From NCBI RefSeq assembly GCF_014467015.1, contig NZ_CP058559.1:186001-250000 (forward strand): a DNA stretch of 64,000 bases, given 5' to 3'. Every line of letters begins with the position of its first letter. Within the stretch, counting starts at the first letter, position 1. This document shows, piece after piece, positions 1 to 64,000 of the stretch. The notes below the pieces were generated by a model. It worked only from the letters and a program-made list of their open reading frames with translations. It ran no database searches and had not been told where the DNA came from. The position numbers were made by a program, and so were the translations under genes. The stretch is from Alkalicella caledoniensis. GTDB lineage: Bacteria > Bacillota > Proteinivoracia > Proteinivoracales > Proteinivoracaceae.

Positions 1-1879
1 TTTCTCCATTGGATGCTGTATCAACTGTGTAGTTGTACTCTGTTAGGTATTTTGTCATTACACTGGTTATGCTCTCTTCATCATCCATTACAAGTATAGA
101 TTTTATTATATTAGTAGGTTTTTGTATTTTCTTCTTTATTTTATGTTTACATGCTATGGGTAAAGTTATGGTAAATATTGTTTCCCCATCTTTAGATTCT
201 GCTTCGATTGCTCCATCATGGTTAGTTATTACTTTATATGTGGTTGCTAAGCCTAGTCCTTGTGAACCTTCCTTTGTAGTAAAATATATATCAAAAATCT
301 TTGGTAGATCTTCTTCTTTTATTCCTGTGCCATTATCTTTAATTATAATGTTTATTGCCTCGTTTTCATCACATGTTGTTGATTTTATAATATTTACTGA
401 TACTTTACCTGCTCCACACCCAAAACTTTCTAAGGAGTTATTAAATATATTTTTAAATGCATGAAGCATTTGACCATAATCAACATCCACTTTAATGTCA
501 GCAAGGGGTGCAACAATTGCATGGTCAATGGTAGTATTTTTAAATACTGAGTCAGATGCCTCTTTGATTATTCTATACAGACTTTGCACTTCTTTTACTG
601 GTAAGCCACCTCGAGCAAATGTAAGTATTTGCTTAGTGATATGTTGGGCTTTGCTAGTCTCTTTATCAATTTCATCTAGACAATATGCTATTCGCTCAGT
701 GTTACCTTGATATTCGTATAGCTTTGCAAGGCCTAAGTTACCTATTATTACTGTTAGTGTGTTGTTAAAGTCGTGGGCTATACCCCCGGCCAGTAAGCCA
801 AGGGATTCTAAACGTTTAGCTTTTTCCATTTCATCTTGGATCCTTACTTTTTCTGTTTCGTCCCGCAATGTATAAACAACACCTGTAACTTCATTTGCAG
901 TTTTTATCTTAGAACATTTCACTTCAACTATTTTTTCTTCATTATTTGATGAAGTAAGTCTTAAAGGCTTATCTATGGAACATTTTATTGGGCAGTTTAT
1001 TTCAGAATTAACCTCATTGTATTTACATAAACTAAAATCTTTTGAATCACCCATAAAGTCAACTACTTTGTTAATGTTAGCACCTAGGGCTTTTGTTACA
1101 CTAAATCCAGTGATTTTTTCTGCAGCAGGATTAAATAGAACAATATTCCCCTTTGTGTCTACCACTATGACTCCATCTGCTATGTTTTTTAATGTGGCTG
1201 CCTGTAGTTCTCTATCTTCGGCTATTATTCTGTTTAGTTTTTGGCTTTTATACAAGTTATTAAATACAAGGATTGGCACGAAAAGTGCTATCACTGTCAT
1301 TATAAAAAAACCTTTATTTAGAGGGCTGGTTTTAATTGTTACTTCATCTGACATTCTTGAGGTGATTGCATTTCGTAGTTTTATCATGGTCTGTTTGTAT
1401 TGTTGGGATAGACTGACGTATGTGTCAGTCATAAATTCGCTTTCCGTGGTATCAAGCTGCATTGATAATAGATTTACTATTTGAGATTTACTATTTATAG
1501 CTTCTAGTTCCTTTGTTCTTAGTTTGTCACAAAGTTCAATTGTCTTTTTTATGTATTGTTCTTCTCTATCAGTTATACCTAGCTGGTACAACTGGTCTAT
1601 TATGTTGTTTCTTATTTTATTGTTGGATAGGTATTTATAGCTTTCCAGTGCTTCTTGATCGCCAAGTACAGTGTATTTTATTGTATACTGGGTATACTCC
1701 TCAGATAGCTTCTCATAAAAGTCTAGTAGTACTAAGTAGTCTATGTATTTGCTTTGTGACCGTATCCCTGCATTCATGAAGTAGTTCGTAAGTATTAATG
1801 CGGAAATTAGGATTGCAAATAACGTTATATGTAAGATTTTAAATGTCTTATTTTTTAGATTAAAAGTTGATAATTTCAA
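1..1879 (-). CDS. Hybrid sensor histidine kinase, C-terminal end cut by window edge
   Basis: Membrane sensor kinase with a receiver domain at its C-terminus; the reading frame runs off the left edge. Translated from the minus strand, it has a first membrane helix right after the start, an extracellular region of about 170 residues, a second helix (near 1250-1310), a PAS domain (around GVIVVDTKGNIVLFN), the H-box GGIAHDFNN (phosphoacceptor His present), and the ATPase motifs DNGTGI and GLGLATT. The receiver begins with ILVMDDEES near position 90. The start is taken at a TTG (1877-1879) behind a GGGGG-rich ribosome site. The GGIAHDFNN type of H-box is typical of hybrid kinases. No partner response regulator is visible. 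Ligand unknown. Family assignment is secure, role is not. Confidence 0.9.
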   Translation of the reverse strand, partial: MKLSTFNLKNKTFKILHITLFAILISALILTNYFMNAGIRSQSKYIDYLVLLDFYEKLSEEYTQYTIKYTVLGDQEALESYKYLSNNKIRNNIIDQLYQLGITDREEQYIKKTIELCDKLRTKELEAINSKSQIVNLLSMQLDTTESEFMTDTYVSLSQQYKQTMIKLRNAITSRMSDEVTIKTSPLNKGFFIMTVIALFVPILVFNNLYKSQKLNRIIAEDRELQAATLKNIADGVIVVDTKGNIVLFNPAAEKITGFSVTKALGANINKVVDFMGDSKDFSLCKYNEVNSEINCPIKCSIDKPLRLTSSNNEEKIVEVKCSKIKTANEVTGVVYTLRDETEKVRIQDEMEKAKRLESLGLLAGGIAHDFNNTLTVIIGNLGLAKLYEYQGNTERIAYCLDEIDKETSKAQHITKQILTFARGGLPVKEVQSLYRIIKEASDSVFKNTTIDHAIVAPLADIKVDVDYGQMLHAFKNIFNNSLESFGCGAGKVSVNIIKSTTCDENEAINIIIKDNGTGIKEEDLPKIFDIYFTTKEGSQGLGLATTYKVITNHDGAIEAESKDGETIFTITLPIACKHKIKKKIQKPTNIIKSILVMDDEESITSVMTKYLTEYNYTVDTASNGE

Positions 1880-2064
1880 TTAGCTACCCCCTTAAAAATT
1901 CAAACAATGGGTATATTCTCGGTTTTTTTCCATATTCCTGCACTAAATTGTCGTAATTTAAAAATAATTAAACGTTTGTTCTACTTTTAACTTAGGTGTA
2001 AAGTGCTTTTTGTCATAATTTTACTTTTTTTCTGTTTATTAGTGCTTAAGTCCTATTGATAAAA

Positions 2065-2096
2065 TAAAAATAGCCCCGAATTTCGGAGCTATTTTT
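2065..2096 (-). terminator. Rho-independent terminator after the Dabb gene
   Basis: Hairpin AAATAGCTCCGAA / TTCGGGGCTATTT on the minus strand followed by a T-run, 15 nt beyond the stop of the gene ending at 2111. Confidence 0.85.
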
Positions 2097-2110
2097 ATTT
2101 ATGGTTTGGT

Positions 2111-2398
2111 TTAGATTTCGTAGTCTACTGACACTATACTGGAGCAGACTTTTCTCATGTGTTCTACCACTGGGATATGTAATGGGTGTGTGGCGTATAC
2201 TTTTAGGTCATCTAGACTTGTGTGTGTTGAGATTAGTACTAGGTCATATGCTCTGTCGCTTTGTACAACGTTTGTTCCTACTTCAAGGGTTAGTAACCCT
2301 TCAATCTTCCCATCCATGGCTAGGATTAGTTCTTTTGCTGCTTTAGTGTTTTCATCTGTAGGATCTTGTAATTTGAACATAACAACATGCTTAATCAT
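2111..2398 (-). CDS. Dabb (stress-responsive A/B barrel) domain protein
   Basis: A 95-residue protein consisting of one Dabb domain, a small dimeric alpha/beta barrel. It begins with the typical MIKHVVMFKLQD strand and has the family-like SDRAYDLVLISTH segment and a conserved HP in the second half (ATHPLHIPVVEHM). Such proteins are widespread; a few bind or process small hydrophobic ligands, but most have no assigned reaction, so no substrate is proposed. The ATG is preceded by AAAGGAGGAA at good spacing. It is a single gene with its own terminator and is not obviously operonic with the kinase downstream (start 1879). Confidence 0.85.
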   Translation of the reverse strand: MIKHVVMFKLQDPTDENTKAAKELILAMDGKIEGLLTLEVGTNVVQSDRAYDLVLISTHTSLDDLKVYATHPLHIPVVEHMRKVCSSIVSVDYEI

Positions 2399-2446
2399 TT
2401 TCTACTTCCTCCTTTAGTTATAGAGATTAAATTATTGACACCAAAT

Positions 2447-2518
2447 TTAAAACCTTCGAACACCATTGACACCAATAAAACCACACCAATTTTCACCAAT
2501 AGTTATGTAATTAGGGTC
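2447..2518 (-). repeat. Fragment of the GGTG-rich repeat module, reverse orientation
   Basis: The sequence CACCATTGACACCAATAAAA ... CACCAATAGTTATGTAATTAGGGTC is the reverse complement of the GGTG-rich module seen for example at 22547-22620. It directly abuts the 3' end of the GxxExxY gene. Confidence 0.6.
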
Positions 2519-2884
2519 TTAGTTTGCTAATCTTCTAAACATGAATTTCCGTGGGCCAAAGTTAATTAGCAAACCTAGTTTGAATCCAGTTGCTTTAAGA
2601 TAGCTAAGTAGTTGTGAATAATTTTCATCAATGATATATTTTGTAGTTTTCAGTTCGATTATTATTTTATTTTCAACTACTAAATCAGCAAAATATGTTC
2701 CTAGTAGTTCATCTTTATAATATACTTCTAACTGTTTTTGAGCTTCTACTTGAATATTTCTCTTAGTAAGTTCAGAAATCAACGCTTTTTCATATATTTT
2801 TTCCGGAAATCCATAACCTAAAATTTTATATATCTCTGCTACACATTCGTAAATTTGGTCTGATAGCTCTTCATAAAAAATCAT
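2519..2884 (-). CDS. GxxExxY family protein (PD-(D/E)XK-like fold)
   Basis: A 121-residue member of the GxxExxY family: the signature reads GFPEKIY near residue 26, followed by a nuclease-like core ADLVVENKIIIELKT in which an Asp and an E-x-K pair sit where restriction-like nucleases hold metal. Family members are common in anaerobes and Bacteroidetes; their biological role is not established. ATG preceded by GGAGGGGG. It has repeat fragments on both sides (2447-2518 and about 2905-2995), and a clear paralogue lies at 10500-10880 in a similar repeat-rich gap. Nuclease activity is an inference from the fold. Confidence 0.8.
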   Translation of the reverse strand: MIFYEELSDQIYECVAEIYKILGYGFPEKIYEKALISELTKRNIQVEAQKQLEVYYKDELLGTYFADLVVENKIIIELKTTKYIIDENYSQLLSYLKATGFKLGLLINFGPRKFMFRRLAN

Positions 2885-2904
2885 TATTTTCCCCCTCCAC
2901 TTAA

Positions 2905-2995
2905 AAAGTTCAATAAGGAGGTCTTTTTGGTGTAATTGGTGATTTGTTATCAGTATAGGTGGTGGCTATGGTGCCTAAAGGTTTTAATTTATACT
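2905..2995 (+). repeat. Fragment of the GGTG-rich repeat module
   Basis: TTTTTGGTGTAATTGGTGAT ... GGTGGTGGCTATGGTGCCTA resembles the GGTG-rich module of the large repeat clusters (for example 22560-22620), with decay. It lies between the GxxExxY gene and glgB. Confidence 0.5.
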
Positions 2996-3007
2996 ATCAT
3001 ATGAAAT

Positions 3008-4843
3008 CTACTTTTTCAATTTAAGATATATTGTTGCTAGAGGAGGGATTAGTAGGGTTAGGGTGTTTTTTTGTGTTGTTTTTGGGGTTGGGTTGTAGAG
3101 GTTTGAGCCGCCGTATTGGGGGAGGTCTGAGTTGAAGATTTCTTGGTAGGTTCCTGGGGTTGTTACTTTTAGTGTGTATTTGTGGTGTACTGTTGGGGTG
3201 AAGTTTGAGATTACTATGAGTATGTTCCTTTCTTTGTCTATTCTTTGATAAGCATAGATGGAGTTTTGGGTGTCATCTGGTTGTAGCCATTGAAAGCCAT
3301 TCCAGCTATAGTCTTGTTCCCAAAGTGTTTTCTCGTTTTTGTATAGATGATTTAACTCTTTTACGTATTGCTGTAGTAGTTTGTGGGGTTTTTCTTCAAG
3401 TAGTTGCCACTGTAATTGTTCATAGTCCCTCCACTCTACTTTTTGCCCGAATTCTCCTCCCATGAAGAGGAGTTTTTTACCTGGATGAGCCATTTTAAAG
3501 CCGTAGTATGCTTTAAGGGATGCAAATTTTTGCCATTGGTCACCTTCCATTTTTTCCAGTAGTGATTTTTTCCCATGTACCACCTCATCATGGGACAAGG
3601 GAAGTAGGAATTTTTCACTGAAACTATATGTCATGGGGTGTGTCAGTTGGTGGTGCTTTACTACTCTCTGGGACACTGGTGTTTGCATGTAGTGGAGAGT
3701 GTCGTTCATCCAGCCTAGGTTCCATTTGTATGAAAATCCAAGGCCATTTTCGTGGGCTTTTTTTGTTACTCCCTGAAATAGTGATGAGTCTTCAGCTATC
3801 ATTAGAGTGTTAGGGTGTAGGTTATCCACCGTTGTGTTTAGCTTTTTTAGGAATTCTATGGCATATAGGTTTTCATTTGTTCCTTTTTCGTTTATTGTGT
3901 GTTCATTGGGAGTTTTACAGAAGTCTAGGTATAAAATGTTAGCAACTGCATCCACTCTTAGGCCATCGGCATGGAATTCTTCGATCCAGTAGATGGCATT
4001 TGAGATTAGAAAACTCAGTACTTCACCTTTACTATAGTCAAAGTTTGATGTTCCCCATTGTGGGTTATCAGCAAGGTATTGTATATGGGATTCATAGCAT
4101 GGTGTTCCATCTAACATTCGTAGTCCGTGGTCGTCTCTGCAAAAGTGACTTGGAACCCAGTCTAATATAACTCCTATGTTGTTTCGATGGCACTGCTCTA
4201 TTAGGCTTTTCAGGTCATTTATACCCCCGTATCTACTTGTAACACTGTAGTACCCTGTTAGTTGATAGCCCCACGATCCATCAAAGGGGTGCTCCATTAT
4301 GGGCATTATTTCTATGTGGGTGTAGCCCATTTCTTTTATGTATGGGATAAGTTGTGCCGCTATTTCTTTATAGTTCATTTGTTGGCCTTTTTTTGTCTTC
4401 CATGTGCCTAGGTGTAACTCGTAGATGTTCAGTGGGCCTTGGTGGACTGATTTTTTCTTCTTTTTTTGCTGCCATTTTTGGTCTTGCCAGGGGTAGGTGT
4501 CTATATCTGCTACCACAGATGCTGTTGCTGGCCTTAGTTCCGAGTAGAAGGCGTATGGGTCAGCCTTTAGTTTTATTTGTCCTTCTGGTGTTGTAATGCT
4601 GTATTTGTATATTTCTCCGGCTTTTATGTTAGGGATAAACATGGTCCAGATTCCTGGGGATATTTGTTTCATGGGATGGGCTAAGGGATTCCAGCTGTTA
4701 AAGTCTCCTACTACGGCAACATTTTTTGCTTTTGGTGCCCATAGGGTGAATGTTGTGCCTGACTCTGTGAGATGCGCACCGAAGTTTTTGTAGGCGTGGA
4801 AGCTGTTGCCTTGGTGGAATTCTTGTATTTGCTTTTTGTTCAT
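3008..4843 (-). CDS. glgB: 1,4-alpha-glucan branching enzyme (GH13)
   Basis: Introduces alpha-1,6 branches into glycogen-type glucan in the cytoplasm. The 611 residues hold an N-terminal CBM48 module (TLWAPKAKNVAVVGDFNSW), then a GH13 barrel with HIEIMPIMEHPFDGSWGYQ, the nucleophile region GLRVDAVANILYLDF, the acid Glu in MIAEDSS, and the LSHDEVVHGKKSL motif, then a C-terminal beta domain. Length and order match GlgB. ATG behind AAAAGGGGG. No other glycogen gene (glgA, glgC, glgP) is in the window, so the gene stands alone between repeat-rich gaps. Confidence 0.95.
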   Translation of the reverse strand: MNKKQIQEFHQGNSFHAYKNFGAHLTESGTTFTLWAPKAKNVAVVGDFNSWNPLAHPMKQISPGIWTMFIPNIKAGEIYKYSITTPEGQIKLKADPYAFYSELRPATASVVADIDTYPWQDQKWQQKKKKKSVHQGPLNIYELHLGTWKTKKGQQMNYKEIAAQLIPYIKEMGYTHIEIMPIMEHPFDGSWGYQLTGYYSVTSRYGGINDLKSLIEQCHRNNIGVILDWVPSHFCRDDHGLRMLDGTPCYESHIQYLADNPQWGTSNFDYSKGEVLSFLISNAIYWIEEFHADGLRVDAVANILYLDFCKTPNEHTINEKGTNENLYAIEFLKKLNTTVDNLHPNTLMIAEDSSLFQGVTKKAHENGLGFSYKWNLGWMNDTLHYMQTPVSQRVVKHHQLTHPMTYSFSEKFLLPLSHDEVVHGKKSLLEKMEGDQWQKFASLKAYYGFKMAHPGKKLLFMGGEFGQKVEWRDYEQLQWQLLEEKPHKLLQQYVKELNHLYKNEKTLWEQDYSWNGFQWLQPDDTQNSIYAYQRIDKERNILIVISNFTPTVHHKYTLKVTTPGTYQEIFNSDLPQYGGSNLYNPTPKTTQKNTLTLLIPPLATIYLKLKK

Positions 4844-4899
4844 GTTTATCCCCCTTTTATTTTTGATGATTACTAAGTATATTTTACTTTTTGGGTGGA

Positions 4900-5110
4900 A
4901 ATTCTTTTTTTTTTGAGAAAGAAGGAGTTGAAATTCTTAAATTACACCACGGAGGTAATTCTGATTTTTAGAGATTAGTTCAAGGTCAAAGACCTAGCTA
5001 TTGTAAAATTTCAACACGGAAAAAGATTTACTTTATGCCCTTATTTTAATAGAGTAGTTAGTTTTGTTGGAATTTTTTTTGGTTAGGAGATTGATTGTCG
5101 GTCCGTTTTC
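4900..5110. repeat. Decayed repeat fragments in the glgB upstream gap
   Basis: Contains pieces such as CACCACGGAGGTAATTCTG and CAACACGGAAAAAGATTTAC, which recall the CAACGCGGAAGAAT(TT)CTG module of the larger clusters (12570, 32115). No coding potential is seen. The gap between glgB and the next gene is otherwise filled by the element at 5111-5460. Confidence 0.4.
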
Positions 5111-5307
5111 TATTGGCTCACTGTAACCTCGATTTTTTGCTACATGCTGGGTCAAGATAGCTCGTTATACTGTTACATGCTGGGTCAAATTTAGTTGTTA
5201 GTATTCAGAAAAGTTAAGTTATTATTTAATAGACCCAGCATGTTGCTTTAAGTGGAGTGTAGTTTGACCCAGCATGTTTACAGAATGACGAGGTTACGGT
5301 GAGCTAA
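5111..5307. repeat. Palindromic MITE-like core element with terminal inverted repeats
   Basis: About 195 bp. The left end TTGGCTCACTGTAACCTCG (5113-5131) and right end CGAGGTTACGGTGAGCTAA (5289-5307) are inverted repeats matching at 17 of 19 positions. Inside, ACATGCTGGGTC occurs twice on the plus strand (5142-5153, 5175-5186) and twice inverted (5232-5243, 5266-5277), so the whole element can fold into a long imperfect hairpin with arms of about 75 nt. This is the simplest copy of the family that recurs at about 7.4, 12.2, 22.1, 31.8 and 42.8 kb. No transposase is encoded. Confidence 0.8.
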
Positions 5308-5457
5308 ATAATTCTTTTAAATCTGCCTCACACTATCTATCACTAAAATGCTCTACACTATATAAAATCTTAGTTATTAGGACCCTACTTACATATCTCT
5401 TGGTGTCAGATGGTGGTGGTTTTGTTGGTGTAGATGGTGGCGAAAGGTTTTAGAAAT
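5308..5457 (+). repeat. CTCACACTATC and GGTG-rich modules following the palindromic core
   Basis: GCCTCACACTATCTATCACT ... CACTATATAAAATCTTAG followed by a GGTGTCAGATGGTGGTGG segment. The same two modules follow the right arm of the palindrome in the other clusters, in the same order. Confidence 0.75.
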
Positions 5458-5504
5458 TTTTAAGGACCCTTTTCTCAACTTTGTTGTTGAGGGTAAGGGT
5501 CCTT
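5458..5504 (-). terminator. Terminator of the beta-propeller lipoprotein gene
   Basis: Two-part stem: AAGGACCCT (5462-5470) pairs with AGGGTCCTT (5496-5504), and CTCAAC pairs with GTTGAG inside it. It lies just after the stop at 5509 and is followed on the minus strand by A/T-rich sequence. Confidence 0.8.
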
Positions 5505-5508
5505 TGTT

Positions 5509-7293
5509 TTATTTTAGGTTTATTTCTTTTATTAGTTGGTAGTCTTTGTTGTGGATTTGAATTGTTTGGTCGGAGATTGTGTAGATGTGTTCATCCACTG
5601 TTATTATTCGACGGATGTGATCTTTGTGGTTGCCGTGGTCGTAGTATCTTTCCATTTGCTGATTTGTCATGTGAGTTATTGTTGCTGCTAGGTCAAATCC
5701 TTTTTCTTTGTCTACGTTGTAGACATATGCTCCTATGAATTTAGGGAGCCCATATTGGTCGATGCGGTTGTTTGATGGGTCTGTTACTGAGATTGGGAAT
5801 GATAAAACGTCGTTATGGTAGAGGATTGATTTATGATTGTGTAGGGCTTCTGAGTATGTTCCCCTTCCTCCTATAATCTCCACATGCTTCTCTTTAGGAT
5901 TGTTCACATCACTTACATCAAAGATAGCCAGCTTTACCCCCAGTTCTATGGCTACTTCCCTTCCCCAGTTTGTCGCCACTGTTGTATCTCTTCCTATCCC
6001 TAGTAAATGGTTTTCATCTATGGGGTGGAGGTAGTTACTGAATCCAGGTATTTTTAGTTCACCTAATACTTTGGGAGCTCTTGGGTTTGATAGGTCAATG
6101 ACAAATAAAGGGTCCACTAGTTCAAATGTTACCATATATCCTTTGTCACCCATAAATCGTGCGGAGTATATTCTCTCAGTTGGTGCAAGATTTTCTAGTT
6201 TACCTATGGTCTCTAAGTTTTTGTCTAAGATATAAAGGTTGTTAGTCATCTCTTCTCTGTCATATTGGGTGGTAGCTATTCTGAAGTTTCCTTTGTATTC
6301 ATCCATGGAAAATTGGTTTAGAACGTGTCCGTTCACTTTTCCTTGGCCGGTGTTTTTAACTTTTGTGCCATCAATACTGAATTTGTGAACATGGGTTTCG
6401 TTAACTGTCGTTAATGCAATATATAGGTTTTCATGGGACATGTAGATGTTTTGGGCACTACCAAGGTAAGTTTCCACTTTTGCTTCTTCTTTAGGCTTTT
6501 TAATATCTAGAGCTACTATGTTTACGAAGCTAGATAGTTCCCCATCTGGGAAGTATTGTATATCAGTTAGGGGTTTTTGCTGGTACTTTTCTTTGTCTTT
6601 TGCTGTGTCTCTGTACATAGGTGCTGGATTTCCTTCAGGCTGGTCTAGGTAACCTAGGTGTTTACTTGTAACTAAATAAAGGTAGGAGTCTTTCTTTCTA
6701 GTTGATACTATACTGCCTTCTGTTTCTAGTTCTCTTTCTTTAGTCAGTTTGCCGTCTTTGTTATTGTATACTTGTATTATTGTGTTGTTATAGTAAAAAA
6801 AGCCTGGTATACCTATTTCCTTGTTAGATTCGTTTGAGTAGTTGTTTTTGTAACTAAGTACAACGATTTTGTCCCCTTCTAAGTACAGTTCAACTGGTAG
6901 GATGTCATCGTCTAGTTTTGTTTTACTTATGACTTTTGCTTCTTCAACTGGGTAGATTTTAGTTATAACTATGTTATTTTCTGATATTTGGTATAGGTAT
7001 TTTCCGTCTGTTTTTATTATGTCCCCTTCGTCTATGCCATCTACTTGGACATTTGTGTCTGAGTAGTCTGGGGAGTCAGGGGCTCTTTGGGCTTCGTCAG
7101 TTGTTGTTTCTGGTTGTGGGCTGCCTAATTCTAGTCCATATCTTTTGTATTGCTGTTGTTGTACTAGTTTTTGGAGTTTTTGAAGGCTGTCGATTGTTGG
7201 TAGTTGTTTTTGTGTTGTGTTAGTTTCCACGGTACAACTTGTTAGTGTTGCAAGGATTATTGTGATAAGTATTAGGGTTAGTGTTTTTTTCAT
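5509..7293 (-). CDS. Beta-propeller domain lipoprotein
   Basis: A 594-residue exported protein. From the ATG at 7293 (ribosome site GGGAGGT, 9 nt upstream) it starts with a lipoprotein signal peptide MKKTLTLILITIILATLTSC, so the mature protein should be anchored to the outer face of the membrane by Cys20. The in-frame ATG at 7371 would put 26 extra residues before the signal peptide and is less likely. The body matches the secreted beta-propeller family of Firmicutes and archaea: NVQVDGIDEGDIIKTDGKY at the propeller start, repeated YLYLVTSKH-like blades, and the conserved AIFDVSDVNNPKEK region. Function in these organisms is unknown; a surface binding or scaffold role is a guess. Single gene with its own terminator. 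Confidence 0.88.
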   Translation of the reverse strand: MKKTLTLILITIILATLTSCTVETNTTQKQLPTIDSLQKLQKLVQQQQYKRYGLELGSPQPETTTDEAQRAPDSPDYSDTNVQVDGIDEGDIIKTDGKYLYQISENNIVITKIYPVEEAKVISKTKLDDDILPVELYLEGDKIVVLSYKNNYSNESNKEIGIPGFFYYNNTIIQVYNNKDGKLTKERELETEGSIVSTRKKDSYLYLVTSKHLGYLDQPEGNPAPMYRDTAKDKEKYQQKPLTDIQYFPDGELSSFVNIVALDIKKPKEEAKVETYLGSAQNIYMSHENLYIALTTVNETHVHKFSIDGTKVKNTGQGKVNGHVLNQFSMDEYKGNFRIATTQYDREEMTNNLYILDKNLETIGKLENLAPTERIYSARFMGDKGYMVTFELVDPLFVIDLSNPRAPKVLGELKIPGFSNYLHPIDENHLLGIGRDTTVATNWGREVAIELGVKLAIFDVSDVNNPKEKHVEIIGGRGTYSEALHNHKSILYHNDVLSFPISVTDPSNNRIDQYGLPKFIGAYVYNVDKEKGFDLAATITHMTNQQMERYYDHGNHKDHIRRIITVDEHIYTISDQTIQIHNKDYQLIKEINLK

Positions 7294-7425
7294 TTTTGTG
7301 TACCTCCCTTTTATGTTGAAAGCTTCTATGCTTATAGTATTAGACATGGTTATTGTTAGTAATGTTCCCATTTTTAGGATATTTATGATTGCTTGGGATT
7401 ATTAGAAGATTAGTTCAAGGTCAAG

Positions 7426-7870
7426 GGAGCCTAACGCGGATTTTTAAGGGAGATTACGCGGATTACGCGGATTTGGGGGTGGGTGTGGAGGTCCTTTTTT
7501 TTATTGGCTACAGAAACGTCGTTCTACTGTAAACATGCTGGGTCTAAGGGCAGAGATTATTTTTGCTACATTCTGGGTCATATTATTTTTTTGGTTTTTG
7601 GTGTTGTGAGTGATCGGATTTTGCTTTCTATTTTCTGTGTTGTGGTTGTATTTGGTTTAGAAGAAACTTGTTTAATAGGTAAGCTTGCTGGGTCATGGGC
7701 TGGGCGGAAACTTCTATTTACTGATGCCATGCTGGGTCGAATCAGTAGATTACAACGAGGAAAAAATTCTGTTTTAATACCTGATTCGATAAAGTTTTGA
7801 TTTTTTAAGTTAATTTTGTGGGTAGATTTTTTGGTTAAGACATTGCTGGGGTAAGTTTTGGGTGAGAATC
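7426..7870 (+). repeat. Repeat cluster 2, first part (ATGCTGGGTC arms)
   Basis: Starts with TAACGCGGATTTTTAAGGGA and ATTACGCGGATTACGCGG, then an arm beginning TTGGCTACAGAAACGTCG and carrying ATGCTGGGTC motifs (about 7529, 7567 degenerate, 7687, 7728), then the CTGGGGTAAG(T/C) ... GGTGAGAATC module. Same module order as at 12215-12720 and 31805-32270. An open frame of about 100 codons crosses it but is not conserved as protein (see rejected items). Confidence 0.75.
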
Positions 7871-7889
7871 CCACAGCTCAAATTCCAAA

Positions 7890-8722
7890 TCATTTAAAAA
7901 CCTGCCTCACACTAACTTTCACTAAAGAGCTCAACACTATATAAAATCTTAGTAATTAAGACCTGCGTTACTTTGCTTTTGGTGTCAGATGGTGAGGTTT
8001 TGGTTGGTGTAGATGGTGGTGGTTGTTTATAGATCCAGCATGTAGCTTTAAGTGGAGTGTGATTTGACCCAGCATGCTACAGAATGTGGAGGTTACGGTG
8101 AGCTAAATAATTCTTTATAATGCCTACCTCACACTATCTATCACTAAATGGCTTTACACTATATAAAATCTTAGTAATTAAGACCTGCCTTACTTTGCTT
8201 TTGGTGTCAGATAGTGAGGTTTTGGTTGGTGTAGATGGTGATGGTTGTTTTATAGACCCAGCATATAGCTATAGGTGGAGTACAATTTGACCCAGCATGT
8301 TACAGAATGTCGTGGTTACGGTGAGCTAAATAATTCTTTAAAATGCATACCTCACACTATCTATCACTAAAGAGCTCAACACTATATAAAATCTTAGTAA
8401 TTAGACCTACCTTACTTTGCTATTGGTGTCAGATGATGAGGTTTTGGTTGGTGTAGATGGTGAAGGTGTTCTAATAGACCCAGCATGTTGCTTAAAGTGG
8501 AGTGTAATTTGACCCAGCATGTTACAGAATGTGGAGGTTACGGTGAGCTAAATAATTCTTTAAAATGCCTACCTCACACTATCTTTCACTAAAAGGCTCT
8601 ACACTATATTAAATCTTAGTAATTTAGACCTACCTTACTTTGCTTTTGGTGTCAGATGGTGTGGTTTTGGTTGGTGTAGATGGTGATGGTGTTCTAATAG
8701 ACCCAGCATGCAGCTATATAAG
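7890..8722 (+). repeat. Tandem array, about 3.7 copies of a 222-bp unit
   Basis: CCTCACAC begins at 7905, 8127, 8350 and 8572: periods of 222, 223 and 222 bp. Each unit holds the CTCACACTATC(T)...CACTATATAAAATCTTAG module, the GGTGTCAGATGGTG module, two inverted motifs GACCCAGCATG, and the right end GAGGTTACGGTGAGCTAA. The last unit breaks off in GACCCAGCATGCAGC just before the kbl terminator. Units differ at scattered positions, so the array is not a recent perfect duplication. Confidence 0.85.
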
Positions 8723-8740
8723 CGGGAATTTTTATTTTTA

Positions 8741-8768
8741 CAAAAAAGGAGCGCCTGATGGCGCTCCC
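8741..8768 (-). terminator. Terminator of kbl
   Basis: Perfect stem GGAGCGCC (8748-8755) / GGCGCTCC (8760-8767) immediately after the kbl stop; the minus-strand transcript then reads into TTTTTTG. Confidence 0.9.
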
Positions 8769-8770
8769 CT

Positions 8771-9955
8771 TTAGATTATTTCCATTTCTTGTCCTACTTG
8801 TTTGAAAACCTTAACTGCTTGGTCTAGTTGTTCTTTGGTGTGTGCTGCTGTCACCATACAACGTACCCTTCCAGTCCCCTTTGGTACTGTTGGGAATACA
8901 ATGCCTGAAACGAATACTCCGTTTTCTAGGAGTTTGCGGCTGAAATCCATGGTTTTCCCTTCGTTACCGATGATTACTGGGGTTATAGGAGTTTCACTTT
9001 TACCTAGGTCAAAACCTAGTTTTCCTAGTTCTTGTTTGAAGTATCTAGCATTATCCCAAAGGCGATCTGTGTATTCCCTTGTGGACATAAGTAAGTTTAC
9101 TGCTTCTATTATAGGAGCTACTGCTGCAGGTGGTAAGGATGTACTAAATAGTAATGGTCTTCCCCTATGGCTTAACCATTCTTTCATGGTATGGCTTCCT
9201 GCTACGTAGCCTCCTATTACACCGATTGCTTTTGATAGGGTTCCGATGGTGAAGTCTACTCTGCCGTGTAGGCCAAAGTGGTCAACTGTTCCCCTACCGT
9301 TTTCTCCTAATACCCCTGATCCGTGAGCATCATCAACGTATGTTAAGGCGTTATATTTTTCTGCCAAGGCTACGATTTCTGGTAGTGGAGCGATGTCTCC
9401 ATCCATGCTGAATACTCCATCAGTTATTATAAGTACGTTTCTGTACTGATCTCTTTTTTCTTTTAGCACTGATTCTAAGCTTTCCATGTCTGCATGCTTG
9501 TAAACAGTTTTGTCAGCTTTACTTAGTCTGCAGCCATCGATAATACTTGCATGGTTTAGTTCATCTGATATGATTAGGTCACCTTTTTCTACGATTGCTT
9601 GGATTGTTCCTGCGTTACAGTTGAAGCCTGATTGGAACACCATTACTGCTTCTTCTCTTTTGAATTGTGCTAGGACTTTTTCCATTTCTTCGTGTAGGTC
9701 CATGTTTCCTACTATTGTTCTTACTGCTCCTGCTCCTACGCCGTATTTTTCTATGGCGCGTGTTGCGGCATCTTTTAGTTTTGGGTGACTGGCAAAGCCA
9801 AGATAGTTGTTTGAGGATAGGTTTATTACTTTTTTGCCGTTTAGGGTTATTTCTGCTTCGTTTGGTCCTTCTAGTATTGGTAGTTTGCGGTAAACCCCTG
9901 TGTCTTTTAGTTCTTGGATTTTTTCTTGTAGGAATGTTAGTTCATGAATGTTCAT
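8771..9955 (-). CDS. kbl: Glycine C-acetyltransferase (2-amino-3-ketobutyrate CoA ligase)
   Basis: PLP enzyme that cleaves 2-amino-3-oxobutyrate with CoA to glycine and acetyl-CoA, the second step of threonine breakdown. The 394 residues show the alpha-oxoamine synthase pattern: [37 protein letters not shown], the PLP Asp in [12 protein letters not shown], and the Schiff-base Lys in [16 protein letters not shown] behind GGGAGG. Its partner tdh lies about 1 kb upstream on the same strand; the usual close tdh-kbl pairing is interrupted here by repeats and a GxxExxY gene. Confidence 0.93.
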
Positions 9956-10020
9956 TTTGTGATTCCTCCCTAATGAAATATTATATATAACCTAAAGTTG
10001 TAGCTTTATTTTAGGCTTAG

Positions 10021-10491
10021 TACACTGAAAGATTAAATTCAAAAAATTGAACGCGGAACACAATCTGTTTTGTTTTGATTATTTTGACTGTCCTCTTTTT
10101 GGGTTTTAATAGTATCTTTTATAACTTAATTATCAGTAGTTACTATTGTAGATTTTCACACTATTATTATCCATCTTAAAATCAAATGGTTAGTAGTTGT
10201 GGTTGAGAATTACACGGTTTGTTGAGATAGTTTTGCGATTGGGTACACTGTAATTCAAAAAATTGAACACGGAACAAAATCTGTTTTGTTTCTGATTGTT
10301 TTGAATGTCCTTTTTTTGGTTTAAATTATAAAGTATCTTTTGCTTTTTAATACTGTAATATCTTTTGTTTAGTTCTTAACTGGTATAAAAGCTTTATTTA
10401 AAAAGTGTTAGTAAGGCTTTTGATGAGAACTTCACGGTTTATCGGGTATGTTTTGTGGGTCTTCACGGTTCATTTGGTATGTTTTGTGGGA
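10021..10491 (+). repeat. Direct repeats in the kbl-GxxExxY gap
   Basis: TACACTG...TTCAAAAAATTGAACGCGGAACA at 10021 recurs at 10244 (TTGAACACGGAACAAAATC), a spacing of 223 bp, close to the 222-bp period of the tandem array. A second, shorter tandem repeat of 31 bp (CTTCACGGTTTATCGGGTAT...) occupies 10430-10460 and 10461-10491 and runs up to the end of the next gene. No open frame is supported. Confidence 0.65.
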
Positions 10492-10499
10492 CTTCTTAT

Positions 10500-10880
10500 T
10501 TATCTCTTTTCATCCATGGTATTTATAAATCTTTTAAAGGAAAGGTCGCTTTCACCGAAATTGAAGATTAACCCCACATCTGTTTTTGATGCTTTTAAGT
10601 AGTTCAAAACTTGCTGTTTATGATCTTGGGACAATTTAGATACAGCTTTTATTTCCACAATTACCTTTTCATCAACAAAAATGTCTGCAAAATAAAATCC
10701 TACACTTTCTCCCTTATAATAAACATCTAGTTTTGCCTCGCTTATATGAGGAATTCTTCTTTTCTCCAGCTCTTTTATGAGAGCATTGTGGTAAATGCTT
10801 TCATAAAAGCCGTGCCCTAGCGTTTTGTGTACTTCATACGCACATTTTATTATTTGACTGGTTAATTCTTGATATAACAC
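10500..10880 (-). CDS. GxxExxY family protein (second copy)
   Basis: Paralogue of the protein at 2519-2884, with signature GFYESIY and core ADIFVDEKVIVEIKA (Asp, E-x-K as in PD-(D/E)XK folds). The start is placed at a GTG (10878-10880), which has GGGAGG five bases upstream and gives the family's usual opening LYQELTSQIIKCAYEVHKTL; the in-frame ATG at 10913 places the ribosome site inside the coding region. 126 residues. It sits between kbl and tdh, flanked by 31-bp and 223-bp direct repeats. Role unknown. Confidence 0.78.
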   Translation of the reverse strand: MLYQELTSQIIKCAYEVHKTLGHGFYESIYHNALIKELEKRRIPHISEAKLDVYYKGESVGFYFADIFVDEKVIVEIKAVSKLSQDHKQQVLNYLKASKTDVGLIFNFGESDLSFKRFINTMDEKR

Positions 10881-10999
10881 ATTAACCTCCCTATAAACAT
10901 TTGCAATCCGCATTTTTCTGATCTACTTAGTGATTAATCTTTTCCTGTCCACTGACTGCTTTCAACTTTCCACCTTCCAACTTTCCAACTCCTATCCCC

Positions 11000-12049
11000 T
11001 TACTCCTTATTCGGATATAGTACTACTTTTCCGCAGTTACCGGAGTTCATTAGGTCGAAGCCGGTTTTGAAGTCTTCTAGGGGTAGGCGGTGGGTTATTA
11101 CTGGTTCTAGGTTAAGTTTGCCTGATTGGATTAGGCCTTTTACTTGGTACCATGTTTCGTACATTTTTCTGCCTACTATTCCTTGGATTGTTATTCCTTT
11201 AAATACTACGTCGTTTGCAATATCTATGGTTACATCTTTACTTGGTATGCCAAGTAGAGATACTCTTCCGCCTAGTTTTACATATTTTAAAGACTGGTTT
11301 AGGGCTATGCCACTTCCTGACATTTCTGCTACTACGTCAACGCCCAAACCATCTGTTTCTTCAAGTATTCTTTGTATGGGGTCTTCTTTTAATGGGTTGA
11401 TGACTACATCAGCTCCCAGTTCTTTGGCTAGGTTTAGCCTGTATTCGTTTACTTCCACAGCTATTACTTTTGATGCTCCCACCGCTTTGGCCACTGTTAC
11501 TCCAAATATTCCTATGGGGCCACACCCTACAACAGCTATGGTTTTTCCAGCTGTCTCACCGGCCAGGATGGTTTGAACTGCGTTGCCAAGGGGTTCTTGT
11601 ATACATAGTAGTCCAGGGTCTACATCTTTTGAGTTTACCCATGCATTTGTGGCTGGCATGGCTACGTACTCGGCAAATGTTCCATCTATATCCACACCAA
11701 ATATCTTGGTGTCTTTACAGAGGTGACCTTGACCTGTTCTACATAGCTCACATACTTCACATATTATGTGAGTCTCTGCTGATACTATGTCACCTATTTT
11801 AATGTTTGTTACGTCACTACCTAACTCTACTACTTCACCTGCAAATTCGTGTCCCATTACGTAGGGTGGTTTGATGCGTTTTTGTGACCACTCATCCCAG
11901 TTGTAGATATGAGCGTCTGTTCCACAAATACAAGTTGCAAGGACTTTTACTAGTATGTCTCTAGGGCCTATTTGGGGTATTGGTTTTTGTGCAAGCTCTG
12001 CACCTGCTTTTGACTCCCTTTTCATTACCACTTTCATCTGTTTTTCCAA
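11000..12049 (-). CDS. tdh: L-threonine 3-dehydrogenase
   Basis: Zinc-dependent medium-chain dehydrogenase that oxidises L-threonine to 2-amino-3-oxobutyrate with NAD. The 349 residues contain the catalytic-zinc Cys in ATCICGTDAHIY, GHEFAGEVVELG, the structural-zinc Cys cluster CEVCELCRTGQGHLC, and the nucleotide motif VVGCGPIGIFG; the family-typical WVNSKDVDP is also present. The TTG start follows CAAGGAGGT. Product is the substrate of Kbl encoded about 1 kb downstream, so the two genes complete conversion of threonine to glycine and acetyl-CoA. Confidence 0.93.
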   Translation of the reverse strand: MEKQMKVVMKRESKAGAELAQKPIPQIGPRDILVKVLATCICGTDAHIYNWDEWSQKRIKPPYVMGHEFAGEVVELGSDVTNIKIGDIVSAETHIICEVCELCRTGQGHLCKDTKIFGVDIDGTFAEYVAMPATNAWVNSKDVDPGLLCIQEPLGNAVQTILAGETAGKTIAVVGCGPIGIFGVTVAKAVGASKVIAVEVNEYRLNLAKELGADVVINPLKEDPIQRILEETDGLGVDVVAEMSGSGIALNQSLKYVKLGGRVSLLGIPSKDVTIDIANDVVFKGITIQGIVGRKMYETWYQVKGLIQSGKLNLEPVITHRLPLEDFKTGFDLMNSGNCGKVVLYPNKE

Positions 12050-12214
12050 GGTAAATACCTCCTTGACTTTTTATTAGGCATTGTATTTATTCAACACAAG
12101 TTGTCTAAATCCCTTCATTATTCTATTTATTTTTAATGTTGTATAATTATGTGTTTTATTTCACTTTTGTGAATTTGGTGGGTGAGGTTGTATGAGAATT
12201 TTGGGGGATTAAGG

Positions 12215-13330
12215 TCAAATAAGCCTAACGCGGATTTTCAAGGGAGATTACGCGGATTACGCGGATTTTGGGGTGGGTGTGGGGGTCCTTCTTTTTTATT
12301 GGCTACAGAAACGTCGACTTGTTGCTACATGCTGGGTCTAATGGCAGGGATTCCTACTGCTACATGCTGGGTCTTTATTTCTTTTGTTTTTGGTGTTGTG
12401 GTTATTTTGGTTTTGTTTTCTATATTAGTTTTTGGGGTTGTATTTGGTTTAACGGAAACAGGTTTAATAGGTAATCATGCTGGGTCATGGGCTGGGCGGA
12501 AACGTCGACTTGGTGATACCATGCTGGGTCGTAAGTAGACAGTAGTCAGGAATAGTAAACTTCTTTAGTTTCAACACGGAAGAAATTCTGTTTATAATAA
12601 CTTATTTGATAAGCTTTTGATTTGTTAAGTTAATTTTGTGGGTAGGTTTTTGGTTAAGACATTGCTGGGGTAAGCCTTGGGTGAGAATTTCATGGTTTTA
12701 ACTCCAAAACATTTAAAAACCTACCTCACACTAACTTTCACTAAAATGCACTACACTATATAAAATCTTAGTAATTAAGACCTGACTTACTTTGCTTTTG
12801 GTGGCACATGGTGTGGTTTTGGTTGGTGCAGATGGTGGTGGTTGTTTTTATAGACCCAGCATGTTGCTTTCAGTGGAGTGTAGGTTGACCCAGCATGTTT
12901 ACAGAATGTCGAGGTTACGGTGAGCTAAAGAATTTCTTTAAAAAATGCTTCACACTATCTTTCACTAAAGGGCTCTACACTATATAAAAGCTTAGTAATT
13001 AAGTTCTTTAATTTCAACGCGGAGGAATATCTGTTTTTTTCATATCTGATTTCATAACCCTAGCTGGTTTGTGGGGAGTTTTTTGGTTAAAAATCTTAGT
13101 AATTAGACCTGATTAACATTGCTTTTGGTGTCAGATGGTGTGGTTTTGGTGGTGTAGATGGTGGTGGTTGTTTTATAAACCCTACTTACATAGCTTTTGG
13201 TGTCAGATGGTGTGGTTTTGGTTGGTGTGGATGGTGGTGGTTGTTTTATAGACCCTACTTACATAGCTTTTGGTGTCAGATGGTGTAGTTTTTATTGGTG
13301 TGTATGGTGTCAAAATGTTTTAGTGATGAA
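12215..13330 (+). repeat. Repeat cluster 3
   Basis: Fullest copy of the modular repeat. In order: CCTAACGCGGATT and ATTACGCGGATTACGCGG; left arm TTGGCTACAGAAACGTCGAC with ACATGCTGGGTC at about 12327 and 12361; a GGAAACGTCGACTTGG arm with ATGCTGGGTC at about 12477 and 12521; the CAACACGGAAGAAATTCTG module; CTGGGGTAAG; CTCACACTAAC module at about 12725; GGTG module; inverted motifs GACCCAGCATGTT at about 12855 and 12888; right end CGAGGTTACGGTGAGCTAAA; then further CTCACACTATC and three successive GGTGTCAGATGGTGTGG segments. It lies between the tdh upstream region and the end of the lysine operon. Confidence 0.8.
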
Positions 13331-13404
13331 CTCCATAGTGGAGTTAGTGGTAGTTTTAATTTTTAGCCTAAAGCTAACTGCGAACTGCTAACTGCGATGT
13401 ATTC

Positions 13405-13441
13405 TAAAAAAACTAAGCCTCAGACTTCGAGGCTTAGTTTT
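13405..13441 (-). terminator. Terminator of the lysine/DAP operon
   Basis: Perfect 12-bp stem AAACTAAGCCTC (13410-13421) / GAGGCTTAGTTT (13429-13440), with a T-run after it on the minus strand. It directly follows the last operon gene. Confidence 0.92.
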
Positions 13442-14587
13442 TTAAAATACATCCATCTGTTCGCAGATTGAGATGTAGGTTTTTACTCCTTCTAGGAGTA
13501 TTTTTTCGTTGTAGTTGAAGTAACAGCTGTGTAGAGGGTGAGTGTAGCCTTGCTGCGTGTTTTTTGAGCCTAGGAACATGAAAAGGCCAGGGATCTCTTG
13601 TTGGTAGAATGCGAAGTCCTCTGCTAGCATTACTGGTTTTACGAATTCTATTTGATTTCTTTCTAAGCTTTTTAGGGCTGTTTCAAATAGGTTTTCATCG
13701 TTTAGTACAGGTGGATAGAAGTCACGGATTTCCATTTCTATGTTTACGTCATACATTTCTTCTAGACCTTTGTTTATGCTGTCCATTTTTGATTTTATTA
13801 GGTTGTAGTATTCAGGGTTAAATGCCCTTATGGTTCCATTTAGCTCTATTTTGTTTGCTATTATGTTTCTGGCCTCTCCACCTTTAACTGAACCCAGTGT
13901 TAATATGGCTGGTTCTAGGGGGTCTAGGTTGCGACTGACTATGGATTGGTATGACATAACTAGGTTACTTGCAGCAACTAATGCATCGCTTCCTTTATGG
14001 GGCATGGCTCCATGGCTGCTTCTACCTTTTACTAGTATATCAACTTCTCCATTTTGAGCCATTAGGGGTCCTTTCCCTAGACCAATTTTTCCTTCATCAA
14101 GGTTAGGGAAGATGTGTATGCCAAATATGGCTTCTACGTTATGACGTTTGAGTATTCCCTCTTCTATTATGGTTTTAGCTCCCCCAGGTCCTTCTTCCGC
14201 TGGTTGAAATATAAATACTAGGTTTCTGTTTAGGTCTTCGAACTGTGCCATGTATTTTGCAAGTCCTAGTAGCATGGTCATGTGTCCATCATGGCCACAG
14301 GCGTGCATTTGTCCTGGGTGCTTGGAAGTGTAGTCAACACCTGTTTCTTCTGTTACCATAAGGGCATCCATGTCTGCACGGAATGCTATGGCTGTATCAC
14401 TCATCCCATGTTTTACTGCCACTATGCCTGTTTGGGCAACTTCTTCAAATTGGTAACCGTATTTAGACAAGTATTCCGTAATTATTGCTTGAGTTTTTGG
14501 GAGATCAAATGATATCTCTGGGACTTGGTGTAGCCTTCTTCTGATTGTTGTTAGTTCATTTAAAAAATCATTATTTAACTGAATCAT
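13442..14587 (-). CDS. dapL: N-acetyldiaminopimelate deacetylase (M20 family)
   Basis: Removes the acetyl group from N-acetyl-LL-diaminopimelate. The 381-residue M20D peptidase-fold enzyme shows AFRADMDALMVTEETG, the metal motif MHACGHDGHM, the catalytic Glu pair in QPAEEGPGGAK, and a late HPLHSCYFNYNE metal His. On sequence alone it could be any amidohydrolase of the hippuricase/IAA-hydrolase type. Its place as the last gene of an operon with dapH and an acetyl-DAP-type aminotransferase makes the DAP role likely. Its start overlaps the upstream gene by 17 nt, suggesting translational coupling. The same symbol is used elsewhere for LL-DAP aminotransferase, which this is not. Confidence 0.85.
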   Translation of the reverse strand: MIQLNNDFLNELTTIRRRLHQVPEISFDLPKTQAIITEYLSKYGYQFEEVAQTGIVAVKHGMSDTAIAFRADMDALMVTEETGVDYTSKHPGQMHACGHDGHMTMLLGLAKYMAQFEDLNRNLVFIFQPAEEGPGGAKTIIEEGILKRHNVEAIFGIHIFPNLDEGKIGLGKGPLMAQNGEVDILVKGRSSHGAMPHKGSDALVAASNLVMSYQSIVSRNLDPLEPAILTLGSVKGGEARNIIANKIELNGTIRAFNPEYYNLIKSKMDSINKGLEEMYDVNIEMEIRDFYPPVLNDENLFETALKSLERNQIEFVKPVMLAEDFAFYQQEIPGLFMFLGSKNTQQGYTHPLHSCYFNYNEKILLEGVKTYISICEQMDVF

Positions 14588-15779
14588 GGCAATTCTCCAA
14601 TCCTCTAATTATATTTTTGAATTCCCTTAAAAACTCATTAATTTCTAGATATGTTATTGTCAAAGCTGGCAATAATCTTATAACTGTTCCGCTGGTTACA
14701 TTTAAAAGCAGCCCGTGGGCAATGGCCTTGGTTTTGATTTCGTTGGCTTGTTGACCAACCTCTATACCTATGATAAAACCTCTGCCCCGGATATCTTTTA
14801 TGACATGGGGATATCCTTGTTGCATTTCTTTTAGTTTTTCTACAAGATAAGTGCTTTTCGCTTTTACTTCCTTTAAGAAATTTTCTTTGGTTATTGTGTT
14901 AAGGATGGATTCACCAACTGCACATGCCATCGGGTTTCCACCAAATGTACTGCCATGATCCCCTGGAACTAGTACTTTTTCTAGGTGCTGACCTACAAGC
15001 ATGGCCCCTATTGGCAGTCCGCCCCCTAGGGATTTTGCCAGTGTTACTACATCAGGGGAAAATCCATACTTTTCGTATGCAAAGAGGTCCCCTGCCCTAC
15101 CTAGTCCAGTCTGGATTTCATCCACCACTATTAGGAAGTTGTGTTTTTTAGAAAGCAATAGCAATTCATCAATAAAGGCTTGGGAAACTTCACGGATACC
15201 CCCCTCACCTTGGATTATCTCTAGGAAAAATCCGCAGGTTTTATCGGATACTTGGCTTCTTAGTTCCTCGATGCTATTGAATTCAATGTGCTTTACATGA
15301 GGTATTACTGGTGCAAAGCTTTCCTTGTATTTATCTTGCCCAGTTAATGTCATTCCACCGAAGGTTCTTCCGTGAAATGAGTTATAGAAGGAAAGTATCT
15401 CTACCTTGTCTTCGCTAATAGATTTACCATATTTTTTTACTAGCTTTAAAGCTCCCTCGTTTGCTTCCGTACCGGAGTTTGCAAAGAATACCTTAGAGGC
15501 AAAGCTGTTTTCCACAAGGAGTTTTGCTAGATTTACAACGGGTTCACTTACAAAAAAGTTCGAAAGATGTATATAGTTTTCAAGCTGCTTAGTAATGGCT
15601 TCTTTTATTTCTGTTTTACCGTGTCCTAGGTTGTTTACGGCGATTCCGCTGAACATATCTAGATATTTGTTCCCTTGGTCATCGTAAAGGTATGAACCTT
15701 CACCTTTTACTATGTGAAGGTTCATTCTATTGTAGAGGTTTAAAATACACTCTTTATCGTGGGAAAATATATTTTCCAT
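14571..15779 (-). CDS. Class III aminotransferase, probable N-acetyl-LL-diaminopimelate aminotransferase
   Basis: PLP-dependent ArgD-type enzyme of 402 residues: YLDMFSGIAVNNLGH, FFANSGTEANEGALK, SFHGRTFGGM, EIIQGEGGI, the PLP Asp in IVVDEIQTGLGR and the Schiff-base Lys in TLAKSLGGGLPIG. Acetylornithine aminotransferases look the same. Because it lies between dapH and the M20 deacetylase in a lysine-riboswitch operon, the step from N-acetyl-2-amino-6-oxopimelate to N-acetyl-LL-DAP is the best assignment. It might also serve arginine synthesis, since ArgD enzymes are often bifunctional. Ribosome site GGATGTGG before the ATG; 12 nt separate it from dapH. Confidence 0.85.
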   Translation of the reverse strand: MENIFSHDKECILNLYNRMNLHIVKGEGSYLYDDQGNKYLDMFSGIAVNNLGHGKTEIKEAITKQLENYIHLSNFFVSEPVVNLAKLLVENSFASKVFFANSGTEANEGALKLVKKYGKSISEDKVEILSFYNSFHGRTFGGMTLTGQDKYKESFAPVIPHVKHIEFNSIEELRSQVSDKTCGFFLEIIQGEGGIREVSQAFIDELLLLSKKHNFLIVVDEIQTGLGRAGDLFAYEKYGFSPDVVTLAKSLGGGLPIGAMLVGQHLEKVLVPGDHGSTFGGNPMACAVGESILNTITKENFLKEVKAKSTYLVEKLKEMQQGYPHVIKDIRGRGFIIGIEVGQQANEIKTKAIAHGLLLNVTSGTVIRLLPALTITYLEINEFLREFKNIIRGLENCHDSVK

Positions 15780-15791
15780 TTAACCACATCC

Positions 15792-16505
15792 TTATTTTCT
15801 TAGGTCGTCAAGGATTTGAGTTTTTTCTGCTGTTTTTTCGTCTTTATCTTTGATTACTCTTGCCGGTGATCCTGCAACCACTGTATTTGGGGGTACATCT
15901 TGTGTAACCATGGCTCCAGCTGCAACCACTGCACCTTTACCAACTCTAACACCTTCTAGCACTACTGCATTTGCACCTACTAAAACATCATCTTCAATGA
16001 TAACTGGGGTTTTGCTAGGTGGCTCTAGCACTCCTGCTATAACTGCTCCTGCGCCGATGTGAGCGTTTTTACCTATTGTAGCCCTGGCACCTAGTACGGC
16101 GTTCATGTCTATCATTGTGCCTTCCCCAATTTCAGCTCCGATGTTTATGACGGCGCCCATCATTATTACAGCGTTTTTACCTATACTAACTCTATCTCTT
16201 ATGATGGCACCTGGCTCTATACGAGCTTCAATTCCTGTTAGGTCTAGTAGTGGTATAGCTGAGTTTCTACGGTCATTTTCTAGTACGTAGTCTTGGATTT
16301 GATCTTTGTGATCTATTATTAGTTGGTTTATTGCACTGATATCTCCAAACACTGTGCGTGAGTTTCCTTCGCCAAATACCTGAAGGCCGGAAAAATCGAT
16401 GTTATCTAGTTCTCCTTTTATATATAGTTTCACTGGTGTTACTTTCTTTGCTTCTTTTATAAAGCGTGCTATTGCATAAGCATCTGTTAAGTTTTCGTTA
16501 TTCAT
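15792..16505 (-). CDS. dapH: 2,3,4,5-tetrahydropyridine-2,6-dicarboxylate N-acetyltransferase
   Basis: Acetylates tetrahydrodipicolinate, committing the pathway to the N-acetyl branch. 237 residues, with an N-terminal helical part ([20 protein letters not shown]) typical of DapH, then a left-handed beta-helix of hexapeptide repeats ([20 protein letters not shown] through [13 protein letters not shown]) and the closing [15 protein letters not shown]. This is clearly the acetyl (DapH) rather than the longer succinyl (DapD) enzyme. ATG behind GGAAGGAAGAG. Confidence 0.93.
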
Positions 16506-16589
16506 TATTCTCTTCCTTCCATTTTAAAAATTTTGAGAGTTATAGCCACTGATTGGTACACAGGTAAAAACCATCTCTCGTTATTTTTG

Positions 16590-16679
16590 TGGGTCCGGAC
16601 AGGTACGGAGCCCTGTCCCTACAGTATATGGGTAATTTCTTTGGGCTTTTTTCTAGCCTAACTCCTAACTCCTAACTCC
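16590..16679. repeat. Small hairpin repeat and TAACTCC tandem between dapB and dapH
   Basis: GGACAGG (16597-16603) pairs with CCTGTCC (16612-16618) around TACGGAGC; this GGGACAGG...CCTGTCCCTACA type of hairpin is a common dispersed repeat in clostridia. It is followed by CCTAACTCC repeated three to four times up to the dapB stop. The 174-bp gap is otherwise empty. Confidence 0.55.
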
Positions 16680-17444
16680 TTACAAATTATATATATCGTC
16701 CATTGTGTAGTAGCCTTTTGGTTTTTTTACAAGGACTTTGCTAGCCCTTAGGGCATCGTGGGCAAATAGGTCTTTTGATAATGCTGTATGTTTTATTTCA
16801 ATAATCTCTTGCTCTCCTGCAAAGATTACTGTATGCTCACCTGATATGGACCCACCCCTTACGGTGTGGATACCTATTTCGTTTTCATTTCTTAGGCAGT
16901 CTGTTCCTACACGGCCGAAGTTGAACTCCATTGAGTCATCTAGAGCTTGATTTATGGTGTTGGCTAAGAGGTATGCTGTACCACTAGGTGCATCAATCTT
17001 TTTGTTGTGGTGTTTTTCAACTATTTCCACATCAAATCCATCGCTGAGAACCCTTGAGTATTGACGAAGTATACTGTTAAGTATGTTTATTCCTAAGGAC
17101 ATATTAGGTGAGTATAGCAGCGGGATTTTCTTAGCTGCTCTTTTTATCAGGTCCATGTGGTTTTCAGTAAGGCCTGTTGTAGCAATTACCGTGGGTACTT
17201 TCTTTTCAGTTGCGTATTCTATTAGTGCCTCTAAGTTTGAGTAGTGGGAAAAGTCGATTATGAGGTCAATTTCACCTTGAAACTCATAGGCGTTTTTGAA
17301 TACTGGAAATTGGTTTTCATATTTTGTTGGGTCTTTGTCTACTCCAAAGACTAGTTCGAATTCTTGGGACTCTAATAAATGTCTACATAGGATTTGCCCC
17401 ATTTTCCCATTTGCGCCGTAGACTACAGTTTTTATAGGTGTCAA
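16680..17444 (-). CDS. dapB: 4-hydroxy-tetrahydrodipicolinate reductase
   Basis: Reduces the dihydrodipicolinate precursor with NAD(P)H. The 254 residues carry the nucleotide motif VVYGANGKMGQ, the catalytic motif EKHHNKKIDAPSGTA (His-His and Lys), and IATTGLTENHMDLI. The start is taken at the TTG at 17442-17444, eight bases after GGAG; an in-frame GTG three codons earlier overlaps that ribosome site. Separated from dapA by 12 nt. Confidence 0.93.
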   Translation of the reverse strand: MTPIKTVVYGANGKMGQILCRHLLESQEFELVFGVDKDPTKYENQFPVFKNAYEFQGEIDLIIDFSHYSNLEALIEYATEKKVPTVIATTGLTENHMDLIKRAAKKIPLLYSPNMSLGINILNSILRQYSRVLSDGFDVEIVEKHHNKKIDAPSGTAYLLANTINQALDDSMEFNFGRVGTDCLRNENEIGIHTVRGGSISGEHTVIFAGEQEIIEIKHTALSKDLFAHDALRASKVLVKKPKGYYTMDDIYNL

Positions 17445-17456
17445 ATTTATCACTCC

Positions 17457-18332
17457 TTAGTCTACTAAACCAAAAGGCTTTAACTCATTTTTTAGGATTA
17501 CTTTAGTTTGTTCTTCCATTTCTGTTAGTGGTAATCTAAGATTTCCTACCTCCATGCCCATCATGTTCATGGCAGCTTTTACAGGGATAGGATTTACTTC
17601 GATAAATAGTGAGTTTATAAGGTTTAGCATTTTTAGTTGAAGTTCTAAGGACTTTTGTGTCTGACCTTCTAAAAATAGATATACCATGTCATGGGTTTCC
17701 TTTGGTAGTATGTTAGCTACTACAGATATAACTCCAACACCACCTAGGGATAAAGTTGGTACGATTTGATCATCGTTACCAGATAAAATAGCGAAGTCCT
17801 TTGAACAAAGATTAGCTATTTTAGCAACTTGGCTTATATCACCACTGGCCTCTTTTATACCCACTATGTTTTTGTGTTCTTCCAATGTAGCCACTGTTTC
17901 TGGGTTTATGTTTACACCGGTTCTACCTGGTACGTTGTATAGTATTATAGGTATGTTTACTGCATCTGCTATGGCAATAAAATGTGTTAGCAACCCCTTT
18001 TGAGTAGCTTTGTTATAGTAGGGTGTTACTACAAGTAACCCATCGGCACCAACTTGCTCTGCAAAGATGCTCATGTCAATGGCTTCCTTAGTATCATTCC
18101 CACCAGTTCCAGCGATAACTGGTATTCTTTTGGCAGTCTTTTCTACTGCGAAGGCTATGACTTGTTTTTTTTCTTCCTTTGATAGTGTTGGTGATTCACC
18201 TGTTGTTCCACAGATTATTATGGCATCGGTACTTTGTTCAACGTGCCAGTTAATTAATTCCTCTAGTTTTTGATAGTTCACCTGATTTTTATGAAATGGT
18301 GTTACTATTGCTACTCCTGATCCTTTAAACAT
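17457..18332 (-). CDS. dapA: 4-hydroxy-tetrahydrodipicolinate synthase
   Basis: Condenses pyruvate with aspartate semialdehyde at the lysine branch point. 291 residues with the DapA signatures GTTGESPTLSKEEK, the catalytic Tyr in YYNKATQKGL, PIILYNVPGRTGVN, and the Schiff-base Lys in IVGIKEASGD. ATG behind GGATGGG, one base after the asd stop, so the genes are tightly coupled. Regulation comes from the lysine riboswitch far upstream (22 kb). Confidence 0.95.
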   Translation of the reverse strand: MFKGSGVAIVTPFHKNQVNYQKLEELINWHVEQSTDAIIICGTTGESPTLSKEEKKQVIAFAVEKTAKRIPVIAGTGGNDTKEAIDMSIFAEQVGADGLLVVTPYYNKATQKGLLTHFIAIADAVNIPIILYNVPGRTGVNINPETVATLEEHKNIVGIKEASGDISQVAKIANLCSKDFAILSGNDDQIVPTLSLGGVGVISVVANILPKETHDMVYLFLEGQTQKSLELQLKMLNLINSLFIEVNPIPVKAAMNMMGMEVGNLRLPLTEMEEQTKVILKNELKPFGLVD

Positions 18333-18333
18333 T

Positions 18334-19329
18334 TTATCCCATCCTTTTTAGTAATAATTCAGCTATTTGAACTGTGTTAGTTGCAGCACCTTTTCTTATG
18401 TTGTCGGCTACAACCCAAAGATTTAAACCATTTTCTAAACTATAATCTCTCCTTATTCTGCCTACATAGATATCATCTGTTCCATGAGCGTTGATGGCCA
18501 TAGGGTAGCTGTTATTTTCCGGGTCATCCACCACTTTTATTCCATGGCTATTTTTTAGTAACTCCACTGCTTTTTGTATCTCAAAGTCTTTCTCAAGTTC
18601 TAGGTTGACCGAGATGCTGTGACAATTTTCCACTGGGACCCTTACCGTTGTGGCAGTTATCTTTAGTGATTGATCACCTAGGATTTTTTTTGTTTCTTCT
18701 ATCATTTTTATCTCTTCTTTTGTATAACCATTTTCTAAAAATACATCTATATGTGGCAAGCAGTTATTGGCGATGGGATGTGGGTAGTTTGTAGGTGCTT
18801 CTCCCTTTAATCCCCTATGCAGATCTTCTATTCCTGCCATGCCAGATCCAGAGACTGCCTGATATGTTGAGTAGACAATACGTTTAATTTTGTATTTGTC
18901 ATGGAGCACTTTCAGTGGCACAACTGCTTGAATTGTACTACAGTTAGGATTAGCTATAATCCCCTTGTGCCATGAAACATCATCTTCATTAACTTCAGGG
19001 ACTATGAGGGGTACGTCATTTTCCATTCGCCATGCGCTGCTGTTGTCCACAACGATTATACCTTTATTTTTTGCCATAGGGGCAAACTTTCTGCTGATGT
19101 TTCCACCTGCGGAAAATAGGGCTATATCAATATTTTTGTCAAAGGAGTTTTCGTTTAGTACTTCAACTGTATATTCTTTTCCCATGAATTGTATTTTTGC
19201 GCCCTTTGATTTTTCTGAGGCAAAGAAGTATATGTTATCCACTGGGAACTGTCTTTCTTCTAGAATTTTGATGAATGTGGTTCCCACCATTCCAGTGGCG
19301 CCTATGATGGCAAGGTTTGCTTTTTTCAT
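18334..19329 (-). CDS. asd: Aspartate-semialdehyde dehydrogenase
   Basis: Reduces aspartyl phosphate to aspartate semialdehyde. 331 residues: nucleotide-binding GATGMVGTTFIKILEER, active-site Cys in IANPNCSTIQ, QAVSGSGMAG, and the active-site His in RVPVENCHSISVNLE region. ATG behind CGGAGGTG. It follows dapF in the operon but is separated from it by 317 nt that are largely a tandem repeat (19353-19668). Confidence 0.95.
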   Translation of the reverse strand: MKKANLAIIGATGMVGTTFIKILEERQFPVDNIYFFASEKSKGAKIQFMGKEYTVEVLNENSFDKNIDIALFSAGGNISRKFAPMAKNKGIIVVDNSSAWRMENDVPLIVPEVNEDDVSWHKGIIANPNCSTIQAVVPLKVLHDKYKIKRIVYSTYQAVSGSGMAGIEDLHRGLKGEAPTNYPHPIANNCLPHIDVFLENGYTKEEIKMIEETKKILGDQSLKITATTVRVPVENCHSISVNLELEKDFEIQKAVELLKNSHGIKVVDDPENNSYPMAINAHGTDDIYVGRIRRDYSLENGLNLWVVADNIRKGAATNTVQIAELLLKRMG

Positions 19330-19352
19330 TGTGATTCACCTCCGTTATGGCT

Positions 19353-19668
19353 CGTTTCGTGGGTCTGCCAACGCTGAAGCATTGGCTACAATTGGTTGGG
19401 GTGTGTACCTAGTGTGTTAGAGGGATCCTTATAGACAATCAGTTGTAGCCCATCCCTTTAGGGTGGGGGTCTTGGGTTGGTTTGTTCTGTGGGTCTACCA
19501 ACGCTGAAGCATTGGCTACAATTGGTTGGGGTGTGGGACCTAGTGTGTTAGAGGGATCCTTATAGACAATCAGTTGTAGCCCATCCCTTTAGGGTGGGGG
19601 TCTTGGGTTGGTTTGTTCTGTGGGTCTGCCAACGCTGAAGCATTGGCTACAATTGGTTGGGGTGTGGG
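19353..19668. repeat. 130-bp tandem repeat inside the lysine operon, entering the 3' end of dapF
   Basis: About 2.4 copies: ACGCTGAAGCATTGGCTACA begins at 19371, 19501 and 19632 (periods 130 and 131). Each full unit contains GGCTACAATTG and, about 80 bp on, CAGTTGTAGCC, so every unit can form a hairpin, and also a small CATCCCTTTAGGGTG palindrome. The last partial copy covers the stop and the final codons of dapF. A relic of the same repeat (GGCTGAAGCCATGGCTACAA) lies at about 24732. Confidence 0.85.
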
Positions 19669-20501
19669 TGATTATATTCTCCTCTACAGATTAGTTGTGC
19701 TGGGCCTGTCATGTAGATTCCCTTTTGTTTTTGCTCAATTGTTAGTGTGCCACCTGGCACTTGCACATTTACATTTCTTGTTGTGTGTCCTAAAAGTGAG
19801 GTAATAATCGCTGCTGCTGCTGATCCTGTTCCACAGGATAGGGTTTTTCCTACTCCCCGTTCATATGTTTTTACTTTTATATTTTCTTTGTCTAGTATTT
19901 CAGTAAAGTTTACATTAATTCTTTTGGGAAACATACTGTGAGTTTCTATTAGTTTGCCATAATGGCCAATATCTATTTGTTCTAAGTTTTCAACAATAAT
20001 CACGGCATGGAGTGTACCCATTGTTAGTATGGACATGTTAAAGTTTTGGTTTTCCACAGTGAATATTTGGTTTATATATTCTTTTATATCGACATCTAAT
20101 ATTACATCCTGTGGCTCTAGGTTAAAGTATGGCTTTCCCATATTTATGGAAACACTATTAGCTTTATTCTCCAAATGTGTTAATTTCACCTTCATTATTC
20201 CCGCTAAAGTTTCAACTTTAAAGTCTGTTGAGTCAACTATTTTGTTATCGAATACATATTTTGCAAAGCAGCGAATTCCATTTCCACACATGGGTGCTAA
20301 GCTTCCATCAGAATTATAAAAGTCCATTTTAACGTGAGCAACTTCTGATTTTTCCACAATCATCATGCCATCTGCTCCGATTCCGAAGTTGCGATGACAT
20401 ACTTTTTGGGCGAGTTCCATCTTGTTATTATATTTATTTTCTATTCCGTTAAAGATTATGAAGTCATTGCCAGTGCCGTGATATTTTTCGAAGTATAGCA
20501 T
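19647..20501 (-). CDS. dapF: Diaminopimelate epimerase
   Basis: Interconverts LL- and meso-diaminopimelate. 284 residues with both catalytic Cys: MCGNGIRCFAKY and LSCGTGSAAAA, plus the opening YFEKYHGTGNDF. ATG behind ATAGGGGGT, 12 nt after lysC. The protein's last residues (about HPHPNQL) are encoded by the partial third copy of the 130-bp repeat, so the natural C-terminus was probably replaced when the repeat arrived; the catalytic part is intact. Confidence 0.94.
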   Translation of the reverse strand: MLYFEKYHGTGNDFIIFNGIENKYNNKMELAQKVCHRNFGIGADGMMIVEKSEVAHVKMDFYNSDGSLAPMCGNGIRCFAKYVFDNKIVDSTDFKVETLAGIMKVKLTHLENKANSVSINMGKPYFNLEPQDVILDVDIKEYINQIFTVENQNFNMSILTMGTLHAVIIVENLEQIDIGHYGKLIETHSMFPKRINVNFTEILDKENIKVKTYERGVGKTLSCGTGSAAAAIITSLLGHTTRNVNVQVPGGTLTIEQKQKGIYMTGPAQLICRGEYNHPHPNQL

Positions 20502-20513
20502 GGTACTTACCCC

Positions 20514-21719
20514 CTATAGGTTAAATGTTTGGGTTATTGCGTCGATCGCCCTTTGTTTGTACTGGGTATTTATAGTATATGAAATACTGATCTCAGATGT
20601 GGTAACTTGTTTGAATTCTATTTCATTTTCTGCAAAAAGCTCAAATATTTTTGCTGCTATACCTGATTGTGTACGCATACCCATGCCCACAACTGACACT
20701 TTTGAGATGTTGCTGGCCTTTTGTAGCTCGATACAAGGGAATTTTTCTTTTAGTTCATTTAGTACTTGGTCAACTGTATATAGATCGTCCGTGGATGTTG
20801 TAAACGAGATATTTACATAACCTTCCATGGGCGATGTTTGACTTATCATATCTACTAGTACTTCTGCGCTTGCTAATTTTGTGAAGACATGGGCTATGTT
20901 TGCAGGTGAGTATGGTACCTGGTTTAGGGTTACCATTAGTACGTTGTCACTTATTGACAGTCCTGTTATGCTTCGCTGTTCCACTTTTTCATCATACTCC
21001 TTTATATATGTTCCTACTGTATCCTCAAGACTTGACGCTACATAGATTGGCACTCCATAGCGGTGTCCTATTTCCACTGATCTTGTTTCCATTACTTTAG
21101 CTCCTAGGTGTGCCATTTCTTTCATTTCTTCGTAGTTTATGACATCTAACTTTTTGGCATTTTTGCAAACCCTGGGATCTACTGAATATATTCCGTCCAC
21201 ATCTGTATAGATTTCACAGGGGCAGCCTAGTTTAGCTGCTAGGGCTACAGCTGTTGTATCACTTCCTCCCCTTCCTAGTGTGGTTATATCTCCACTTTCG
21301 TTTAATCCTTGGAAACCTGCAACTACAACAATTTTTCCTTCTTCTAGGTGTTTGTTTACTTTATCTATATCTATATCGAGAATTTTGTTTTTTGTGTGGG
21401 TTCCTTCGGTTTTTATACCTGCTTGAAAGCCTGTAAGGGATATGGATGGATAGCCAAGTTCGTTTAATATCATTGAGAGAAGGGATATGGATATTTGTTC
21501 TCCTGTGGACATGAGCATGTCTAATTCTCTTTTTGAGGGGTTTTTGCTGGCTTCTTTTGCTATGTTTATTAGTTGATTTGTTGTTTTCCCCATGGCAGAC
21601 ACTACTACTACCACTTTGTTACCTTTTTGGATCTCCTTTATTATTCTCTCAGCGATTAAACGCATTTTTTCTATTGTTTCTACTGATGAGCCTCCGTATT
21701 TTTGGACTATTGTGGACAA
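20514..21719 (-). CDS. lysC: Aspartate kinase
   Basis: First step of the aspartate family: phosphorylates L-aspartate. The family opening IVQKYGGSSVE sets the start: a TTG at 21717-21719, eight bases after AAAGGAGG, giving 401 residues. A longer in-frame start at 21902 would translate the riboswitch and is rejected. Kinase motifs VVVVSAMGKTTNQL, STGEQISISLLS and GRGGSDTTAVALA are followed by two ACT domains (from ITGLSISDNVLMVTL and VSVVGMGMRTQSG), as in lysine/threonine-controlled kinases. First gene of the DAP operon. Confidence 0.95.
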   Translation of the reverse strand: MSTIVQKYGGSSVETIEKMRLIAERIIKEIQKGNKVVVVVSAMGKTTNQLINIAKEASKNPSKRELDMLMSTGEQISISLLSMILNELGYPSISLTGFQAGIKTEGTHTKNKILDIDIDKVNKHLEEGKIVVVAGFQGLNESGDITTLGRGGSDTTAVALAAKLGCPCEIYTDVDGIYSVDPRVCKNAKKLDVINYEEMKEMAHLGAKVMETRSVEIGHRYGVPIYVASSLEDTVGTYIKEYDEKVEQRSITGLSISDNVLMVTLNQVPYSPANIAHVFTKLASAEVLVDMISQTSPMEGYVNISFTTSTDDLYTVDQVLNELKEKFPCIELQKASNISKVSVVGMGMRTQSGIAAKIFELFAENEIEFKQVTTSEISISYTINTQYKQRAIDAITQTFNL

Positions 21720-21805
21720 GATGTGTGCCTCCTTTAAGTTGTTTTGCTTTAGGGTTTGGCCTACTAGCTCTTTTTTGTGTTTTACAAGCAATTTTTTCCA
21801 GGTAT

Positions 21806-21840
21806 TAAAAATAGCCATGAGCAAAAGGCTCATGGCTATA
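21806..21840 (-). terminator. Attenuator hairpin of the lysine riboswitch
   Basis: Perfect 12-bp stem ATAGCCATGAGC (21811-21822) / GCTCATGGCTAT (21828-21839) followed by TTTTTAA on the minus strand, placed between the aptamer and lysC. It is expected to form when lysine is bound and stop transcription. Confidence 0.92.
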
Positions 21841-21865
21841 TGTATGTATACAGCTTCCTTTTGCC

Positions 21866-22018
21866 CCAACGCGAGAAAGTGCTCCATTAGAAAATTGGGC
21901 AATCTTCTAATGACAGGACTATATCTATTAAATATAGCCCCAATACTTTAAGTATTTCGGCGACTGTCCCTTTCACCAATTGCTTGGTTACTATTTACAT
22001 ATCGCACCCCTTTAACGC
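21866..22018 (-). ncRNA. Lysine riboswitch (L box) upstream of lysC
   Basis: The minus strand carries the conserved L-box elements in order: GGGGTGCGATA, GTGAAAGGGACAG, TCGCCGAAA, TATTGGGGCTATA, CTGTCATTAG and CTAATGGAGCACT, closed by pairing of the two ends (GCGTTAAAG... / ...CTTTCTCGCG). A σA-type promoter lies upstream and an intrinsic terminator downstream. It should switch off the eight-gene operon when lysine is plentiful. Confidence 0.93.
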
Positions 22019-22047
22019 ATTGTTTAGTTATTAAGTTGTTGGTATTA

Positions 22048-22076
22048 ACATTAGCATAGTTTTTTTGTGTAGTCAA
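22048..22076 (-). promoter_or_regulatory. Promoter of the lysine operon
   Basis: On the minus strand TTGACT (22071-22076), 17-bp spacer, TAATGT (22048-22053). Placed about 30 bp before the first conserved base of the lysine aptamer. Confidence 0.75.
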
Positions 22077-22104
22077 TTGTTTTTTTGTGGGGGGATTAAA
22101 GTTC

Positions 22105-23190
22105 AAGGGAGCCTAACGCGGATTTTTAATGGAGATTACGCGGATTACGCGGATTTTTGGGTGGGTGTGGGGGTCTTTTTTTATTGGCTACGGAAACTTC
22201 TACTTGTTGCTACATGCTGGGTCTAAGGGCAGGGATTTCTGCTGCTACATGCTGGGTCTTATTTTTTTAGGTTTTTTGGTATGTGGGTAGTTATGATTTT
22301 GTTTTCTACTTTTAGTATTGTGGTTGTATTTAGTTTAACGGAAACGTGTTTTATAAGTAATTATGCTGGGTCAAGGGCCTGGGCGGAAACGTCTATATTC
22401 TGTAAGCATGCTGGGTCGGGAATCTTATTTAAAATTGACATTTGTTATTTCTTTTGGACCCAGCATGTAGCACTTAGTGTAGTGTAGTTTGACCCAGCAT
22501 GTTTACAGAATGTGGAGGTTACGGTGAGCTAATTATTGTCTTCGACCCTACTTACATAACTCTTGGTGAAAATTGGTGGATGTTTTTGTTGGTGACGATG
22601 GTGCAGAAGGTTTTGGTGTTTTAGTGTAATTAGCATAGAGGCTCTTAGTGAAGTTAGTGACAAGTTTCTAAATTTCAAAACATGCCTCACACTATCTTTC
22701 ACTAAAATGCTCTGCACTATATAAAATCTTAGTAATAAAGATCCCACCTTATTTATTGGACCCAGCATGTAGCATTTAGTGGAGTGCAGTTTGACCCAGC
22801 ATGTTTACAGTATGAGGAAGCTAATGATTGTCTTCGACCCTACTTACATAGCTCTTGGTGCATATTGGTGTGATTTTTGTTGGTGACGATGGTGTCCGAT
22901 GGCTTAAACGCTTAGGTTAATACATGCTGGGATACATATGTATGAGAATCTCGCGGTTTAATACATAAGGTCAAATTTCTATTGTAAACCTGCTCCACAC
23001 TATCCTTCACTAAAGGGCTCAACACTATATAAAAACTTAGTAATTAAGACCCCACTTCCATAGCTCTTGGTGTAAATTGGTGCATGTTTTTGTTGGTGTC
23101 AGATGGTGTCAGATGGTGTCAGATGGTTTTATTGTTTTAGTGTCAATTAGTATAGAGACATTTAGTGGAGTTAGTGGCTAGATTTTTATT
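22105..23190 (+). repeat. Repeat cluster 4
   Basis: Same modules as cluster 3: CCTAACGCGGATT / ATTACGCGGATTACGCGG, TTGGCTACGGAAACTTCTAC arm, ATGCTGGGTC motifs at about 22212, 22246, 22362 and 22407, inverted GACCCAGCATG at about 22459 and 22492, GGAGGTTACGGTGAGCTAA, GGTG and CTCACACTATC modules, a second inverted pair at about 22760 and 22793, CTGGGATACATATGTATGAGAATC, and a triple TCAGATGGTG at about 23098-23128. It fills the lysC-mgtE gap. Confidence 0.8.
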
Positions 23191-23220
23191 CTTTAAATGC
23201 GAATGCGATGTTTTAAAACA

Positions 23221-23244
23221 AAAAACCCGACTTTCGTCGGGTTT
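23221..23244 (-). terminator. Terminator of mgtE
   Basis: AAACCCGAC (23223-23231) / GTCGGGTTT (23236-23244), loop of four, T-rich on the minus-strand 3' side. The stem begins inside the mgtE stop codon. Confidence 0.9.
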
Positions 23245-24598
23245 ACATTAGTTTATCCATGAAAATTGTTGCGATGTAGAAGTATATCATAAGGCCTGTT
23301 ACGTCTTTTATTGTTGTTACAAATGGTCCTGCTGTAACTGCTGGATCTATTCCTCTTTTGGTGAAGAAGATTGGTATTATTGTTCCAATGGTTGTGGCTA
23401 GAATTACTGTACACACCATTGATATACCCACAACAAAACCTAGTAGTGGTGACCCTTGCCACAGGGTTGCTGCTATGGAAACAGTTATACCACATATAAT
23501 ACCCATAAGAATTCCAACTTTAATTTCTTTGAAGAAGTATTTGAACATGACACTTTCTGGTATCTCTCCTGTGGCAACACCACGGACAAATACTGTTGAA
23601 CTTTGTGCACCTACATTTCCACCCATATCCATTATAACTGGCATGAAAAAGGCTAGGGCAACAACTGCATCGATGGTTTCCTCGAAGAATGAAATAATAC
23701 TTCCTGAAAAAAGGCCACCAAGTAGACATATTATCAGCCAAGGTAATCTTGTTTTTGCTATGGATACTACAGTTGCATCAATCAAAGAAGAACCTTCTAC
23801 TTCAGATGCACCAACTAAGTGTAGGATGTCCTCTGTTGTTTCTTCTTCTATTACGTCCATGACATCGTCAACTGTGATTATACCTAATAGCTTATTTCCT
23901 TCATCTACAACTGGTACCGCTAGAAAGTTATATTTTTGGACTAAGTGAGCAACCTCTTCTTGATCAGTATTGGCCTGAACACTTAGTACTGTTGTTCTCA
24001 TTATTTCACTTAACACTTCTTCATCTTGTGAGACAATAAGTTCCCTTAAAGAAACAACGCCAGCTAGTTTGTCATTTTCATCAACTGTGTAAAGGTAGTA
24101 AACAGTTTCAGCTGATGGAGCTACTTCCCGTAGCTTTGTTATTGCTTCTTTTACAGTTATAGTTTCTTTAAATGATATAAACTCGGTGGTCATGATACCA
24201 CCAGCAGAGTCTTTTGGGTATTCTAGAAGGCCTTTTACTTCCTCTTGATCATCTTTTTGCATATAGCTAATAATACCTTCGGCAATATCATCATCTAGTT
24301 CTCCTAAAAGGTCAGTCATGTCATCGTAAGGCATTTCAGATAACATGTCAGCAGCAATCTTCGGAGAAAGTAGGGCAACTGCTTTTGCTGATTCTTCTAA
24401 TTCCATCTCTCCTAGTATGAGAGCTGCCTCTTCGTTGTTAAGCAGGCTAAAGACTTCTATGGTTTCCTCTTTGGATAGACGATAGATCTGTTCCGCAAGG
24501 TCTTGGGGTAGTAGGTCGTCTAGTATATCCGTTCGTTCTTTGTCTCTTATTCTTAAGTAGCGTATGATTTTTTCCCATGCTGATTTTTCCATTACCAT
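23243..24598 (-). CDS. mgtE: Magnesium transporter MgtE
   Basis: Mg2+-gated channel in the cytoplasmic membrane. The 451 residues show the N domain of helical repeats (DLLPQDLAEQIYRLSKEE, AADMLSEMPYDDMTDLLGELDDD), two CBS domains (MRTTVLSVQANTDQEEV, GIITVDDVMDVIEEE) and five membrane helices with the pore-lining acidic helix region (PVIMDMGGNVGAQSSTVFVRG). ATG at 24598 behind GGGGTGAG; an upstream in-frame start at 24631 lacks a ribosome site. An M-box riboswitch with terminator and its own promoter lie directly upstream, so expression should fall when Mg2+ is high. Confidence 0.95.
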   Translation of the reverse strand: MVMEKSAWEKIIRYLRIRDKERTDILDDLLPQDLAEQIYRLSKEETIEVFSLLNNEEAALILGEMELEESAKAVALLSPKIAADMLSEMPYDDMTDLLGELDDDIAEGIISYMQKDDQEEVKGLLEYPKDSAGGIMTTEFISFKETITVKEAITKLREVAPSAETVYYLYTVDENDKLAGVVSLRELIVSQDEEVLSEIMRTTVLSVQANTDQEEVAHLVQKYNFLAVPVVDEGNKLLGIITVDDVMDVIEEETTEDILHLVGASEVEGSSLIDATVVSIAKTRLPWLIICLLGGLFSGSIISFFEETIDAVVALAFFMPVIMDMGGNVGAQSSTVFVRGVATGEIPESVMFKYFFKEIKVGILMGIICGITVSIAATLWQGSPLLGFVVGISMVCTVILATTIGTIIPIFFTKRGIDPAVTAGPFVTTIKDVTGLMIYFYIATIFMDKLM

Positions 24599-24654
24599 AT
24601 TGCTCACCCCTTTGTGGTTAATGCAGGACAACTCTAATGAGTTATTAGTTTTTA

Positions 24655-24762
24655 ATTGTTAGTTTCCAGTTATTAGTTTTTGCTTATTAGTTTATAATTA
24701 TTAGTTTGTGTGTATTTAGCTCCGGTCACCAAGGCTGAAGCCATGGCTACAATTGAAATAAC
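24655..24762. repeat. TTATTAGTTT tandem and hairpin-repeat relic
   Basis: Five or so imperfect copies of TTATTAGTTT-like units (24655-24705), then ACCAAGGCTGAAGCCATGGC, which matches the core of the 130-bp repeat at 19353-19668. Confidence 0.5.
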
Positions 24763-24766
24763 TAAT

Positions 24767-24803
24767 TAAAAATGCCTTCCTCATTTTATAATGAGGAAGG
24801 CAT
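24767..24803 (-). terminator. Expression-platform terminator of the M-box
   Basis: Perfect 14-bp stem ATGCCTTCCTCATT (24772-24785) / AATGAGGAAGGCAT (24790-24803) with TTTTTAAT after it on the minus strand, between aptamer and mgtE. Confidence 0.92.
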
Positions 24804-24825
24804 GTTAAGGGCACACAAAAAAGCC

Positions 24826-24998
24826 AGGCTGCCTACCTCATACGTTTGAGTTTCAGCACTATATGACGTAGAGTTTTCACTCAGCTGTGTTAAGCATGCC
24901 TTATTTCGGCAAGTGCCTGTTCTACCCATTGGTGTCTCTAGACATTTCTGGGCAACAGCCTATGTTCATATAGTAGCCTCACCTAACGAGGTGTCCTA
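24826..24998 (-). ncRNA. M-box (ykoK leader) magnesium riboswitch
   Basis: Minus strand shows the M-box consensus blocks in order: CTCGTTAGGTGAGGCTACTA, ATAGGCTGTTGCCCAGAAAT, CACCAATGGGTAGAACAGGC, CTTGCCGAAATAAGGCATG, CAGCTGAGTGAAAACTCTAC and TATAGTGCTGAAACTCAA. It precedes mgtE and is followed by an intrinsic terminator, the standard arrangement for Mg2+-controlled termination. Confidence 0.95.
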
Positions 24999-25003
24999 TT
25001 TAC

Positions 25004-25031
25004 AGTTTAACATTTAATAAGTGTTTGTCAA
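25004..25031 (-). promoter_or_regulatory. Promoter of the M-box/mgtE transcript
   Basis: TTGACA (25026-25031) directly follows the stop codon of the primase-helicase gene; 16-bp spacer; TAAACT (25004-25009). The start would fall a few bases before the M-box. Confidence 0.75.
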
Positions 25032-27578
25032 CTACCTTGGGGCACTTTTTTCCAGCGACTCCCCTTGGGGATCTATATAGCGTAGGTATCTGTCATCGAA
25101 GATAAGTGTGGCAGTACCTGTTTTACCAGTCCTGTTTTTTGCTATTATTACCTCTACTTCGTTTTCTCTACCTTCTGCTTTAGCCTCTTCGAAGGCCTCA
25201 AGGTTTTGTCTAGCATGACGGTATAAAAATACTATCATATCGGCAAATTCCTCGATGTTACCAGACTCCCTTAGGTCAGATACCTGGGGTCTTTTATCCT
25301 GTCGTGAGGAGTAGTTACGATTTATCTGTGAAAGAAGTATGATAGGTACATCTAGTTCTGATGCAAGGTTTCTTAGTTGAAGTACTATATCTCCAACTGC
25401 CCTTGCTGTAGTTGTATTTCCACCCTCAGGAATTGCGATTGTTTGAAGGTAGTCGATTACAACAAGGCCTAGACCACCCATTTGTGCTTTCATTCTTCTA
25501 AGCCTAGCACGAATCTGGGATACGTTTATACCCCTTTCGTCACTTATTCTTAGGGGCAGGTTGTATAGCAAGTTTAGTTTTTCCGAAAACTCGTAGAATT
25601 CTTTGTCGCTAAGGTTACCCTGTTCATATGCCTGATTATCAATCATTAACTCACCTATGATAAGCCTGTCCATAATCTCTTGGGCACTCATCTCAAGACT
25701 TACAAAGGCCACTGGTAGGTTTCTTTTTATAACGTTTCTTACCATACTAAGACTGAAAGCTGTTTTACCTGTAGATGTGGCAGCTGCTAGTATGATAAGA
25801 TGTTTATTTTTAAAACCATTTGTTAGATCATCCAGTGACATGTATCCCGTCAATAGACCCCTAGACACTAGACCTTCTTTTCTTTTTACGTACTCTTCTA
25901 GTCTATTTGCTAGAAGTTCGTTAATGTCGAAGATGGTTTTTGATGAGTTGTTTATATCTGTTGCTTGGAAGATTTTTTCTTGGGCTTGGGATGAGATGCT
26001 GTCTATGGTTTCTTCGTTGTCTTCATTGGTTATCATTTCCCCTATATCTTCTACAGCTGTAAATAGCTTGCGTTTTAGATACAGGTTTTTCATTATCTCA
26101 ATTGTCTTACCTATTTCATTTACTGGTGGAGCATTTGATGTCAGACGAGTGAACAAATTGTTTATGTTATCTAGGGAATCGTCCTTTAGTAAGTCGAGGT
26201 ATAATTGGGTTCTTGATACCTCACCATTTGTTTGGTACTGCTTAAGGATGTTTTCATAGATATATTTGTTATTTTGTTTATAGAAGAATTCAGGTAGTAA
26301 AACGTCTGCAACATCGTCTATTTTTGCTGGATTTTCTATGAGTATGCCCAGTACTTGTTCTTCAACGAAGTTGTTGTGGGGTGCATTTTCTCTTTGCTTT
26401 TTAGTGGCTAATTGTAAATACTCTTTTACTTGGGAGATTGGTTTAGACCAGCGATTTGCAAGATATGTCACCAAGTCTTGTACTATCATCATGTCATAGA
26501 CATTTGTAGCTACATAATCCTTTGCCAAGCTATATTCTTTTTCTACGGTGCTTTGCTCATTTAGCAAATGTTTTAAGATGAAGAAATCTGCACTAACTGT
26601 TTTTTCCATTATTTCTTGAATACCAGCTTTACCTTGGGCTTTTAAGACATCATTCATATCTTTAAAGGGGTATTCTGGTACTGCAACCCTTACATCTAAG
26701 GTAGGGTCTTCTTCCATGAGAAGCTTTTTGTTTTTTTCTACACTTTTAAGTCCCGTCGGGTCATTGTCTGGTACTAGTACTATGGTTTTCCGGCTTTTTA
26801 GTTCTTTTGCCTTGCACAGTTTTGCGATTATTTTGGCTTGTTGTTCTGTAAGTGAGTCTCTCATTACACCTACGGCACTTTTAAATCCAGCTTCCCAAAG
26901 ACTAATAACGTCAAAGTAGCCTTCAAGTACATATAGTGTGTCCTCTAGCTCTCTCCTGGCCTGATATAGGTTATATAGGAGTTCCCCTTTGTTGAAGATC
27001 TCATCGTTTCTTGAGTTTTTGTATTTTGGTTCCACACCTTCATCTAAAAATCTGTTACTAAAGCCTACAACTTTACCCATGCCATCATGTATAGGTATAA
27101 CTATGGCGTTATTTGACTCACTATAGCCTAGTTGGAAGGCTTCAAGGGCTTCTAAGGAAAAGCCTCTACCTTTTAGATAGGATTTACCGGTGTTTTCTGT
27201 GGATACCATTTTCTCTTTAGTAGTATCTAACTGTTTTTGGTTTTGTTGTATCTTAGCTTGTTTCTGTCTGTATAGTGCTGGGTCTATGGAGTTAACTTTT
27301 ATACCTGCTTTTTCTCCAAGGAATTCCATGGCTTCGTTAAAGTCGTAATTGTAATAGTCTTTAACAAAGTCTAATACTCCCCCTCCTGCTTTACAACCGA
27401 AACAATAAAAACTTTGGGTTTCGTCATATACAGTTAAGGAGGGAGTATCTTTATCGTTGTGCAATACACATTTACCTTGGTGAAGGGTGCCTTTTTTTTG
27501 TAGTTTAGTGTATTGGCCTATAAAATCCACTATATTTACTTTATCTTTTATTTCATTTAGTAATGCTTCATAGTTCAA
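25032..27578 (-). CDS. DnaG-DnaB fusion: primase and replicative helicase in one chain
   Basis: A single 848-residue protein holding both primosome enzymes. Residues 1-100: CHC2 zinc finger (Cys37, His40, Cys59, Cys62). About 130-320: primase core with TOPRIM acids Glu219 (LEGYFD) and Asp271/Asp273 (PDNDPTG). About 400-545: DnaB N-terminal helical domain (EEQVLGILIENPAKIDDVAD). About 570-840: RecA-fold helicase with Walker A ATSTGKTAF, Glu629 in FVSLEMS, Walker B LVVIDYLQ, and the NRTGKTG arginine-finger region. All catalytic residues are present. The DnaG helicase-binding tail is replaced by the helicase itself. TTG start behind GGGGGAGA. It ends an operon with a DnaI-type loader and a DnaD/DnaB-like initiator; no phage genes adjoin. 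Phage T7 gp4 and Twinkle have the same order, but whether separate dnaG and dnaB exist elsewhere cannot be seen here. Confidence 0.92.
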   Translation of the reverse strand: MNYEALLNEIKDKVNIVDFIGQYTKLQKKGTLHQGKCVLHNDKDTPSLTVYDETQSFYCFGCKAGGGVLDFVKDYYNYDFNEAMEFLGEKAGIKVNSIDPALYRQKQAKIQQNQKQLDTTKEKMVSTENTGKSYLKGRGFSLEALEAFQLGYSESNNAIVIPIHDGMGKVVGFSNRFLDEGVEPKYKNSRNDEIFNKGELLYNLYQARRELEDTLYVLEGYFDVISLWEAGFKSAVGVMRDSLTEQQAKIIAKLCKAKELKSRKTIVLVPDNDPTGLKSVEKNKKLLMEEDPTLDVRVAVPEYPFKDMNDVLKAQGKAGIQEIMEKTVSADFFILKHLLNEQSTVEKEYSLAKDYVATNVYDMMIVQDLVTYLANRWSKPISQVKEYLQLATKKQRENAPHNNFVEEQVLGILIENPAKIDDVADVLLPEFFYKQNNKYIYENILKQYQTNGEVSRTQLYLDLLKDDSLDNINNLFTRLTSNAPPVNEIGKTIEIMKNLYLKRKLFTAVEDIGEMITNEDNEETIDSISSQAQEKIFQATDINNSSKTIFDINELLANRLEEYVKRKEGLVSRGLLTGYMSLDDLTNGFKNKHLIILAAATSTGKTAFSLSMVRNVIKRNLPVAFVSLEMSAQEIMDRLIIGELMIDNQAYEQGNLSDKEFYEFSEKLNLLYNLPLRISDERGINVSQIRARLRRMKAQMGGLGLVVIDYLQTIAIPEGGNTTTARAVGDIVLQLRNLASELDVPIILLSQINRNYSSRQDKRPQVSDLRESGNIEEFADMIVFLYRHARQNLEAFEEAKAEGRENEVEVIIAKNRTGKTGTATLIFDDRYLRYIDPQGESLEKSAPR

Positions 27579-27593
27579 TTAGTCTCCCCCTCC

Positions 27594-28598
27594 CTATATT
27601 GAGTTTCGTAAGTTCCCTGATAGATGGAAGATATGGCTAGTTTCAACACAGCGCCATATAACCCTTTCTCCGTACATATCGTTTTTACTGCGATCTTTTA
27701 GCTCTGACAGTGTGAAGTTTGATGTGATGATGGTAGGTAACATGTTTCTATATCTGTGGTCTATGATTTGTCCTAGGTATTTTTGTGCAAATTCTGAGTT
27801 CTTTTCCATACCTAGATCATCTATGAGAAGTACCTTAGCTGAATTTATTTTTCGGATTATTGAGCTTTCTGTTTCTGTTCTATCATCGCCGAAGGTTTCC
27901 CTTATTCTATCTAGTAGGTCTGCATATACGATATACATAGTCTCTACATTGCTTTCAATTAAGTGGTTTGCCATACAGCCTAAGAGGTGTGTTTTCCCAG
28001 AACCCGTTTCCCCATGGATAAATAGACCTTCGGAAAACGTTCCCACGGTCTTTATGTTAGTTATAAGGTTTGTTAGGTATTTTTGTGTCATGTTATATAC
28101 AGCTGCGGCATTTTGTCGGTCCTTTGGGCTATATTTACTAAAATCAGTGTTTTTGAAACTGGCATCTTTTAGTTTTATGGATAGTCCGGACATTTTTTGA
28201 CGGATGTTTGTTGAATAATCTTCTTGACAAGGGCAAGCATCAATTTTGTTATTTAGATAAATCTTGCCTCTGTCTTGGCATTTTTCACATGTCCATTTTG
28301 GCTCTTTGTAATCTTCTGATATGTTATTTTTTTGCAAATAGGTATCTTTTTTTGCTAGTAGTTGGTTAAGTTTAACTTTGGTTGTTTCTATCTCTGTTTC
28401 AATGTTTTGTAGACCCTTAAATTTTTTGGCTAGAAAACTTGCCATATCTTTTTGCAGTTGTGATATGGTTTCATCTAGTTTTTTTAGGTCTGGGTGTTTT
28501 TGGTAAGTAAGGTCGATGTTTTTTTCATGTTCTCTAACAAGCCTTTGCCTAGTAGAAAAGTTATCACTATCTAACATTTTTGTGTATAAGTCATCCAT
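27594..28598 (-). CDS. DnaI/DnaC-type helicase loader (AAA+ ATPase)
   Basis: Loads the replicative helicase onto origin or fork DNA. 334 residues: coiled-coil N-terminus (about 1-95), a Cys cluster CEKCQDRG...CPC typical of the zinc-binding part of DnaI, then an AAA+ domain with Walker A HGETGSGKTHL, Walker B VLLIDDLGME, sensor region PTIITSNFTLSEL and the arginine motif YGERVIWR. Its start overlaps the stop of the upstream initiator by one base, and 15 nt separate it from the primase-helicase gene. The order implies it acts on that fused enzyme. Confidence 0.9.
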   Translation of the reverse strand: MDDLYTKMLDSDNFSTRQRLVREHEKNIDLTYQKHPDLKKLDETISQLQKDMASFLAKKFKGLQNIETEIETTKVKLNQLLAKKDTYLQKNNISEDYKEPKWTCEKCQDRGKIYLNNKIDACPCQEDYSTNIRQKMSGLSIKLKDASFKNTDFSKYSPKDRQNAAAVYNMTQKYLTNLITNIKTVGTFSEGLFIHGETGSGKTHLLGCMANHLIESNVETMYIVYADLLDRIRETFGDDRTETESSIIRKINSAKVLLIDDLGMEKNSEFAQKYLGQIIDHRYRNMLPTIITSNFTLSELKDRSKNDMYGERVIWRCVETSHIFHLSGNLRNSI

Positions 28599-29710
28599 TA
28601 TTTATTCTCCTCCTGAGCTAAACCATAGGATAGTAATGTTTTCTTTCTTATAGCTTCGTCAAGGTCAGATTTACTGTGTTCATGGGTAAAGTTTTTCGGT
28701 TTTTGGTCTGCGTCTTTTCCATGGGTTTTAGGTAGCAAGATAGCTTCTATGTCCCCTATTGATTTCACTTTTGCTTTTTGTACTTTGCTTATGAGTTTAT
28801 TTGTAAAGTAAATTGTGGGTATACCTTTTCCTTTATAAAAGCCGTGTCTTATTATAAGTTTTATTGTTCCTTCGATGAGGTTGATGCTTAGGGCCTCATG
28901 GGACTTGTCTCCCATTATCCATTGGTTTATGGTTTTTTTCTCTTCTGGTGTCAATGTGTCGTAGCCTTTATTTAGTTCTTTTTCAACCATACGGTAAACT
29001 TCCCAGTACTGTTTAAAGGTTTCATCTTTTTTGTTTAGATCTTCATAGGTTTTTATTCCCATGAGTACCCACTCTTTAACAATTTTATCGGCATACTTAC
29101 TGGGGCAACCCTTTACACCATCTGTTTCTATTTTTTTCTTCGTACGGGTCAATAACTCTTCAAGGAGTCTGAAATCCTTTATCTGAAAAAACCAATCATC
29201 AAAGAGTTGCCTTAGTTGTTTAGTTGGGTTGAATTTACATTCGTTTACGAAACGAGCAACAAGCTCGTCCTCCCTCTGTATAACAGTTATTCCTTCGTCA
29301 TGGGGTATATCTTCTTCACCTTCAACGATGATTTGATCATCTTTCTCTTCAAAGAAATCATCCACTAGCATGAAAAATCTTCTCTTAGTTTCTATATCTA
29401 TGGCTTCATGGTCTTTTACAAATTTAATAAACTGGTTTGAGGACAGAGGCTCTTGCAAAACCAGTTTATTATCTTCTTGCTTAATCAAGTTGTATTTGTT
29501 TAAAAGTTTAAAAGCCATGTTTCCTGTGGATTCAATCATTTGAAGCTTCTGGTATATTTCCTTTAGGGATACATTAAAATTGTTGTTTAGACTGTGTTTT
29601 AGATATATCCACAAAGAAACTGCTTCATATCCGATCAATGGTTGATATAGCTCTAGTAGTTGATGTTTTATTATCGTATCTTGGTTTGATTTTCCGTTCA
29701 CTATAAACAT
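28598..29710 (-). CDS. DnaD/DnaB-like replication initiation protein
   Basis: About 370 residues. N-terminal winged-helix-type region (HQLLELYQPLIGYEAVSLWIYLKH, STGNMAFKLLNKYNLIKQED), then a DnaD/DnaB_2 (DDBH2) domain near residues 250-330 (TLTPEEKKTINQWIM ... IIRHGFYKGKGIPTIYFTNKLI). In Bacillus, DnaD and DnaB proteins prepare the origin for the helicase loader, and this gene's place upstream of a DnaI homologue fits. ATG at 29710 with GGGGAGGG 12 bases upstream; a TTG at 29746 lacks a good site. First gene of the three-gene replication operon. Confidence 0.85.
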   Translation of the reverse strand: MFIVNGKSNQDTIIKHQLLELYQPLIGYEAVSLWIYLKHSLNNNFNVSLKEIYQKLQMIESTGNMAFKLLNKYNLIKQEDNKLVLQEPLSSNQFIKFVKDHEAIDIETKRRFFMLVDDFFEEKDDQIIVEGEEDIPHDEGITVIQREDELVARFVNECKFNPTKQLRQLFDDWFFQIKDFRLLEELLTRTKKKIETDGVKGCPSKYADKIVKEWVLMGIKTYEDLNKKDETFKQYWEVYRMVEKELNKGYDTLTPEEKKTINQWIMGDKSHEALSINLIEGTIKLIIRHGFYKGKGIPTIYFTNKLISKVQKAKVKSIGDIEAILLPKTHGKDADQKPKNFTHEHSKSDLDEAIRKKTLLSYGLAQEENK

Positions 29711-29779
29711 ATATTTTGATACCCTCCCCAACGCTCTGCAATTCAAGAAGTTTATTATACATTAGGATTCAAAGGGTGT

Positions 29780-30829
29780 CTAGTTCTCAAAATAGGCTTT
29801 TATGGCTAAAAATAGACTTTGTGCAGCCCTATCTGCAAAATCATCGGCCCTTAACATTTTTTCTTCTTCGGGATTTGTTATAAAAAGGATTTCAGCTAAT
29901 ACTGATGTGAAACTTTCACCTGTGAGCTGAACAATCCTTCTATTTAGCACTCCCCTGTCCCTTCTTTGGAACTCTTGTACTAGATGATTTTGAACAACTT
30001 GCGCAAGTTCTTTGGATTGATACCTGTTCACTGTACCATCGTGGTATAAAACCTCTAGTCCGTGGGCGTTTTTAGCGGTACTACCGTTGTTGTGTATGGA
30101 TACAAACATATGAGCGTCAAGATCCCTAGCTACTTGTATTCTATATAGCTGGTCTTCTCTATAATCTGGTATTGTTCTGTCTTCAGTATATCTTGTCATA
30201 GCTACCTCTACCCCAGCTTCTTCTAATAGTTCTTTAAGCCTTAGGGATATAGCCAGTACTACGTCTTTTTCCATAAGACCTGTAGGACCAATTGCCCCTG
30301 AGTCAATCCCACCATGACCTGGGTCTAAGGTAATCCTTTTCCCTTGTAGATCTTTTGAAAGTAGCTTTATCTGTACGGAATTTTCCCTTTGGGCTAGTAG
30401 GTAACGGCCGTTTAGTTCTTTTTTGTTTATTGTAAATAACATGGTATCCCCCGTTACTTGTAACTGTAAGTTATTCATTAAGTATTTGGTTTCTTGGTAT
30501 TCTTCTATGTTATCTACTTTGCTAACAGATATCTGGATATACTGATCGCTATCTTGCATATATACATCGGCAGCTTCTAGGTCAGAAAATTCAAAACTTA
30601 GTATCCTCTCTCCATCAGTTTGAGAAGTCCTAAGTCCTAAGAAATGGTTTCCTACTAATTGTAGATTTGCCGGTGGCAGATTTAGTTCCGGATGGACTTT
30701 AAGTGTTTTTGTATCATTGTAGTAGTTTATACTTAGGGTAAGAATAGTCAGGACCAGTACGGTTCCAAAGACAGTAGCCATAAATCTTATGCTATTCTTT
30801 GTAGATACGATTATGATTTTTTTTCCCAT
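29780..30829 (-). CDS. N-acetylmuramoyl-L-alanine amidase (Amidase_3)
   Basis: Cuts the bond between MurNAc and the peptide in peptidoglycan, outside the membrane. 349 residues: an N-terminal membrane anchor (FMATVFGTVLVLTILTLSI), a beta-rich AMIN-like region (about 45-160), and an Amidase_3 domain with zinc ligands in ITLDPGHGG, GLMEKDVVL and FVSIHNNGS, and the late catalytic Glu in LAEILFITNPEEE. Resembles CwlD/AmiC enzymes; a role in spore cortex is possible but not shown. ATG behind GAGGAG. Confidence 0.9.
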   Translation of the reverse strand: MGKKIIIVSTKNSIRFMATVFGTVLVLTILTLSINYYNDTKTLKVHPELNLPPANLQLVGNHFLGLRTSQTDGERILSFEFSDLEAADVYMQDSDQYIQISVSKVDNIEEYQETKYLMNNLQLQVTGDTMLFTINKKELNGRYLLAQRENSVQIKLLSKDLQGKRITLDPGHGGIDSGAIGPTGLMEKDVVLAISLRLKELLEEAGVEVAMTRYTEDRTIPDYREDQLYRIQVARDLDAHMFVSIHNNGSTAKNAHGLEVLYHDGTVNRYQSKELAQVVQNHLVQEFQRRDRGVLNRRIVQLTGESFTSVLAEILFITNPEEEKMLRADDFADRAAQSLFLAIKAYFEN

Positions 30830-30892
30830 GGGTTTTTACTCCTCTTTTTTTAGATGTTATCTATTTTTTTATATGTTACTCTTTTATTCGAC

Positions 30893-30928
30893 AAAAAAAA
30901 ATAAAGTCCTTTTATTTTTTAGGACTTT
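30893..30928 (-). terminator. Hairpin with T-run between deoC and the amidase gene
   Basis: AAAGTCCT (30903-30910) / AGGACTTT (30921-30928), followed on the minus strand by ATTTTTTTTTG. It is 100 nt beyond the deoC terminator and may stop read-through. Confidence 0.65.
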
Positions 30929-31028
30929 GTTGTGGGAATATATGGGGAGCTGATTAGTTCAGGTGAACCAAGGGCTACAACAGATGGTTGTGGAAGATTT
31001 TAAGGGAATATAATTTACTTTATTATGA

Positions 31029-31052
31029 AAAAAGCGCGGGGTTCCGCGCTTT
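31029..31052 (-). terminator. Terminator of deoC
   Basis: AAGCGCGG / CCGCGCTT with a four-base loop, followed by TTTTTTCA on the minus strand and touching the deoC stop codon. Confidence 0.9.
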
Positions 31053-31738
31053 TAGTAGGTTGCTGTATTATCTTGGGTTCCTTCTACTATTGAAATACTG
31101 CTGCTGGCACCTATTCTATTTGCTCCAGCTTTTACCATGGCTTTTGCAACTTCTGTATTTCTTATACCACCAGAAGCTTTTACTCCTTTGTCTGGTCCAA
31201 CTACTTTTCTCATAAGCTCTATGTGTTCAATTGTTGCACCATTTGTTCCAAAGCCCGTTGAGGTTTTAACAAAGTCTGCCCCTGCTTCTAGGGATAGTTC
31301 AGATGCTTTTTTGATTTCTTCATTTGTTAAGTAGCATGTCTCAAGTATTACTTTTACAATTCCTTTATCCTTTGCAGCTTCTACAACTGCCTTAATGTCT
31401 TCAAGTATAAAGGCATACTCCCCTGATTTCATCATTCCCACATTTAGTACCATATCGATTTCTGTGGCACCTTTTTCAAGAGCGTCCTTTGTTTCAAATG
31501 CTTTTGTTTGAGTTGTTGATGCCCCTAATGGAAATCCAATTACTGTTGTTATGCCTACTTTCGTTCCTTCTAATTCTTTTTTTGCAAAGGCTATGTAGCT
31601 TGGATTTACACACACTGTGGCGAAGTTATATTCTTTTGCTTCTTTACATAGTTCTATAACTTCTTCCTTGGTGGATTGAGCCTTTAGTAATGTGTGGTCT
31701 ATCATACTGGCTAATTCAACATCGTAATTTTTCACCAT
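31052..31738 (-). CDS. deoC: Deoxyribose-phosphate aldolase
   Basis: Splits 2-deoxyribose 5-phosphate into glyceraldehyde 3-phosphate and acetaldehyde. 228 residues: [31 protein letters not shown], the catalytic Asp in [23 protein letters not shown], and the Schiff-base Lys in [14 protein letters not shown]; the second Lys in [13 protein letters not shown] behind ATGGAGGG. Monocistronic in this window. Confidence 0.95.
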
Positions 31739-31804
31739 GGTTTATCCCTCCATTTTTAGATGTCAGACATCTAACGATTCTAGTTTTTATTATAACTGGT
31801 AATA

Positions 31805-32775
31805 AAATCAAGGTCAAGGGAGCATAACGGGAAAGTGAAAAGAGATTACGCGGACTTGAGGGTGCGTTTTGTGGGTCTTTTTTATTGGCTACTGAAACGT
31901 CGACTTTTTGCTACATGCTGGGCCTTTTTTTATTTGTTTTATTGGTATGTGGTAGTTATGATCTTGATTTCTACTTTTAGTATTGTGGTTGTATTTAGTT
32001 TAACGGAAACGTGTTTAATAAGTAATTATGCTGGCTCAAGGGCTAGGCGGAAACTTCTATATTCTGTAAGCATGCTGGGTCGTAACTTAATCTAAAATAA
32101 ATAAAATTCTTAATTGCAACGCGGAAGAATTTCTGTTTTTAATTACTGATTTGATAAAACTATTTGGCTGTTTAAGTTAATTTTGTGGGAAGTTTTTTTT
32201 GGTTAATACATTGCTGGGGTAAGTATGTATGAGAATCTCGCGGTTAAAACATAAGATCAAGTTCCTATTGCAAAACCTGCTTCACACTATCTTTCACTAA
32301 AATGCTCAGCACTATATAAAAACTTAGTAATAAAAACCCCACTTACATAGCTCTTGGTGGAAATTGGTGGATGTTTTTGTTGGTGGCCAATGGTGACAGA
32401 AGGTTTTGGTATTTTAGTGTAATTAGCATTGAGATTTTTAGTGAAGTTAGTGGCAAATTTCTAAATTTCAAAACATGCCTCACACTATCTTTCACTAAAA
32501 TGCTCTGCACTATATAAAATCTTAGTAATAAAGACCCCGCCTTATTTATTGGACCCAGCATGCAGCATTTAGTGGAGTGCAGTTTGACCCAGCATGTTTA
32601 CAGTATGTGGAGGTTACGGTGAGCAAATGATCAGTCTTCGACCCCACTTACATAGCTCTTGGTGGAAATTGGTGAATGTTTTTGTTGGTGCCCGATGGTG
32701 GCAGAAGGTTTTATTATTTTAGTGTAATTAGCATAGAGTTTTTTAGTGAAGTTAGTGGCAAGTATTTTAATTTCA
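31805..32775 (+). repeat. Repeat cluster 5
   Basis: AGCATAACGGGAAAGTG... AGATTACGCGG, the TTGGCTACTGAAACGTCGAC arm, ACATGCTGGGCC and ATGCTGG(C/G)TC motifs at about 31912, 32027 and 32072, CAACGCGGAAGAATTTCTG, CTGGGGTAAGTATGTATGAG, CTCACACTATC modules at about 32281 and 32479, GGTG modules, inverted GACCCAGCATG at about 32552 and 32585, and GGAGGTTACGGTGAGCAAA. Very close in order and sequence to cluster 4, and it fills the deoC-surE gap. Confidence 0.8.
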
Positions 32776-32812
32776 AAGCGTAAAAGCTAACTGCGAACTG
32801 CTATGTTTTCAT

Positions 32813-33568
32813 CTACAAATTCCATTTTTCCAACATGTTCATGATATTGTAGTTTGTGAAGTCGAAGTGTATGGGTGAAACAGTTATATAATTTTCTTTT
32901 ATTTTTGAAACATCTGTGAGGGGATCATCTAAGTAATCTTCTATCTCCCCTGCCATCCAAAAATAGGTATTCCCCCTTGGGTCTTCACGTCTGTGGAATT
33001 GATTCTTATATCTTCTTTGGCCGAGGGTAGTTATAGCTATGCCTTTAATTTCCTTCTTATCTATATTTGGTACATTTACATTTAAAAGGGTGTCTTTAGG
33101 CACACCTTGCTTTAACATTACCCTTGCGATTTTTTCGGAAACCATGGCAGCGTAGGTGTAATCTAAGTCTGTGAAATCTGCCAAAGATACAGCAATGGCT
33201 GGTACTCCTAGTAAAGCAGCCTCTATGGCTGCTGAGACAGTCCCTGAATAAAGGACGTCTGTACCAAGATTTGGTCCTTTATTTATTCCTGAAATAACAA
33301 CATCTATTGGCTCCTCCACCAACTCCATGATTCCTAGTTTACTACAATCTGTGGGAGTACCATCAATGGCGTATGCGGTAACCCCTTCCCACTTAGAAAC
33401 TTTTTTGATTCCTATTGGTGAGTGTAGTGTTATTGCTTGACCACTGGCACTTCTTTCCCTATCTGGGGCAGCCACAAATACCTTGTGTCCCTTCTGTGTA
33501 AGGGTTGTAACCAAGGCATTGATTCCTTTTGCATATATACCATCATCATTTGTAACTAATATATTCAC
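32813..33568 (-). CDS. surE: 5'/3'-nucleotidase SurE
   Basis: Metal-dependent nucleoside monophosphatase. 251 residues beginning with the metal motif ILVTNDDGIYAKGI, then VAAPDRERSASGQAITLH, DGTPTDCSKLG, VVISGINKGPNLGTDVLYSGTV, all family landmarks. GTG start behind AAGAGGG. Single gene between repeat cluster 5 and the spore region. Confidence 0.95.
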   Translation of the reverse strand: MNILVTNDDGIYAKGINALVTTLTQKGHKVFVAAPDRERSASGQAITLHSPIGIKKVSKWEGVTAYAIDGTPTDCSKLGIMELVEEPIDVVISGINKGPNLGTDVLYSGTVSAAIEAALLGVPAIAVSLADFTDLDYTYAAMVSEKIARVMLKQGVPKDTLLNVNVPNIDKKEIKGIAITTLGQRRYKNQFHRREDPRGNTYFWMAGEIEDYLDDPLTDVSKIKENYITVSPIHFDFTNYNIMNMLEKWNL

Positions 33569-33916
33569 GAATATCCCTCTTTCCAGTGTTTTGTTATTTA
33601 ATTAGTATTTGTCAAAAGCATTATAAATTTGCGCATTTTTTGTCCAAAACTTAAAAACAATTAATCTTCAAAATACCTTCTATTTGCCATCTTGGCTTAT
33701 GCAATATATAAACTTGTTTTTTTTTAACTCACTTTATAATCAGTTTTATGTTTATGTTTATGTTTATGTTTATGTTTATGTTTATGTTTTGCTTAAATAT
33801 TGCATAAACTACTAGCTTTTTTTTGTAAAAGCACTAATTTTAACCAGTATAGATTGATTTGGGCAGTGGAAATATATAAACGAAGTAACATTTAAAAAAT
33901 TAGGAGGTGTATTGAA
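33569..33916. other. Divergent upstream region of surE and the spore lipoprotein gene
   Basis: About 350 bp, very AT-rich, carrying the upstream control regions of two divergent genes. Apart from the TTTATG microsatellite at 33745-33786 no repeat module or open frame is recognised. A sporulation-sigma promoter for the plus-strand gene is likely but not identified with confidence. Confidence 0.5.
33745..33786 (+). repeat. Hexamer microsatellite, seven TTTATG units
   Basis: Seven perfect head-to-tail copies of TTTATG, about 130 bp upstream of the spore lipoprotein start. Confidence 0.95.
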
Positions 33917-34555
33917 TTGAATAAAACCAAAATAATTTTGGTTGGAATGTTGATCTTAGCTTTGGCGCTAACTGCTGCTGGATGTAGGGTTGCACCACGT
34001 CCGGAACCAGCACCTAGCCCAGCTCCAGCTCCAACTCCAAATGTACCTGGTCCTCAGACCCCTGATATGCAGCCGGTTCCTGGTCAACCTGGCACTCAAC
34101 AAGTTCCACAACAAAACCCAAACTGGAATGCCCCAGGAACTACACCTGGATTACCTAACCAAAACGTACCTAATAATGATCAAGCTGGTTTAACCCAGGG
34201 CACTCAAGTGGCAGAAAGAATCGCAGATATGGTAACTGATATGGAAGATGTAGAAAGGGCAACCGCTGTAGTTATGGGTAACGTGGCTATTATTGGTGTC
34301 AGAATGGATGGTGGCAACGCTCAACCTAGAAGAGGCAACAGAGACAATGCTGGTCAACGGGAAATGGAACAAGAGATCTCTCGTAATGTAGAAAATGAAA
34401 TGAATGAAATCAATGAAGCAATAGTTACAACTGACCCACAAATCATCGAAAGAGTGGAAAACATGTCAAGAAACATAGCTCAAGGTAGACCGATAACTGA
34501 TAACTTCGATGAACTTGCAGAAATAGTAAGAAGAATGGCTCCAACTACAAATTAA
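33917..34555 (+). CDS. YhcN/YlaJ family sporulation lipoprotein
   Basis: Exported lipoprotein of 212 residues with signal peptide ending in the lipobox LTAAGC, a Pro-rich linker (about residues 25-90, rich in PAP, PGQP and NQN), and a YhcN/YlaJ-type domain: VAERIADMVTDMEDVERATAVVMGNVAIIGV, followed by a Glu/Asn-rich helix and IIERVENMSRNI. Family members are found in the inner membrane of spores or in germinating cells of Bacillus. TTG start with AGGAGGTG upstream. It is followed by a terminator and then by the SASP gene, consistent with a sporulation neighbourhood. Confidence 0.85.
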   Translation: MNKTKIILVGMLILALALTAAGCRVAPRPEPAPSPAPAPTPNVPGPQTPDMQPVPGQPGTQQVPQQNPNWNAPGTTPGLPNQNVPNNDQAGLTQGTQVAERIADMVTDMEDVERATAVVMGNVAIIGVRMDGGNAQPRRGNRDNAGQREMEQEISRNVENEMNEINEAIVTTDPQIIERVENMSRNIAQGRPITDNFDELAEIVRRMAPTTN

Positions 34556-34563
34556 AACGAATA

Positions 34564-34598
34564 AAGGTGGGTACTTTACATACCCACCTCTTATTTTT
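34564..34598 (+). terminator. Terminator of the spore lipoprotein gene
   Basis: GGTGGGTA / TACCCACC with a seven-base loop, then TCTTATTTTTG. Confidence 0.9.
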
Positions 34599-34704
34599 GT
34601 ACTTTTAGATTTTCTTTACTCCCAAAATACAGTTTATTTACAAAGATATACTAACATAGATAGTTAGTGACATGTAAAAACTAAGTATAAGGAGGTGATA
34701 TATA

Positions 34705-34926
34705 ATGGCAAGAAGAAGGAATAAAATTATGTCTGAAGAGGTCCTAGACCAGTTCAAATACGAGATAGCTGATCAATTAGGAATAAGAGAAAAAATCCAA
34801 AGTCAGGGTTGGGAAAACATGACTTCCCGCGAGTGCGGGAGGATTGGTGGTAAAATGGGTGGCGCCATGGTTAAAATTATGATTAAAAACGCTGAAAAGT
34901 ATATGATGGAAAACGGTTCTTTATAG
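34705..34926 (+). CDS. Alpha/beta-type small acid-soluble spore protein
   Basis: 73 residues. DNA-coating spore protein. It has the germination-protease recognition site KYEIADQLGI (cleavage after the Glu in the family) and the DNA-binding C-terminal motif MTSRECGRIGGKMGGAMVK. The N-terminal RRRNK stretch is more basic than usual. ATG behind AAGGAGGTGA. Expected to be expressed in the forespore and to protect DNA from UV and heat. Confirms that the organism belongs to a spore-forming lineage. Confidence 0.92.
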   Translation: MARRRNKIMSEEVLDQFKYEIADQLGIREKIQSQGWENMTSRECGRIGGKMGGAMVKIMIKNAEKYMMENGSL

Positions 34927-34931
34927 TTTTG

Positions 34932-34949
34932 CTGGGGGGTTCCCCCCAG
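34932..34949. terminator. GC-rich hairpin between convergent genes
   Basis: CTGGGGGG / CCCCCCAG with a two-base gap between the SASP stop and the end of the minus-strand gene. Neither side has a long T-run, so it is a weak or bidirectional terminator candidate. Confidence 0.55.
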
Positions 34950-35321
34950 TTACATAATAACATCTGTGATTGAGTTACAGAATTGTACTTTTATGTTGTT
35001 ATGACAATAACAGCATTCAATAACGTCATCATTTTTCAATGTATATTCATCAAAATATAGTTTTTTGTTGCAGTAAGTGCATTTAATTGGAGAGATTACT
35101 CCCCCTGTGTACAGTATTCCGTCATAAAGACTTAAAATCCTATCGTCTACTAAGTCAGCTGGCATAAGCTTAAACCTTTCTAGCTGTTCATCCTTTTCTT
35201 TTTCTGTATGAACTTTTAGTCTACCTATGATTACATCTGGGTTTTGTTTAAAAAAAACAACAATATAGTCATTGATGCTATCAATTCCTAGTTCGTACTC
35301 GTTTATTAACTTAATCATCAT
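34950..35321 (-). CDS. Unknown protein with a C-terminal Cys4 zinc-ribbon-like region
   Basis: 123 residues, not recognised. The first 80 residues are a mixed alpha/beta segment (ELGIDSINDYIVVFFKQNPD...). The last part has two Cys pairs, CTYC and CCYC, about 25 residues apart, followed by one more Cys, which is how small zinc ribbons look. ATG behind AAAGGTGGG. A 13-bp inverted repeat (35335-35380) lies right before the ribosome site. It follows the degenerate kinase gene on the same strand, 79 nt away, so they may be co-transcribed. Confidence 0.65.
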   Translation of the reverse strand: MMIKLINEYELGIDSINDYIVVFFKQNPDVIIGRLKVHTEKEKDEQLERFKLMPADLVDDRILSLYDGILYTGGVISPIKCTYCNKKLYFDEYTLKNDDVIECCYCHNNIKVQFCNSITDVIM

Positions 35322-35334
35322 TTCTTATCCCACC

Positions 35335-35380
35335 TTTTATCAAGTTTAATTATTAAATAACTATTAAAAACTTGATAAAA
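35335..35380. promoter_or_regulatory. 13-bp inverted repeat upstream of the zinc-ribbon gene
   Basis: TTTTATCAAGTTT (35335-35347) and AAACTTGATAAAA (35368-35380) are perfect inverted repeats with a 20-base loop. The proximal arm overlaps the ribosome-site region of the downstream gene and the element begins 20 nt after the kinase stop. It could be a terminator with a long loop or a translation-control hairpin. Confidence 0.55.
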
Positions 35381-35399
35381 AATGACTAAGTTTTATAAA

Positions 35400-37091
35400 T
35401 TATTTTTTTAATTGGATTTTTACATTGGCTCCATGGCCTTTGTTTGAAGTTATGCTAATGTGTCCATTATGATGATTTACTATTTTTTTGGAGTAAAATA
35501 ACCCCAGACCATGGGCGTTATTTTTTTTAGTTGTAAAATAAGGATCAAATATCTTAAAAAGGCTTTCTTTTTCTATACCTATCCCACTATCAATTACATT
35601 TAAAAATATCTCGGAATTTTCTTGCCTAAGCTTAATGGTAATTTCTTTTCTTTTAACATCTTGTACAGCTTCTATTGAATTAAGTATAATAAAAGTAAAA
35701 GCCTTTGATAGTAGAACCTTATCACCTAGTATAATAATATCTTTGTCAATCTCCTTGTTGAACTGTATATTTTCGTAAATAGCTGAATAATGGTTAAGTA
35801 GTCCCTGTAGTATATTGGATAAATTGATGTTCTTATGTTTATGATGGTTCTTAGCTCCATTTCCAAGAAGTGTGAATAATTCTATATAACTATCTGTTAC
35901 TTCTAGAGCCTGTAAAGCTTCGTCAGTATAGTTTAGTAATTGCTCATCATTTAATTTTAACTTAATTAATTGTAAAAATCCGTTGGCTACTGCTAATGGA
36001 TTTTTTATGTCATTTGCAGTACCTGCAGCAAGTTCTTCTAAGGATGCCAGCCTCTGCTCGTTTAAGAAATTTATCTTATCTGAGTATTCTTTCGTTATAT
36101 CCTTTAGTAGTAATACATACTTTATATTGTCATTATCCGTGGATATTATTGTAATGGAAAAGTATCTGTCTTCATCTATAAAGTTTGATTCAAAAAAACA
36201 GTTTTCATCACATAGGTTATCTAATCCTTCAGCGAATTCTTTTTTCATTGGCAAAGTATTTATGAGATCATCTAGGGGTCTACCAATTATTTTTTTACTT
36301 CTAAGATTATTTAATTCAATAAATTGTGTATTCGCTGAAAGAACGATCTTTTTCTTATCTAATATCATTATTCCATAATGAAAAAACTCTGCAAAATACT
36401 CAATTGTCTTGTTGTATGTGGATTGGTGTTTTTCTATGGCAATACTCCTATTTAGTAAGTTAAAGATTAGCACACTGGCAGCATATGCCATATAAAAGCC
36501 TAGCAGGGAAAAAACTTGGTACAAATTAATAACTAAAATCGTGAAATAGGATTCTAAAACAAAAAACAACACTAACCACCGAGTATTAATAATCTCAAAT
36601 AGATTCAAATTTTCAAGTTGTAAACACATATATAGTATTACAAGGTTAGCTAGTGCGTATATTGAAACTATTGATATAACAATAGTTATTATGTCATTTG
36701 TGTAGTTAGATACTAAGTAATAGGTAAACGCTGATGCGATATAAGGAAATAATTTATTAGCTATATCAAATAAGTATCTCTTAGGTGTAGGGCTTTTTTT
36801 AACTATGGCCCTTTCTATAGCTTCTGATATTAAATATACTATAATAGGCACTGTCATTACATTTTCATTAAAAATAAATAGCATACCTAAGAAAATAGGC
36901 ATATCGAAGCCAATATATACAGAGTCGTAAATTTTGCTTTGAGATACATTAACTAAAATCAGGGATAAAGCCATAAGTATCTGAATGGAAATCATATGAG
37001 GTGTATAATTTAGCACTGAGTAAGTTAAGTAACTCCAAGTGAATATTTGAGTTATTATCAATGTGAACTTATATATTTTCTCTTTAAACAT
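35400..37091 (-). CDS. Membrane histidine-kinase-like protein lacking the phosphoacceptor His
   Basis: 563 residues: six or seven membrane helices in the first 210 residues, a PAS-like domain (about 225-335, GIMILDKKKIVLSANTQF), a dimerisation domain and a C-terminal ATPase. The H-box, normally of the AAGIAHEIRNPL form, reads AAGTANDIKNPLAV; the phosphoacceptor His is replaced by Asn360 (codon 36012-36014). The ATPase motifs are kept: ILNSIEAV (N box), DSGIGI (G1), DPYFTTKK (F), GLGLFYSKKIV (G2). So it can probably bind ATP but cannot autophosphorylate in the usual way. The neighbourhood is sporulation-related, and kinases of this type often feed the Spo0A phosphorelay, but no partner is encoded here. 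ATG start; upstream gene 37160 is on the same strand. Confidence 0.88.
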   Translation of the reverse strand: MFKEKIYKFTLIITQIFTWSYLTYSVLNYTPHMISIQILMALSLILVNVSQSKIYDSVYIGFDMPIFLGMLFIFNENVMTVPIIVYLISEAIERAIVKKSPTPKRYLFDIANKLFPYIASAFTYYLVSNYTNDIITIVISIVSIYALANLVILYMCLQLENLNLFEIINTRWLVLFFVLESYFTILVINLYQVFSLLGFYMAYAASVLIFNLLNRSIAIEKHQSTYNKTIEYFAEFFHYGIMILDKKKIVLSANTQFIELNNLRSKKIIGRPLDDLINTLPMKKEFAEGLDNLCDENCFFESNFIDEDRYFSITIISTDNDNIKYVLLLKDITKEYSDKINFLNEQRLASLEELAAGTANDIKNPLAVANGFLQLIKLKLNDEQLLNYTDEALQALEVTDSYIELFTLLGNGAKNHHKHKNINLSNILQGLLNHYSAIYENIQFNKEIDKDIIILGDKVLLSKAFTFIILNSIEAVQDVKRKEITIKLRQENSEIFLNVIDSGIGIEKESLFKIFDPYFTTKKNNAHGLGLFYSKKIVNHHNGHISITSNKGHGANVKIQLKK

Positions 37092-37159
37092 CTTGCTTTA
37101 CACCACTCCCATATAAATACTTTATAGGGATATTCTCTAAAAATCTAAATTTTCCTCTT

Positions 37160-37828
37160 TTATTTAATTATTTTGTATTTAAAATTATATGAGCTTGAAT
37201 TACTGACAAATTGCACGTAATAATTATCGGGAATCACCGATAGCATAGGATAGTGATTTGTGGGGTACTCATCACCAACTGAAAATATTTGTTCTATGCT
37301 AAAGCTTTCCTTAATTTTCTCAATTTGCGAGACGTCAGATAGTACAAAAAACTGACTATCTTCTTTCATTAACTGTTGGTCTATGTTTAAATTTGTTGAG
37401 ATTATAAATTTAAACCTTTTAAGTTCTAGCAATATGGTGTCTTCACTGTGGATTCTTAATGTGTTGTCATCGTCAATTAAGGGAATTTCAGTGTTTGATT
37501 TAACTGTATAAATATTGGATTTTAAAGTATTTGTACTGTTTGATTTAACTAGCACGAAATCTAGCTTGTTTTCAGTATAGAGGTCAGAAACCTTTGCAAA
37601 GTCTCCTAAGTATATTAGTCCTTTTTCATGAAAGCCATTGAATTTTATTAGGGGTACTCCTTCTAAACTATATATTTCTAGGTAATTGTCTTCATGTTCT
37701 TTTGGTTCTTCGTTTCTTTCAATAAAATCACTATCTATGATACTTTCATTTTGCAGGTCTTGTGTATTAATTGACATTAATGTTAATATCATAAAAAGAG
37801 TAACTAGTGCTTTTAAAACATTTTTCAT
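37160..37828 (-). CDS. Unknown exported protein
   Basis: 222 residues, not recognised. It begins with a signal peptide (MKNVLKALVTLFMILTLMSI) without a lipobox; the rest looks like a soluble beta-rich protein (YLEIYSLEGVPLIKFNGFHE, DFVLVKSNSTNTLKSN) with an acidic linker after the signal. There are no Cys residues. It lies 68 nt upstream of the kinase-like gene in the same direction and may be its extracytoplasmic partner; that is an inference from position only. Confidence 0.6.
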   Translation of the reverse strand: MKNVLKALVTLFMILTLMSINTQDLQNESIIDSDFIERNEEPKEHEDNYLEIYSLEGVPLIKFNGFHEKGLIYLGDFAKVSDLYTENKLDFVLVKSNSTNTLKSNIYTVKSNTEIPLIDDDNTLRIHSEDTILLELKRFKFIISTNLNIDQQLMKEDSQFFVLSDVSQIEKIKESFSIEQIFSVGDEYPTNHYPMLSVIPDNYYVQFVSNSSSYNFKYKIIK

Positions 37829-37904
37829 TTATTTTTTCTCCTTTTTTTAGGTATTGAATACTAAGCTATTTTTATTGTATAATAAGTTAATGGAGGTGGG
37901 GTTA

Positions 37905-38159
37905 ATGACTTCAAAAGCTCAGTCCCGTGTTGAAAGATCTAAGGAAAATAGCAATAAGAAAGTGAAAGTTGTTATAGATACAAAGTTTCAAAAGATATTT
38001 AAGTATGCTTGGTTTCCTACTACAGCATTTCTCCTTTTTATTATTGGTCTACAAATAGGAGTTTATTATATAACTCTTGACTCGACTACAGGAAATTATC
38101 AAACTATCTTTGATAAAGGTATGTGGTCAAGCTTTTGGGACGCTATAAAAAACTTTTAA
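37905..38159 (+). CDS. Small single-pass membrane protein
   Basis: 84 residues from the ATG at 37905, chosen because GGAGGTGGGG lies just upstream; the earlier in-frame ATG at 37854 has none. A basic N-terminal tail (SRVERSKENSNKKVKVV) is followed by one membrane helix (FLLFIIGLQIGVYYITL) and a short outer tail ending WDAIKNF. The pattern recalls the EpuA-type small proteins annotated as RNA polymerase beta-associated in Firmicutes, but the match is too short to be sure. Divergent from the unknown exported protein and upstream of the tRNA cluster. Confidence 0.65.
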   Translation: MTSKAQSRVERSKENSNKKVKVVIDTKFQKIFKYAWFPTTAFLLFIIGLQIGVYYITLDSTTGNYQTIFDKGMWSSFWDAIKNF

Positions 38160-38189
38160 AAAATATAATAAAAAAATATTAAAAAACGC

Positions 38190-38218
38190 TTGACTTTATT
38201 TTTTAACTGTATTATACT
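38190..38218 (+). promoter_or_regulatory. Promoter of the six-tRNA cluster
   Basis: TTGACT (38190-38195), 17-bp spacer, TATACT (38213-38218), 12 bp before tRNA-Pro. Confidence 0.85.
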
Positions 38219-38230
38219 AGTATTTGTCGT

Positions 38231-38307
<77 letters not shown>

Positions 38308-38314
38308 TCAATAT

Positions 38315-38391
38315 GGAGCTGTGGTGTAGAGGCCTAACATGCCTGCCTGTCACGCAGGAGACCGCGGGTTCGACTCCCGTCAGCTCCGCCA
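38315..38391 (+). tRNA. tRNA-Asp (GTC)
   Basis: Acceptor GGAGCTG/CAGCTCC, anticodon loop CTGTCAC, GGTTCGACTCC T-arm, CCA encoded. Confidence 0.97.
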
Positions 38392-38405
38392 TTATAACTT
38401 AATAT

Positions 38406-38482
38406 GCCGACGTAGCTCAGCTGGCCAGAGCAACTGACTTGTAATCAGTAGGTCGCGGGTTCGAATCCCATCGTCGGCTCCA
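38406..38482 (+). tRNA. tRNA-Thr (TGT)
   Basis: Acceptor GCCGACG/CGTCGGC, anticodon loop CTTGTAA, GGTTCGAATCC T-arm, CCA encoded. Confidence 0.97.
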
Positions 38483-38504
38483 TTTTTTTTTTGACCATTA
38501 TCAT

Positions 38505-38590
38505 GGAGAGGTTCCCGAGTTGGCCAAAGGGGGCAGACTGTAAATCTGCTGGCTCCGCCTTCACTGGTTCGAATCCAGTCCTCTCCACCA
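38505..38590 (+). tRNA. tRNA-Tyr (GTA)
   Basis: Class II tRNA with a long variable arm; acceptor GGAGAGG/CCTCTCC, anticodon loop CTGTAAA, CCA encoded. Confidence 0.97.
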
Positions 38591-38608
38591 TGATTTTTTT
38601 TCACATTT

Positions 38609-38684
38609 TGGGGTATAGCCAAGTCGGTAAGGCACGGGACTTTGACTCCCGCATTCGTAGGTTCGAGTCCTGCTACCCCAGCCA
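38609..38684 (+). tRNA. tRNA-Gln (TTG)
   Basis: Acceptor TGGGGTA/TACCCCA, anticodon loop CTTTGAC, GGTTCGAGTCC T-arm, CCA encoded. Confidence 0.97.
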
Positions 38685-38688
38685 TTGT

Positions 38689-38764
38689 GAGCCATTAGCT
38701 CAGTCGGTAGAGCACCTGACTTTTAATCAGGGTGTCCCGCGTTCGAGTCGCGGATGGCTCACCA
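38689..38764 (+). tRNA. tRNA-Lys (TTT)
   Basis: Acceptor GAGCCAT/ATGGCTC, anticodon loop CTTTTAA, CGTTCGAGTCG T-arm, CCA encoded; only 4 nt after tRNA-Gln. Confidence 0.97.
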
Positions 38765-38789
38765 TTTTTTTTATCTAAATTTAAGCTTT

Positions 38790-38819
38790 AGACTTCAGTT
38801 ATATCTGAGGTCTTTTTTT
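38790..38819 (+). terminator. Terminator of the tRNA cluster
   Basis: AGACTTCAG / CTGAGGTCT stem followed by seven T, 26 nt after tRNA-Lys. Confidence 0.9.
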
Positions 38820-38821
38820 AT

Positions 38822-39030
38822 TGGTAAAGCTTTGGACACCATCTCCACCAATAAAATCTCCCACCAATTGTCACCAATGGTTGTGTAAGTAGGTCTAAAT
38901 TCTAGAACATATGTACACTGATAACACTGATTCTTAAAAGAGATTTTACTGGTTAAGGTCAAAGGCTTTTTCCTTACACAGATAATTAAAGATTTTTATT
39001 TTCACAGTTAAACATTGTAATTAGGATTCG
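38822..39030 (-). repeat. Repeat fragment homologous to the right part of cluster 6
   Basis: GCTTTGGACACCATCTCCAC ... ACATATGTACACTGATAACA ... AGACAGATAATTA-like sequence runs parallel for about 190 bp to 42765-42950. It contains the GGTG-rich module in reverse orientation. No gene is seen in the gap between the tRNA terminator and the cheR terminator. Confidence 0.7.
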
Positions 39031-39072
39031 TAGAACTTTAGGCTAAAAGAAAAAAGATCTCTTAATAGCAAA

Positions 39073-39112
39073 TAAAAAAATCCCAGTAAGGCAATAATGC
39101 GCGCTACTGGGA
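39073..39112 (-). terminator. Terminator of cheR
   Basis: TCCCAGTA (39081-39088) / TACTGGGA (39105-39112), followed by TTTTTTTATTTG on the minus strand. Confidence 0.88.
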
Positions 39113-39119
39113 AATGCTT

Positions 39120-39896
39120 TTATTCTATTCTTTGATAAAAGAAAGTCTGAACTGATTTGAAATTTAGTTTTTGTGGGAAAAAGATTTGTTCTGTACTACC
39201 TACAAAAAGCACACAATTTGGATTCAAAGATTCATTGAAACTTTGGTAAATCTTCCCTTTCACCTCTTCCTTAAAATAAATCATTACATTTCTGCATAGG
39301 ATTAAGTCAAAGCCTTTGGGATAATCACTGGTTAATAGATTATGCTCTTTAAACGTGATGTTCTTTTTTAGGGAATCAGCTATTTGAAATTTGTCAGTTG
39401 ATCTGATTAAGTACTTATGATGTTGGGAGGCTATACCTGTAAGCTCTTTTGTTTCGTATACTCCCTTTTTTGCTTTATCTAAAACTTTCTTATCTAGATC
39501 TGTTGCTAGTATTTCGTGTTCTATCCCTAATTCCGTAAATAGCATTGTCAATGAATAAGGCTCTTGCCCTGTTGAGCAAGCTGCACTCCATATCTTTAGT
39601 TTGCCTCTATTGTTTTTTTGTAGCAAGGGAACTATTTCATTCTTTAGTACTTCCCATCTTTCTGGATTCCTGAAAAATTCAGAAACGTTAATTGTTACTT
39701 TGTCCATAAATTCTTCAAATGCTACTGGTGATAAGTTTATGTATTCATAGTACTGGTCATATGTTTGTTTTTCATGTTTTTGTACCAGTGTATCTATTCT
39801 TCTTTTCATTTGTTTTTCTTTGTAATAATTAAGATTTAGTCCAGTTTTTTTATATATTTTTTCTAGAAATTTTGTGTAATCTTGTTCACTCAGCAT
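39120..39896 (-). CDS. cheR: CheR-type protein-glutamate methyltransferase
   Basis: Methylates glutamates of chemoreceptors using S-adenosylmethionine. 258 residues from the ATG at 39896, which has AGGAGG upstream; the longer frame to 40019 has no ribosome site. N-terminal CheR helical domain (YTKFLEKIYKKTGLNLNYYK), then the methyltransferase fold: TINVSEFFRNPERWEVL, IWSAACSTGQEPYSL (SAM motif), LATDLDKKVLDKA, LILCRNVMIYF. No other chemotaxis gene is in the window, so it is an isolated copy and could act on a non-chemotaxis target. Confidence 0.92.
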   Translation of the reverse strand: MLSEQDYTKFLEKIYKKTGLNLNYYKEKQMKRRIDTLVQKHEKQTYDQYYEYINLSPVAFEEFMDKVTINVSEFFRNPERWEVLKNEIVPLLQKNNRGKLKIWSAACSTGQEPYSLTMLFTELGIEHEILATDLDKKVLDKAKKGVYETKELTGIASQHHKYLIRSTDKFQIADSLKKNITFKEHNLLTSDYPKGFDLILCRNVMIYFKEEVKGKIYQSFNESLNPNCVLFVGSTEQIFFPQKLNFKSVQTFFYQRIE

Positions 39897-40283
39897 TTTG
39901 TTCCTCCTGTTTAGTCGTTTTGTTATTAATTCGCTAACAACAAGAGAAATCCCTGCAATATGTGATTTTTTTATTTTTCTATAATACTTACATCGCACTG
40001 AAAAATCTTTAAAACCCATATTTTACCACTACTTTACACTAAAATGCTCACCACTATTAAAAGCAAACTTTAAATAATAATCGTTATTAACTATTGGAAT
40101 TAGATTTTCTCTTTTCTCTTTTATGTTTATATCTAATCCGTCAAATCAGTGAAAATCCGTGGCTAAAGCCTTTGAACTTAAGCCATTGCCCTTAAGATCA
40201 TATAGATCATGTAGATCTGTGGCCAATGCTTTAGCTCTTTTAAAAAACCACCTCGGACTTTAGTCCTTGGTGGTTAATTTGTG
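39897..40283. other. cheR-ndk gap with short repeat scraps and a terminator
   Basis: About 390 bp. TTTACACTAAAATGCTCACC (near 40031) recalls the CTTTCACTAAAATGCTC module of the large clusters. AATCCGTCAAATCAGTGAAA and ATAGATCATGTAGATCTGTG (40135-40225) are short degenerate direct repeats. The ndk terminator closes it. No open frame of interest. Confidence 0.5.
40245..40276 (-). terminator. Terminator of ndk
   Basis: AACCACC...TGGTGGTT outer stem with an inner GGACT/AGTCC pairing; TTTTTT on the minus-strand 3' side. Confidence 0.88.
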
Positions 40284-40706
40284 TCATATGGTTTGTAGAG
40301 TTTCTTGTTCTTCGAAGAATAGGGATGTTTCCCTTATGGCGCTTTCTAGGGAGTCTGATGCGTGTATTACATTAAAACGCACTGTTGTAGCATAATCTGC
40401 TCTAATGCTCCCTGGGGTGGCTTTTTGTGGGTCTGTACTGCCTACAATGGTTCTTACTTGGGATACGCAGTCTTCACCTTCTAGTATCATGGCAACCACT
40501 GGCCCTGAAGTAATAAACTCCACTAGATCATTAAAAAATGGCTTTTCTGTGTGCTCTTTATAATGTTCTTTTGCTAGTTGGGGAGAAATGCTCATCATCT
40601 TTAGATCCGTTATTGTAAAACCCTTTGTTTCGAATCTTTTAATTATTTCTCCAACTAAGCCTCTTTTTACTCCATCGGGCTTTATCATTGTAAATGTTTT
40701 TTCCAT
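40284..40706 (-). CDS. ndk: Nucleoside-diphosphate kinase
   Basis: Transfers the terminal phosphate between nucleoside triphosphates and diphosphates. 140 residues with the opening TFTMIKPDGVKRGLVGEII and the active-site His in VIHASDS. The family core GSTDPQKATPGSIRADYA is intact. ATG behind GGAGGTAGG. Monocistronic with its own terminator. Confidence 0.96.
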   Translation of the reverse strand: MEKTFTMIKPDGVKRGLVGEIIKRFETKGFTITDLKMMSISPQLAKEHYKEHTEKPFFNDLVEFITSGPVVAMILEGEDCVSQVRTIVGSTDPQKATPGSIRADYATTVRFNVIHASDSLESAIRETSLFFEEQETLQTI

Positions 40707-40995
40707 AAGTCCTACCTCCTATGGCTTATATTCTGTACTTTTATTTCCCTTATATTCCTTTATAAGGATAAATACAATTGTTTACTGGGAAATAGAAATT
40801 TTCTGATATTTTCCGACATAATGTATTAAAATCTTTACATTTACTTCGATATAACTAAAACCTTCTGACATCATTTGACACAAACTGAAACTATATCAAG
40901 AATTTAAGAACAACGCAGTTCGCAGGTCGCATTTCCCTTTACGCCCCAAAATACTTACTAGCCACTTTTTCCTGTCCAACTAACCAACTGTCAAA

Positions 40996-41430
40996 CTACT
41001 TCTCTACCTCTCCCTTAATCCCTGTTAGCATAGAGTCTAAGTTTTGTTTTATTATTAGTTTAGCTATGGGGTTTAAAAGGGAAGCTATCATGGGTACACC
41101 GAATTCGAAGTCTACAGTAAGGTGTACTTTTACCCCTTCTGGATTTTCAGTTAGTGTCCACTGTCCTTCGAATTTCTTAAGGTCTCCTGAGGTTAGTTCA
41201 TAGGTTATTTTGTAATCTTCGTCATAGAAAACATCCTTTTCAACCCAGTTAAAAGGCTTTCCTTTTAGCTCAGTTTTCCACTGGGTTAGGGTAGAATTTT
41301 CTCCTCTTTCTATAACTTTGATAGATTTTACACTATCCATGAATTTAGGGTAGCTTTCCATATCCTTTACTATTGGATAAATCTCGTTTATATCCCCTTT
41401 TATAATAATATCTGTTTCAACAAAAGGCAT
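40996..41430 (-). CDS. SRPBCC (START/polyketide-cyclase-like) protein
   Basis: 144 residues from the ATG at 41430 (ribosome site GAGGGGG). Single SRPBCC-type ligand-binding domain: IIIKGDINEIYPIVKDMESYPKFM opening, an EGQWTLTENPEGVKVHLTVDFEF strand pair and the long C-terminal helix, as in COQ10/aromatase-like proteins. Such proteins bind lipids or quinones or act as cyclases; no substrate can be assigned. It follows the class III aminotransferase gene by 17 nt on the same strand and is probably co-transcribed with it. Confidence 0.8.
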   Translation of the reverse strand: MPFVETDIIIKGDINEIYPIVKDMESYPKFMDSVKSIKVIERGENSTLTQWKTELKGKPFNWVEKDVFYDEDYKITYELTSGDLKKFEGQWTLTENPEGVKVHLTVDFEFGVPMIASLLNPIAKLIIKQNLDSMLTGIKGEVEK

Positions 41431-41447
41431 TTTGATTCCCCCTCTTT

Positions 41448-42692
41448 TTATAGGTCTTCGGCAAACATAGCCACAGTACCGAAGCATGTGTCTAGTATGC
41501 TAATTACTTCATCAATTTCTTCTTTAGTGATTATTAAAGGTGGCTCAATTCTAAAGATTTTCTCGTTGTTTAATGTATAGGCCACTAATAGTCCTTTGTC
41601 TATGGCTTCAGACATTAACATACCACCTAAACCTTCTTTACAAAATTCTATACCTATAAGCAATCCCTTACCCCTTACTTCTTTAATTACTGTGGGATAT
41701 TTTTCTTGTAATTGAGTCAATCTGTTTAAGAGGTATTGGCCCTTTTCAGCTGTTTTCTCCACTAAATTATCCCTTTGGATAATTTCTATTGTTTTAAGGG
41801 CAGCTGTACAAGCCAGTGGGTTGCCACCGAATGTTGATGTATGGAGAAGTGGTGCTTCTATGTATTTTTCCCAAAGTTCTTCTGTTGCTATCACTGCTCC
41901 TATTGGCATGACCCCGCCACCTAAAGCTTTAGCCAGACACATGATGTCAGGTTTAATATTGTAGTGTTCACTGGCAAACATCTTGCCTGTTCTAGCCATA
42001 CCTGTTTGCACTTCGTCTACTATTAGCAAAACTCCTTTTTCAGTACATAAATCCCTTAAGTTTTGTATATATCCCTCTGGGGGAAGAATTACTCCTCCCT
42101 CCCCTTGTATTATCTCTATTATAATAGCTGCTGTGTTTTCTGTTATGGCATTTTTCATAGCATCTATATCGCCAAAGGGTACGTGTTTAAATCCTGGTAG
42201 CAGTGGTTCAAATGGTGTTCTGAACAATTCCCTTCCCGTGGCGCTTAATGCACCTAAGGATTTTCCGTGGAAACCTCCCTTTGTAGCAATTATTTCTGGC
42301 TTTCCTGTGGCAATTTTAGCTACTTTTAGCGCCCCTTCCACTGCTTCGGTGCCACTGTTACAAATGAAGGAGTATTTTAATCCTTCTGGGGTGATCTCTG
42401 CGAGTTTTTCACAAAGTTCAGCTAGTTTGCTGTTGATAAGTATCTTTGAAGAAAGTGGCATTTTATCCATTTGTTGTTTACATGCTTCTACTATTTCTTT
42501 GTTGCTATGCCCTAGGTTTATGGAACCATAGCCTCCTAGGCAATCTATATATTTTTTTCCTGTGTTATCTGTTATGTATATTCCTTCTGCTGTTTCTTCT
42601 ATGGTGGCAAGTCCCATGAATCTAAAGAGACGTGCCATGGCAGGATTTACGTATTGTTCGTAGCTTTCTAGGGTTTTTTCTAGGTAGTTCAT
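41448..42692 (-). CDS. Class III aminotransferase, putrescine-aminotransferase-like
   Basis: 414-residue PLP enzyme. The opening LEKTLESYEQYVNPAMARLF is characteristic of the putrescine (YgjG-like) and related aminotransferases. Other motifs: FICNSGTEAVEGALK, GGFHGKSLGALS, EIIQGEGGVILPPEGY, the PLP Asp in LIVDEVQTGMARTG and Lys in CLAKALGGGVMPIG. Putrescine or another omega-amine is the likely donor, with 2-oxoglutarate as acceptor; the exact substrate is not certain. ATG at 42692 behind AAAAGGAGG; the frame extends upstream to 42722 without a ribosome site. Confidence 0.85.
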   Translation of the reverse strand: MNYLEKTLESYEQYVNPAMARLFRFMGLATIEETAEGIYITDNTGKKYIDCLGGYGSINLGHSNKEIVEACKQQMDKMPLSSKILINSKLAELCEKLAEITPEGLKYSFICNSGTEAVEGALKVAKIATGKPEIIATKGGFHGKSLGALSATGRELFRTPFEPLLPGFKHVPFGDIDAMKNAITENTAAIIIEIIQGEGGVILPPEGYIQNLRDLCTEKGVLLIVDEVQTGMARTGKMFASEHYNIKPDIMCLAKALGGGVMPIGAVIATEELWEKYIEAPLLHTSTFGGNPLACTAALKTIEIIQRDNLVEKTAEKGQYLLNRLTQLQEKYPTVIKEVRGKGLLIGIEFCKEGLGGMLMSEAIDKGLLVAYTLNNEKIFRIEPPLIITKEEIDEVISILDTCFGTVAMFAEDL

Positions 42693-42754
42693 TTTTCTTT
42701 TCCTCCTTTTAGTTTTTAGCATTGATATAAATTATTTCCAACATAGGACAAAAC

Positions 42755-43555
42755 ACTCAAATAAACTTTGGACACCATCTTCCACCAACTAAGACCGCAC
42801 CAATTTGCACCAAGAGCTATGTAAGTAGGGTCGAAACTACTATAAAACATATGGACACTGATAACGCAGATATTTAAAAGAGATTCTGCTGCCTTAAGGT
42901 CAATGTCTTTTTCTTTAGACAGATAATTAGAGATTCTTATATTCACTGCTAAAACATCGCAGCTCGCAGGTCGCTTTACGGTAAAGAATAATAAATTCTA
43001 GCCACTAACTTCACTAACAGTCTCTATACTAATTACACTAAAATAATAAAAACCCTTGGGGCACCATCGGCCACCAACAAAATCACACCAATTCCCACCA
43101 AGAGCCATGTAAGTAGGGTCGAAGACCATCATTTGCTCACCGTAAACTCCACATACTGTAAACATGCTGGGTCAAACAGCACTCCACTAAATGCTACATG
43201 CTGGGTCAAAAAAAAATGTCAAATGTCAATTTTAAATTAGATTTCCGACCCAGCATGCTTACAGAATATAGACGTTTCCGCCTAGCCCTTGACCCAGCAT
43301 AATTGCCAACGAAACATGTTTCCGTTTAACCAAGTAACCTACAATGTTAAAAGTAGAAAGCAATAATCAAAAGTAAACCACAACACCAATCAAATAAATT
43401 AAAGACCCAGCATGTAGCAGTATATCAAATTGCCCTTGACCCAGCATGTAGCAAGTAGTCGACGTTTCTGTAGCCAATTAGAAGAAGAAGGACCAACAAA
43501 ACACACCCCTAAATCCGTGTAATCCCCGTTGTAATTTCCCGTTAGGCTCCCCTGA
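42755..43555 (-). repeat. Repeat cluster 6, inverted orientation
   Basis: Reverse complement of the other clusters: GGTG modules (as CACCATC...) at about 42770 and 43060, ACCGTAAACTCCACATACTG, ACATGCTGGGTC at about 43161 and 43197, inverted GACCCAGCATGC at about 43247, GACGTTTCCGCCTAGCCC, a further GACCCAGCAT pair near 43404 and 43438, GACGTTTCTGTAGCCAAT, and AATCCGTGTAATCCCCGTTG at the far end. It is the only large copy in this orientation and lies between divergent genes. Confidence 0.8.
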
Positions 43556-43681
43556 CTCAAAATTATTTACAACATTTGATACTTGACTGTGACCAACTTT
43601 TTCTCAGAATGTGATTAAAGTCATAATAGATTTGGAAATTTTAGTTTATAATAAAGAAAAAGAGTTGTAGGAGGTATTTTT

Positions 43682-44248
43682 ATGAATGGTATTGAGTTAA
43701 TGATTGACGAGCATAAATATATTAAGAGGATGCTAAATGTTATCCGTACTGCCTGTCTGGATGTTTTAAACAACGATGAAGTTGATTATGAGATGTTTAG
43801 GGATTGTATTGATTTTGTAAGAAATTTTGCTGATAAGCATCATCATGGTAAGGAAGAAGAATATTTGTTTGAGATTCTTACTGAAGAGCTTGGCAAAGAG
43901 CTAGTTGAAGGTCCATTAAGTGGTATGTATGCTGAGCATGATCTTGGTAGACTATTCATCAGAACTTTAGAAGAAGCACTTCAACGCCATGAAGAAGGTG
44001 AAGATGATGCAAGGTTAGACATCATTGCAAACGCTATTGGTTATACAGATTTATTAAAGAGACATATTCAAAAAGAAGATACTGCATTGTTTATGTTCGC
44101 TCAAAGGCAACTGAAACCAGAAACCTTAAGAAGATTTGATGCTATGGTTGATGAGTATGAAAAGCGTGACTCCAGTGTTGCCGCTATAGAAAAATACACT
44201 AAGATGGTAGCAGAGTTTGAAAATAAATTGGGTATTGTTCTAGAATAA
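43682..44248 (+). CDS. Hemerythrin-like HHE domain protein
   Basis: 188 residues, a single four-helix HHE domain. Putative di-iron ligands: His11 in IDEHKYIKR, the His cluster with Glu in DKHHHGKEEEYLFE, His in MYAEHDLGRLF, and His/Glu in LLKRHIQKEDTALF. Bacterial proteins of this size bind oxygen or help with nitrosative/oxidative stress and iron-sulfur repair; in an anaerobe an oxygen-sensing or protective role is likely but inferred. ATG behind GTAGGAGG. Its end overlaps the convergent rnhA by 9 nt. Confidence 0.88.
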   Translation: MNGIELMIDEHKYIKRMLNVIRTACLDVLNNDEVDYEMFRDCIDFVRNFADKHHHGKEEEYLFEILTEELGKELVEGPLSGMYAEHDLGRLFIRTLEEALQRHEEGEDDARLDIIANAIGYTDLLKRHIQKEDTALFMFAQRQLKPETLRRFDAMVDEYEKRDSSVAAIEKYTKMVAEFENKLGIVLE

Positions 44249-44731
44249 AGTTTTCTGATGGGGTTTTTCTTTTGTAAATTCTTCGTCTTCTAGTAGGTTA
44301 GGTGATTTTATAGCCTCTGTAGCTAAAAAATCACAACGTTCATTTTCTGGGTAACCAGCATGCCCTTTTACCCAATTGAATGTAGTCTTGTGTTTTTCAA
44401 GTAATATTAAAAGCCTATTCCATAAATCGGAATTCAGGGCTTTTTCTTTTTTATTCCTCATCCACCCATTTGCTTTCCATTTATATACCCATCTTTGGTT
44501 TACTGCATCTACTATGTATTTGGAGTCGGAGAATATTTCTACCTCACAGGGCTCCTTTATGGCCTCTAGGCCTTTAATCACTGCCAAAAGCTCCATCCTG
44601 TTATTAGTTGTAAGTCTAAAGCCTTGAGCTTTTTCTTTTTCTTGGTCTTTGTATCTTAGGACGACACCGTATCCCCCTGGTCCAGGGTTACCAGAACAGG
44701 CACCATCAGTATATAATTGTATTTTTTTCAT
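44240..44731 (-). CDS. rnhA: Ribonuclease HI
   Basis: Degrades RNA in RNA-DNA hybrids. 163 residues: LYTDGACSGNPGPGGYG (Asp catalytic), NNRMELLAVIKGLEA (Glu), EIFSDSKYIVDAVN (Asp), WVKGHAGYPENERCDFLA (His and Asp). Complete catalytic set. The C-terminal 20 residues extend slightly beyond E. coli RNase HI. ATG preceded by TAAAGGAGG. Convergent with the hemerythrin gene. Confidence 0.96.
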   Translation of the reverse strand: MKKIQLYTDGACSGNPGPGGYGVVLRYKDQEKEKAQGFRLTTNNRMELLAVIKGLEAIKEPCEVEIFSDSKYIVDAVNQRWVYKWKANGWMRNKKEKALNSDLWNRLLILLEKHKTTFNWVKGHAGYPENERCDFLATEAIKSPNLLEDEEFTKEKPHQKTLF

Positions 44732-44852
44732 GTGTTCCTCCTTTAAATCATTGTAAGTTATATTTTACCAAATAATCGAGGAATAATAAAGTTTTTGAGT
44801 ATAGTAGGCAATTAGACAAATAGATATAAGCAATAAGGGGTCAGGAATATAT

Positions 44853-44878
44853 TAAAAAAACATCCTTTTAGGATGTTT
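44853..44878 (-). terminator. Terminator after tRNA-Gly and tRNA-Met
   Basis: AAACATCC / GGATGTTT with TTTTTTAAT on the minus-strand 3' side, 11 nt after tRNA-Met. Confidence 0.88.
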
Positions 44879-44888
44879 GATGTTATTT

Positions 44889-44965
44889 TGGTGGCGGCGC
44901 AGGGATTTGAACCCCGGACACTACGGGTATGAACCGTATGCTCTAGCCAACTGAGCTACGCCGCC
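44889..44965 (-). tRNA. tRNA-Met (CAT)
   Basis: Acceptor GGCGGCG/CGCCGCC, anticodon loop TTCATAC, GGTTCAAATCC T-arm, CCA encoded. The T54-type arm and standard first pair indicate an elongator rather than the initiator. Confidence 0.95.
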
Positions 44966-44983
44966 ATATATATATTTTTTTTT

Positions 44984-45057
44984 TGGAGCGGGTGATGGGA
45001 ATCGAACCCACGTGGCTAGCTTGGAAGGCTAGAGCTCTACCATTGAGCTACACCCGC
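44984..45057 (-). tRNA. tRNA-Gly (TCC)
   Basis: Acceptor GCGGGTG/CACCCGC, anticodon loop CTTCCAA, GGTTCGATTCC T-arm, CCA encoded. Upstream of and co-directional with tRNA-Met. Confidence 0.97.
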
Positions 45058-45235
45058 ATAATGCAAATATTTTTTGAGAGCAAAACCTATTATATATTTT
45101 TTTACTTTAAAAGTCAATATGAAATCTCAGGTAACTTTTTACTTTTAAGGATACGCCTTATAATTGGGGCTTTGATGCTCAAAATAAAGTACAATCTTCA
45201 TGGCAAAATTACATAATACTTAAAATTTACTCTGA

Positions 45236-45265
45236 AAAGACCTCTAATACTAGAGGTCTTTAATA
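45236..45265 (-). terminator. Terminator of the exporter operon
   Basis: AGACCTCT / AGAGGTCT with a six-base loop and TTTT on the minus-strand 3' side, after the permease stop at 45319. Confidence 0.85.
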
Positions 45266-45318
45266 TATATATTATAGGACTTGATCTATTTAATAAAGAG
45301 TTTATTTTAAACAATATA

Positions 45319-46575
45319 TTATTCGGATTTTAAATGCTTAACAATCTCTACTCTAGTGGACTGATATGCAAATACTAAGCTAAAAAACACACTTAAAAAA
45401 GTAACACATACCAGAAATAAAATGATTGATTGCATACTTACATAAATTATCCATTGGTTGTAATAAAAAAACTTCTGAATAAATTTAAAAGCAACTGCTG
45501 CATTGATGACCACTATTATAGCAGTGAACACATTTGCCATCATAACAATCATCCCTTCAAGAAAAAATTGGATAATTATGTCTTTGCCTCCTGCCCCTAA
45601 AGCTCTTTTTACTCCTACTTCATAACGTCTTTCTTTAAGTACATTGTTAAAACTACTATATAGATTTATTCCTAAAAGTGTAAAAAGAAGTACGGCAGCA
45701 ATGCCATTTAATAATATACGATTTCTTATTTCTTCATTTGCCCTCATGTGTAAAGTGTATGAAGAGGCAATTGGTAAGTTAAGGTCATCACCTAGTAGAA
45801 TTACTTCCTCAATTTTTTCTGAGTTAATTAGGATTTTTTTCTCTAAATGATCCATATCATACATACTTATAAGATCACTTGATAAGTATGCGGAGACATA
45901 AAAACTATTGTGTCCTGATTCACTGGTAATAGTATCAGTACCTGCCCCATTTGAAACTATGCCAACCACTTTGAATTCTACCAGTTCAGTATCTCCCTCT
46001 TTATCAGTTAGAGGCAAGATAATAGATAAAAAATCTGACTTTTGTTCTAAACTCAATAATTCATAAAAGAGCTCATCTATAAGTATTTCATAAGGACTAT
46101 TTAATCTGTTTTCACCAAAGATAACTTCTACATAACTAAAGTTATTAACTGAGCCTGTATAAAATCCAGGAAACTCCTTAGGCAAAAATATCATTTGGAT
46201 ACCTACAGAGTTTTTTTCATCACTGTAGTATCTTGTTTGGGCATCAGCGGAAAAGTACTGAAAATACTGTGTGTTTTCCATTTTATCCAATTGCTCTATT
46301 AACATATTCTGTTTTAATGTAGTCTGAAGCATTCCTCGTTCAATGATTTGTCCGGTCATTGGGTTGATGGTAAAGGAATTGCTTGCTACTCCTATGGTGG
46401 GAGGTACATTAAAAATTTCTTTATATTTATTATAAATTTGCGAATCAGAAAAAAGAAAAAATGCAAGTAGAAAAGTGAAGGATAAAAATATGGTTACAGA
46501 TAAAAGGAAATAACTTCTTAATTCCCGTTTAACCATTAGTAAGGCGTGGCTCGCCAAGTCTTTAATCTTTTTCAT
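45319..46575 (-). CDS. MacB/FtsX-type ABC transporter permease
   Basis: 418 residues. One N-terminal membrane helix (FLLSVTIFLSFTFLLAFFLF), a large extracellular domain of about 230 residues, then three helices near the C-terminus (GIAAVLLFTLLGINLY, MANVFTAIIVVINAAVAF, IILFLVCVTFLSVFFSLVF) with the FtsX cytoplasmic loop KERRYEVGVKRALGAGGKDI. This is the topology of MacB/LolC permeases that move peptides or lipoproteins by mechanotransmission. ATG at 46575 overlaps the ATPase gene by 14 nt. Last gene of a four-gene operon. Confidence 0.88.
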   Translation of the reverse strand: MKKIKDLASHALLMVKRELRSYFLLSVTIFLSFTFLLAFFLFSDSQIYNKYKEIFNVPPTIGVASNSFTINPMTGQIIERGMLQTTLKQNMLIEQLDKMENTQYFQYFSADAQTRYYSDEKNSVGIQMIFLPKEFPGFYTGSVNNFSYVEVIFGENRLNSPYEILIDELFYELLSLEQKSDFLSIILPLTDKEGDTELVEFKVVGIVSNGAGTDTITSESGHNSFYVSAYLSSDLISMYDMDHLEKKILINSEKIEEVILLGDDLNLPIASSYTLHMRANEEIRNRILLNGIAAVLLFTLLGINLYSSFNNVLKERRYEVGVKRALGAGGKDIIIQFFLEGMIVMMANVFTAIIVVINAAVAFKFIQKFFYYNQWIIYVSMQSIILFLVCVTFLSVFFSLVFAYQSTRVEIVKHLKSE

Positions 46576-47212
46576 GCAAGTAACCACCCTTCAATTCATA
46601 AACCCTACTGGCTCTTCTAGCAACATTTGCATCATGTGTTATTAAAACTACAGCACATCCTCTACTATGGGCATCATCAATTAATTTCAACACTATATCT
46701 TTGTTCTCTTCATCTAAATTGCCTGTTGGTTCGTCAGCAATAATTATCTGAGGATTTAGTATCAAAGCCCTAGCGATAGCTACCCTTTGTTTCTCTCCAC
46801 CACTTAAAACACTAACAGACGTATCAAGTAAATCAAAAATATCCAATTGATGAGCTAAAAAATCTAGGTCCTGTTTTTTACCCTTATAGTACAATGTTGG
46901 TACCAGTATGTTTTCTTTGCATGTAAGGGATGGTATTAAGTTATAATTTTGAAAAATAAACCCTATTTTTTCAAGCCGCATTTTCCAGTGATCTTCTGTT
47001 TTAACTAAGCTAGTACCGTTAAAAGAATAAATCCCATCATCCCAATATTCAATAAGCCCCAATATATTCATAAGTGTTGATTTCCCTGAACCTGATTTAC
47101 CAACAATAGCTATATAGTCATTTTTAGCAATTTTTATATTTATCTCCTTTAAAACAACTCTTTTGTCATATGCTTTATTAATATTTTGCAAATCTATACT
47201 CAAACTACTCAT
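46562..47212 (-). CDS. ABC transporter ATP-binding protein (MacB/LolD type)
   Basis: 216 residues: Walker A VGKSGSGKSTLMNILG, Q-loop GFIFQNYNLIPSLT, signature LSGGEKQRVAIARAL, Walker B IIIADEPTGNLDEE, H-loop LITHDANVA. The GNLD after Walker B and the IFQNYNL segment are typical of MacB/LolD/FtsE ATPases. Start ATG at 47212 overlaps the stop of the upstream membrane-fusion gene by 8 nt (ATGAGTAG), implying coupled translation. Confidence 0.93.
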   Translation of the reverse strand: MSSLSIDLQNINKAYDKRVVLKEINIKIAKNDYIAIVGKSGSGKSTLMNILGLIEYWDDGIYSFNGTSLVKTEDHWKMRLEKIGFIFQNYNLIPSLTCKENILVPTLYYKGKKQDLDFLAHQLDIFDLLDTSVSVLSGGEKQRVAIARALILNPQIIIADEPTGNLDEENKDIVLKLIDDAHSRGCAVVLITHDANVARRASRVYELKGGYLHEKD

Positions 47213-48038
47213 TTTCAAATCCCATTTCACTTCTCATGAGTTGTGCATATCCCGGATCAGCAAACCAACCTTCTTCTACCCCTGTGATAGTTATCATATC
47301 TTTGTTTGCTATCCCCACCTTTACTTCAACTTCACCAATTACCTGCCCTGTACTTTCCACTCTTCTAATATAGTATGGGCCATCTAACTCTTTTTGGTAA
47401 ACACTTTCTTTGCTGACAGTTAATGCATCAGTATAAACAACTCCTGTAGGAATCTCAAATTTTACATGTTCTTGATATAGAAAACTGCCTCCTTCAAGTG
47501 CATAAGATGCCATTCTACCTAATTCAGTCATTACGTTGGATAAAGAAATGAGCTTAATTTTCACGTCCTGATCCACAACATACCATTTGTTCAGTTCTAG
47601 TTTATTAGCATTTTTGGTATCAGTATAGCTCTCTAGTACGAGTTTATCAATATCAAGAATTTTTACATAACCTTCGATGATATTGATTTCTTGTATAACC
47701 CCATTAACACTAGAAGCTAGTGGTTTATTATTTACATATACCAGTGTCCCCCCTATTCTTACTTCTTCATTAAGGGATACAGATATTCTCACCTTCGGAT
47801 TTCTTGTGCTATCCCATTCTACAAAATCAAAGTCATGTGAGTTAAGCTTGCCATTTACATGGACCGTTTCTTCGATATTCATCCTTGAAATTTGAGAAGG
47901 TTCTCCATAACTTTTCGCAGCTATTCGATATTCAATATTAGGTTTGTAATCTTCCATTTCAAGATAGGTTATATAAGCAATGAGAATTATTGGCATAAGG
48001 AATGCCAGTATTCCAGCAACAAAGGTTATTTTTTTCAT
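47205..48038 (-). CDS. Membrane-fusion (HlyD/MacA-like) protein
   Basis: 277 residues from the ATG at 48038 (ribosome site AGAGGT). An N-terminal membrane anchor (FVAGILAFLMPIILIAYITY) is followed by beta-rich segments: a lipoyl/barrel-like part (GGTLVYVNNKPLASSVNGVIQEINIIEG) and a C-terminal MacA-like strand set (VEVKVGIANKDMITITGVEEG). There is no long coiled-coil hairpin, as expected in a bacterium without an outer membrane. Partner of the ATPase and permease encoded downstream. Substrate unknown. Confidence 0.75.
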   Translation of the reverse strand: MKKITFVAGILAFLMPIILIAYITYLEMEDYKPNIEYRIAAKSYGEPSQISRMNIEETVHVNGKLNSHDFDFVEWDSTRNPKVRISVSLNEEVRIGGTLVYVNNKPLASSVNGVIQEINIIEGYVKILDIDKLVLESYTDTKNANKLELNKWYVVDQDVKIKLISLSNVMTELGRMASYALEGGSFLYQEHVKFEIPTGVVYTDALTVSKESVYQKELDGPYYIRRVESTGQVIGEVEVKVGIANKDMITITGVEEGWFADPGYAQLMRSEMGFENE

Positions 48039-48052
48039 CTTTATACCTCTTT

Positions 48053-49183
48053 CTAATGTAAATCCAAATTCCATTCTGTTATTTTATTAAAGTAATCATT
48101 GTAATATGATAAAAAATCAACATTTTCTATCTTTCTAAATATGAATTCATAGACGTTTGGCCTTGTGAGATAATTAGATTCGAAATAAACTACTTTGGAA
48201 TTCCCTTCAATCTCATATTCTATTACCAAATAAATTGTGTTTGAGTAACTTTGTGTGTTGATAAAGTTTTTGTCATTCAATACCACTTTTGGATATAAAG
48301 TAGTCCCCTGTTGTAAGTGCATTCCTTCACCCTTGTTAAATGTTCTATCCATACTAACCCCATCTTTATCTGTTGTAATGGTTATTTCTGCTATTTCTAC
48401 ATTATCATTTATAACTCTTATATCAGTGACTACCAAGTCTTCTAAACTTATAAATTCCATGTCATCGATAACTATCTCGCCTTTTGAATTAGGTTCCACA
48501 GCTTTCCCCCATGCCCCAATATAAACAGGAGAAAGTAAATACTCTGGTATATCAAAATCTGTGGCATAGTCAAGCTCCACTTTACCTATATCAAATTTAT
48601 ATTCTACTCCATTTGCTATTATAAATATTTCTTCAAAAACTTCGTATCCTTCAATTTCTATATCTTCCATCTGAAATTGTAAAATTACTTGATAGTAGTA
48701 AATATCTTTATAATTTTTCTTTTGTAAAATTCTTTCATAGTCTTCACGATACAGCTCATTGAAATCTGTAAATTTTTCCACTGCATAATTATCCATTTCT
48801 GCCCCTACTTCAAGCAAATGCCTTACACCTTGATAGTGTAGTTCATACATTCTTTTCCAATCTAACATCCTAAAGTTCTGGTAAACATAATAAGGTAAGT
48901 CAGTTTCTATAGATATTTTTTCCATACTAATCTCGTAAGGAGTTTCCACATCAATTTTTACATCCACTTCACTTAATTCTTCACTACTTATGACTTCAAA
49001 TGAGATAGACCTAGCTGTAGAAAGCTCTTTATAAATAGTAAGATGATAATTTTCAAATGTGGATAGCAAGGTGCCATCAGTTAATTCGCCTTGTAGATTA
49101 GCATCTGATTTAGATGAACATCCTACAAGTAATACCAAAGCAATTAAAATTAATGCAATGTGAATCAGTGTTAATTTTTTCAT
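48053..49183 (-). CDS. Unknown lipoprotein, first gene of the exporter operon
   Basis: 376 residues from the ATG at 49183 behind GGGGAGAG. Lipoprotein signal MKKLTLIHIALILIALVLLVGCSS with Cys22 (or thereabouts) as lipidation site. The mature part is acidic and beta-rich with no family I recognise; it has repeated EYEIE-, KVVYFES- and FDIGKVELDYATDF-type strands. Position suggests a surface-exposed accessory of the MacB-like exporter (substrate or stress-sensing). Its promoter lies in the 160-bp region shared with the divergent HTH-TPR regulator, so it is a candidate target of that regulator. Confidence 0.7.
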   Translation of the reverse strand: MKKLTLIHIALILIALVLLVGCSSKSDANLQGELTDGTLLSTFENYHLTIYKELSTARSISFEVISSEELSEVDVKIDVETPYEISMEKISIETDLPYYVYQNFRMLDWKRMYELHYQGVRHLLEVGAEMDNYAVEKFTDFNELYREDYERILQKKNYKDIYYYQVILQFQMEDIEIEGYEVFEEIFIIANGVEYKFDIGKVELDYATDFDIPEYLLSPVYIGAWGKAVEPNSKGEIVIDDMEFISLEDLVVTDIRVINDNVEIAEITITTDKDGVSMDRTFNKGEGMHLQQGTTLYPKVVLNDKNFINTQSYSNTIYLVIEYEIEGNSKVVYFESNYLTRPNVYEFIFRKIENVDFLSYYNDYFNKITEWNLDLH

Positions 49184-49278
49184 AACCCCAACTCTCCCCT
49201 TTTTGTATTGTAACAACTTTGCCCCTCACCAGAGGTACATATATAACCATTTAGTCTTCATTCTGTTTGCAGATTATG

Positions 49279-49310
49279 TTGTTTACACAAACAATCTATA
49301 GAATTATAAT
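49279..49310 (+). promoter_or_regulatory. Regulator promoter with a perfect 16-bp palindrome over the -35
   Basis: TTGTTTACACAAACAA (49279-49294) is a perfect 6-4-6 inverted repeat. Its centre contains the -35 TTTACA (49282-49287); 17 bp on is the -10 TATAAT (49305-49310), 34 bp before the regulator's ATG. A protein bound to the palindrome would block this promoter, so autoregulation is likely; the same site could control the divergent exporter operon. Confidence 0.8.
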
Positions 49311-49344
49311 TATATTACAGTATAAGATTTGAAGGGGTGTAAAT

Positions 49345-50256
49345 ATGTCTTATAACCTTGCTGGTTTCGGGGCTAATATAACTGACTTAAGGAAAAACTT
49401 AAAATTAACCCAAAAAAACATAAGTGAGACTTCAGGAATTCATGTGGATACTTTAAGAAAAATTGAGAAGGGAAAGGTAATTCCTACACAAGAAACACTG
49501 GATTTATTATCACTGGTTTTAAATAAGGATTTAAATAAACTATTACTAAACTATCGACTTCAAAACTACTTAGAATATCAAAAAACATCAATGAGCATAG
49601 AAGCTAAACTTGATAAGGATGATTTTAATGAATTAGCCATAGAATTAGACAGATTAAATCAAGTTTTAAATAAAACTAGTCATCTTTTTTTTATAAACCA
49701 AATTAAGCAACTTCAGCTCTTAATAGAGTCGATAATCTTAAATAAAAAGCATGATCTACCCCTTGAATCCCTCTCTAAACTTATTCAAGCCATTTGCATA
49801 ACCACAGGTGGTTTTACACTAAACTCATATGAAAATTTTGTTTATAACACTTTAGAACTAAGAATTCTAATGAATATAGCCCTAATTCTCAATAAAACTG
49901 AATCTGCTGAAAAAAGTTTAGAGATTATGGAATTTTGTATTAAAATGGTTGACCCCTCTGAAAATCTCTATCCAAAAATCTGTTATAATTTAGCCTATAC
50001 TTATCACAGACTGGATCTGCATGAGAAGGCGTTAGAGTATTCTAAGCTAGGTATAGAATTTTGTAATTATTATAGAAATTATAATGGTTTAAACCTCCTA
50101 TACCATAGAAAAGGAGTAGCTGAGTACCATTTAGGTATAGATTCCTATCTTTCTTCTCTGAAAAAAGCTATAAATTTCTGTGATGTACTTGGGCAGGAAA
50201 AGTTAAAGAAATTATTGATAGATAACTGTAAAAAATTCTACAATATTGAGTTATAG
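49345..50256 (+). CDS. HTH-TPR regulator of the RRNPP (PlcR/Rgg-like) type
   Basis: 303 residues. Residues 7-65 are a Cro/CI-type helix-turn-helix (ITDLRKNLKLTQKNISETSG, HVDTLRKIEKGKVIPTQETL). The rest is all-helical, ending in tetratricopeptide-like repeats (KICYNLAYTYHRLDLHEKAL, LLYHRKGVAEYHLGIDSYL, SLKKAINFCDVLGQEKLKKL). This two-part build and length are those of peptide-pheromone receptors such as PlcR, NprR and Rgg. ATG behind GAAGGGGTG. Divergent from the MacB-like exporter operon and convergent with a small pre-peptide gene at 50251-50397 that overlaps its stop by 6 nt. The peptide partnership is inferred from layout and build. Confidence 0.85.
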   Translation: MSYNLAGFGANITDLRKNLKLTQKNISETSGIHVDTLRKIEKGKVIPTQETLDLLSLVLNKDLNKLLLNYRLQNYLEYQKTSMSIEAKLDKDDFNELAIELDRLNQVLNKTSHLFFINQIKQLQLLIESIILNKKHDLPLESLSKLIQAICITTGGFTLNSYENFVYNTLELRILMNIALILNKTESAEKSLEIMEFCIKMVDPSENLYPKICYNLAYTYHRLDLHEKALEYSKLGIEFCNYYRNYNGLNLLYHRKGVAEYHLGIDSYLSSLKKAINFCDVLGQEKLKKLLIDNCKKFYNIEL

Positions 50257-50397
50257 ATCATGTCCGTTTTTAAGGGCGTTCCATTCTATGCTATCATCCT
50301 CACCTGAGAATAACATCGACTTAGTCCCTCCTACACTTACTATGCCAGTTATAACCAATACAACTAATAGTATAAGAGCTACCAAATTCTTTTTCAT
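50251..50397 (-). CDS. Candidate signalling pre-peptide, 48 residues
   Basis: ATG at 50395-50397 with GGGAGG eight bases upstream and its own promoter (50432-50461). The peptide starts MKKNLVALILLVVLVITGIV, a short secretion signal, and continues with a hydrophilic tail of about 25 residues: TKSMLFSGEDDSIEW then NALKNGHDL at the C-terminus. Size and build match exported pro-peptides of RRNPP systems (PapR in Bacillus is also 48 residues), which are secreted, trimmed and re-imported. It is convergent with the HTH-TPR gene and overlaps its last codons. Alternative: an unrelated small membrane peptide. Confidence 0.7.
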   Translation of the reverse strand: MKKNLVALILLVVLVITGIVSVGGTKSMLFSGEDDSIEWNALKNGHDL

Positions 50398-50431
50398 TAT
50401 AAATCCCTCCCATTATTTCTTTCTTATTTTC

Positions 50432-50461
50432 ATCTTATCATTGTTGGGAAAATTCTGTAAA
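50432..50461 (-). promoter_or_regulatory. Promoter of the pre-peptide gene
   Basis: On the minus strand TTTACA (50456-50461), 18-bp spacer, TAAGAT (50432-50437), 35 bp before the ATG. The -35 sits in ATGTTTACAG, which shares TGTTTACA with the palindrome at 49279-49294. Confidence 0.65.
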
Positions 50462-50586
50462 CATGATTCGAATCTGGTTGATTATTTCATCATAACCTTG
50501 TATAATTAACTTTTGGAAAACTAACAACATAAATTGTTCTACAAGAAAGTTATTAATAAAGTAGGTAAAAAAGTTATTACAAACAA

Positions 50587-50624
50587 AAGCAAACCTCAAT
50601 AATTAAATCGAGGTTTGCTTTTTT
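50587..50624. terminator. Bidirectional terminator
   Basis: AAGCAAACCTC / GAGGTTTGCTT with a 12-base loop, T-run on the plus side and T-rich on the minus side. It can end the minus-strand gene at 50653 and also a plus-strand transcript from the regulator; the latter would run antisense through the peptide gene. Confidence 0.8.
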
Positions 50625-50652
50625 AATGGTATTCAACTGTTATTAGGATTTC

Positions 50653-51159
50653 TTAATTCGACTTACTACACTTTGTAACCTTCAAACATTTAGGATGATC
50701 GTAACATTGTTCTCCTAAAGTTTCTTCTATTAACTGAACAGTCAATTCTTTAATATTCACTTTTTCCAGAGTTATACCTTCAATTTTTTCATCCATCCAA
50801 GTATTCCATAGCTCTATTTCTTCTACTTGCTTTAGTTGTTCTTGGATATATTGTAAAAGTTTCTTTGCTCTTTTTTCTGTATACCTCCATGATAAGGTGT
50901 ATATATGATTTTTACTGGTATATTTTTTAAGATAGTCCATTGGGATATTGTTCTCAATGGTTATTTCTATTTCATCAAGGTGCTCCTCAGAATCAAAGTG
51001 TAAAACTATTTTCTCATTTCTATCTGTTGGACTATCTAACAGAAAACTTGGAACCTTCATTTTGCGGGCTAGCATCTCGTTTATTGACAGCATTTTTATA
51101 TAAGGATTTTTTACTTCTTTTAATGGTTTACTACTTGCTAAAAACTGATAAATGCTCAT
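50653..51159 (-). CDS. Conserved protein of unknown function
   Basis: 168 residues. The opening MSIYQFLASSKPLKEVKNPY is familiar from uncharacterised Firmicute proteins, but no function is known to me. It is soluble, mixed alpha/beta, with a central ITIENNIPMDYLKKYTSKN segment and a C-terminus holding three Cys (CYDHPKCLKVTKC). ATG behind AGGAGGAGA. It lies 56 nt downstream of the CDP-alcohol phosphatidyltransferase gene on the same strand. Confidence 0.65.
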   Translation of the reverse strand: MSIYQFLASSKPLKEVKNPYIKMLSINEMLARKMKVPSFLLDSPTDRNEKIVLHFDSEEHLDEIEITIENNIPMDYLKKYTSKNHIYTLSWRYTEKRAKKLLQYIQEQLKQVEEIELWNTWMDEKIEGITLEKVNIKELTVQLIEETLGEQCYDHPKCLKVTKCSKSN

Positions 51160-51215
51160 TACTTCTCCTCCTATAATTTTTTAATGCTTTAACTTAGTTA
51201 TTTAGCCGTTTCAGC

Positions 51216-51758
51216 TTACTTATGTACAGCAAATAAGCTTTTCACGTTTACTTTCATTTTCCTTGATAAAATGTTAATTAACAGTTCTTCAATGCTGGCA
51301 ACACTTGCAACCACACAAACAAAATATAACCCAGGTATTTCTAGTGAAGATCCTATAAAGATGGGGATAAAAAACAAAAATAGCCCAGTTGTTTTATTAC
51401 AAAGGGTATGTAGTATGGCAAAAACCTTAAACTTAAAATAAGCAATAATGATTGATGTTACTCTAATTGCAAAAATAGCAAAAAGCCAAACCACTAGGGT
51501 ATTTGTAAGGGTGATTACGGGAGTGAAAATATATATAATAACTGCAAACATTATGATATCTGCCCACGTATCCAATCTAGCTCCCAATAAACTTTCTGTG
51601 TTAGTTTTCCTTGCCACATACCCGTCAAGAACATCACTGACTCCACCTAGTATATAAATGGTGATGAATTCCCATGTAAATAAGTCAATAAATAACAAAG
51701 ACAAGGAAGTTAGAATCCTAAAGATAGATATATAATTTGAAATGTACTTCGATTTCAC
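51216..51758 (-). CDS. CDP-alcohol phosphatidyltransferase
   Basis: 180-residue membrane enzyme that joins a CDP-linked lipid with an alcohol during phospholipid synthesis. The family motif D-G-x2-A-R-x8-G-x3-D-x3-D is present as SDVLDGYVARKTN followed by LLGARLDTWADI near residues 40-67. About five membrane helices follow. The second substrate (glycerol phosphate, serine, inositol) cannot be told; it may be a specialised paralogue since pgsA is not in this context. GTG start with GAGGTGAAGG upstream. Confidence 0.85.
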   Translation of the reverse strand: MKSKYISNYISIFRILTSLSLLFIDLFTWEFITIYILGGVSDVLDGYVARKTNTESLLGARLDTWADIIMFAVIIYIFTPVITLTNTLVVWLFAIFAIRVTSIIIAYFKFKVFAILHTLCNKTTGLFLFFIPIFIGSSLEIPGLYFVCVVASVASIEELLINILSRKMKVNVKSLFAVHK

Positions 51759-51829
51759 TTGCCTTCACCTCTTATTTTCTTTACATAGTCCCCTAAGCTG
51801 TCAAGGAAAATACATATACTTGTACGTTA

Positions 51830-51871
51830 ACATACAGATACTAAAGGAATGATTCTTTAGTATCTGTATGT
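51830..51871. terminator. Long hairpin after the ABC-2 permease gene
   Basis: Perfect 17-bp stem ACATACAGATACTAAAG (51830-51846) / CTTTAGTATCTGTATGT (51855-51871) with an eight-base loop, 30 nt beyond the permease stop. No T-run follows, so it may stabilise the mRNA end rather than terminate. Confidence 0.6.
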
Positions 51872-51900
51872 AAATCAAGTCTCAAAACTAAATTTCTGTT

Positions 51901-52662
51901 CTAGCTCTGTAGCTCACTCCATTTAAAGAACTTAGACCCGATCGCAATTAAAACAATGCTGGCACCTAAGACTATTAGTAACTGCATAGGGTATTGTAAT
52001 ACGCTGTGTCCTTGTATCCATACTCCCCTTAAAGCGTACACTCCATGGATAATAGGGTTGAAAACCTCAGCAATCAAAAGAATTCTAGCTGGAAACATTT
52101 CTGGTGGTAAGGTCATTCCTCCTAAGAACATCTGGAAATAAAATACTATCATGGCAACTGATTGGTAAGAAGTACTTTTACTAAAAACACTGGATAAAAA
52201 GAAGGCAATGGCGAATTGCAAAATATTTATGATAGAAAGAACCAGTACAATGTTAAACATATTTCCAAGTGGTATACTAACCCCTTTAGATACCACTGCA
52301 GTTAGTATTAAGGTAGCTATCCCTACAGCCTGAAACAATAGTACTGATAAAAATAATGAGCCGGCAACCTGCACTGGTTTATAGCCTAAAAGCTTATACT
52401 TGATAAAGAAATTGAATTCTACGTGGTTTGCCAACATTTGGCCAAATATAAGGACTACTGTATTTGAGATTATTAATGGAATATATGCTGGTAATAAAAA
52501 ATCTATGGCCTTCAGAGTCCCTTCGTAATACACTTCTCCTTCTAAGAGATTGCTAAAAAATATATACATTATCATGGGAAAAGCGATGATGAAAAACAAG
52601 TTCATAAAATCCCTTGTTTGTAATTTAAATTGATAAGATATTAAAGCCATTAGCTTATTCAT
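51901..52662 (-). CDS. ABC-2 type transporter permease
   Basis: 253 residues, six predicted membrane helices, with the ABC-2 family layout: N-terminal ISYQFKLQTRDFMNLFFIIAFP, central FLSSVFSKSTSYQSVAMIVFY and the MFLGGMTLPPEMFP motif followed by FNPIIHGVYALRGVW. Pairs with the ATPase encoded just upstream, whose stop it overlaps by 8 nt. Exporters of this class move drugs, peptides or lipids; the adjacent LytTR two-component system suggests an inducible peptide or antibiotic response. Confidence 0.88.
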   Translation of the reverse strand: MNKLMALISYQFKLQTRDFMNLFFIIAFPMIMYIFFSNLLEGEVYYEGTLKAIDFLLPAYIPLIISNTVVLIFGQMLANHVEFNFFIKYKLLGYKPVQVAGSLFLSVLLFQAVGIATLILTAVVSKGVSIPLGNMFNIVLVLSIINILQFAIAFFLSSVFSKSTSYQSVAMIVFYFQMFLGGMTLPPEMFPARILLIAEVFNPIIHGVYALRGVWIQGHSVLQYPMQLLIVLGASIVLIAIGSKFFKWSELQS

Positions 52663-53563
52663 TTATAATCCTCCCTTCTTTGTCTAATTTGTACCCAGCA
52701 ATCTTCAAAAACACATCTTCTAATGTTGGAGATTTAACCACGAGGTTTTTAATGCCTACTTTGGTGATAAGCTCCATTAACACTTTTTCATCGTCTTTAG
52801 TGTAAATCTGGTATCTGTCATCATTTAAAGGTATAGCCCCATACTTATCAAGCTTAAAGCTTGCCATAGGGTCCTTTATCTGAAACTCTATAACCTTTTC
52901 CCCTTGGGAGTACTGATCAATAGCTGTAGTAACACCGCCAAGATAAACCATTTCCCCTTTGTTCAAAATCATTATCCTGTCTGCTAAGTATTCAATCTCA
53001 TCTAAAAAATGACTAGTTATAATTATGGTCACATTGTTCTTTCTGTTTATTTCCCTTAATACTTCCCAAATCTTTCTCCTAGCCACTGGATCTAACCCAG
53101 TGGTTAATTCATCTAAGAAAACTACCTCAGGCTGATTTATTAAGGTTAAAAGAATTGAAAGCCGTTGAACATTTCCACCAGAAAGCTTTTTAATGTAGGT
53201 GTCTTTCTCTTTGCTCAGGCCAAACCCATCTAGCATCTCATCAAGATCAATATCACTCTTAGTTAACTTTTTGTATAGGTTACAAATATCTATTACCTTA
53301 GCATTGCCTTCGAAATAATTTTTTTGCATTTGTACACCTATATGGTCATACATACTTTTGCGATCAAATAGATATTCAACATCACCTTCATCGGGCTTGT
53401 AGATATCTACCATGGTGTTAATCAAGGTGCTTTTCCCTGCACCATTGTGTCCAACTATACCTAAAATTTCTCCCATCTTAACATCAAAACTAATATTATT
53501 TAGGGCCACTTTATCTTTAAATGACTTTTTAAGCCCTTTTACTGTAATTACGCTATGGCTCAT
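52655..53563 (-). CDS. ABC transporter ATP-binding protein
   Basis: 302 residues: Walker A GHNGAGKSTLINTMV, signature LSGGNVQRLSILLTL, Walker B VVFLDELTTGLDPVARR, H-loop IIITSHFLDEIEYLADR, and a C-terminal extension ending in the ABC-2-associated segment VKSPTLEDVFLKIAGYKL. This is the CcmA/DrrA/NatA type. ATG after GGAAGGGG. Co-transcribed with the permease. Confidence 0.92.
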   Translation of the reverse strand: MSHSVITVKGLKKSFKDKVALNNISFDVKMGEILGIVGHNGAGKSTLINTMVDIYKPDEGDVEYLFDRKSMYDHIGVQMQKNYFEGNAKVIDICNLYKKLTKSDIDLDEMLDGFGLSKEKDTYIKKLSGGNVQRLSILLTLINQPEVVFLDELTTGLDPVARRKIWEVLREINRKNNVTIIITSHFLDEIEYLADRIMILNKGEMVYLGGVTTAIDQYSQGEKVIEFQIKDPMASFKLDKYGAIPLNDDRYQIYTKDDEKVLMELITKVGIKNLVVKSPTLEDVFLKIAGYKLDKEGRIINE

Positions 53564-53690
53564 TTCACAAAACCCCTTCCATTTCCTTTGTTAACTATAT
53601 TTTAGCATTGCAACTACAAATCAGGAATACATTTGAATCCCGTATATGGGGAGGTCAATCCCTAGATTTCTGTTTTTAAGACAAAAATGT

Positions 53691-53712
53691 AACCTGCTAC
53701 TTTTAGCAGGTT
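53691..53712 (-). terminator. Terminator of the LytTR two-component operon
   Basis: AACCTGCTA / TAGCAGGTT with a four-base loop at the end of the response regulator gene, then ACATTTTTG on the minus strand. It separates the operon from the ABC transporter genes. Confidence 0.78.
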
Positions 53713-54424
53713 AACCTTTCAACAAATGAATTTTGTCTTTAGTTATAAGGGCGTTTTTACTTTCATCTGTGTTTTTAAAATATATTATATAGGATGTATC
53801 CCCATATGGCTCAATCTCTTGTATGTTTTTGAGATTTACAATATATGATTTATGGGTTCTGAAGAAATTTCCCGTTAACCTCTTTTCTATATCGTTTAGG
53901 CCAGAGCGTGTTTTATGAGTCTTCTCGAAGGTGTGGATCAACACCTCTTTATTGTCTTTTTCAATATAGTTTATCTCTGCCATATTTATCATGTAATATT
54001 TTTGTTTATCCTTTATCATCAGTATGTCATTTTCTTTAAGGGACTCTTCAAATTTATCACCGTTGGATTCTTCAATTATATTTTCAACATTTTCCTTAAC
54101 CCGGGTAAAATCAATGGGCTTAAGTATATAGTCATATGCTCTTATTTCATAAGAGTCAAAGGCATAGTCTTGAAAAGCAGTCACAAAAACAACCTTCAGG
54201 TTCTCCTTTAAACCCATCATAATTTTAGCAGCTTCTAGGCCATCTAGTTTTGGCATGTCTATATCCATAAATGCCAAATTGATATCTTCTTTTTTTACTA
54301 TATCAACGGCCTGTTGACCATCATAAGCCAAAAATATTTCATTAACTTGCGGATGTTCTTCAATAACTTTTTTTAAAACCTTAGCAGTATAAATATCATC
54401 ATCACATATTAATACATTTATCAT
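53711..54424 (-). CDS. LytTR-family response regulator
   Basis: 237 residues. Receiver domain with DDD (residues 8-10), the phosphorylated Asp in LAFMDIDMPKLDG, VFVTAF and KPIDF; then a LytTR DNA-binding domain (KYYMINMAEINYIEKDNKEV, FFRTHKSYIVNLKNIQEIEP). Such regulators bind direct repeats before peptide, bacteriocin or cell-wall genes. It is encoded 6 nt after its sensor kinase. Targets may include the ABC transporter downstream. Confidence 0.93.
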   Translation of the reverse strand: MINVLICDDDIYTAKVLKKVIEEHPQVNEIFLAYDGQQAVDIVKKEDINLAFMDIDMPKLDGLEAAKIMMGLKENLKVVFVTAFQDYAFDSYEIRAYDYILKPIDFTRVKENVENIIEESNGDKFEESLKENDILMIKDKQKYYMINMAEINYIEKDNKEVLIHTFEKTHKTRSGLNDIEKRLTGNFFRTHKSYIVNLKNIQEIEPYGDTSYIIYFKNTDESKNALITKDKIHLLKG

Positions 54425-54430
54425 CTTTTT

Positions 54431-55264
54431 TTAATCCCTCAATTCCACTTGAAAGGTAATATTTTCTCCATCTTGATAAACATCTATTTGCCCTTTGTTT
54501 TGCTCCACTAAGTCTTTAACTATACTTAAACCATATCCTCTTCCAGTAGAAGATTTAGATGAAAATCCTTGAGAAAAAAAGCTAGCAACGTCTTTTTCAT
54601 CATCTTGATAAGGATTACTAATCTTGAATATATATCCCTTTAAGTCATCTCTATTTTCTAGATAAAAGCTCACTTTCTGAGGCAACTCATTATGTGTTAG
54701 TACATGTTCCATGGCATTGTCTATTAAGTTTCCAACAATATTTGCAAGGTCCCAAGGGGCAATATTTTTCAATTTTACCCTACAGTATTTTTCTATGATG
54801 AATTCTATGCCCTTTTGATTTGCAAGTTCTTTTTTAGTATTTATAAGGGCCGTAAGGGTAGGGTTTCCTAAGCGCAAAAAATGTCCTGTGAATCGATAAT
54901 TATTTGCTATGCCTTGCAGGTACTCTTTTGCCACCTCATATTCTTCTAATATCAACATCGATGTAACAGTCTGTATATTATTGATATGATCATGGCCTTG
55001 TTTCCGAAGCAAGTCTATTAGAGACTCGGTATTTTTTAGATCACTCTTTATCATCTCTAGCTCTTTTTCTTTCCTTAAAGATCTAATTATGTAGAGGAGG
55101 ATTGCTAAATTACAAATGGAGAGGCTTAATATTATAGCTAATATAACATAAAGAGCTGCATTTGCACTACTTAAAACATTTAAGAATATAACTAGAACTA
55201 AAATTACCAAAATGGTAAGGGAAATACTAATAAAAGATATTATATAACCTTTCCTTTTATCCAT
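54431..55264 (-). CDS. Sensor kinase of the Spo0B/CitA-like (GHKL) type
   Basis: 277 residues: two membrane helices at the N-terminus (IISFISISLTILVILVLVIF and AALYVILAIILSLSICNLAI), a short cytoplasmic helix, the His motif LRKQGHDHINNIQTV, an N-box in NIVGNLIDNAMEHV and a G-box GRGYGLSIVKDLVEQN. No extracellular domain of note, so it probably senses within or near the membrane, as peptide- or antibiotic-sensing kinases do. ATG at 55264 behind GAGGTGG. Confidence 0.9.
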   Translation of the reverse strand: MDKRKGYIISFISISLTILVILVLVIFLNVLSSANAALYVILAIILSLSICNLAILLYIIRSLRKEKELEMIKSDLKNTESLIDLLRKQGHDHINNIQTVTSMLILEEYEVAKEYLQGIANNYRFTGHFLRLGNPTLTALINTKKELANQKGIEFIIEKYCRVKLKNIAPWDLANIVGNLIDNAMEHVLTHNELPQKVSFYLENRDDLKGYIFKISNPYQDDEKDVASFFSQGFSSKSSTGRGYGLSIVKDLVEQNKGQIDVYQDGENITFQVELRD

Positions 55265-55460
55265 AACATGCACCACCTCTGAACTTCAGTGTTTATCGCC
55301 TCTAGTATATATTAAACAGGCATTAACAATATCCTTTTTTTTAATGTAGAATTTAATACTTCTGATGTAGATTGTTGAGGTGAATGTAACCACTAAGAAA
55401 TATCCATAACGGATAACAAACTAATTCGATACTTAAGGGGAGAAGCCCTCTAAATTTTTC

Positions 55461-57937
55461 CTATTTTTCAAACATTTCAGGAGTTACCTCGCGAGCAACG
55501 TTGCTGTACACAATACTTCGTATAACATTTGCACAGCAGCGTTCAATATCTTCTTTAGATAATGTCCCTGATTTATATGCTTTAAGGATGTCCTTTTTAT
55601 CTCCCCTCATCCCTGCCATGATCAAATCATTTCCCGCAGACAAGGATTTAGCAGCAGATGCACGGTTTTTCCCAGTGGACATCCAATCAGTCATTACAAC
55701 TCCTTGGAAGCCCCACTCATTGCGTAGTACATTGGTGCAACAGTCATAGAGGTTAGGCGTGTAGACGCCATTAACCTTGTTATAACTAGTCATAACTGAT
55801 TTTGCTTTCCCTTCCCTTACGGTTATTTCAAACCCTTTTAGATATATTTCCCTCAAGGGACGCTCATGGATATTGCTGGAAACATGATTTCTATTGTCTT
55901 CTTGGTTATTGCATAGAAAATGTTTAATGGTTACATAGGCACCTTCCGTCTCTTGAACTCCAGTGGTAATATGGGCAGCAGTTTTTCCCGATAGCAGTGG
56001 ATCCTCGGAAAAGTATTCAAAATTTCTTCCGCACAATGGATTACGCTGGATATTCATAGCGGGGCCGAGCCAATAAGTAACACCATATTCCTGCATTTCC
56101 ACCCCTATAGCTCTACCTATGAATAGTAACAGTTCCCTATTCCAGGTTTGAGCCAGTGCAGTTCCGATAGGAAAGGCTGTGGCAAACTGATATACTGGTT
56201 TTGTTTTCTTTGGGTTAGCTGTTAAAAACTTCTTTATAAATCCTGGTAAAGAGTTAAGGAAAGATAGTGGCATTTCATAGGGCTTTGTATTTCCATCTTT
56301 TAGTACACCGGATTCCCTGGACAACCTAAGTCCTGCAGGTCCATCACACAGGGCTACATTTATAAGTCCTTTTTTGTAAAGTTTCGAGGTTGTATTGCCC
56401 ACTGAACTGGAACATTGACTTTATTTTTGGATGAAAACATTCCTGCCCCAACCACTACATCCACCATATCCTTAATAGTGAATTTCTTCATAATGGCGTC
56501 TACCTTTTCATCATGGTATACGGAAGGAATTTTGTAAGTATATGTAATGGTTTCTATGTCAGCGGCTTTGATTTTTAGGTATATTGCGTCGATTAAGTTA
56601 TCCTTATAGTTCACCTGAGGTGGACTAATTTCTTCAAACTTCTCTTTCACTGGACATATGTTTTGGTGTTTAGAAACTATAGAATCCTCAGCTAAGGATA
56701 TAACAGCAATGGGACGTGTCTTGCGGGATGAATGTCCCACTCTAAGAATATATTCCCCTTTTTCCAGAATGAAGCTGGCGTCATTTTCACTAAATCCTGC
56801 AAGGTCCTTCATATCAAAGGATAGAGTCAGGGTTTCGCTCTCCCCCGGTTGCAGTTCTTTTGTTTTGCCAAAGGCAGCCAATGATTGATATTCCCTGTTC
56901 AATTTTCCCTGGGGACAAGAAGCATAAAGCTGTACTACCTCTTTAGAGCAATGTTTCCCTGTATTTGTGACTTTTGCATCCACTTGCATTTGAGTTTTGT
57001 TTGCTTTCGCACCAGTAACAGTAATCTCCGTGGTGGTATAGCTTAAGCCGTAACCGAATTCATAGCGGGGTTTTACCCCAAAGGAATCAAAGTATCTATA
57101 ACCAACATAAATCCCTTCCTTATAGTATTCATCATCTAGGTTATCATTTAAGTAGCTGTATTCTTGGGAAAATGGGGTGTCTTCATATTTCTTTGCCCAA
57201 GTGCTACTGAGTCGCCCTGATGGTGATACCTTGCCAGATAGTATATCTGCCAAGGCATTACCACCCTCCATCCCAAGTTGAGAAAAGTAAATAATGGCAT
57301 TTAGCCCTTTAACATCATCCAGTAGGGATAAGTCCATTGGGAATCCTGTATTTATAACTAGGATAGTCTTTTTATAGAGCTCATTTAATCGTTTTAGTTG
57401 GGCGACTTCAGTGGAACTCAGGCTATTTTCTCCTTTATCCACACGAAGGTCCCCACCTTCCCCTGCTTGGCGTGAGACAACATAAATAGCTATGTCAGTT
57501 TCCTTTACATCCTCTTTAGTAATCTCACGTCCATAAGGGGGCAAAAATTGTTCTGCCATTGCATTCATTATTTTACTTATGGATAGGGTCCTAGCCATTT
57601 TTGCCACCTTAGCATTATGGGCAGCTAACTTTATAGCATATTCCTCTTTGTAATCTGAAAGCCAGGCTTGGTTAGTAACAGTAAATTTAGCGTTCTCCAA
57701 TCCTTGTAATATGGTTACACTATTTCGCTCATTCACCTCTCCTGAACCTGTGCCACCTTTTATTGTATGTAATCCCCCCGGACCGTATAATGCAATGTTA
57801 CCTACCTTTATTGGGAGCGTGCCGTCATTTTCTAGGAGTACTATACCCTCACATGCAGCATCGTAGGCGATTCTACGGTGATTTTTTTCCCTATATGTTT
57901 CACTGTTTGAGTATGATGCTTTGCTAAAATATTTCAA
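55461..57937 (-). pseudogene. GH3 glycoside hydrolase with inverted domain order, broken by a -1 frameshift
   Basis: Two overlapping frames together make one protein of about 825 residues. The first (57937-56360, TTG start behind GGAGG) holds the GH3 C-terminal sandwich domain (GGTGSGEVNER, AGEGGDLRVDKGE) and a fibronectin-III-like domain (YGLSYTTTEI, VQLYASCPQGKLNREYQSL). The second (to 55461) holds the catalytic barrel (NVALCDGPAGLRL, GRNFEYFSEDPLLSGK, KHFLCNNQEDNR, nucleophile Asp in GVVMTDWMS). Catalytic domain last is a known arrangement of clostridial and rumen beta-glucosidases. The frames join near 56400-56408: CCAGTTCAGTGGGC probably lost one G (CCAGGTTCAGTGGGC), which would restore a continuous reading. 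It may be a true mutation or a sequencing error. Confidence 0.85.
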
Positions 57938-57988
57938 AGTCCTAACCTCCTTTTCTATCTATATTTCTCTAAATTCCTGTAAATTCCT

Positions 57989-58141
57989 GGGTCAGGCTTG
58001 AGTAATTTAGTTACTCAAGCTTGATCATATCTTAGGTGATTAGTTCAACTATTCAACCTTTAACAGGGATTTCCTTCTATTGCTGTGAACTTCCTTGATT
58101 CGTGAGGTTATTTGAGAAACTGATTTACTCAAGCCTGACCC
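57989..58141. repeat. 153-bp element bounded by 17-bp inverted repeats
   Basis: GGGTCAGGCTTGAGTAA (57989-58005) and TTACTCAAGCCTGACCC (58125-58141) match perfectly in inverted orientation. Inside the left end GCTTGAGTAA/TTACTCAAGC forms a second, local palindrome (57996-58020). No open frame. Confidence 0.75.
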
Positions 58142-58146
58142 GGGTG

Positions 58147-58184
58147 CTTTAAGGGGTCAGGCTACATAGCATGACCCCTTAAAG
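58147..58184 (-). terminator. Hairpin after the Mur-YheCD fusion gene
   Basis: Perfect 13-bp stem CTTTAAGGGGTCA (58147-58159) / TGACCCCTTAAAG (58172-58184), 4 nt beyond the stop at 58188. No T-run, so termination is uncertain. The GGGTCA core repeats the end sequence of the neighbouring inverted-repeat element. Confidence 0.55.
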
Positions 58185-58187
58185 TAT

Positions 58188-60575
58188 TTAAAAGCCTGTC
58201 AAGGATTTTGCATATTCTAATGGTGTTGGAAGTATATATGGCAATACTTTCTGCTCAGTTTCTGAACGGAAAGCTTTAATTTCTGCAGCATAGTTTAACT
58301 GTACTTCAAGTATCCAAACCTTATGGTTTTCATCTATAATAAAATCTATGGCAGAATCTCCTATATGACTTTTTCTTTCCAATACATTTAACACCTTTAT
58401 AAATAAAGCACTTATTTCCTCTATCTTCTTTGTTGCTTCTTCTTCACTTAAACAGAAAATTTGAGTCAAAGCTTCTTTTCCAGGCAAAACAGTTTTCCTA
58501 TTTTTTGAGTTTGATATAATACTTCCCTCATTAGCCACCTTAGTTTCAAGGCCGGTGTATATCCAGTCCTTAAGTTCATTTTTTTGAATATACATTCTAA
58601 AATCTACCTTAGAACCTTCAAACCTAAAAGGTATATCCTGTTGAATGATATACTTCCTTCCCTTATCCATCTGTCCTTTAAGTTTCTGTATAAGACTATT
58701 TTGGCTTGATACAACCTGCCTATTACCTGCAGAATCAGTTACTACAAAATGCTTTTCATTTTTTTCCACATGAATAATACCGTAACCTCCAGCAGTGGTA
58801 GATGGTTTAATATATACTGATGGGAAGTCACGTAACATTTCTATTAAGCTTTTACTATTACTGTAATTCATTGTATGGGGTAAGTGTGGAGATATATCAT
58901 GTTTTTTAATCATCATCTTGTGGAAGGACCACTTATCAGTGTTCTCATAGGGGTAGTTAAATATTGCTGCACCTATATGCTCCTTAAGATGGGTGTAGCT
59001 TGCTTTTTTTAACCCAACGCGATTGTAAAATGCGTTAGGATATGGGAATACTCCTTGTTCAAAATCATTGGTCTTGGGATTATAATAAAGACCATCAATT
59101 GTTTGTCTCTTACGTTTAATTGTAGTCAATTTACATATAAAGATAAGTCCTTTTATGTTGTCGTAATTGGTAAAACGTAAAATTTGTTGACGTGGATTGT
59201 CAAAATATCTCGGTAGAGTGATTATGCCAATGAGCGGCCCCAAATGTAAATGATTTCCTTCCATATGGTATTCGTATGTTACATCTGGAATACTTATAGT
59301 TTCATTTAATTGTTTAGGTAATGTAATAGTCCCATTTTCTGCTTTAGGGTCTATATGCACTTCAAGTTTCTTTACTAGTGCACCAAAGTGTAAATTTATA
59401 TATTTGGATTCAACACCTAAGCTTTCAAAAGTATAAGTATTCATTTTTATATAAGGACCTCTTAAGTTATCATCTATACAAAGAGTATATTGAAGATAAT
59501 CTTTTATATATCTTATAGTTTGATACATTCTCATTTTACTAGATCCCTTAACTAAAATAATGCTTTCTTTCTCGATAGCTACACATAGCTCTTTGTGTAG
59601 CTTAGTTTTGTTATCAAAATGTCTTACTCTGTCTTTGGGAAAACCTTTTTCAATTGCCCCAACACCTATAAGTTCTGCCTCTTTCCCATAGGTAAATATA
59701 AAATCAACATTATTTTGGACTAAATACTGTCCAACTTCCATATGTCCTCTAGTTTCATAATCTCCAAGCTCCTTCATACTCCCAAGTACAACTATCTTCT
59801 TTCTTCCCTTACCTTTTTCAGCTAAAACATCTATTGCTGTTTTTACGGATTCAGGGTTTGCATTAACTGTATCGTCAATCAATATGGAGTTTTCTTTTAA
59901 AAAGTGAAAGTTTAATCTCTTTGTTGGTACTTGGTAATTTTCTAGACCTTTTCTAATTTCGTCCATGCTAAACTTAAGTCTATGTGCAGTTGCAATGGCA
60001 AATAGAGCATTATAAACATTATGAACTCCAAAGGTGGGAACGAAAAAACTATTTTCTCCAACTTTAAACCCCATTCCATCTTCCAAAAACTCTACCTCAC
60101 TTGCTTGGTAATCAGCTTTGTTTGCAATTCCTATGGTTACTATTTCCCCTTTAAATTTATCAGTTTCTAATAACCTGGAGTTCTCGTCATCAGCATTTAT
60201 CAACAACGTCCCTGTAGGGTGCATGTACTTAATCAACTCAGACTTGTTTTTTGCGGTAGACTCAATACTATTTCCAAGATTTCCATAGTGAGCTCTACCT
60301 ATTTTAGTTATGATAGCGATATTTGGTTCAATAATTTTGCAGTGCCGTTTTGCTGCACCTGGCTGGCCCATACCCATTTCTAGAAGTATAGCTTTGTATG
60401 AAGAATTATAGTTGTTCAAAGCAGCTTTATTTTGGAGGGGTAAGTTCTTATTTTCACTATTCTTAAGAACCTTCCACTTAACATCTAATATGGATCCTAG
60501 CATTTCCCTAGTTGTTGTTTTACCTACACTACCTGTTATAGCTATTTTCGGTATATCACTTGGATTAAATCGCAT
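58188..60575 (-). CDS. Fusion of a Mur-ligase module and a YheC/YheD-type ATP-grasp module
   Basis: 795 residues from the ATG at 60575 (AGGAGG seven bases upstream). Residues about 8-375 are a MurF-like ligase: P-loop ITGSVGKTTTREML, ILLEMGMGQPGAAKRHC, IITKIGRAHYGNLGN, NALFAIATAHRL, then the C-terminal Mur domain (ILIDDTVNANPESVKTAI). The N-terminal UDP-sugar-binding domain of MurF is missing. Residues about 385-795 are a YheC/YheD spore-coat-type domain with ATP-grasp features (SVYIKPSTTAGGYGIIHVEK, DFRMYIQKN, IDFIIDENHKVWILEVQLNY). Cyanophycin synthetase joins the same two folds in the opposite order. A role in adding amino acids to a spore or wall polymer is an inference. Monocistronic. 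Confidence 0.85.
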   Translation of the reverse strand: MRFNPSDIPKIAITGSVGKTTTREMLGSILDVKWKVLKNSENKNLPLQNKAALNNYNSSYKAILLEMGMGQPGAAKRHCKIIEPNIAIITKIGRAHYGNLGNSIESTAKNKSELIKYMHPTGTLLINADDENSRLLETDKFKGEIVTIGIANKADYQASEVEFLEDGMGFKVGENSFFVPTFGVHNVYNALFAIATAHRLKFSMDEIRKGLENYQVPTKRLNFHFLKENSILIDDTVNANPESVKTAIDVLAEKGKGRKKIVVLGSMKELGDYETRGHMEVGQYLVQNNVDFIFTYGKEAELIGVGAIEKGFPKDRVRHFDNKTKLHKELCVAIEKESIILVKGSSKMRMYQTIRYIKDYLQYTLCIDDNLRGPYIKMNTYTFESLGVESKYINLHFGALVKKLEVHIDPKAENGTITLPKQLNETISIPDVTYEYHMEGNHLHLGPLIGIITLPRYFDNPRQQILRFTNYDNIKGLIFICKLTTIKRKRQTIDGLYYNPKTNDFEQGVFPYPNAFYNRVGLKKASYTHLKEHIGAAIFNYPYENTDKWSFHKMMIKKHDISPHLPHTMNYSNSKSLIEMLRDFPSVYIKPSTTAGGYGIIHVEKNEKHFVVTDSAGNRQVVSSQNSLIQKLKGQMDKGRKYIIQQDIPFRFEGSKVDFRMYIQKNELKDWIYTGLETKVANEGSIISNSKNRKTVLPGKEALTQIFCLSEEEATKKIEEISALFIKVLNVLERKSHIGDSAIDFIIDENHKVWILEVQLNYAAEIKAFRSETEQKVLPYILPTPLEYAKSLTGF

Positions 60576-60659
60576 GCTCAAACCTCCTTACTAATTCCAT
60601 CTCACATATACATGGTGTGATGTTATTAGTATAGTATGTTCTTTGGCATGTAAAAGTTC

Positions 60660-60704
60660 CGAGGTCTGACAATTACCCATCCATAGGTTAATTGTCAGAC
60701 CTCG
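60660..60704. repeat. 16-bp perfect hairpin plus ATAAGGAGA...TCTCCTTAT in the upstream gap
   Basis: CGAGGTCTGACAATTA (60660-60675) / TAATTGTCAGACCTCG (60689-60704). Just beyond it ATAAGGAGA (about 60710) and TCTCCTTAT (about 60766) form a further inverted pair around GCCAAGAACAAGGAGTTTGC. The 362-bp gap between divergent genes holds no gene. Confidence 0.65.
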
Positions 60705-60937
60705 ATCAAATAAGGAGAAATTCGCCAAGAACAAGGAGTTTGCTGTGGCTAAATTATTTCCACTATCTCCTTATCTGACGCAGGGCCTTGAAGATGATTA
60801 ATGTGCTTATAAATAGTTTATTTTTTACATCTTCCATCTTGATTTTTGTTAAGAAAAATTTAACAAGATTAATTGCAGGATTCTTAATTGTTTCGGAGTA
60901 TTATATACTAATGTAGTAAAGGTTAGGAGGGAGAAAA

Positions 60938-61810
60938 ATTCGCAAATTAAAATTATTGCTTGTAGTGGTTTTTAGTGTCTTATTATTAATGGGGTGTGAG
61001 GAAATCCAGTATCCTGATGCTACAGGATACGTAAATGATTACGATAACATAATGAGTAGTCAGGGTAAAAATGACTTAGAAAGCTTATTGACACAGCTCG
61101 ATGAGAAAACTGGTATTCAAATTGCTATTGCAGTGTTAGAGACCATAAACGGAGCTGATTCTAGGGATTATACCACTAGACTGTTTGAAAAGTGGCAAGT
61201 AGGGTCAAAAAATGACGAAGGTGTATTGATAGTATTAGTAACTGGTGAAAACAGTATAGAAGTGGAAGTTGGCTATGGACTGGAACACGTCTTAACGGAC
61301 GCTAGGGTAGGAAATATGTTGGATACATACTTTCTTCCTCACTTTAGAGCCAATGACTTAGAGCAGGGATTAGTTAACGGGGTCAACGCCATGGTGGCTC
61401 ACTTAGCGGAGTATAAAGAATTGGAAATTGACACTGACTATAGAACAATTCCTCAGGATGGATATGGATCTGATATGGATGTACCAGGATATCTTATTTT
61501 TATTTTGGTTGTTTGTGCAATAGGAATTACCTTAGTTGTCAGTTTTTTTGCTAACAGGTGCCCTAAGTGCAAAAAGAAATTAACTGTTAGGACAACGATA
61601 CTTAAGCATCCATCTATGATGAGCAATGGATATGGTATGAAAAATAAACACTGTAATCATTGTAACTACTCCTCAGATAAAAGATATGTGATACCAAGAC
61701 GCACTAACCATATAACCAGAGGTGGATTTGGTGGTGGAGGCTCTAAAGGTGGTTTTGGTGGCTTTGGAGGAGGCTCTAGTGGCGGCGGTGGTGCAGGAAG
61801 AAAATGGTAA
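60938..61810 (+). CDS. TPM-domain lipoprotein (YgcG-like), probable ATT start
   Basis: About 290 residues. The start is placed at an ATT (60938-60940), seven bases after AGGAGG: this gives a complete lipoprotein signal MRKLKLLLVVVFSVLLLMGC. The first conventional codon, TTG at 60956, is 25 bases from the ribosome site and lacks the basic N-region. The mature part starts with a TPM domain (YVNDYDNIMSSQGKNDLESL, GVLIVLVTGENSIEVEVGYGLE), then a membrane helix (YLIFILVVCAIGITLVVSFF), a four-Cys segment (CPKCKKK...CNHCN) and a Gly-rich tail (GGFGGFGGGSSGGGG). It precedes lemA by 21 nt, the usual partnership for this family in envelope maintenance. Confidence 0.85.
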   Translation: MRKLKLLLVVVFSVLLLMGCEEIQYPDATGYVNDYDNIMSSQGKNDLESLLTQLDEKTGIQIAIAVLETINGADSRDYTTRLFEKWQVGSKNDEGVLIVLVTGENSIEVEVGYGLEHVLTDARVGNMLDTYFLPHFRANDLEQGLVNGVNAMVAHLAEYKELEIDTDYRTIPQDGYGSDMDVPGYLIFILVVCAIGITLVVSFFANRCPKCKKKLTVRTTILKHPSMMSNGYGMKNKHCNHCNYSSDKRYVIPRRTNHITRGGFGGGGSKGGFGGFGGGSSGGGGAGRKW

Positions 61811-61831
61811 TTATTAAGGGAGGAAAAAATT

Positions 61832-62407
61832 ATGCAAGTTGAAAGAAAAAGTTTTTCAATGGTTCCAATTGTTATCCTATTAATTTTAGTTTTTGTTGGT
61901 TTAAGTTTTATGTTCACCTACAATTCAATAATTAGCCTCGAAGAAAATGTAGATGAGGCTAGGAGTAATGTAAATGTAGATTTACAAAGAAGGTACGATT
62001 TAATACCCAATTTAGTAAGTGTAGTTAAAGGTTATGCTGAACATGAACAAGAAATATATGATAAGTTATTACAGGCAAGAGCTAGCTTATCAGGTAATCC
62101 CATGTCCAGTGGCAATGAAGAGATTAGAAGGGAACTTGAGCAAGGATTGGGTAGACTTTTAGCCCTCTCTGAAGATAACCCAGAACTCAAAGCTAATGAG
62201 CAATTTATTGCTTTAATGGATCAGCTAGAAGGAACAGAAAATAGGTTAGCTACGTCTAGAAGGCGTTATAACGAAGCAGCTGTTAAATTTAATAAAAGAA
62301 TTAGACGTTTTCCAGGTAATATTGTAGCAGGATTTATGGGAGCTGAAAGGGTAGATACTATCCAAGAGAATCCAGAGCACCAGGATGCACCTCAAGTTAA
62401 CTTCTAA
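61832..62407 (+). CDS. lemA: LemA family protein
   Basis: 191 residues: one N-terminal membrane helix (VPIVILLILVFVGLSFMFTY) and the LemA helical bundle, with VNVDLQRRYDLIPNLVSVVKGYAEHE, QARASLSG, NEQFIALMDQLEGTENRLATSRRRYNEAA and the closing FNKRIRRFPGNIVAGFMG. Function is not firmly known; it usually accompanies a TPM-domain protein, as here. ATG behind AAGGGAGG. Followed by a terminator. Confidence 0.95.
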   Translation: MQVERKSFSMVPIVILLILVFVGLSFMFTYNSIISLEENVDEARSNVNVDLQRRYDLIPNLVSVVKGYAEHEQEIYDKLLQARASLSGNPMSSGNEEIRRELEQGLGRLLALSEDNPELKANEQFIALMDQLEGTENRLATSRRRYNEAAVKFNKRIRRFPGNIVAGFMGAERVDTIQENPEHQDAPQVNF

Positions 62408-62415
62408 CACAAATG

Positions 62416-62450
62416 AAAAGTGGTCTATGATTATAATAGACCACTTTTTT
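62416..62450 (+). terminator. Terminator of the TPM-lemA operon
   Basis: AAAAGTGGTCTA / TAGACCACTTTT stem followed by TT and C, 9 nt after the lemA stop. Confidence 0.92.
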
Positions 62451-62628
62451 CTAGACCTATTTCCCTCTGCCTCAAATAAATTACAACTATCCCCCCATTT
62501 CCAGGAAACACACAAAAAATTATAATGTTATATTTGTTAAAATTAATGGTGTTATGGCAAGAATGTGTAGTTAGCACTCAAGTCAATTGAACTAATAAGC
62601 ATATTACTTAAGATAAAGGAGAATAAAA

Positions 62629-63618
62629 ATGATTGAAAAAATAAACTATGTTTTATCTAAATCCCACGGCAAAAAAATAATTCACACAGATTACAAAATA
62701 CAAAAACTCCACGGTGGTGATGTGGGAGATGTACAACTAATAACGGGAATTGCCGAAACCACAAATGGTGAAAAATTTCCGTATAAGCTTGTCTTGAAGA
62801 TACAAAAAAAATGGGAAAGATATGGAGATGTTTCGTCATGGCGTAGAGAATACGACCTCTATGCTTCAGACTTCAGCACCGTTTTTTCTGATTTACTCAG
62901 TTGGCCTAAATGCTATCATGCTGAGATAAACGGCGATGTAACACAGATATGGATGGAATTTATCGAAGGCCTATCAGGCAATGATCTTACAATTGAAATG
63001 CTTGAACATACGGCGAGAGAACTTGGACGCTTTCAAGGCAAACTTTTTAAGGAAAATCCAGCTTCACTAAGTAACATCTCAAATTTAGGTAAGACTGATT
63101 TCATGAAAAATGATTATAACCAGTGGGATCATCAAACAGTGGAGTATCAATATATTCGCTCCCTTAATTGTGAAATACCTCAACATCTGTGTCAGATGCT
63201 TATTGATATGGATAACGAAGCTGAAACAGTGTTTGAGAAAATAAGCAACCTTCCTGTGGTACTATGCCATAGGGATCTCTGGCTAGAAAACATATTTTAT
63301 ACCAATGGAAAAAGTTACCTTATTGACTGGGACACATCCGGATGGGGCTTTATGGGTGAGGACATAGCAAGCTTAATCGTAGACGAGACAGATAGTGATT
63401 ATCTAGTTGAATACTATGGCAAGCTTGTACCTGCATATTATAAAGGTATTTCAGAATATGTTGATATTTCATTGATTGATGACGACTATATCTGGGAGAT
63501 GATCCTTTTAAAATTCGGATATAGAATTGTAGGTTATTATATGTTTGCAAAATCACCTGAAGCAAAAAAAGAGCAAATAAATGCCCTTCAAAAAATATAT
63601 GAAATGCAGTCTATATAG
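62629..63618 (+). CDS. Aminoglycoside-phosphotransferase-fold kinase
   Basis: 329 residues. The N-lobe has YKLVLKIQKKWERYGD (Lys for ATP); the C-lobe has the catalytic VVLCHRDLWLENIFY and metal-binding SYLIDWDTSGWG motifs of the APH/choline-kinase family. Substrate unknown: aminoglycosides, homoserine, choline or sugars are all possible, and true resistance enzymes are only a minority of this family. ATG behind AAAGGAG. Followed by a hairpin terminator shared with the convergent GNAT gene. Confidence 0.85.
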   Translation: MIEKINYVLSKSHGKKIIHTDYKIQKLHGGDVGDVQLITGIAETTNGEKFPYKLVLKIQKKWERYGDVSSWRREYDLYASDFSTVFSDLLSWPKCYHAEINGDVTQIWMEFIEGLSGNDLTIEMLEHTARELGRFQGKLFKENPASLSNISNLGKTDFMKNDYNQWDHQTVEYQYIRSLNCEIPQHLCQMLIDMDNEAETVFEKISNLPVVLCHRDLWLENIFYTNGKSYLIDWDTSGWGFMGEDIASLIVDETDSDYLVEYYGKLVPAYYKGISEYVDISLIDDDYIWEMILLKFGYRIVGYYMFAKSPEAKKEQINALQKIYEMQSI

Positions 63619-63635
63619 GGAACAATGATGAGCTA

Positions 63636-63673
63636 GCAATAAAAGTCACTTAGGTGGCTTTTATTGCTTTTTA
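63636..63673. terminator. Bidirectional terminator between convergent genes
   Basis: Fourteen-base arms GCAATAAAAGTCAC (63636-63649) / GTGGCTTTTATTGC (63654-63667), pairing with one G-T, followed by TTTTTA on the plus strand. Confidence 0.85.
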
Positions 63674-64000
63674 TAACTGAATCCAATAACGCTCTATTTT
63701 ACCTCCATCTACCATTATTTCTTTTTCAAATATGCCCCCATTAGCAGATATTGTTTTTTTGCTTGCAATATTATCAAAATCACAACACACAAGAACTTTT
63801 TCTAAACCATGTTGTTTGCAATTCACAAGATTTTCTCTAAGCATTTGCGTTGCGTATCCCTTTCTTCTTTCTGAAGGTCGGACAGAATAACCAATATGTC
63901 CTCCCCAAAGACTTAGAATTGGGTGATCAATGTGATGCCTGAAGTCAATAATACCGATAATTTTATTGTCACTATGTCTTATTGCCAAGTAGGTATTTGA
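63671..64000 (-). CDS. GNAT family N-acetyltransferase, 5' end cut by window edge
   Basis: About 109 C-terminal residues. IIGIIDFRHHIDHP and GGHIGYSVRPSERRKGYATQML include the acetyl-CoA-binding RRKGYA motif of GNAT enzymes, followed by KVLVCCDFDNIASKKTISANGG. The frame stays open to the last base of the window (SNTYLAIRHSDN), so the real start lies outside; a TTG at 63988 is not at the family's N-terminus. Substrate unknown. Confidence 0.88.
   Translation of the reverse strand, partial: SNTYLAIRHSDNKIIGIIDFRHHIDHPILSLWGGHIGYSVRPSERRKGYATQMLRENLVNCKQHGLEKVLVCCDFDNIASKKTISANGGIFEKEIMVDGGKIERYWIQL

Follow-up and report, generated by a model that had tools for sequence, protein, structure and literature searches.

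Alkalicella caledoniensis carries a gene for a protein with an HTH domain and a TPR region and, on the opposite strand, a short open frame that runs into its end. The question that this locus raises is whether the two encode a receptor and its own peptide signal, as a preliminary description of the DNA proposed, and if so to which kind of system they belong and what they control. We analysed the whole stretch of 64,000 nucleotides (the window, to which coordinates refer unless another locus is named) and compared the pair with about 30 related loci. Very probably the pair is a self-contained, autoregulated peptide quorum-sensing module of the RRNPP type. The two genes and their parts are as follows.

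49331-49339, plus strand: receptor ribosome site, GAAGGGGTG
49345-50256, plus strand: HTH-TPR receptor of 303 aa, with HTH_3 at residues 14-65 and the TPR/RNPP_C region at residues 163-298
50251-50397, minus strand: pre-peptide of 48 aa, MKKNLVALILLVVLVITGIVSVGGTKSMLFSGEDDSIEWNALKNGHDL, convergent with the receptor and overlapping it by 6 nt at the stop
50308-50397, minus strand: putative secretion-signal part, residues 1-30 (MKK and a hydrophobic stretch), from sequence and hydropathy scans
50281-50304, minus strand: predicted core of the signal at residues 32-39, GEDDSIEW, which is conserved among relatives
50254-50280, minus strand: variable C-terminal tail NALKNGHDL, residues 40-48, differing from those of loci L046 and L048
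50405-50411, minus strand: pre-peptide ribosome site GGGAGGG, from sequence

An 18-mer region of the pre-peptide reads SGEDDSIEWNALKNGHDL. Both convergent frames were confirmed, with the short overlap that had been claimed for them, as were the strong ribosome site and the secretion-signal N-terminus ascribed to the shorter one, which begins with ATG and in hydropathy scans has a strongly hydrophobic stretch after the MKK. The longer frame is an HTH+TPR protein as described: in Pfam HTH_3 was found at 7.9e-11 (42.3 bits against a cut-off of 23), and RNPP_C (2.3e-5) and TPR_8 each fall just under the family cut-off. The AlphaFold model of the receptor (pLDDT 92) is an all-helical TPR structure resembling PlcR; its top structural match in the PDB is the PlcR:PapR7:DNA complex (3u3w, E 1.7e-8, 19% identity); next come ComR and then Rgg receptors (Rgg2), and Rap matches more weakly. 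PlcR was absent both from the PDB-chain matches of a single-sequence search (E up to 1) and from the best 60 profile matches among PDB chains, so the likeness of the receptor to PlcR is one of fold and not of close sequence. Weak Pfam/NCBIfam matches of the pre-peptide to T4SS_pilin and ChpT were dismissed as matches to its hydrophobic stretch, and Rfam gave no match near the pair.

The pair has the testable features by which the main text of PMC10075063 recognises RRNPP systems. The receptor lies in the range of 250-500 aa with a TPR-type peptide-binding domain, and its HTH_3 supplies the N-terminal HTH of the DNA-binding subgroups; the adjoining gene, with its 48 codons and 6-nt overlap, is a small propeptide gene (10-100 aa, at -60 to 400 bp), and its product combines a predicted export signal with a separate, putatively mature segment that holds the conserved core.

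The genome of A. caledoniensis (3.7 Mb, one contig) contains three receptors of this type, and two sister-genus genomes have six and eight matches, fragments counted; across the phylum, a strong receptor match was found in 11 of 399 sampled genomes. A single-sequence scan of public genome contigs returned no relative, whereas an alignment/profile scan of public genomes recovered 29 receptor loci with identities of up to 62%, in Tissierellia, [Clostridium] ultunense, Thermoanaerobacter, Caldanaerobacter, Proteiniclasticum, Youngiibacter and others. No relatives were found in plasmid, phage and viral-contig collections, and there is thus no sign of a mobile-element origin for the receptor.

A conserved short frame accompanies these receptors. 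At two loci, one in a Tissierellia MAG (L046) and one in [Clostridium] ultunense (L048), the pre-peptide gene has the orientation that it has in the window, convergent with the receptor and overlapping its stop, and the three receptors branch together with moderate support (SH-aLRT 80). About 20 further relatives have a divergent, signal-bearing pre-peptide gene with a related core and a strong G-rich ribosome site, some 100-460 nt ahead of the start of the receptor gene. One fixed filter, which asked for a signal-bearing ORF preceded by a strong ribosome site, was applied throughout: 23 of 37 homologous receptors have a qualifying pre-peptide at an allowed position, whereas random positions within these loci qualify in 6.4% of cases. 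Six receptors lack a recognisable pre-peptide (L004, L006, L018, L045, L047, L050) and four have a degenerate one (L007, L016, L021, L054). A case apart is L013, where the pre-peptide gene (1242-1391, minus strand) has a strong ribosome site and looks intact except for an apparent ATT start. The preliminary description proposed to look beside orthologues for a signal-bearing short frame with a varying tail, and such frames are present at L046, L048 and the divergent loci; fold, adjacent pre-peptide and core together support its reading of an RRNPP-type receptor with its pre-peptide. The convergent layout, which it set against that of plcR-papR, is common to the window, L046 and L048 and, judging from the loci compared, belongs to this small clade, most of the family being divergent.

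The conserved part of the pre-peptide is an internal acidic segment with tryptophan. The pre-peptide of L046 ends in IAGEDDSIEWYSYELGDTLL, with the core AGEDDSIEW, and that of L048 ends in IAEKDDAIEWNNYEIEDIQQHLF, with the core AEKDDAIEW; GEDDSIEW is identical in the window and L046, with four of the eight codons differing, all synonymously. The segments that follow are NALKNGHDL in the window, YSYELGDTLL in L046 and NNYEIEDIQQHLF in L048. At most other loci the core is one such as DIYEW, DEDYEW, EPEYEW, DDDYEW, DPVIEW, GMIDW or GEIEW; a basal branch of the same receptor clade has GEEDMIWLH, with GEDDLIRLH and GEEDLIRWH as likely kin, and a second receptor clade has GE(E/D/N)DIPR followed by a hydrophobic residue. 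On the receptor tree, core types sort with clades. A loose regular expression for the core separated near and far candidates poorly, and a core profile with held-out rows was therefore used: built from the peptides of the other loci without L046 and L048, it ranks the window pre-peptide first among 3313 open segments in 64 kb, and no score as high came from 2000 shuffled tails.

Several precursors carry tandem arrays, with three units in L030, eight in L031, six in L032, four in L052 and six complete 9-residue units in L053. In L031 (G011), where the precursor lies upstream of the receptor, seven of eight units read GEEDIPRIF and the last reads GEEDIPRIP, while core codons vary and linker residues differ; in L053 the GEDDLIRLH units follow one another without a linker. 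A fixed core in tandem units and the linker-free array indicate a signal of about 8-9 residues, so that even without mass spectrometry these precursors suggest where the signal begins and ends. By alignment they point to GEDDSIEW(N) as the putative signal of the window. The preliminary description had placed the mature signal in the hydrophilic tail or a short piece of it. An internal piece, the acidic-plus-Trp core, is favoured here, and NALKNGHDL alone is an unlikely signal because it varies between relatives; the signal probably contains the internal GEDDSIEW and not just the terminal nonapeptide. Further acidic-IEW coding patterns in the genome all lie in unrelated frames, and hence no orphan signal was found.

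The upstream regions of the two genes differ in one element.

49282-49310, plus strand: receptor promoter, TTTACA-17-TATAAT (11/12), with the family operator absent
50432-50461, minus strand: peptide promoter, TTTACA-18-TAAGAT with extended TG (9/12)
50460-50479, no strand: palindromic operator AACATGATTCGAATCTGGTT, which differs from the family pattern AACCnGATTnnAATCnGGTT at one place and overlaps the -35 of the peptide promoter

A promoter of its own had been claimed for the short frame. The match alone is weak evidence, as 1.8 kb can be expected to contain about 10 matches of this quality, but the call is strengthened by the palindrome that overlaps its -35. An inverted repeat of the family pattern, or a variant such as CCCACTTTAAAGTGGG, is present in the intergenic regions of many loci. 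Among the 23 peptide promoters examined, 10 have its end reaching 2-3 nt into the -35 and its centre 68-87 nt ahead of the pre-peptide start; the window operator occupies the corresponding position. It scores 15/18, a score reached in 0 of 200 shuffles, and although the pattern was written after viewing all loci, the window included, the consensus fixed by the other loci also gives 15/18. Across the 3.7-Mb genome the single one-mismatch match is the one at the window peptide promoter, and the only others with up to two mismatches are two sites inside genes; the family operator is absent from the receptor promoter, from 49181-49344 and from neighbouring genes within the window. Since this promoter is the one place outside genes where the operator occurs genome-wide, peptide production is the one target that the sequence supports. 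The further operator-like sites of the genome (L097, L098), being within genes, were put down to chance.

We infer a cycle of export, processing, uptake and binding in which the pre-peptide would leave the cell by its N-terminal signal, be cut outside to a short signal containing the GEDDSIEW segment, be taken back in by an oligopeptide permease and bind the TPR domain of the neighbouring receptor. Three SBP_bac_5 (oligopeptide-binding) proteins are encoded in the genome and are candidates for the re-import. A receptor dimer would bind the palindrome abutting the -35 and control production of its own signal, with the receptor gene expressed from the separate, operator-free promoter. The sign of this control is somewhat more likely to be activation, that is, positive feedback. 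It may instead be the opposite, with free receptor repressing the peptide promoter through the palindrome and returning peptide releasing it, a lesser possibility though one of some weight: overlap of operator and -35 suits repression too, and some RRNPP receptors, such as Rgg3, come off DNA upon peptide binding, but the closest fold to the receptor is PlcR with peptide and DNA, which is an activator complex, a distance of about 44 nt from the operator centre down to the likely transcription start of the peptide gene suits class II activation, and the peptide promoter hexamers are imperfect.

Two further features of the window bear on the transcripts and on what the module might control.

45319-49183, minus strand: possible output operon on the same strand as the pre-peptide gene and divergent from the receptor, linked to the pair by position
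50585-50622, no strand: strong inverted repeat with a T run, a likely terminator at putative transcript ends

The operon, at which no family operator was found, encodes a lipoprotein-like protein, an unassigned exported protein, an ABC ATPase and an FtsX/MacB-like permease. At related loci the peptide-side neighbours include radical SAM/SPASM proteins (L025, L027), YcaO/SagD (L037), a LanC-like protein (L051), subtilases (L044, L046) and ABC exporters, and the lipoprotein-ABC-permease operon holds the corresponding place in the window. These neighbourhoods suggest that modules of this type control secreted products or transporters. On the peptide side of L048, upstream of the receptor at 4001, a family operator of its own precedes the gene of a lipoprotein that is of the oligopeptide-binding kind and has a peptidase-like domain; this suggests that in [Clostridium] ultunense peptide uptake itself may be under control.

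Other observations were made around these loci. The second receptor of the A. caledoniensis genome (L025, G000:C1:642000-656000) has its pre-peptide upstream (ending AEKESDIYEWHMYDEFI), followed by a radical SAM/SPASM gene apparently cut by transposase-like genes. The third (L026, G000:C1:2558000-2572000) has no recognisable pre-peptide; beside it are two radical SAM proteins, a PqqD-like protein and an ABC transporter, which may form a RiPP cluster. Upstream of the receptors of L041, L034, L035 and L070 are small secreted proteins that match no Pfam/NCBIfam family; some adjoin MacB-like permeases, and they are possible undescribed bacteriocins. Within the window, ABC transporter genes and then a LytTR-type response regulator and sensor kinase at 51901-55276 form a possible second signalling cassette close by.

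Between the convergent receptor and pre-peptide genes nothing resembling a terminator was found, and antisense overlap of their transcripts is for that reason possible; the receptor mRNA, if it ends at 50585-50622, would cover the entire pre-peptide gene antisense. The antisense interference that the preliminary description thought the layout would allow may follow from such overlap. The receptor gene sits on the opposite strand between the peptide gene and the MacB-like exporter operon, and with these two on the same strand and no terminator-like site, read-through into the exporter operon might occur. The peptide transcript, controlled by the signal and running antisense through the receptor gene, would then form a non-contiguous operon acting as a quorum switch, with receptor mRNA and signal-plus-output mRNA mutually exclusive; we regard this arrangement as improbable.

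It is quite unlikely that the short peptide is a bacteriocin or RiPP precursor and the receptor only its regulator, sensing something else. RiPP and export genes do stand beside the pre-peptides of relatives—the maturase genes of L027 and L025, the YcaO/SagD gene of L037 and the LanC-like gene of L051 among them—but they change from locus to locus while the design of the pre-peptide stays, and the pre-peptide gene is the only one regularly paired with the receptor. The window is without a maturase gene, the pre-peptide N-terminus is of Sec type and not a RiPP leader, and the core type follows the receptor clade. The possibility that the short ORF is a frame left open by chance where the receptor gene ends is refuted by the comparison with relatives, for although short open frames and promoter-like matches are common in AT-rich DNA, its position, core, ribosome site and operator are conserved in other bacteria, the codon changes in its core are synonymous and its profile rank is the highest in the window; on this comparative sequence evidence the 48-codon frame is a real gene.

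Among known systems, PlcR-PapR of the Bacillus cereus group is alike in its HTH-TPR receptor of about 300 aa (the best structural match), its small secreted pre-peptide adjoining the receptor and its palindromic operator. It differs in that the conserved window core is acidic plus Trp and internal, with the variable 9-residue tail after it, and in layout, which is convergent here and divergent in most relatives; the whole-receptor sequence relationship to PlcR that marks the PlcR-PapR subfamily was not found in the searches of PDB chains, and the mature window signal may or may not share the C-terminal position that is the other mark of that subfamily. Qsr-Qsp of Clostridium acetobutylicum and QssR-QssP of C. 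saccharoperbutylacetonicum are likewise clostridial RRNPP pairs with several per genome, and the active QspB7 peptide AEPTWGW also has a Trp (PMC7376267), but in them the precursor gene comes after that of the regulator, and the cores are different. AloR-AloP of Paenibacillus resembles the present family in its many paralogous pairs per genome and adjacent secreted pre-peptide (PMC7425212) and differs in lineage, in short signals such as SHGRGG and in a pre-peptide gene downstream of the receptor. Rap-Phr precursors carry tandem pheromone copies (PMC11343458), as do the array precursors described above, but Rap is without a DNA-binding HTH and acts on other proteins, and the cores are unrelated.

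The clusters of RRNPP_detector, as the main text of PMC10075063 describes them, follow the same logic as the window pair, with a TPR receptor of 250-500 aa and an adjacent secreted propeptide. Of the lineages looked for, that main text names only Tissierellaceae, once, beside a biosynthetic cluster, and the survey of complete Firmicutes genomes behind it may contain some of these pairs. No description of the receptor subfamily or of the core was found in the literature covered, which took in the main text of that paper. The pair thus apparently represents an undescribed subfamily of the known RRNPP type.

The mechanism itself is known, and the novelty lies in the signal code, in the operator and in how widely the subfamily is spread among taxa. 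The receptor subfamily has a readable signal code, in which clades have matching core types and a matching operator, and it extends from the class of anaerobes that includes A. caledoniensis, where a genome may have up to 8 copies, to Tissierellia, Thermoanaerobacter and Proteiniclasticum, groups on whose peptide signalling little was found in the literature covered. Because many of the copies lie beside RiPP, secreted-protease and ABC-exporter genes, the predicted peptides could be used to test whether they switch silent clusters on.
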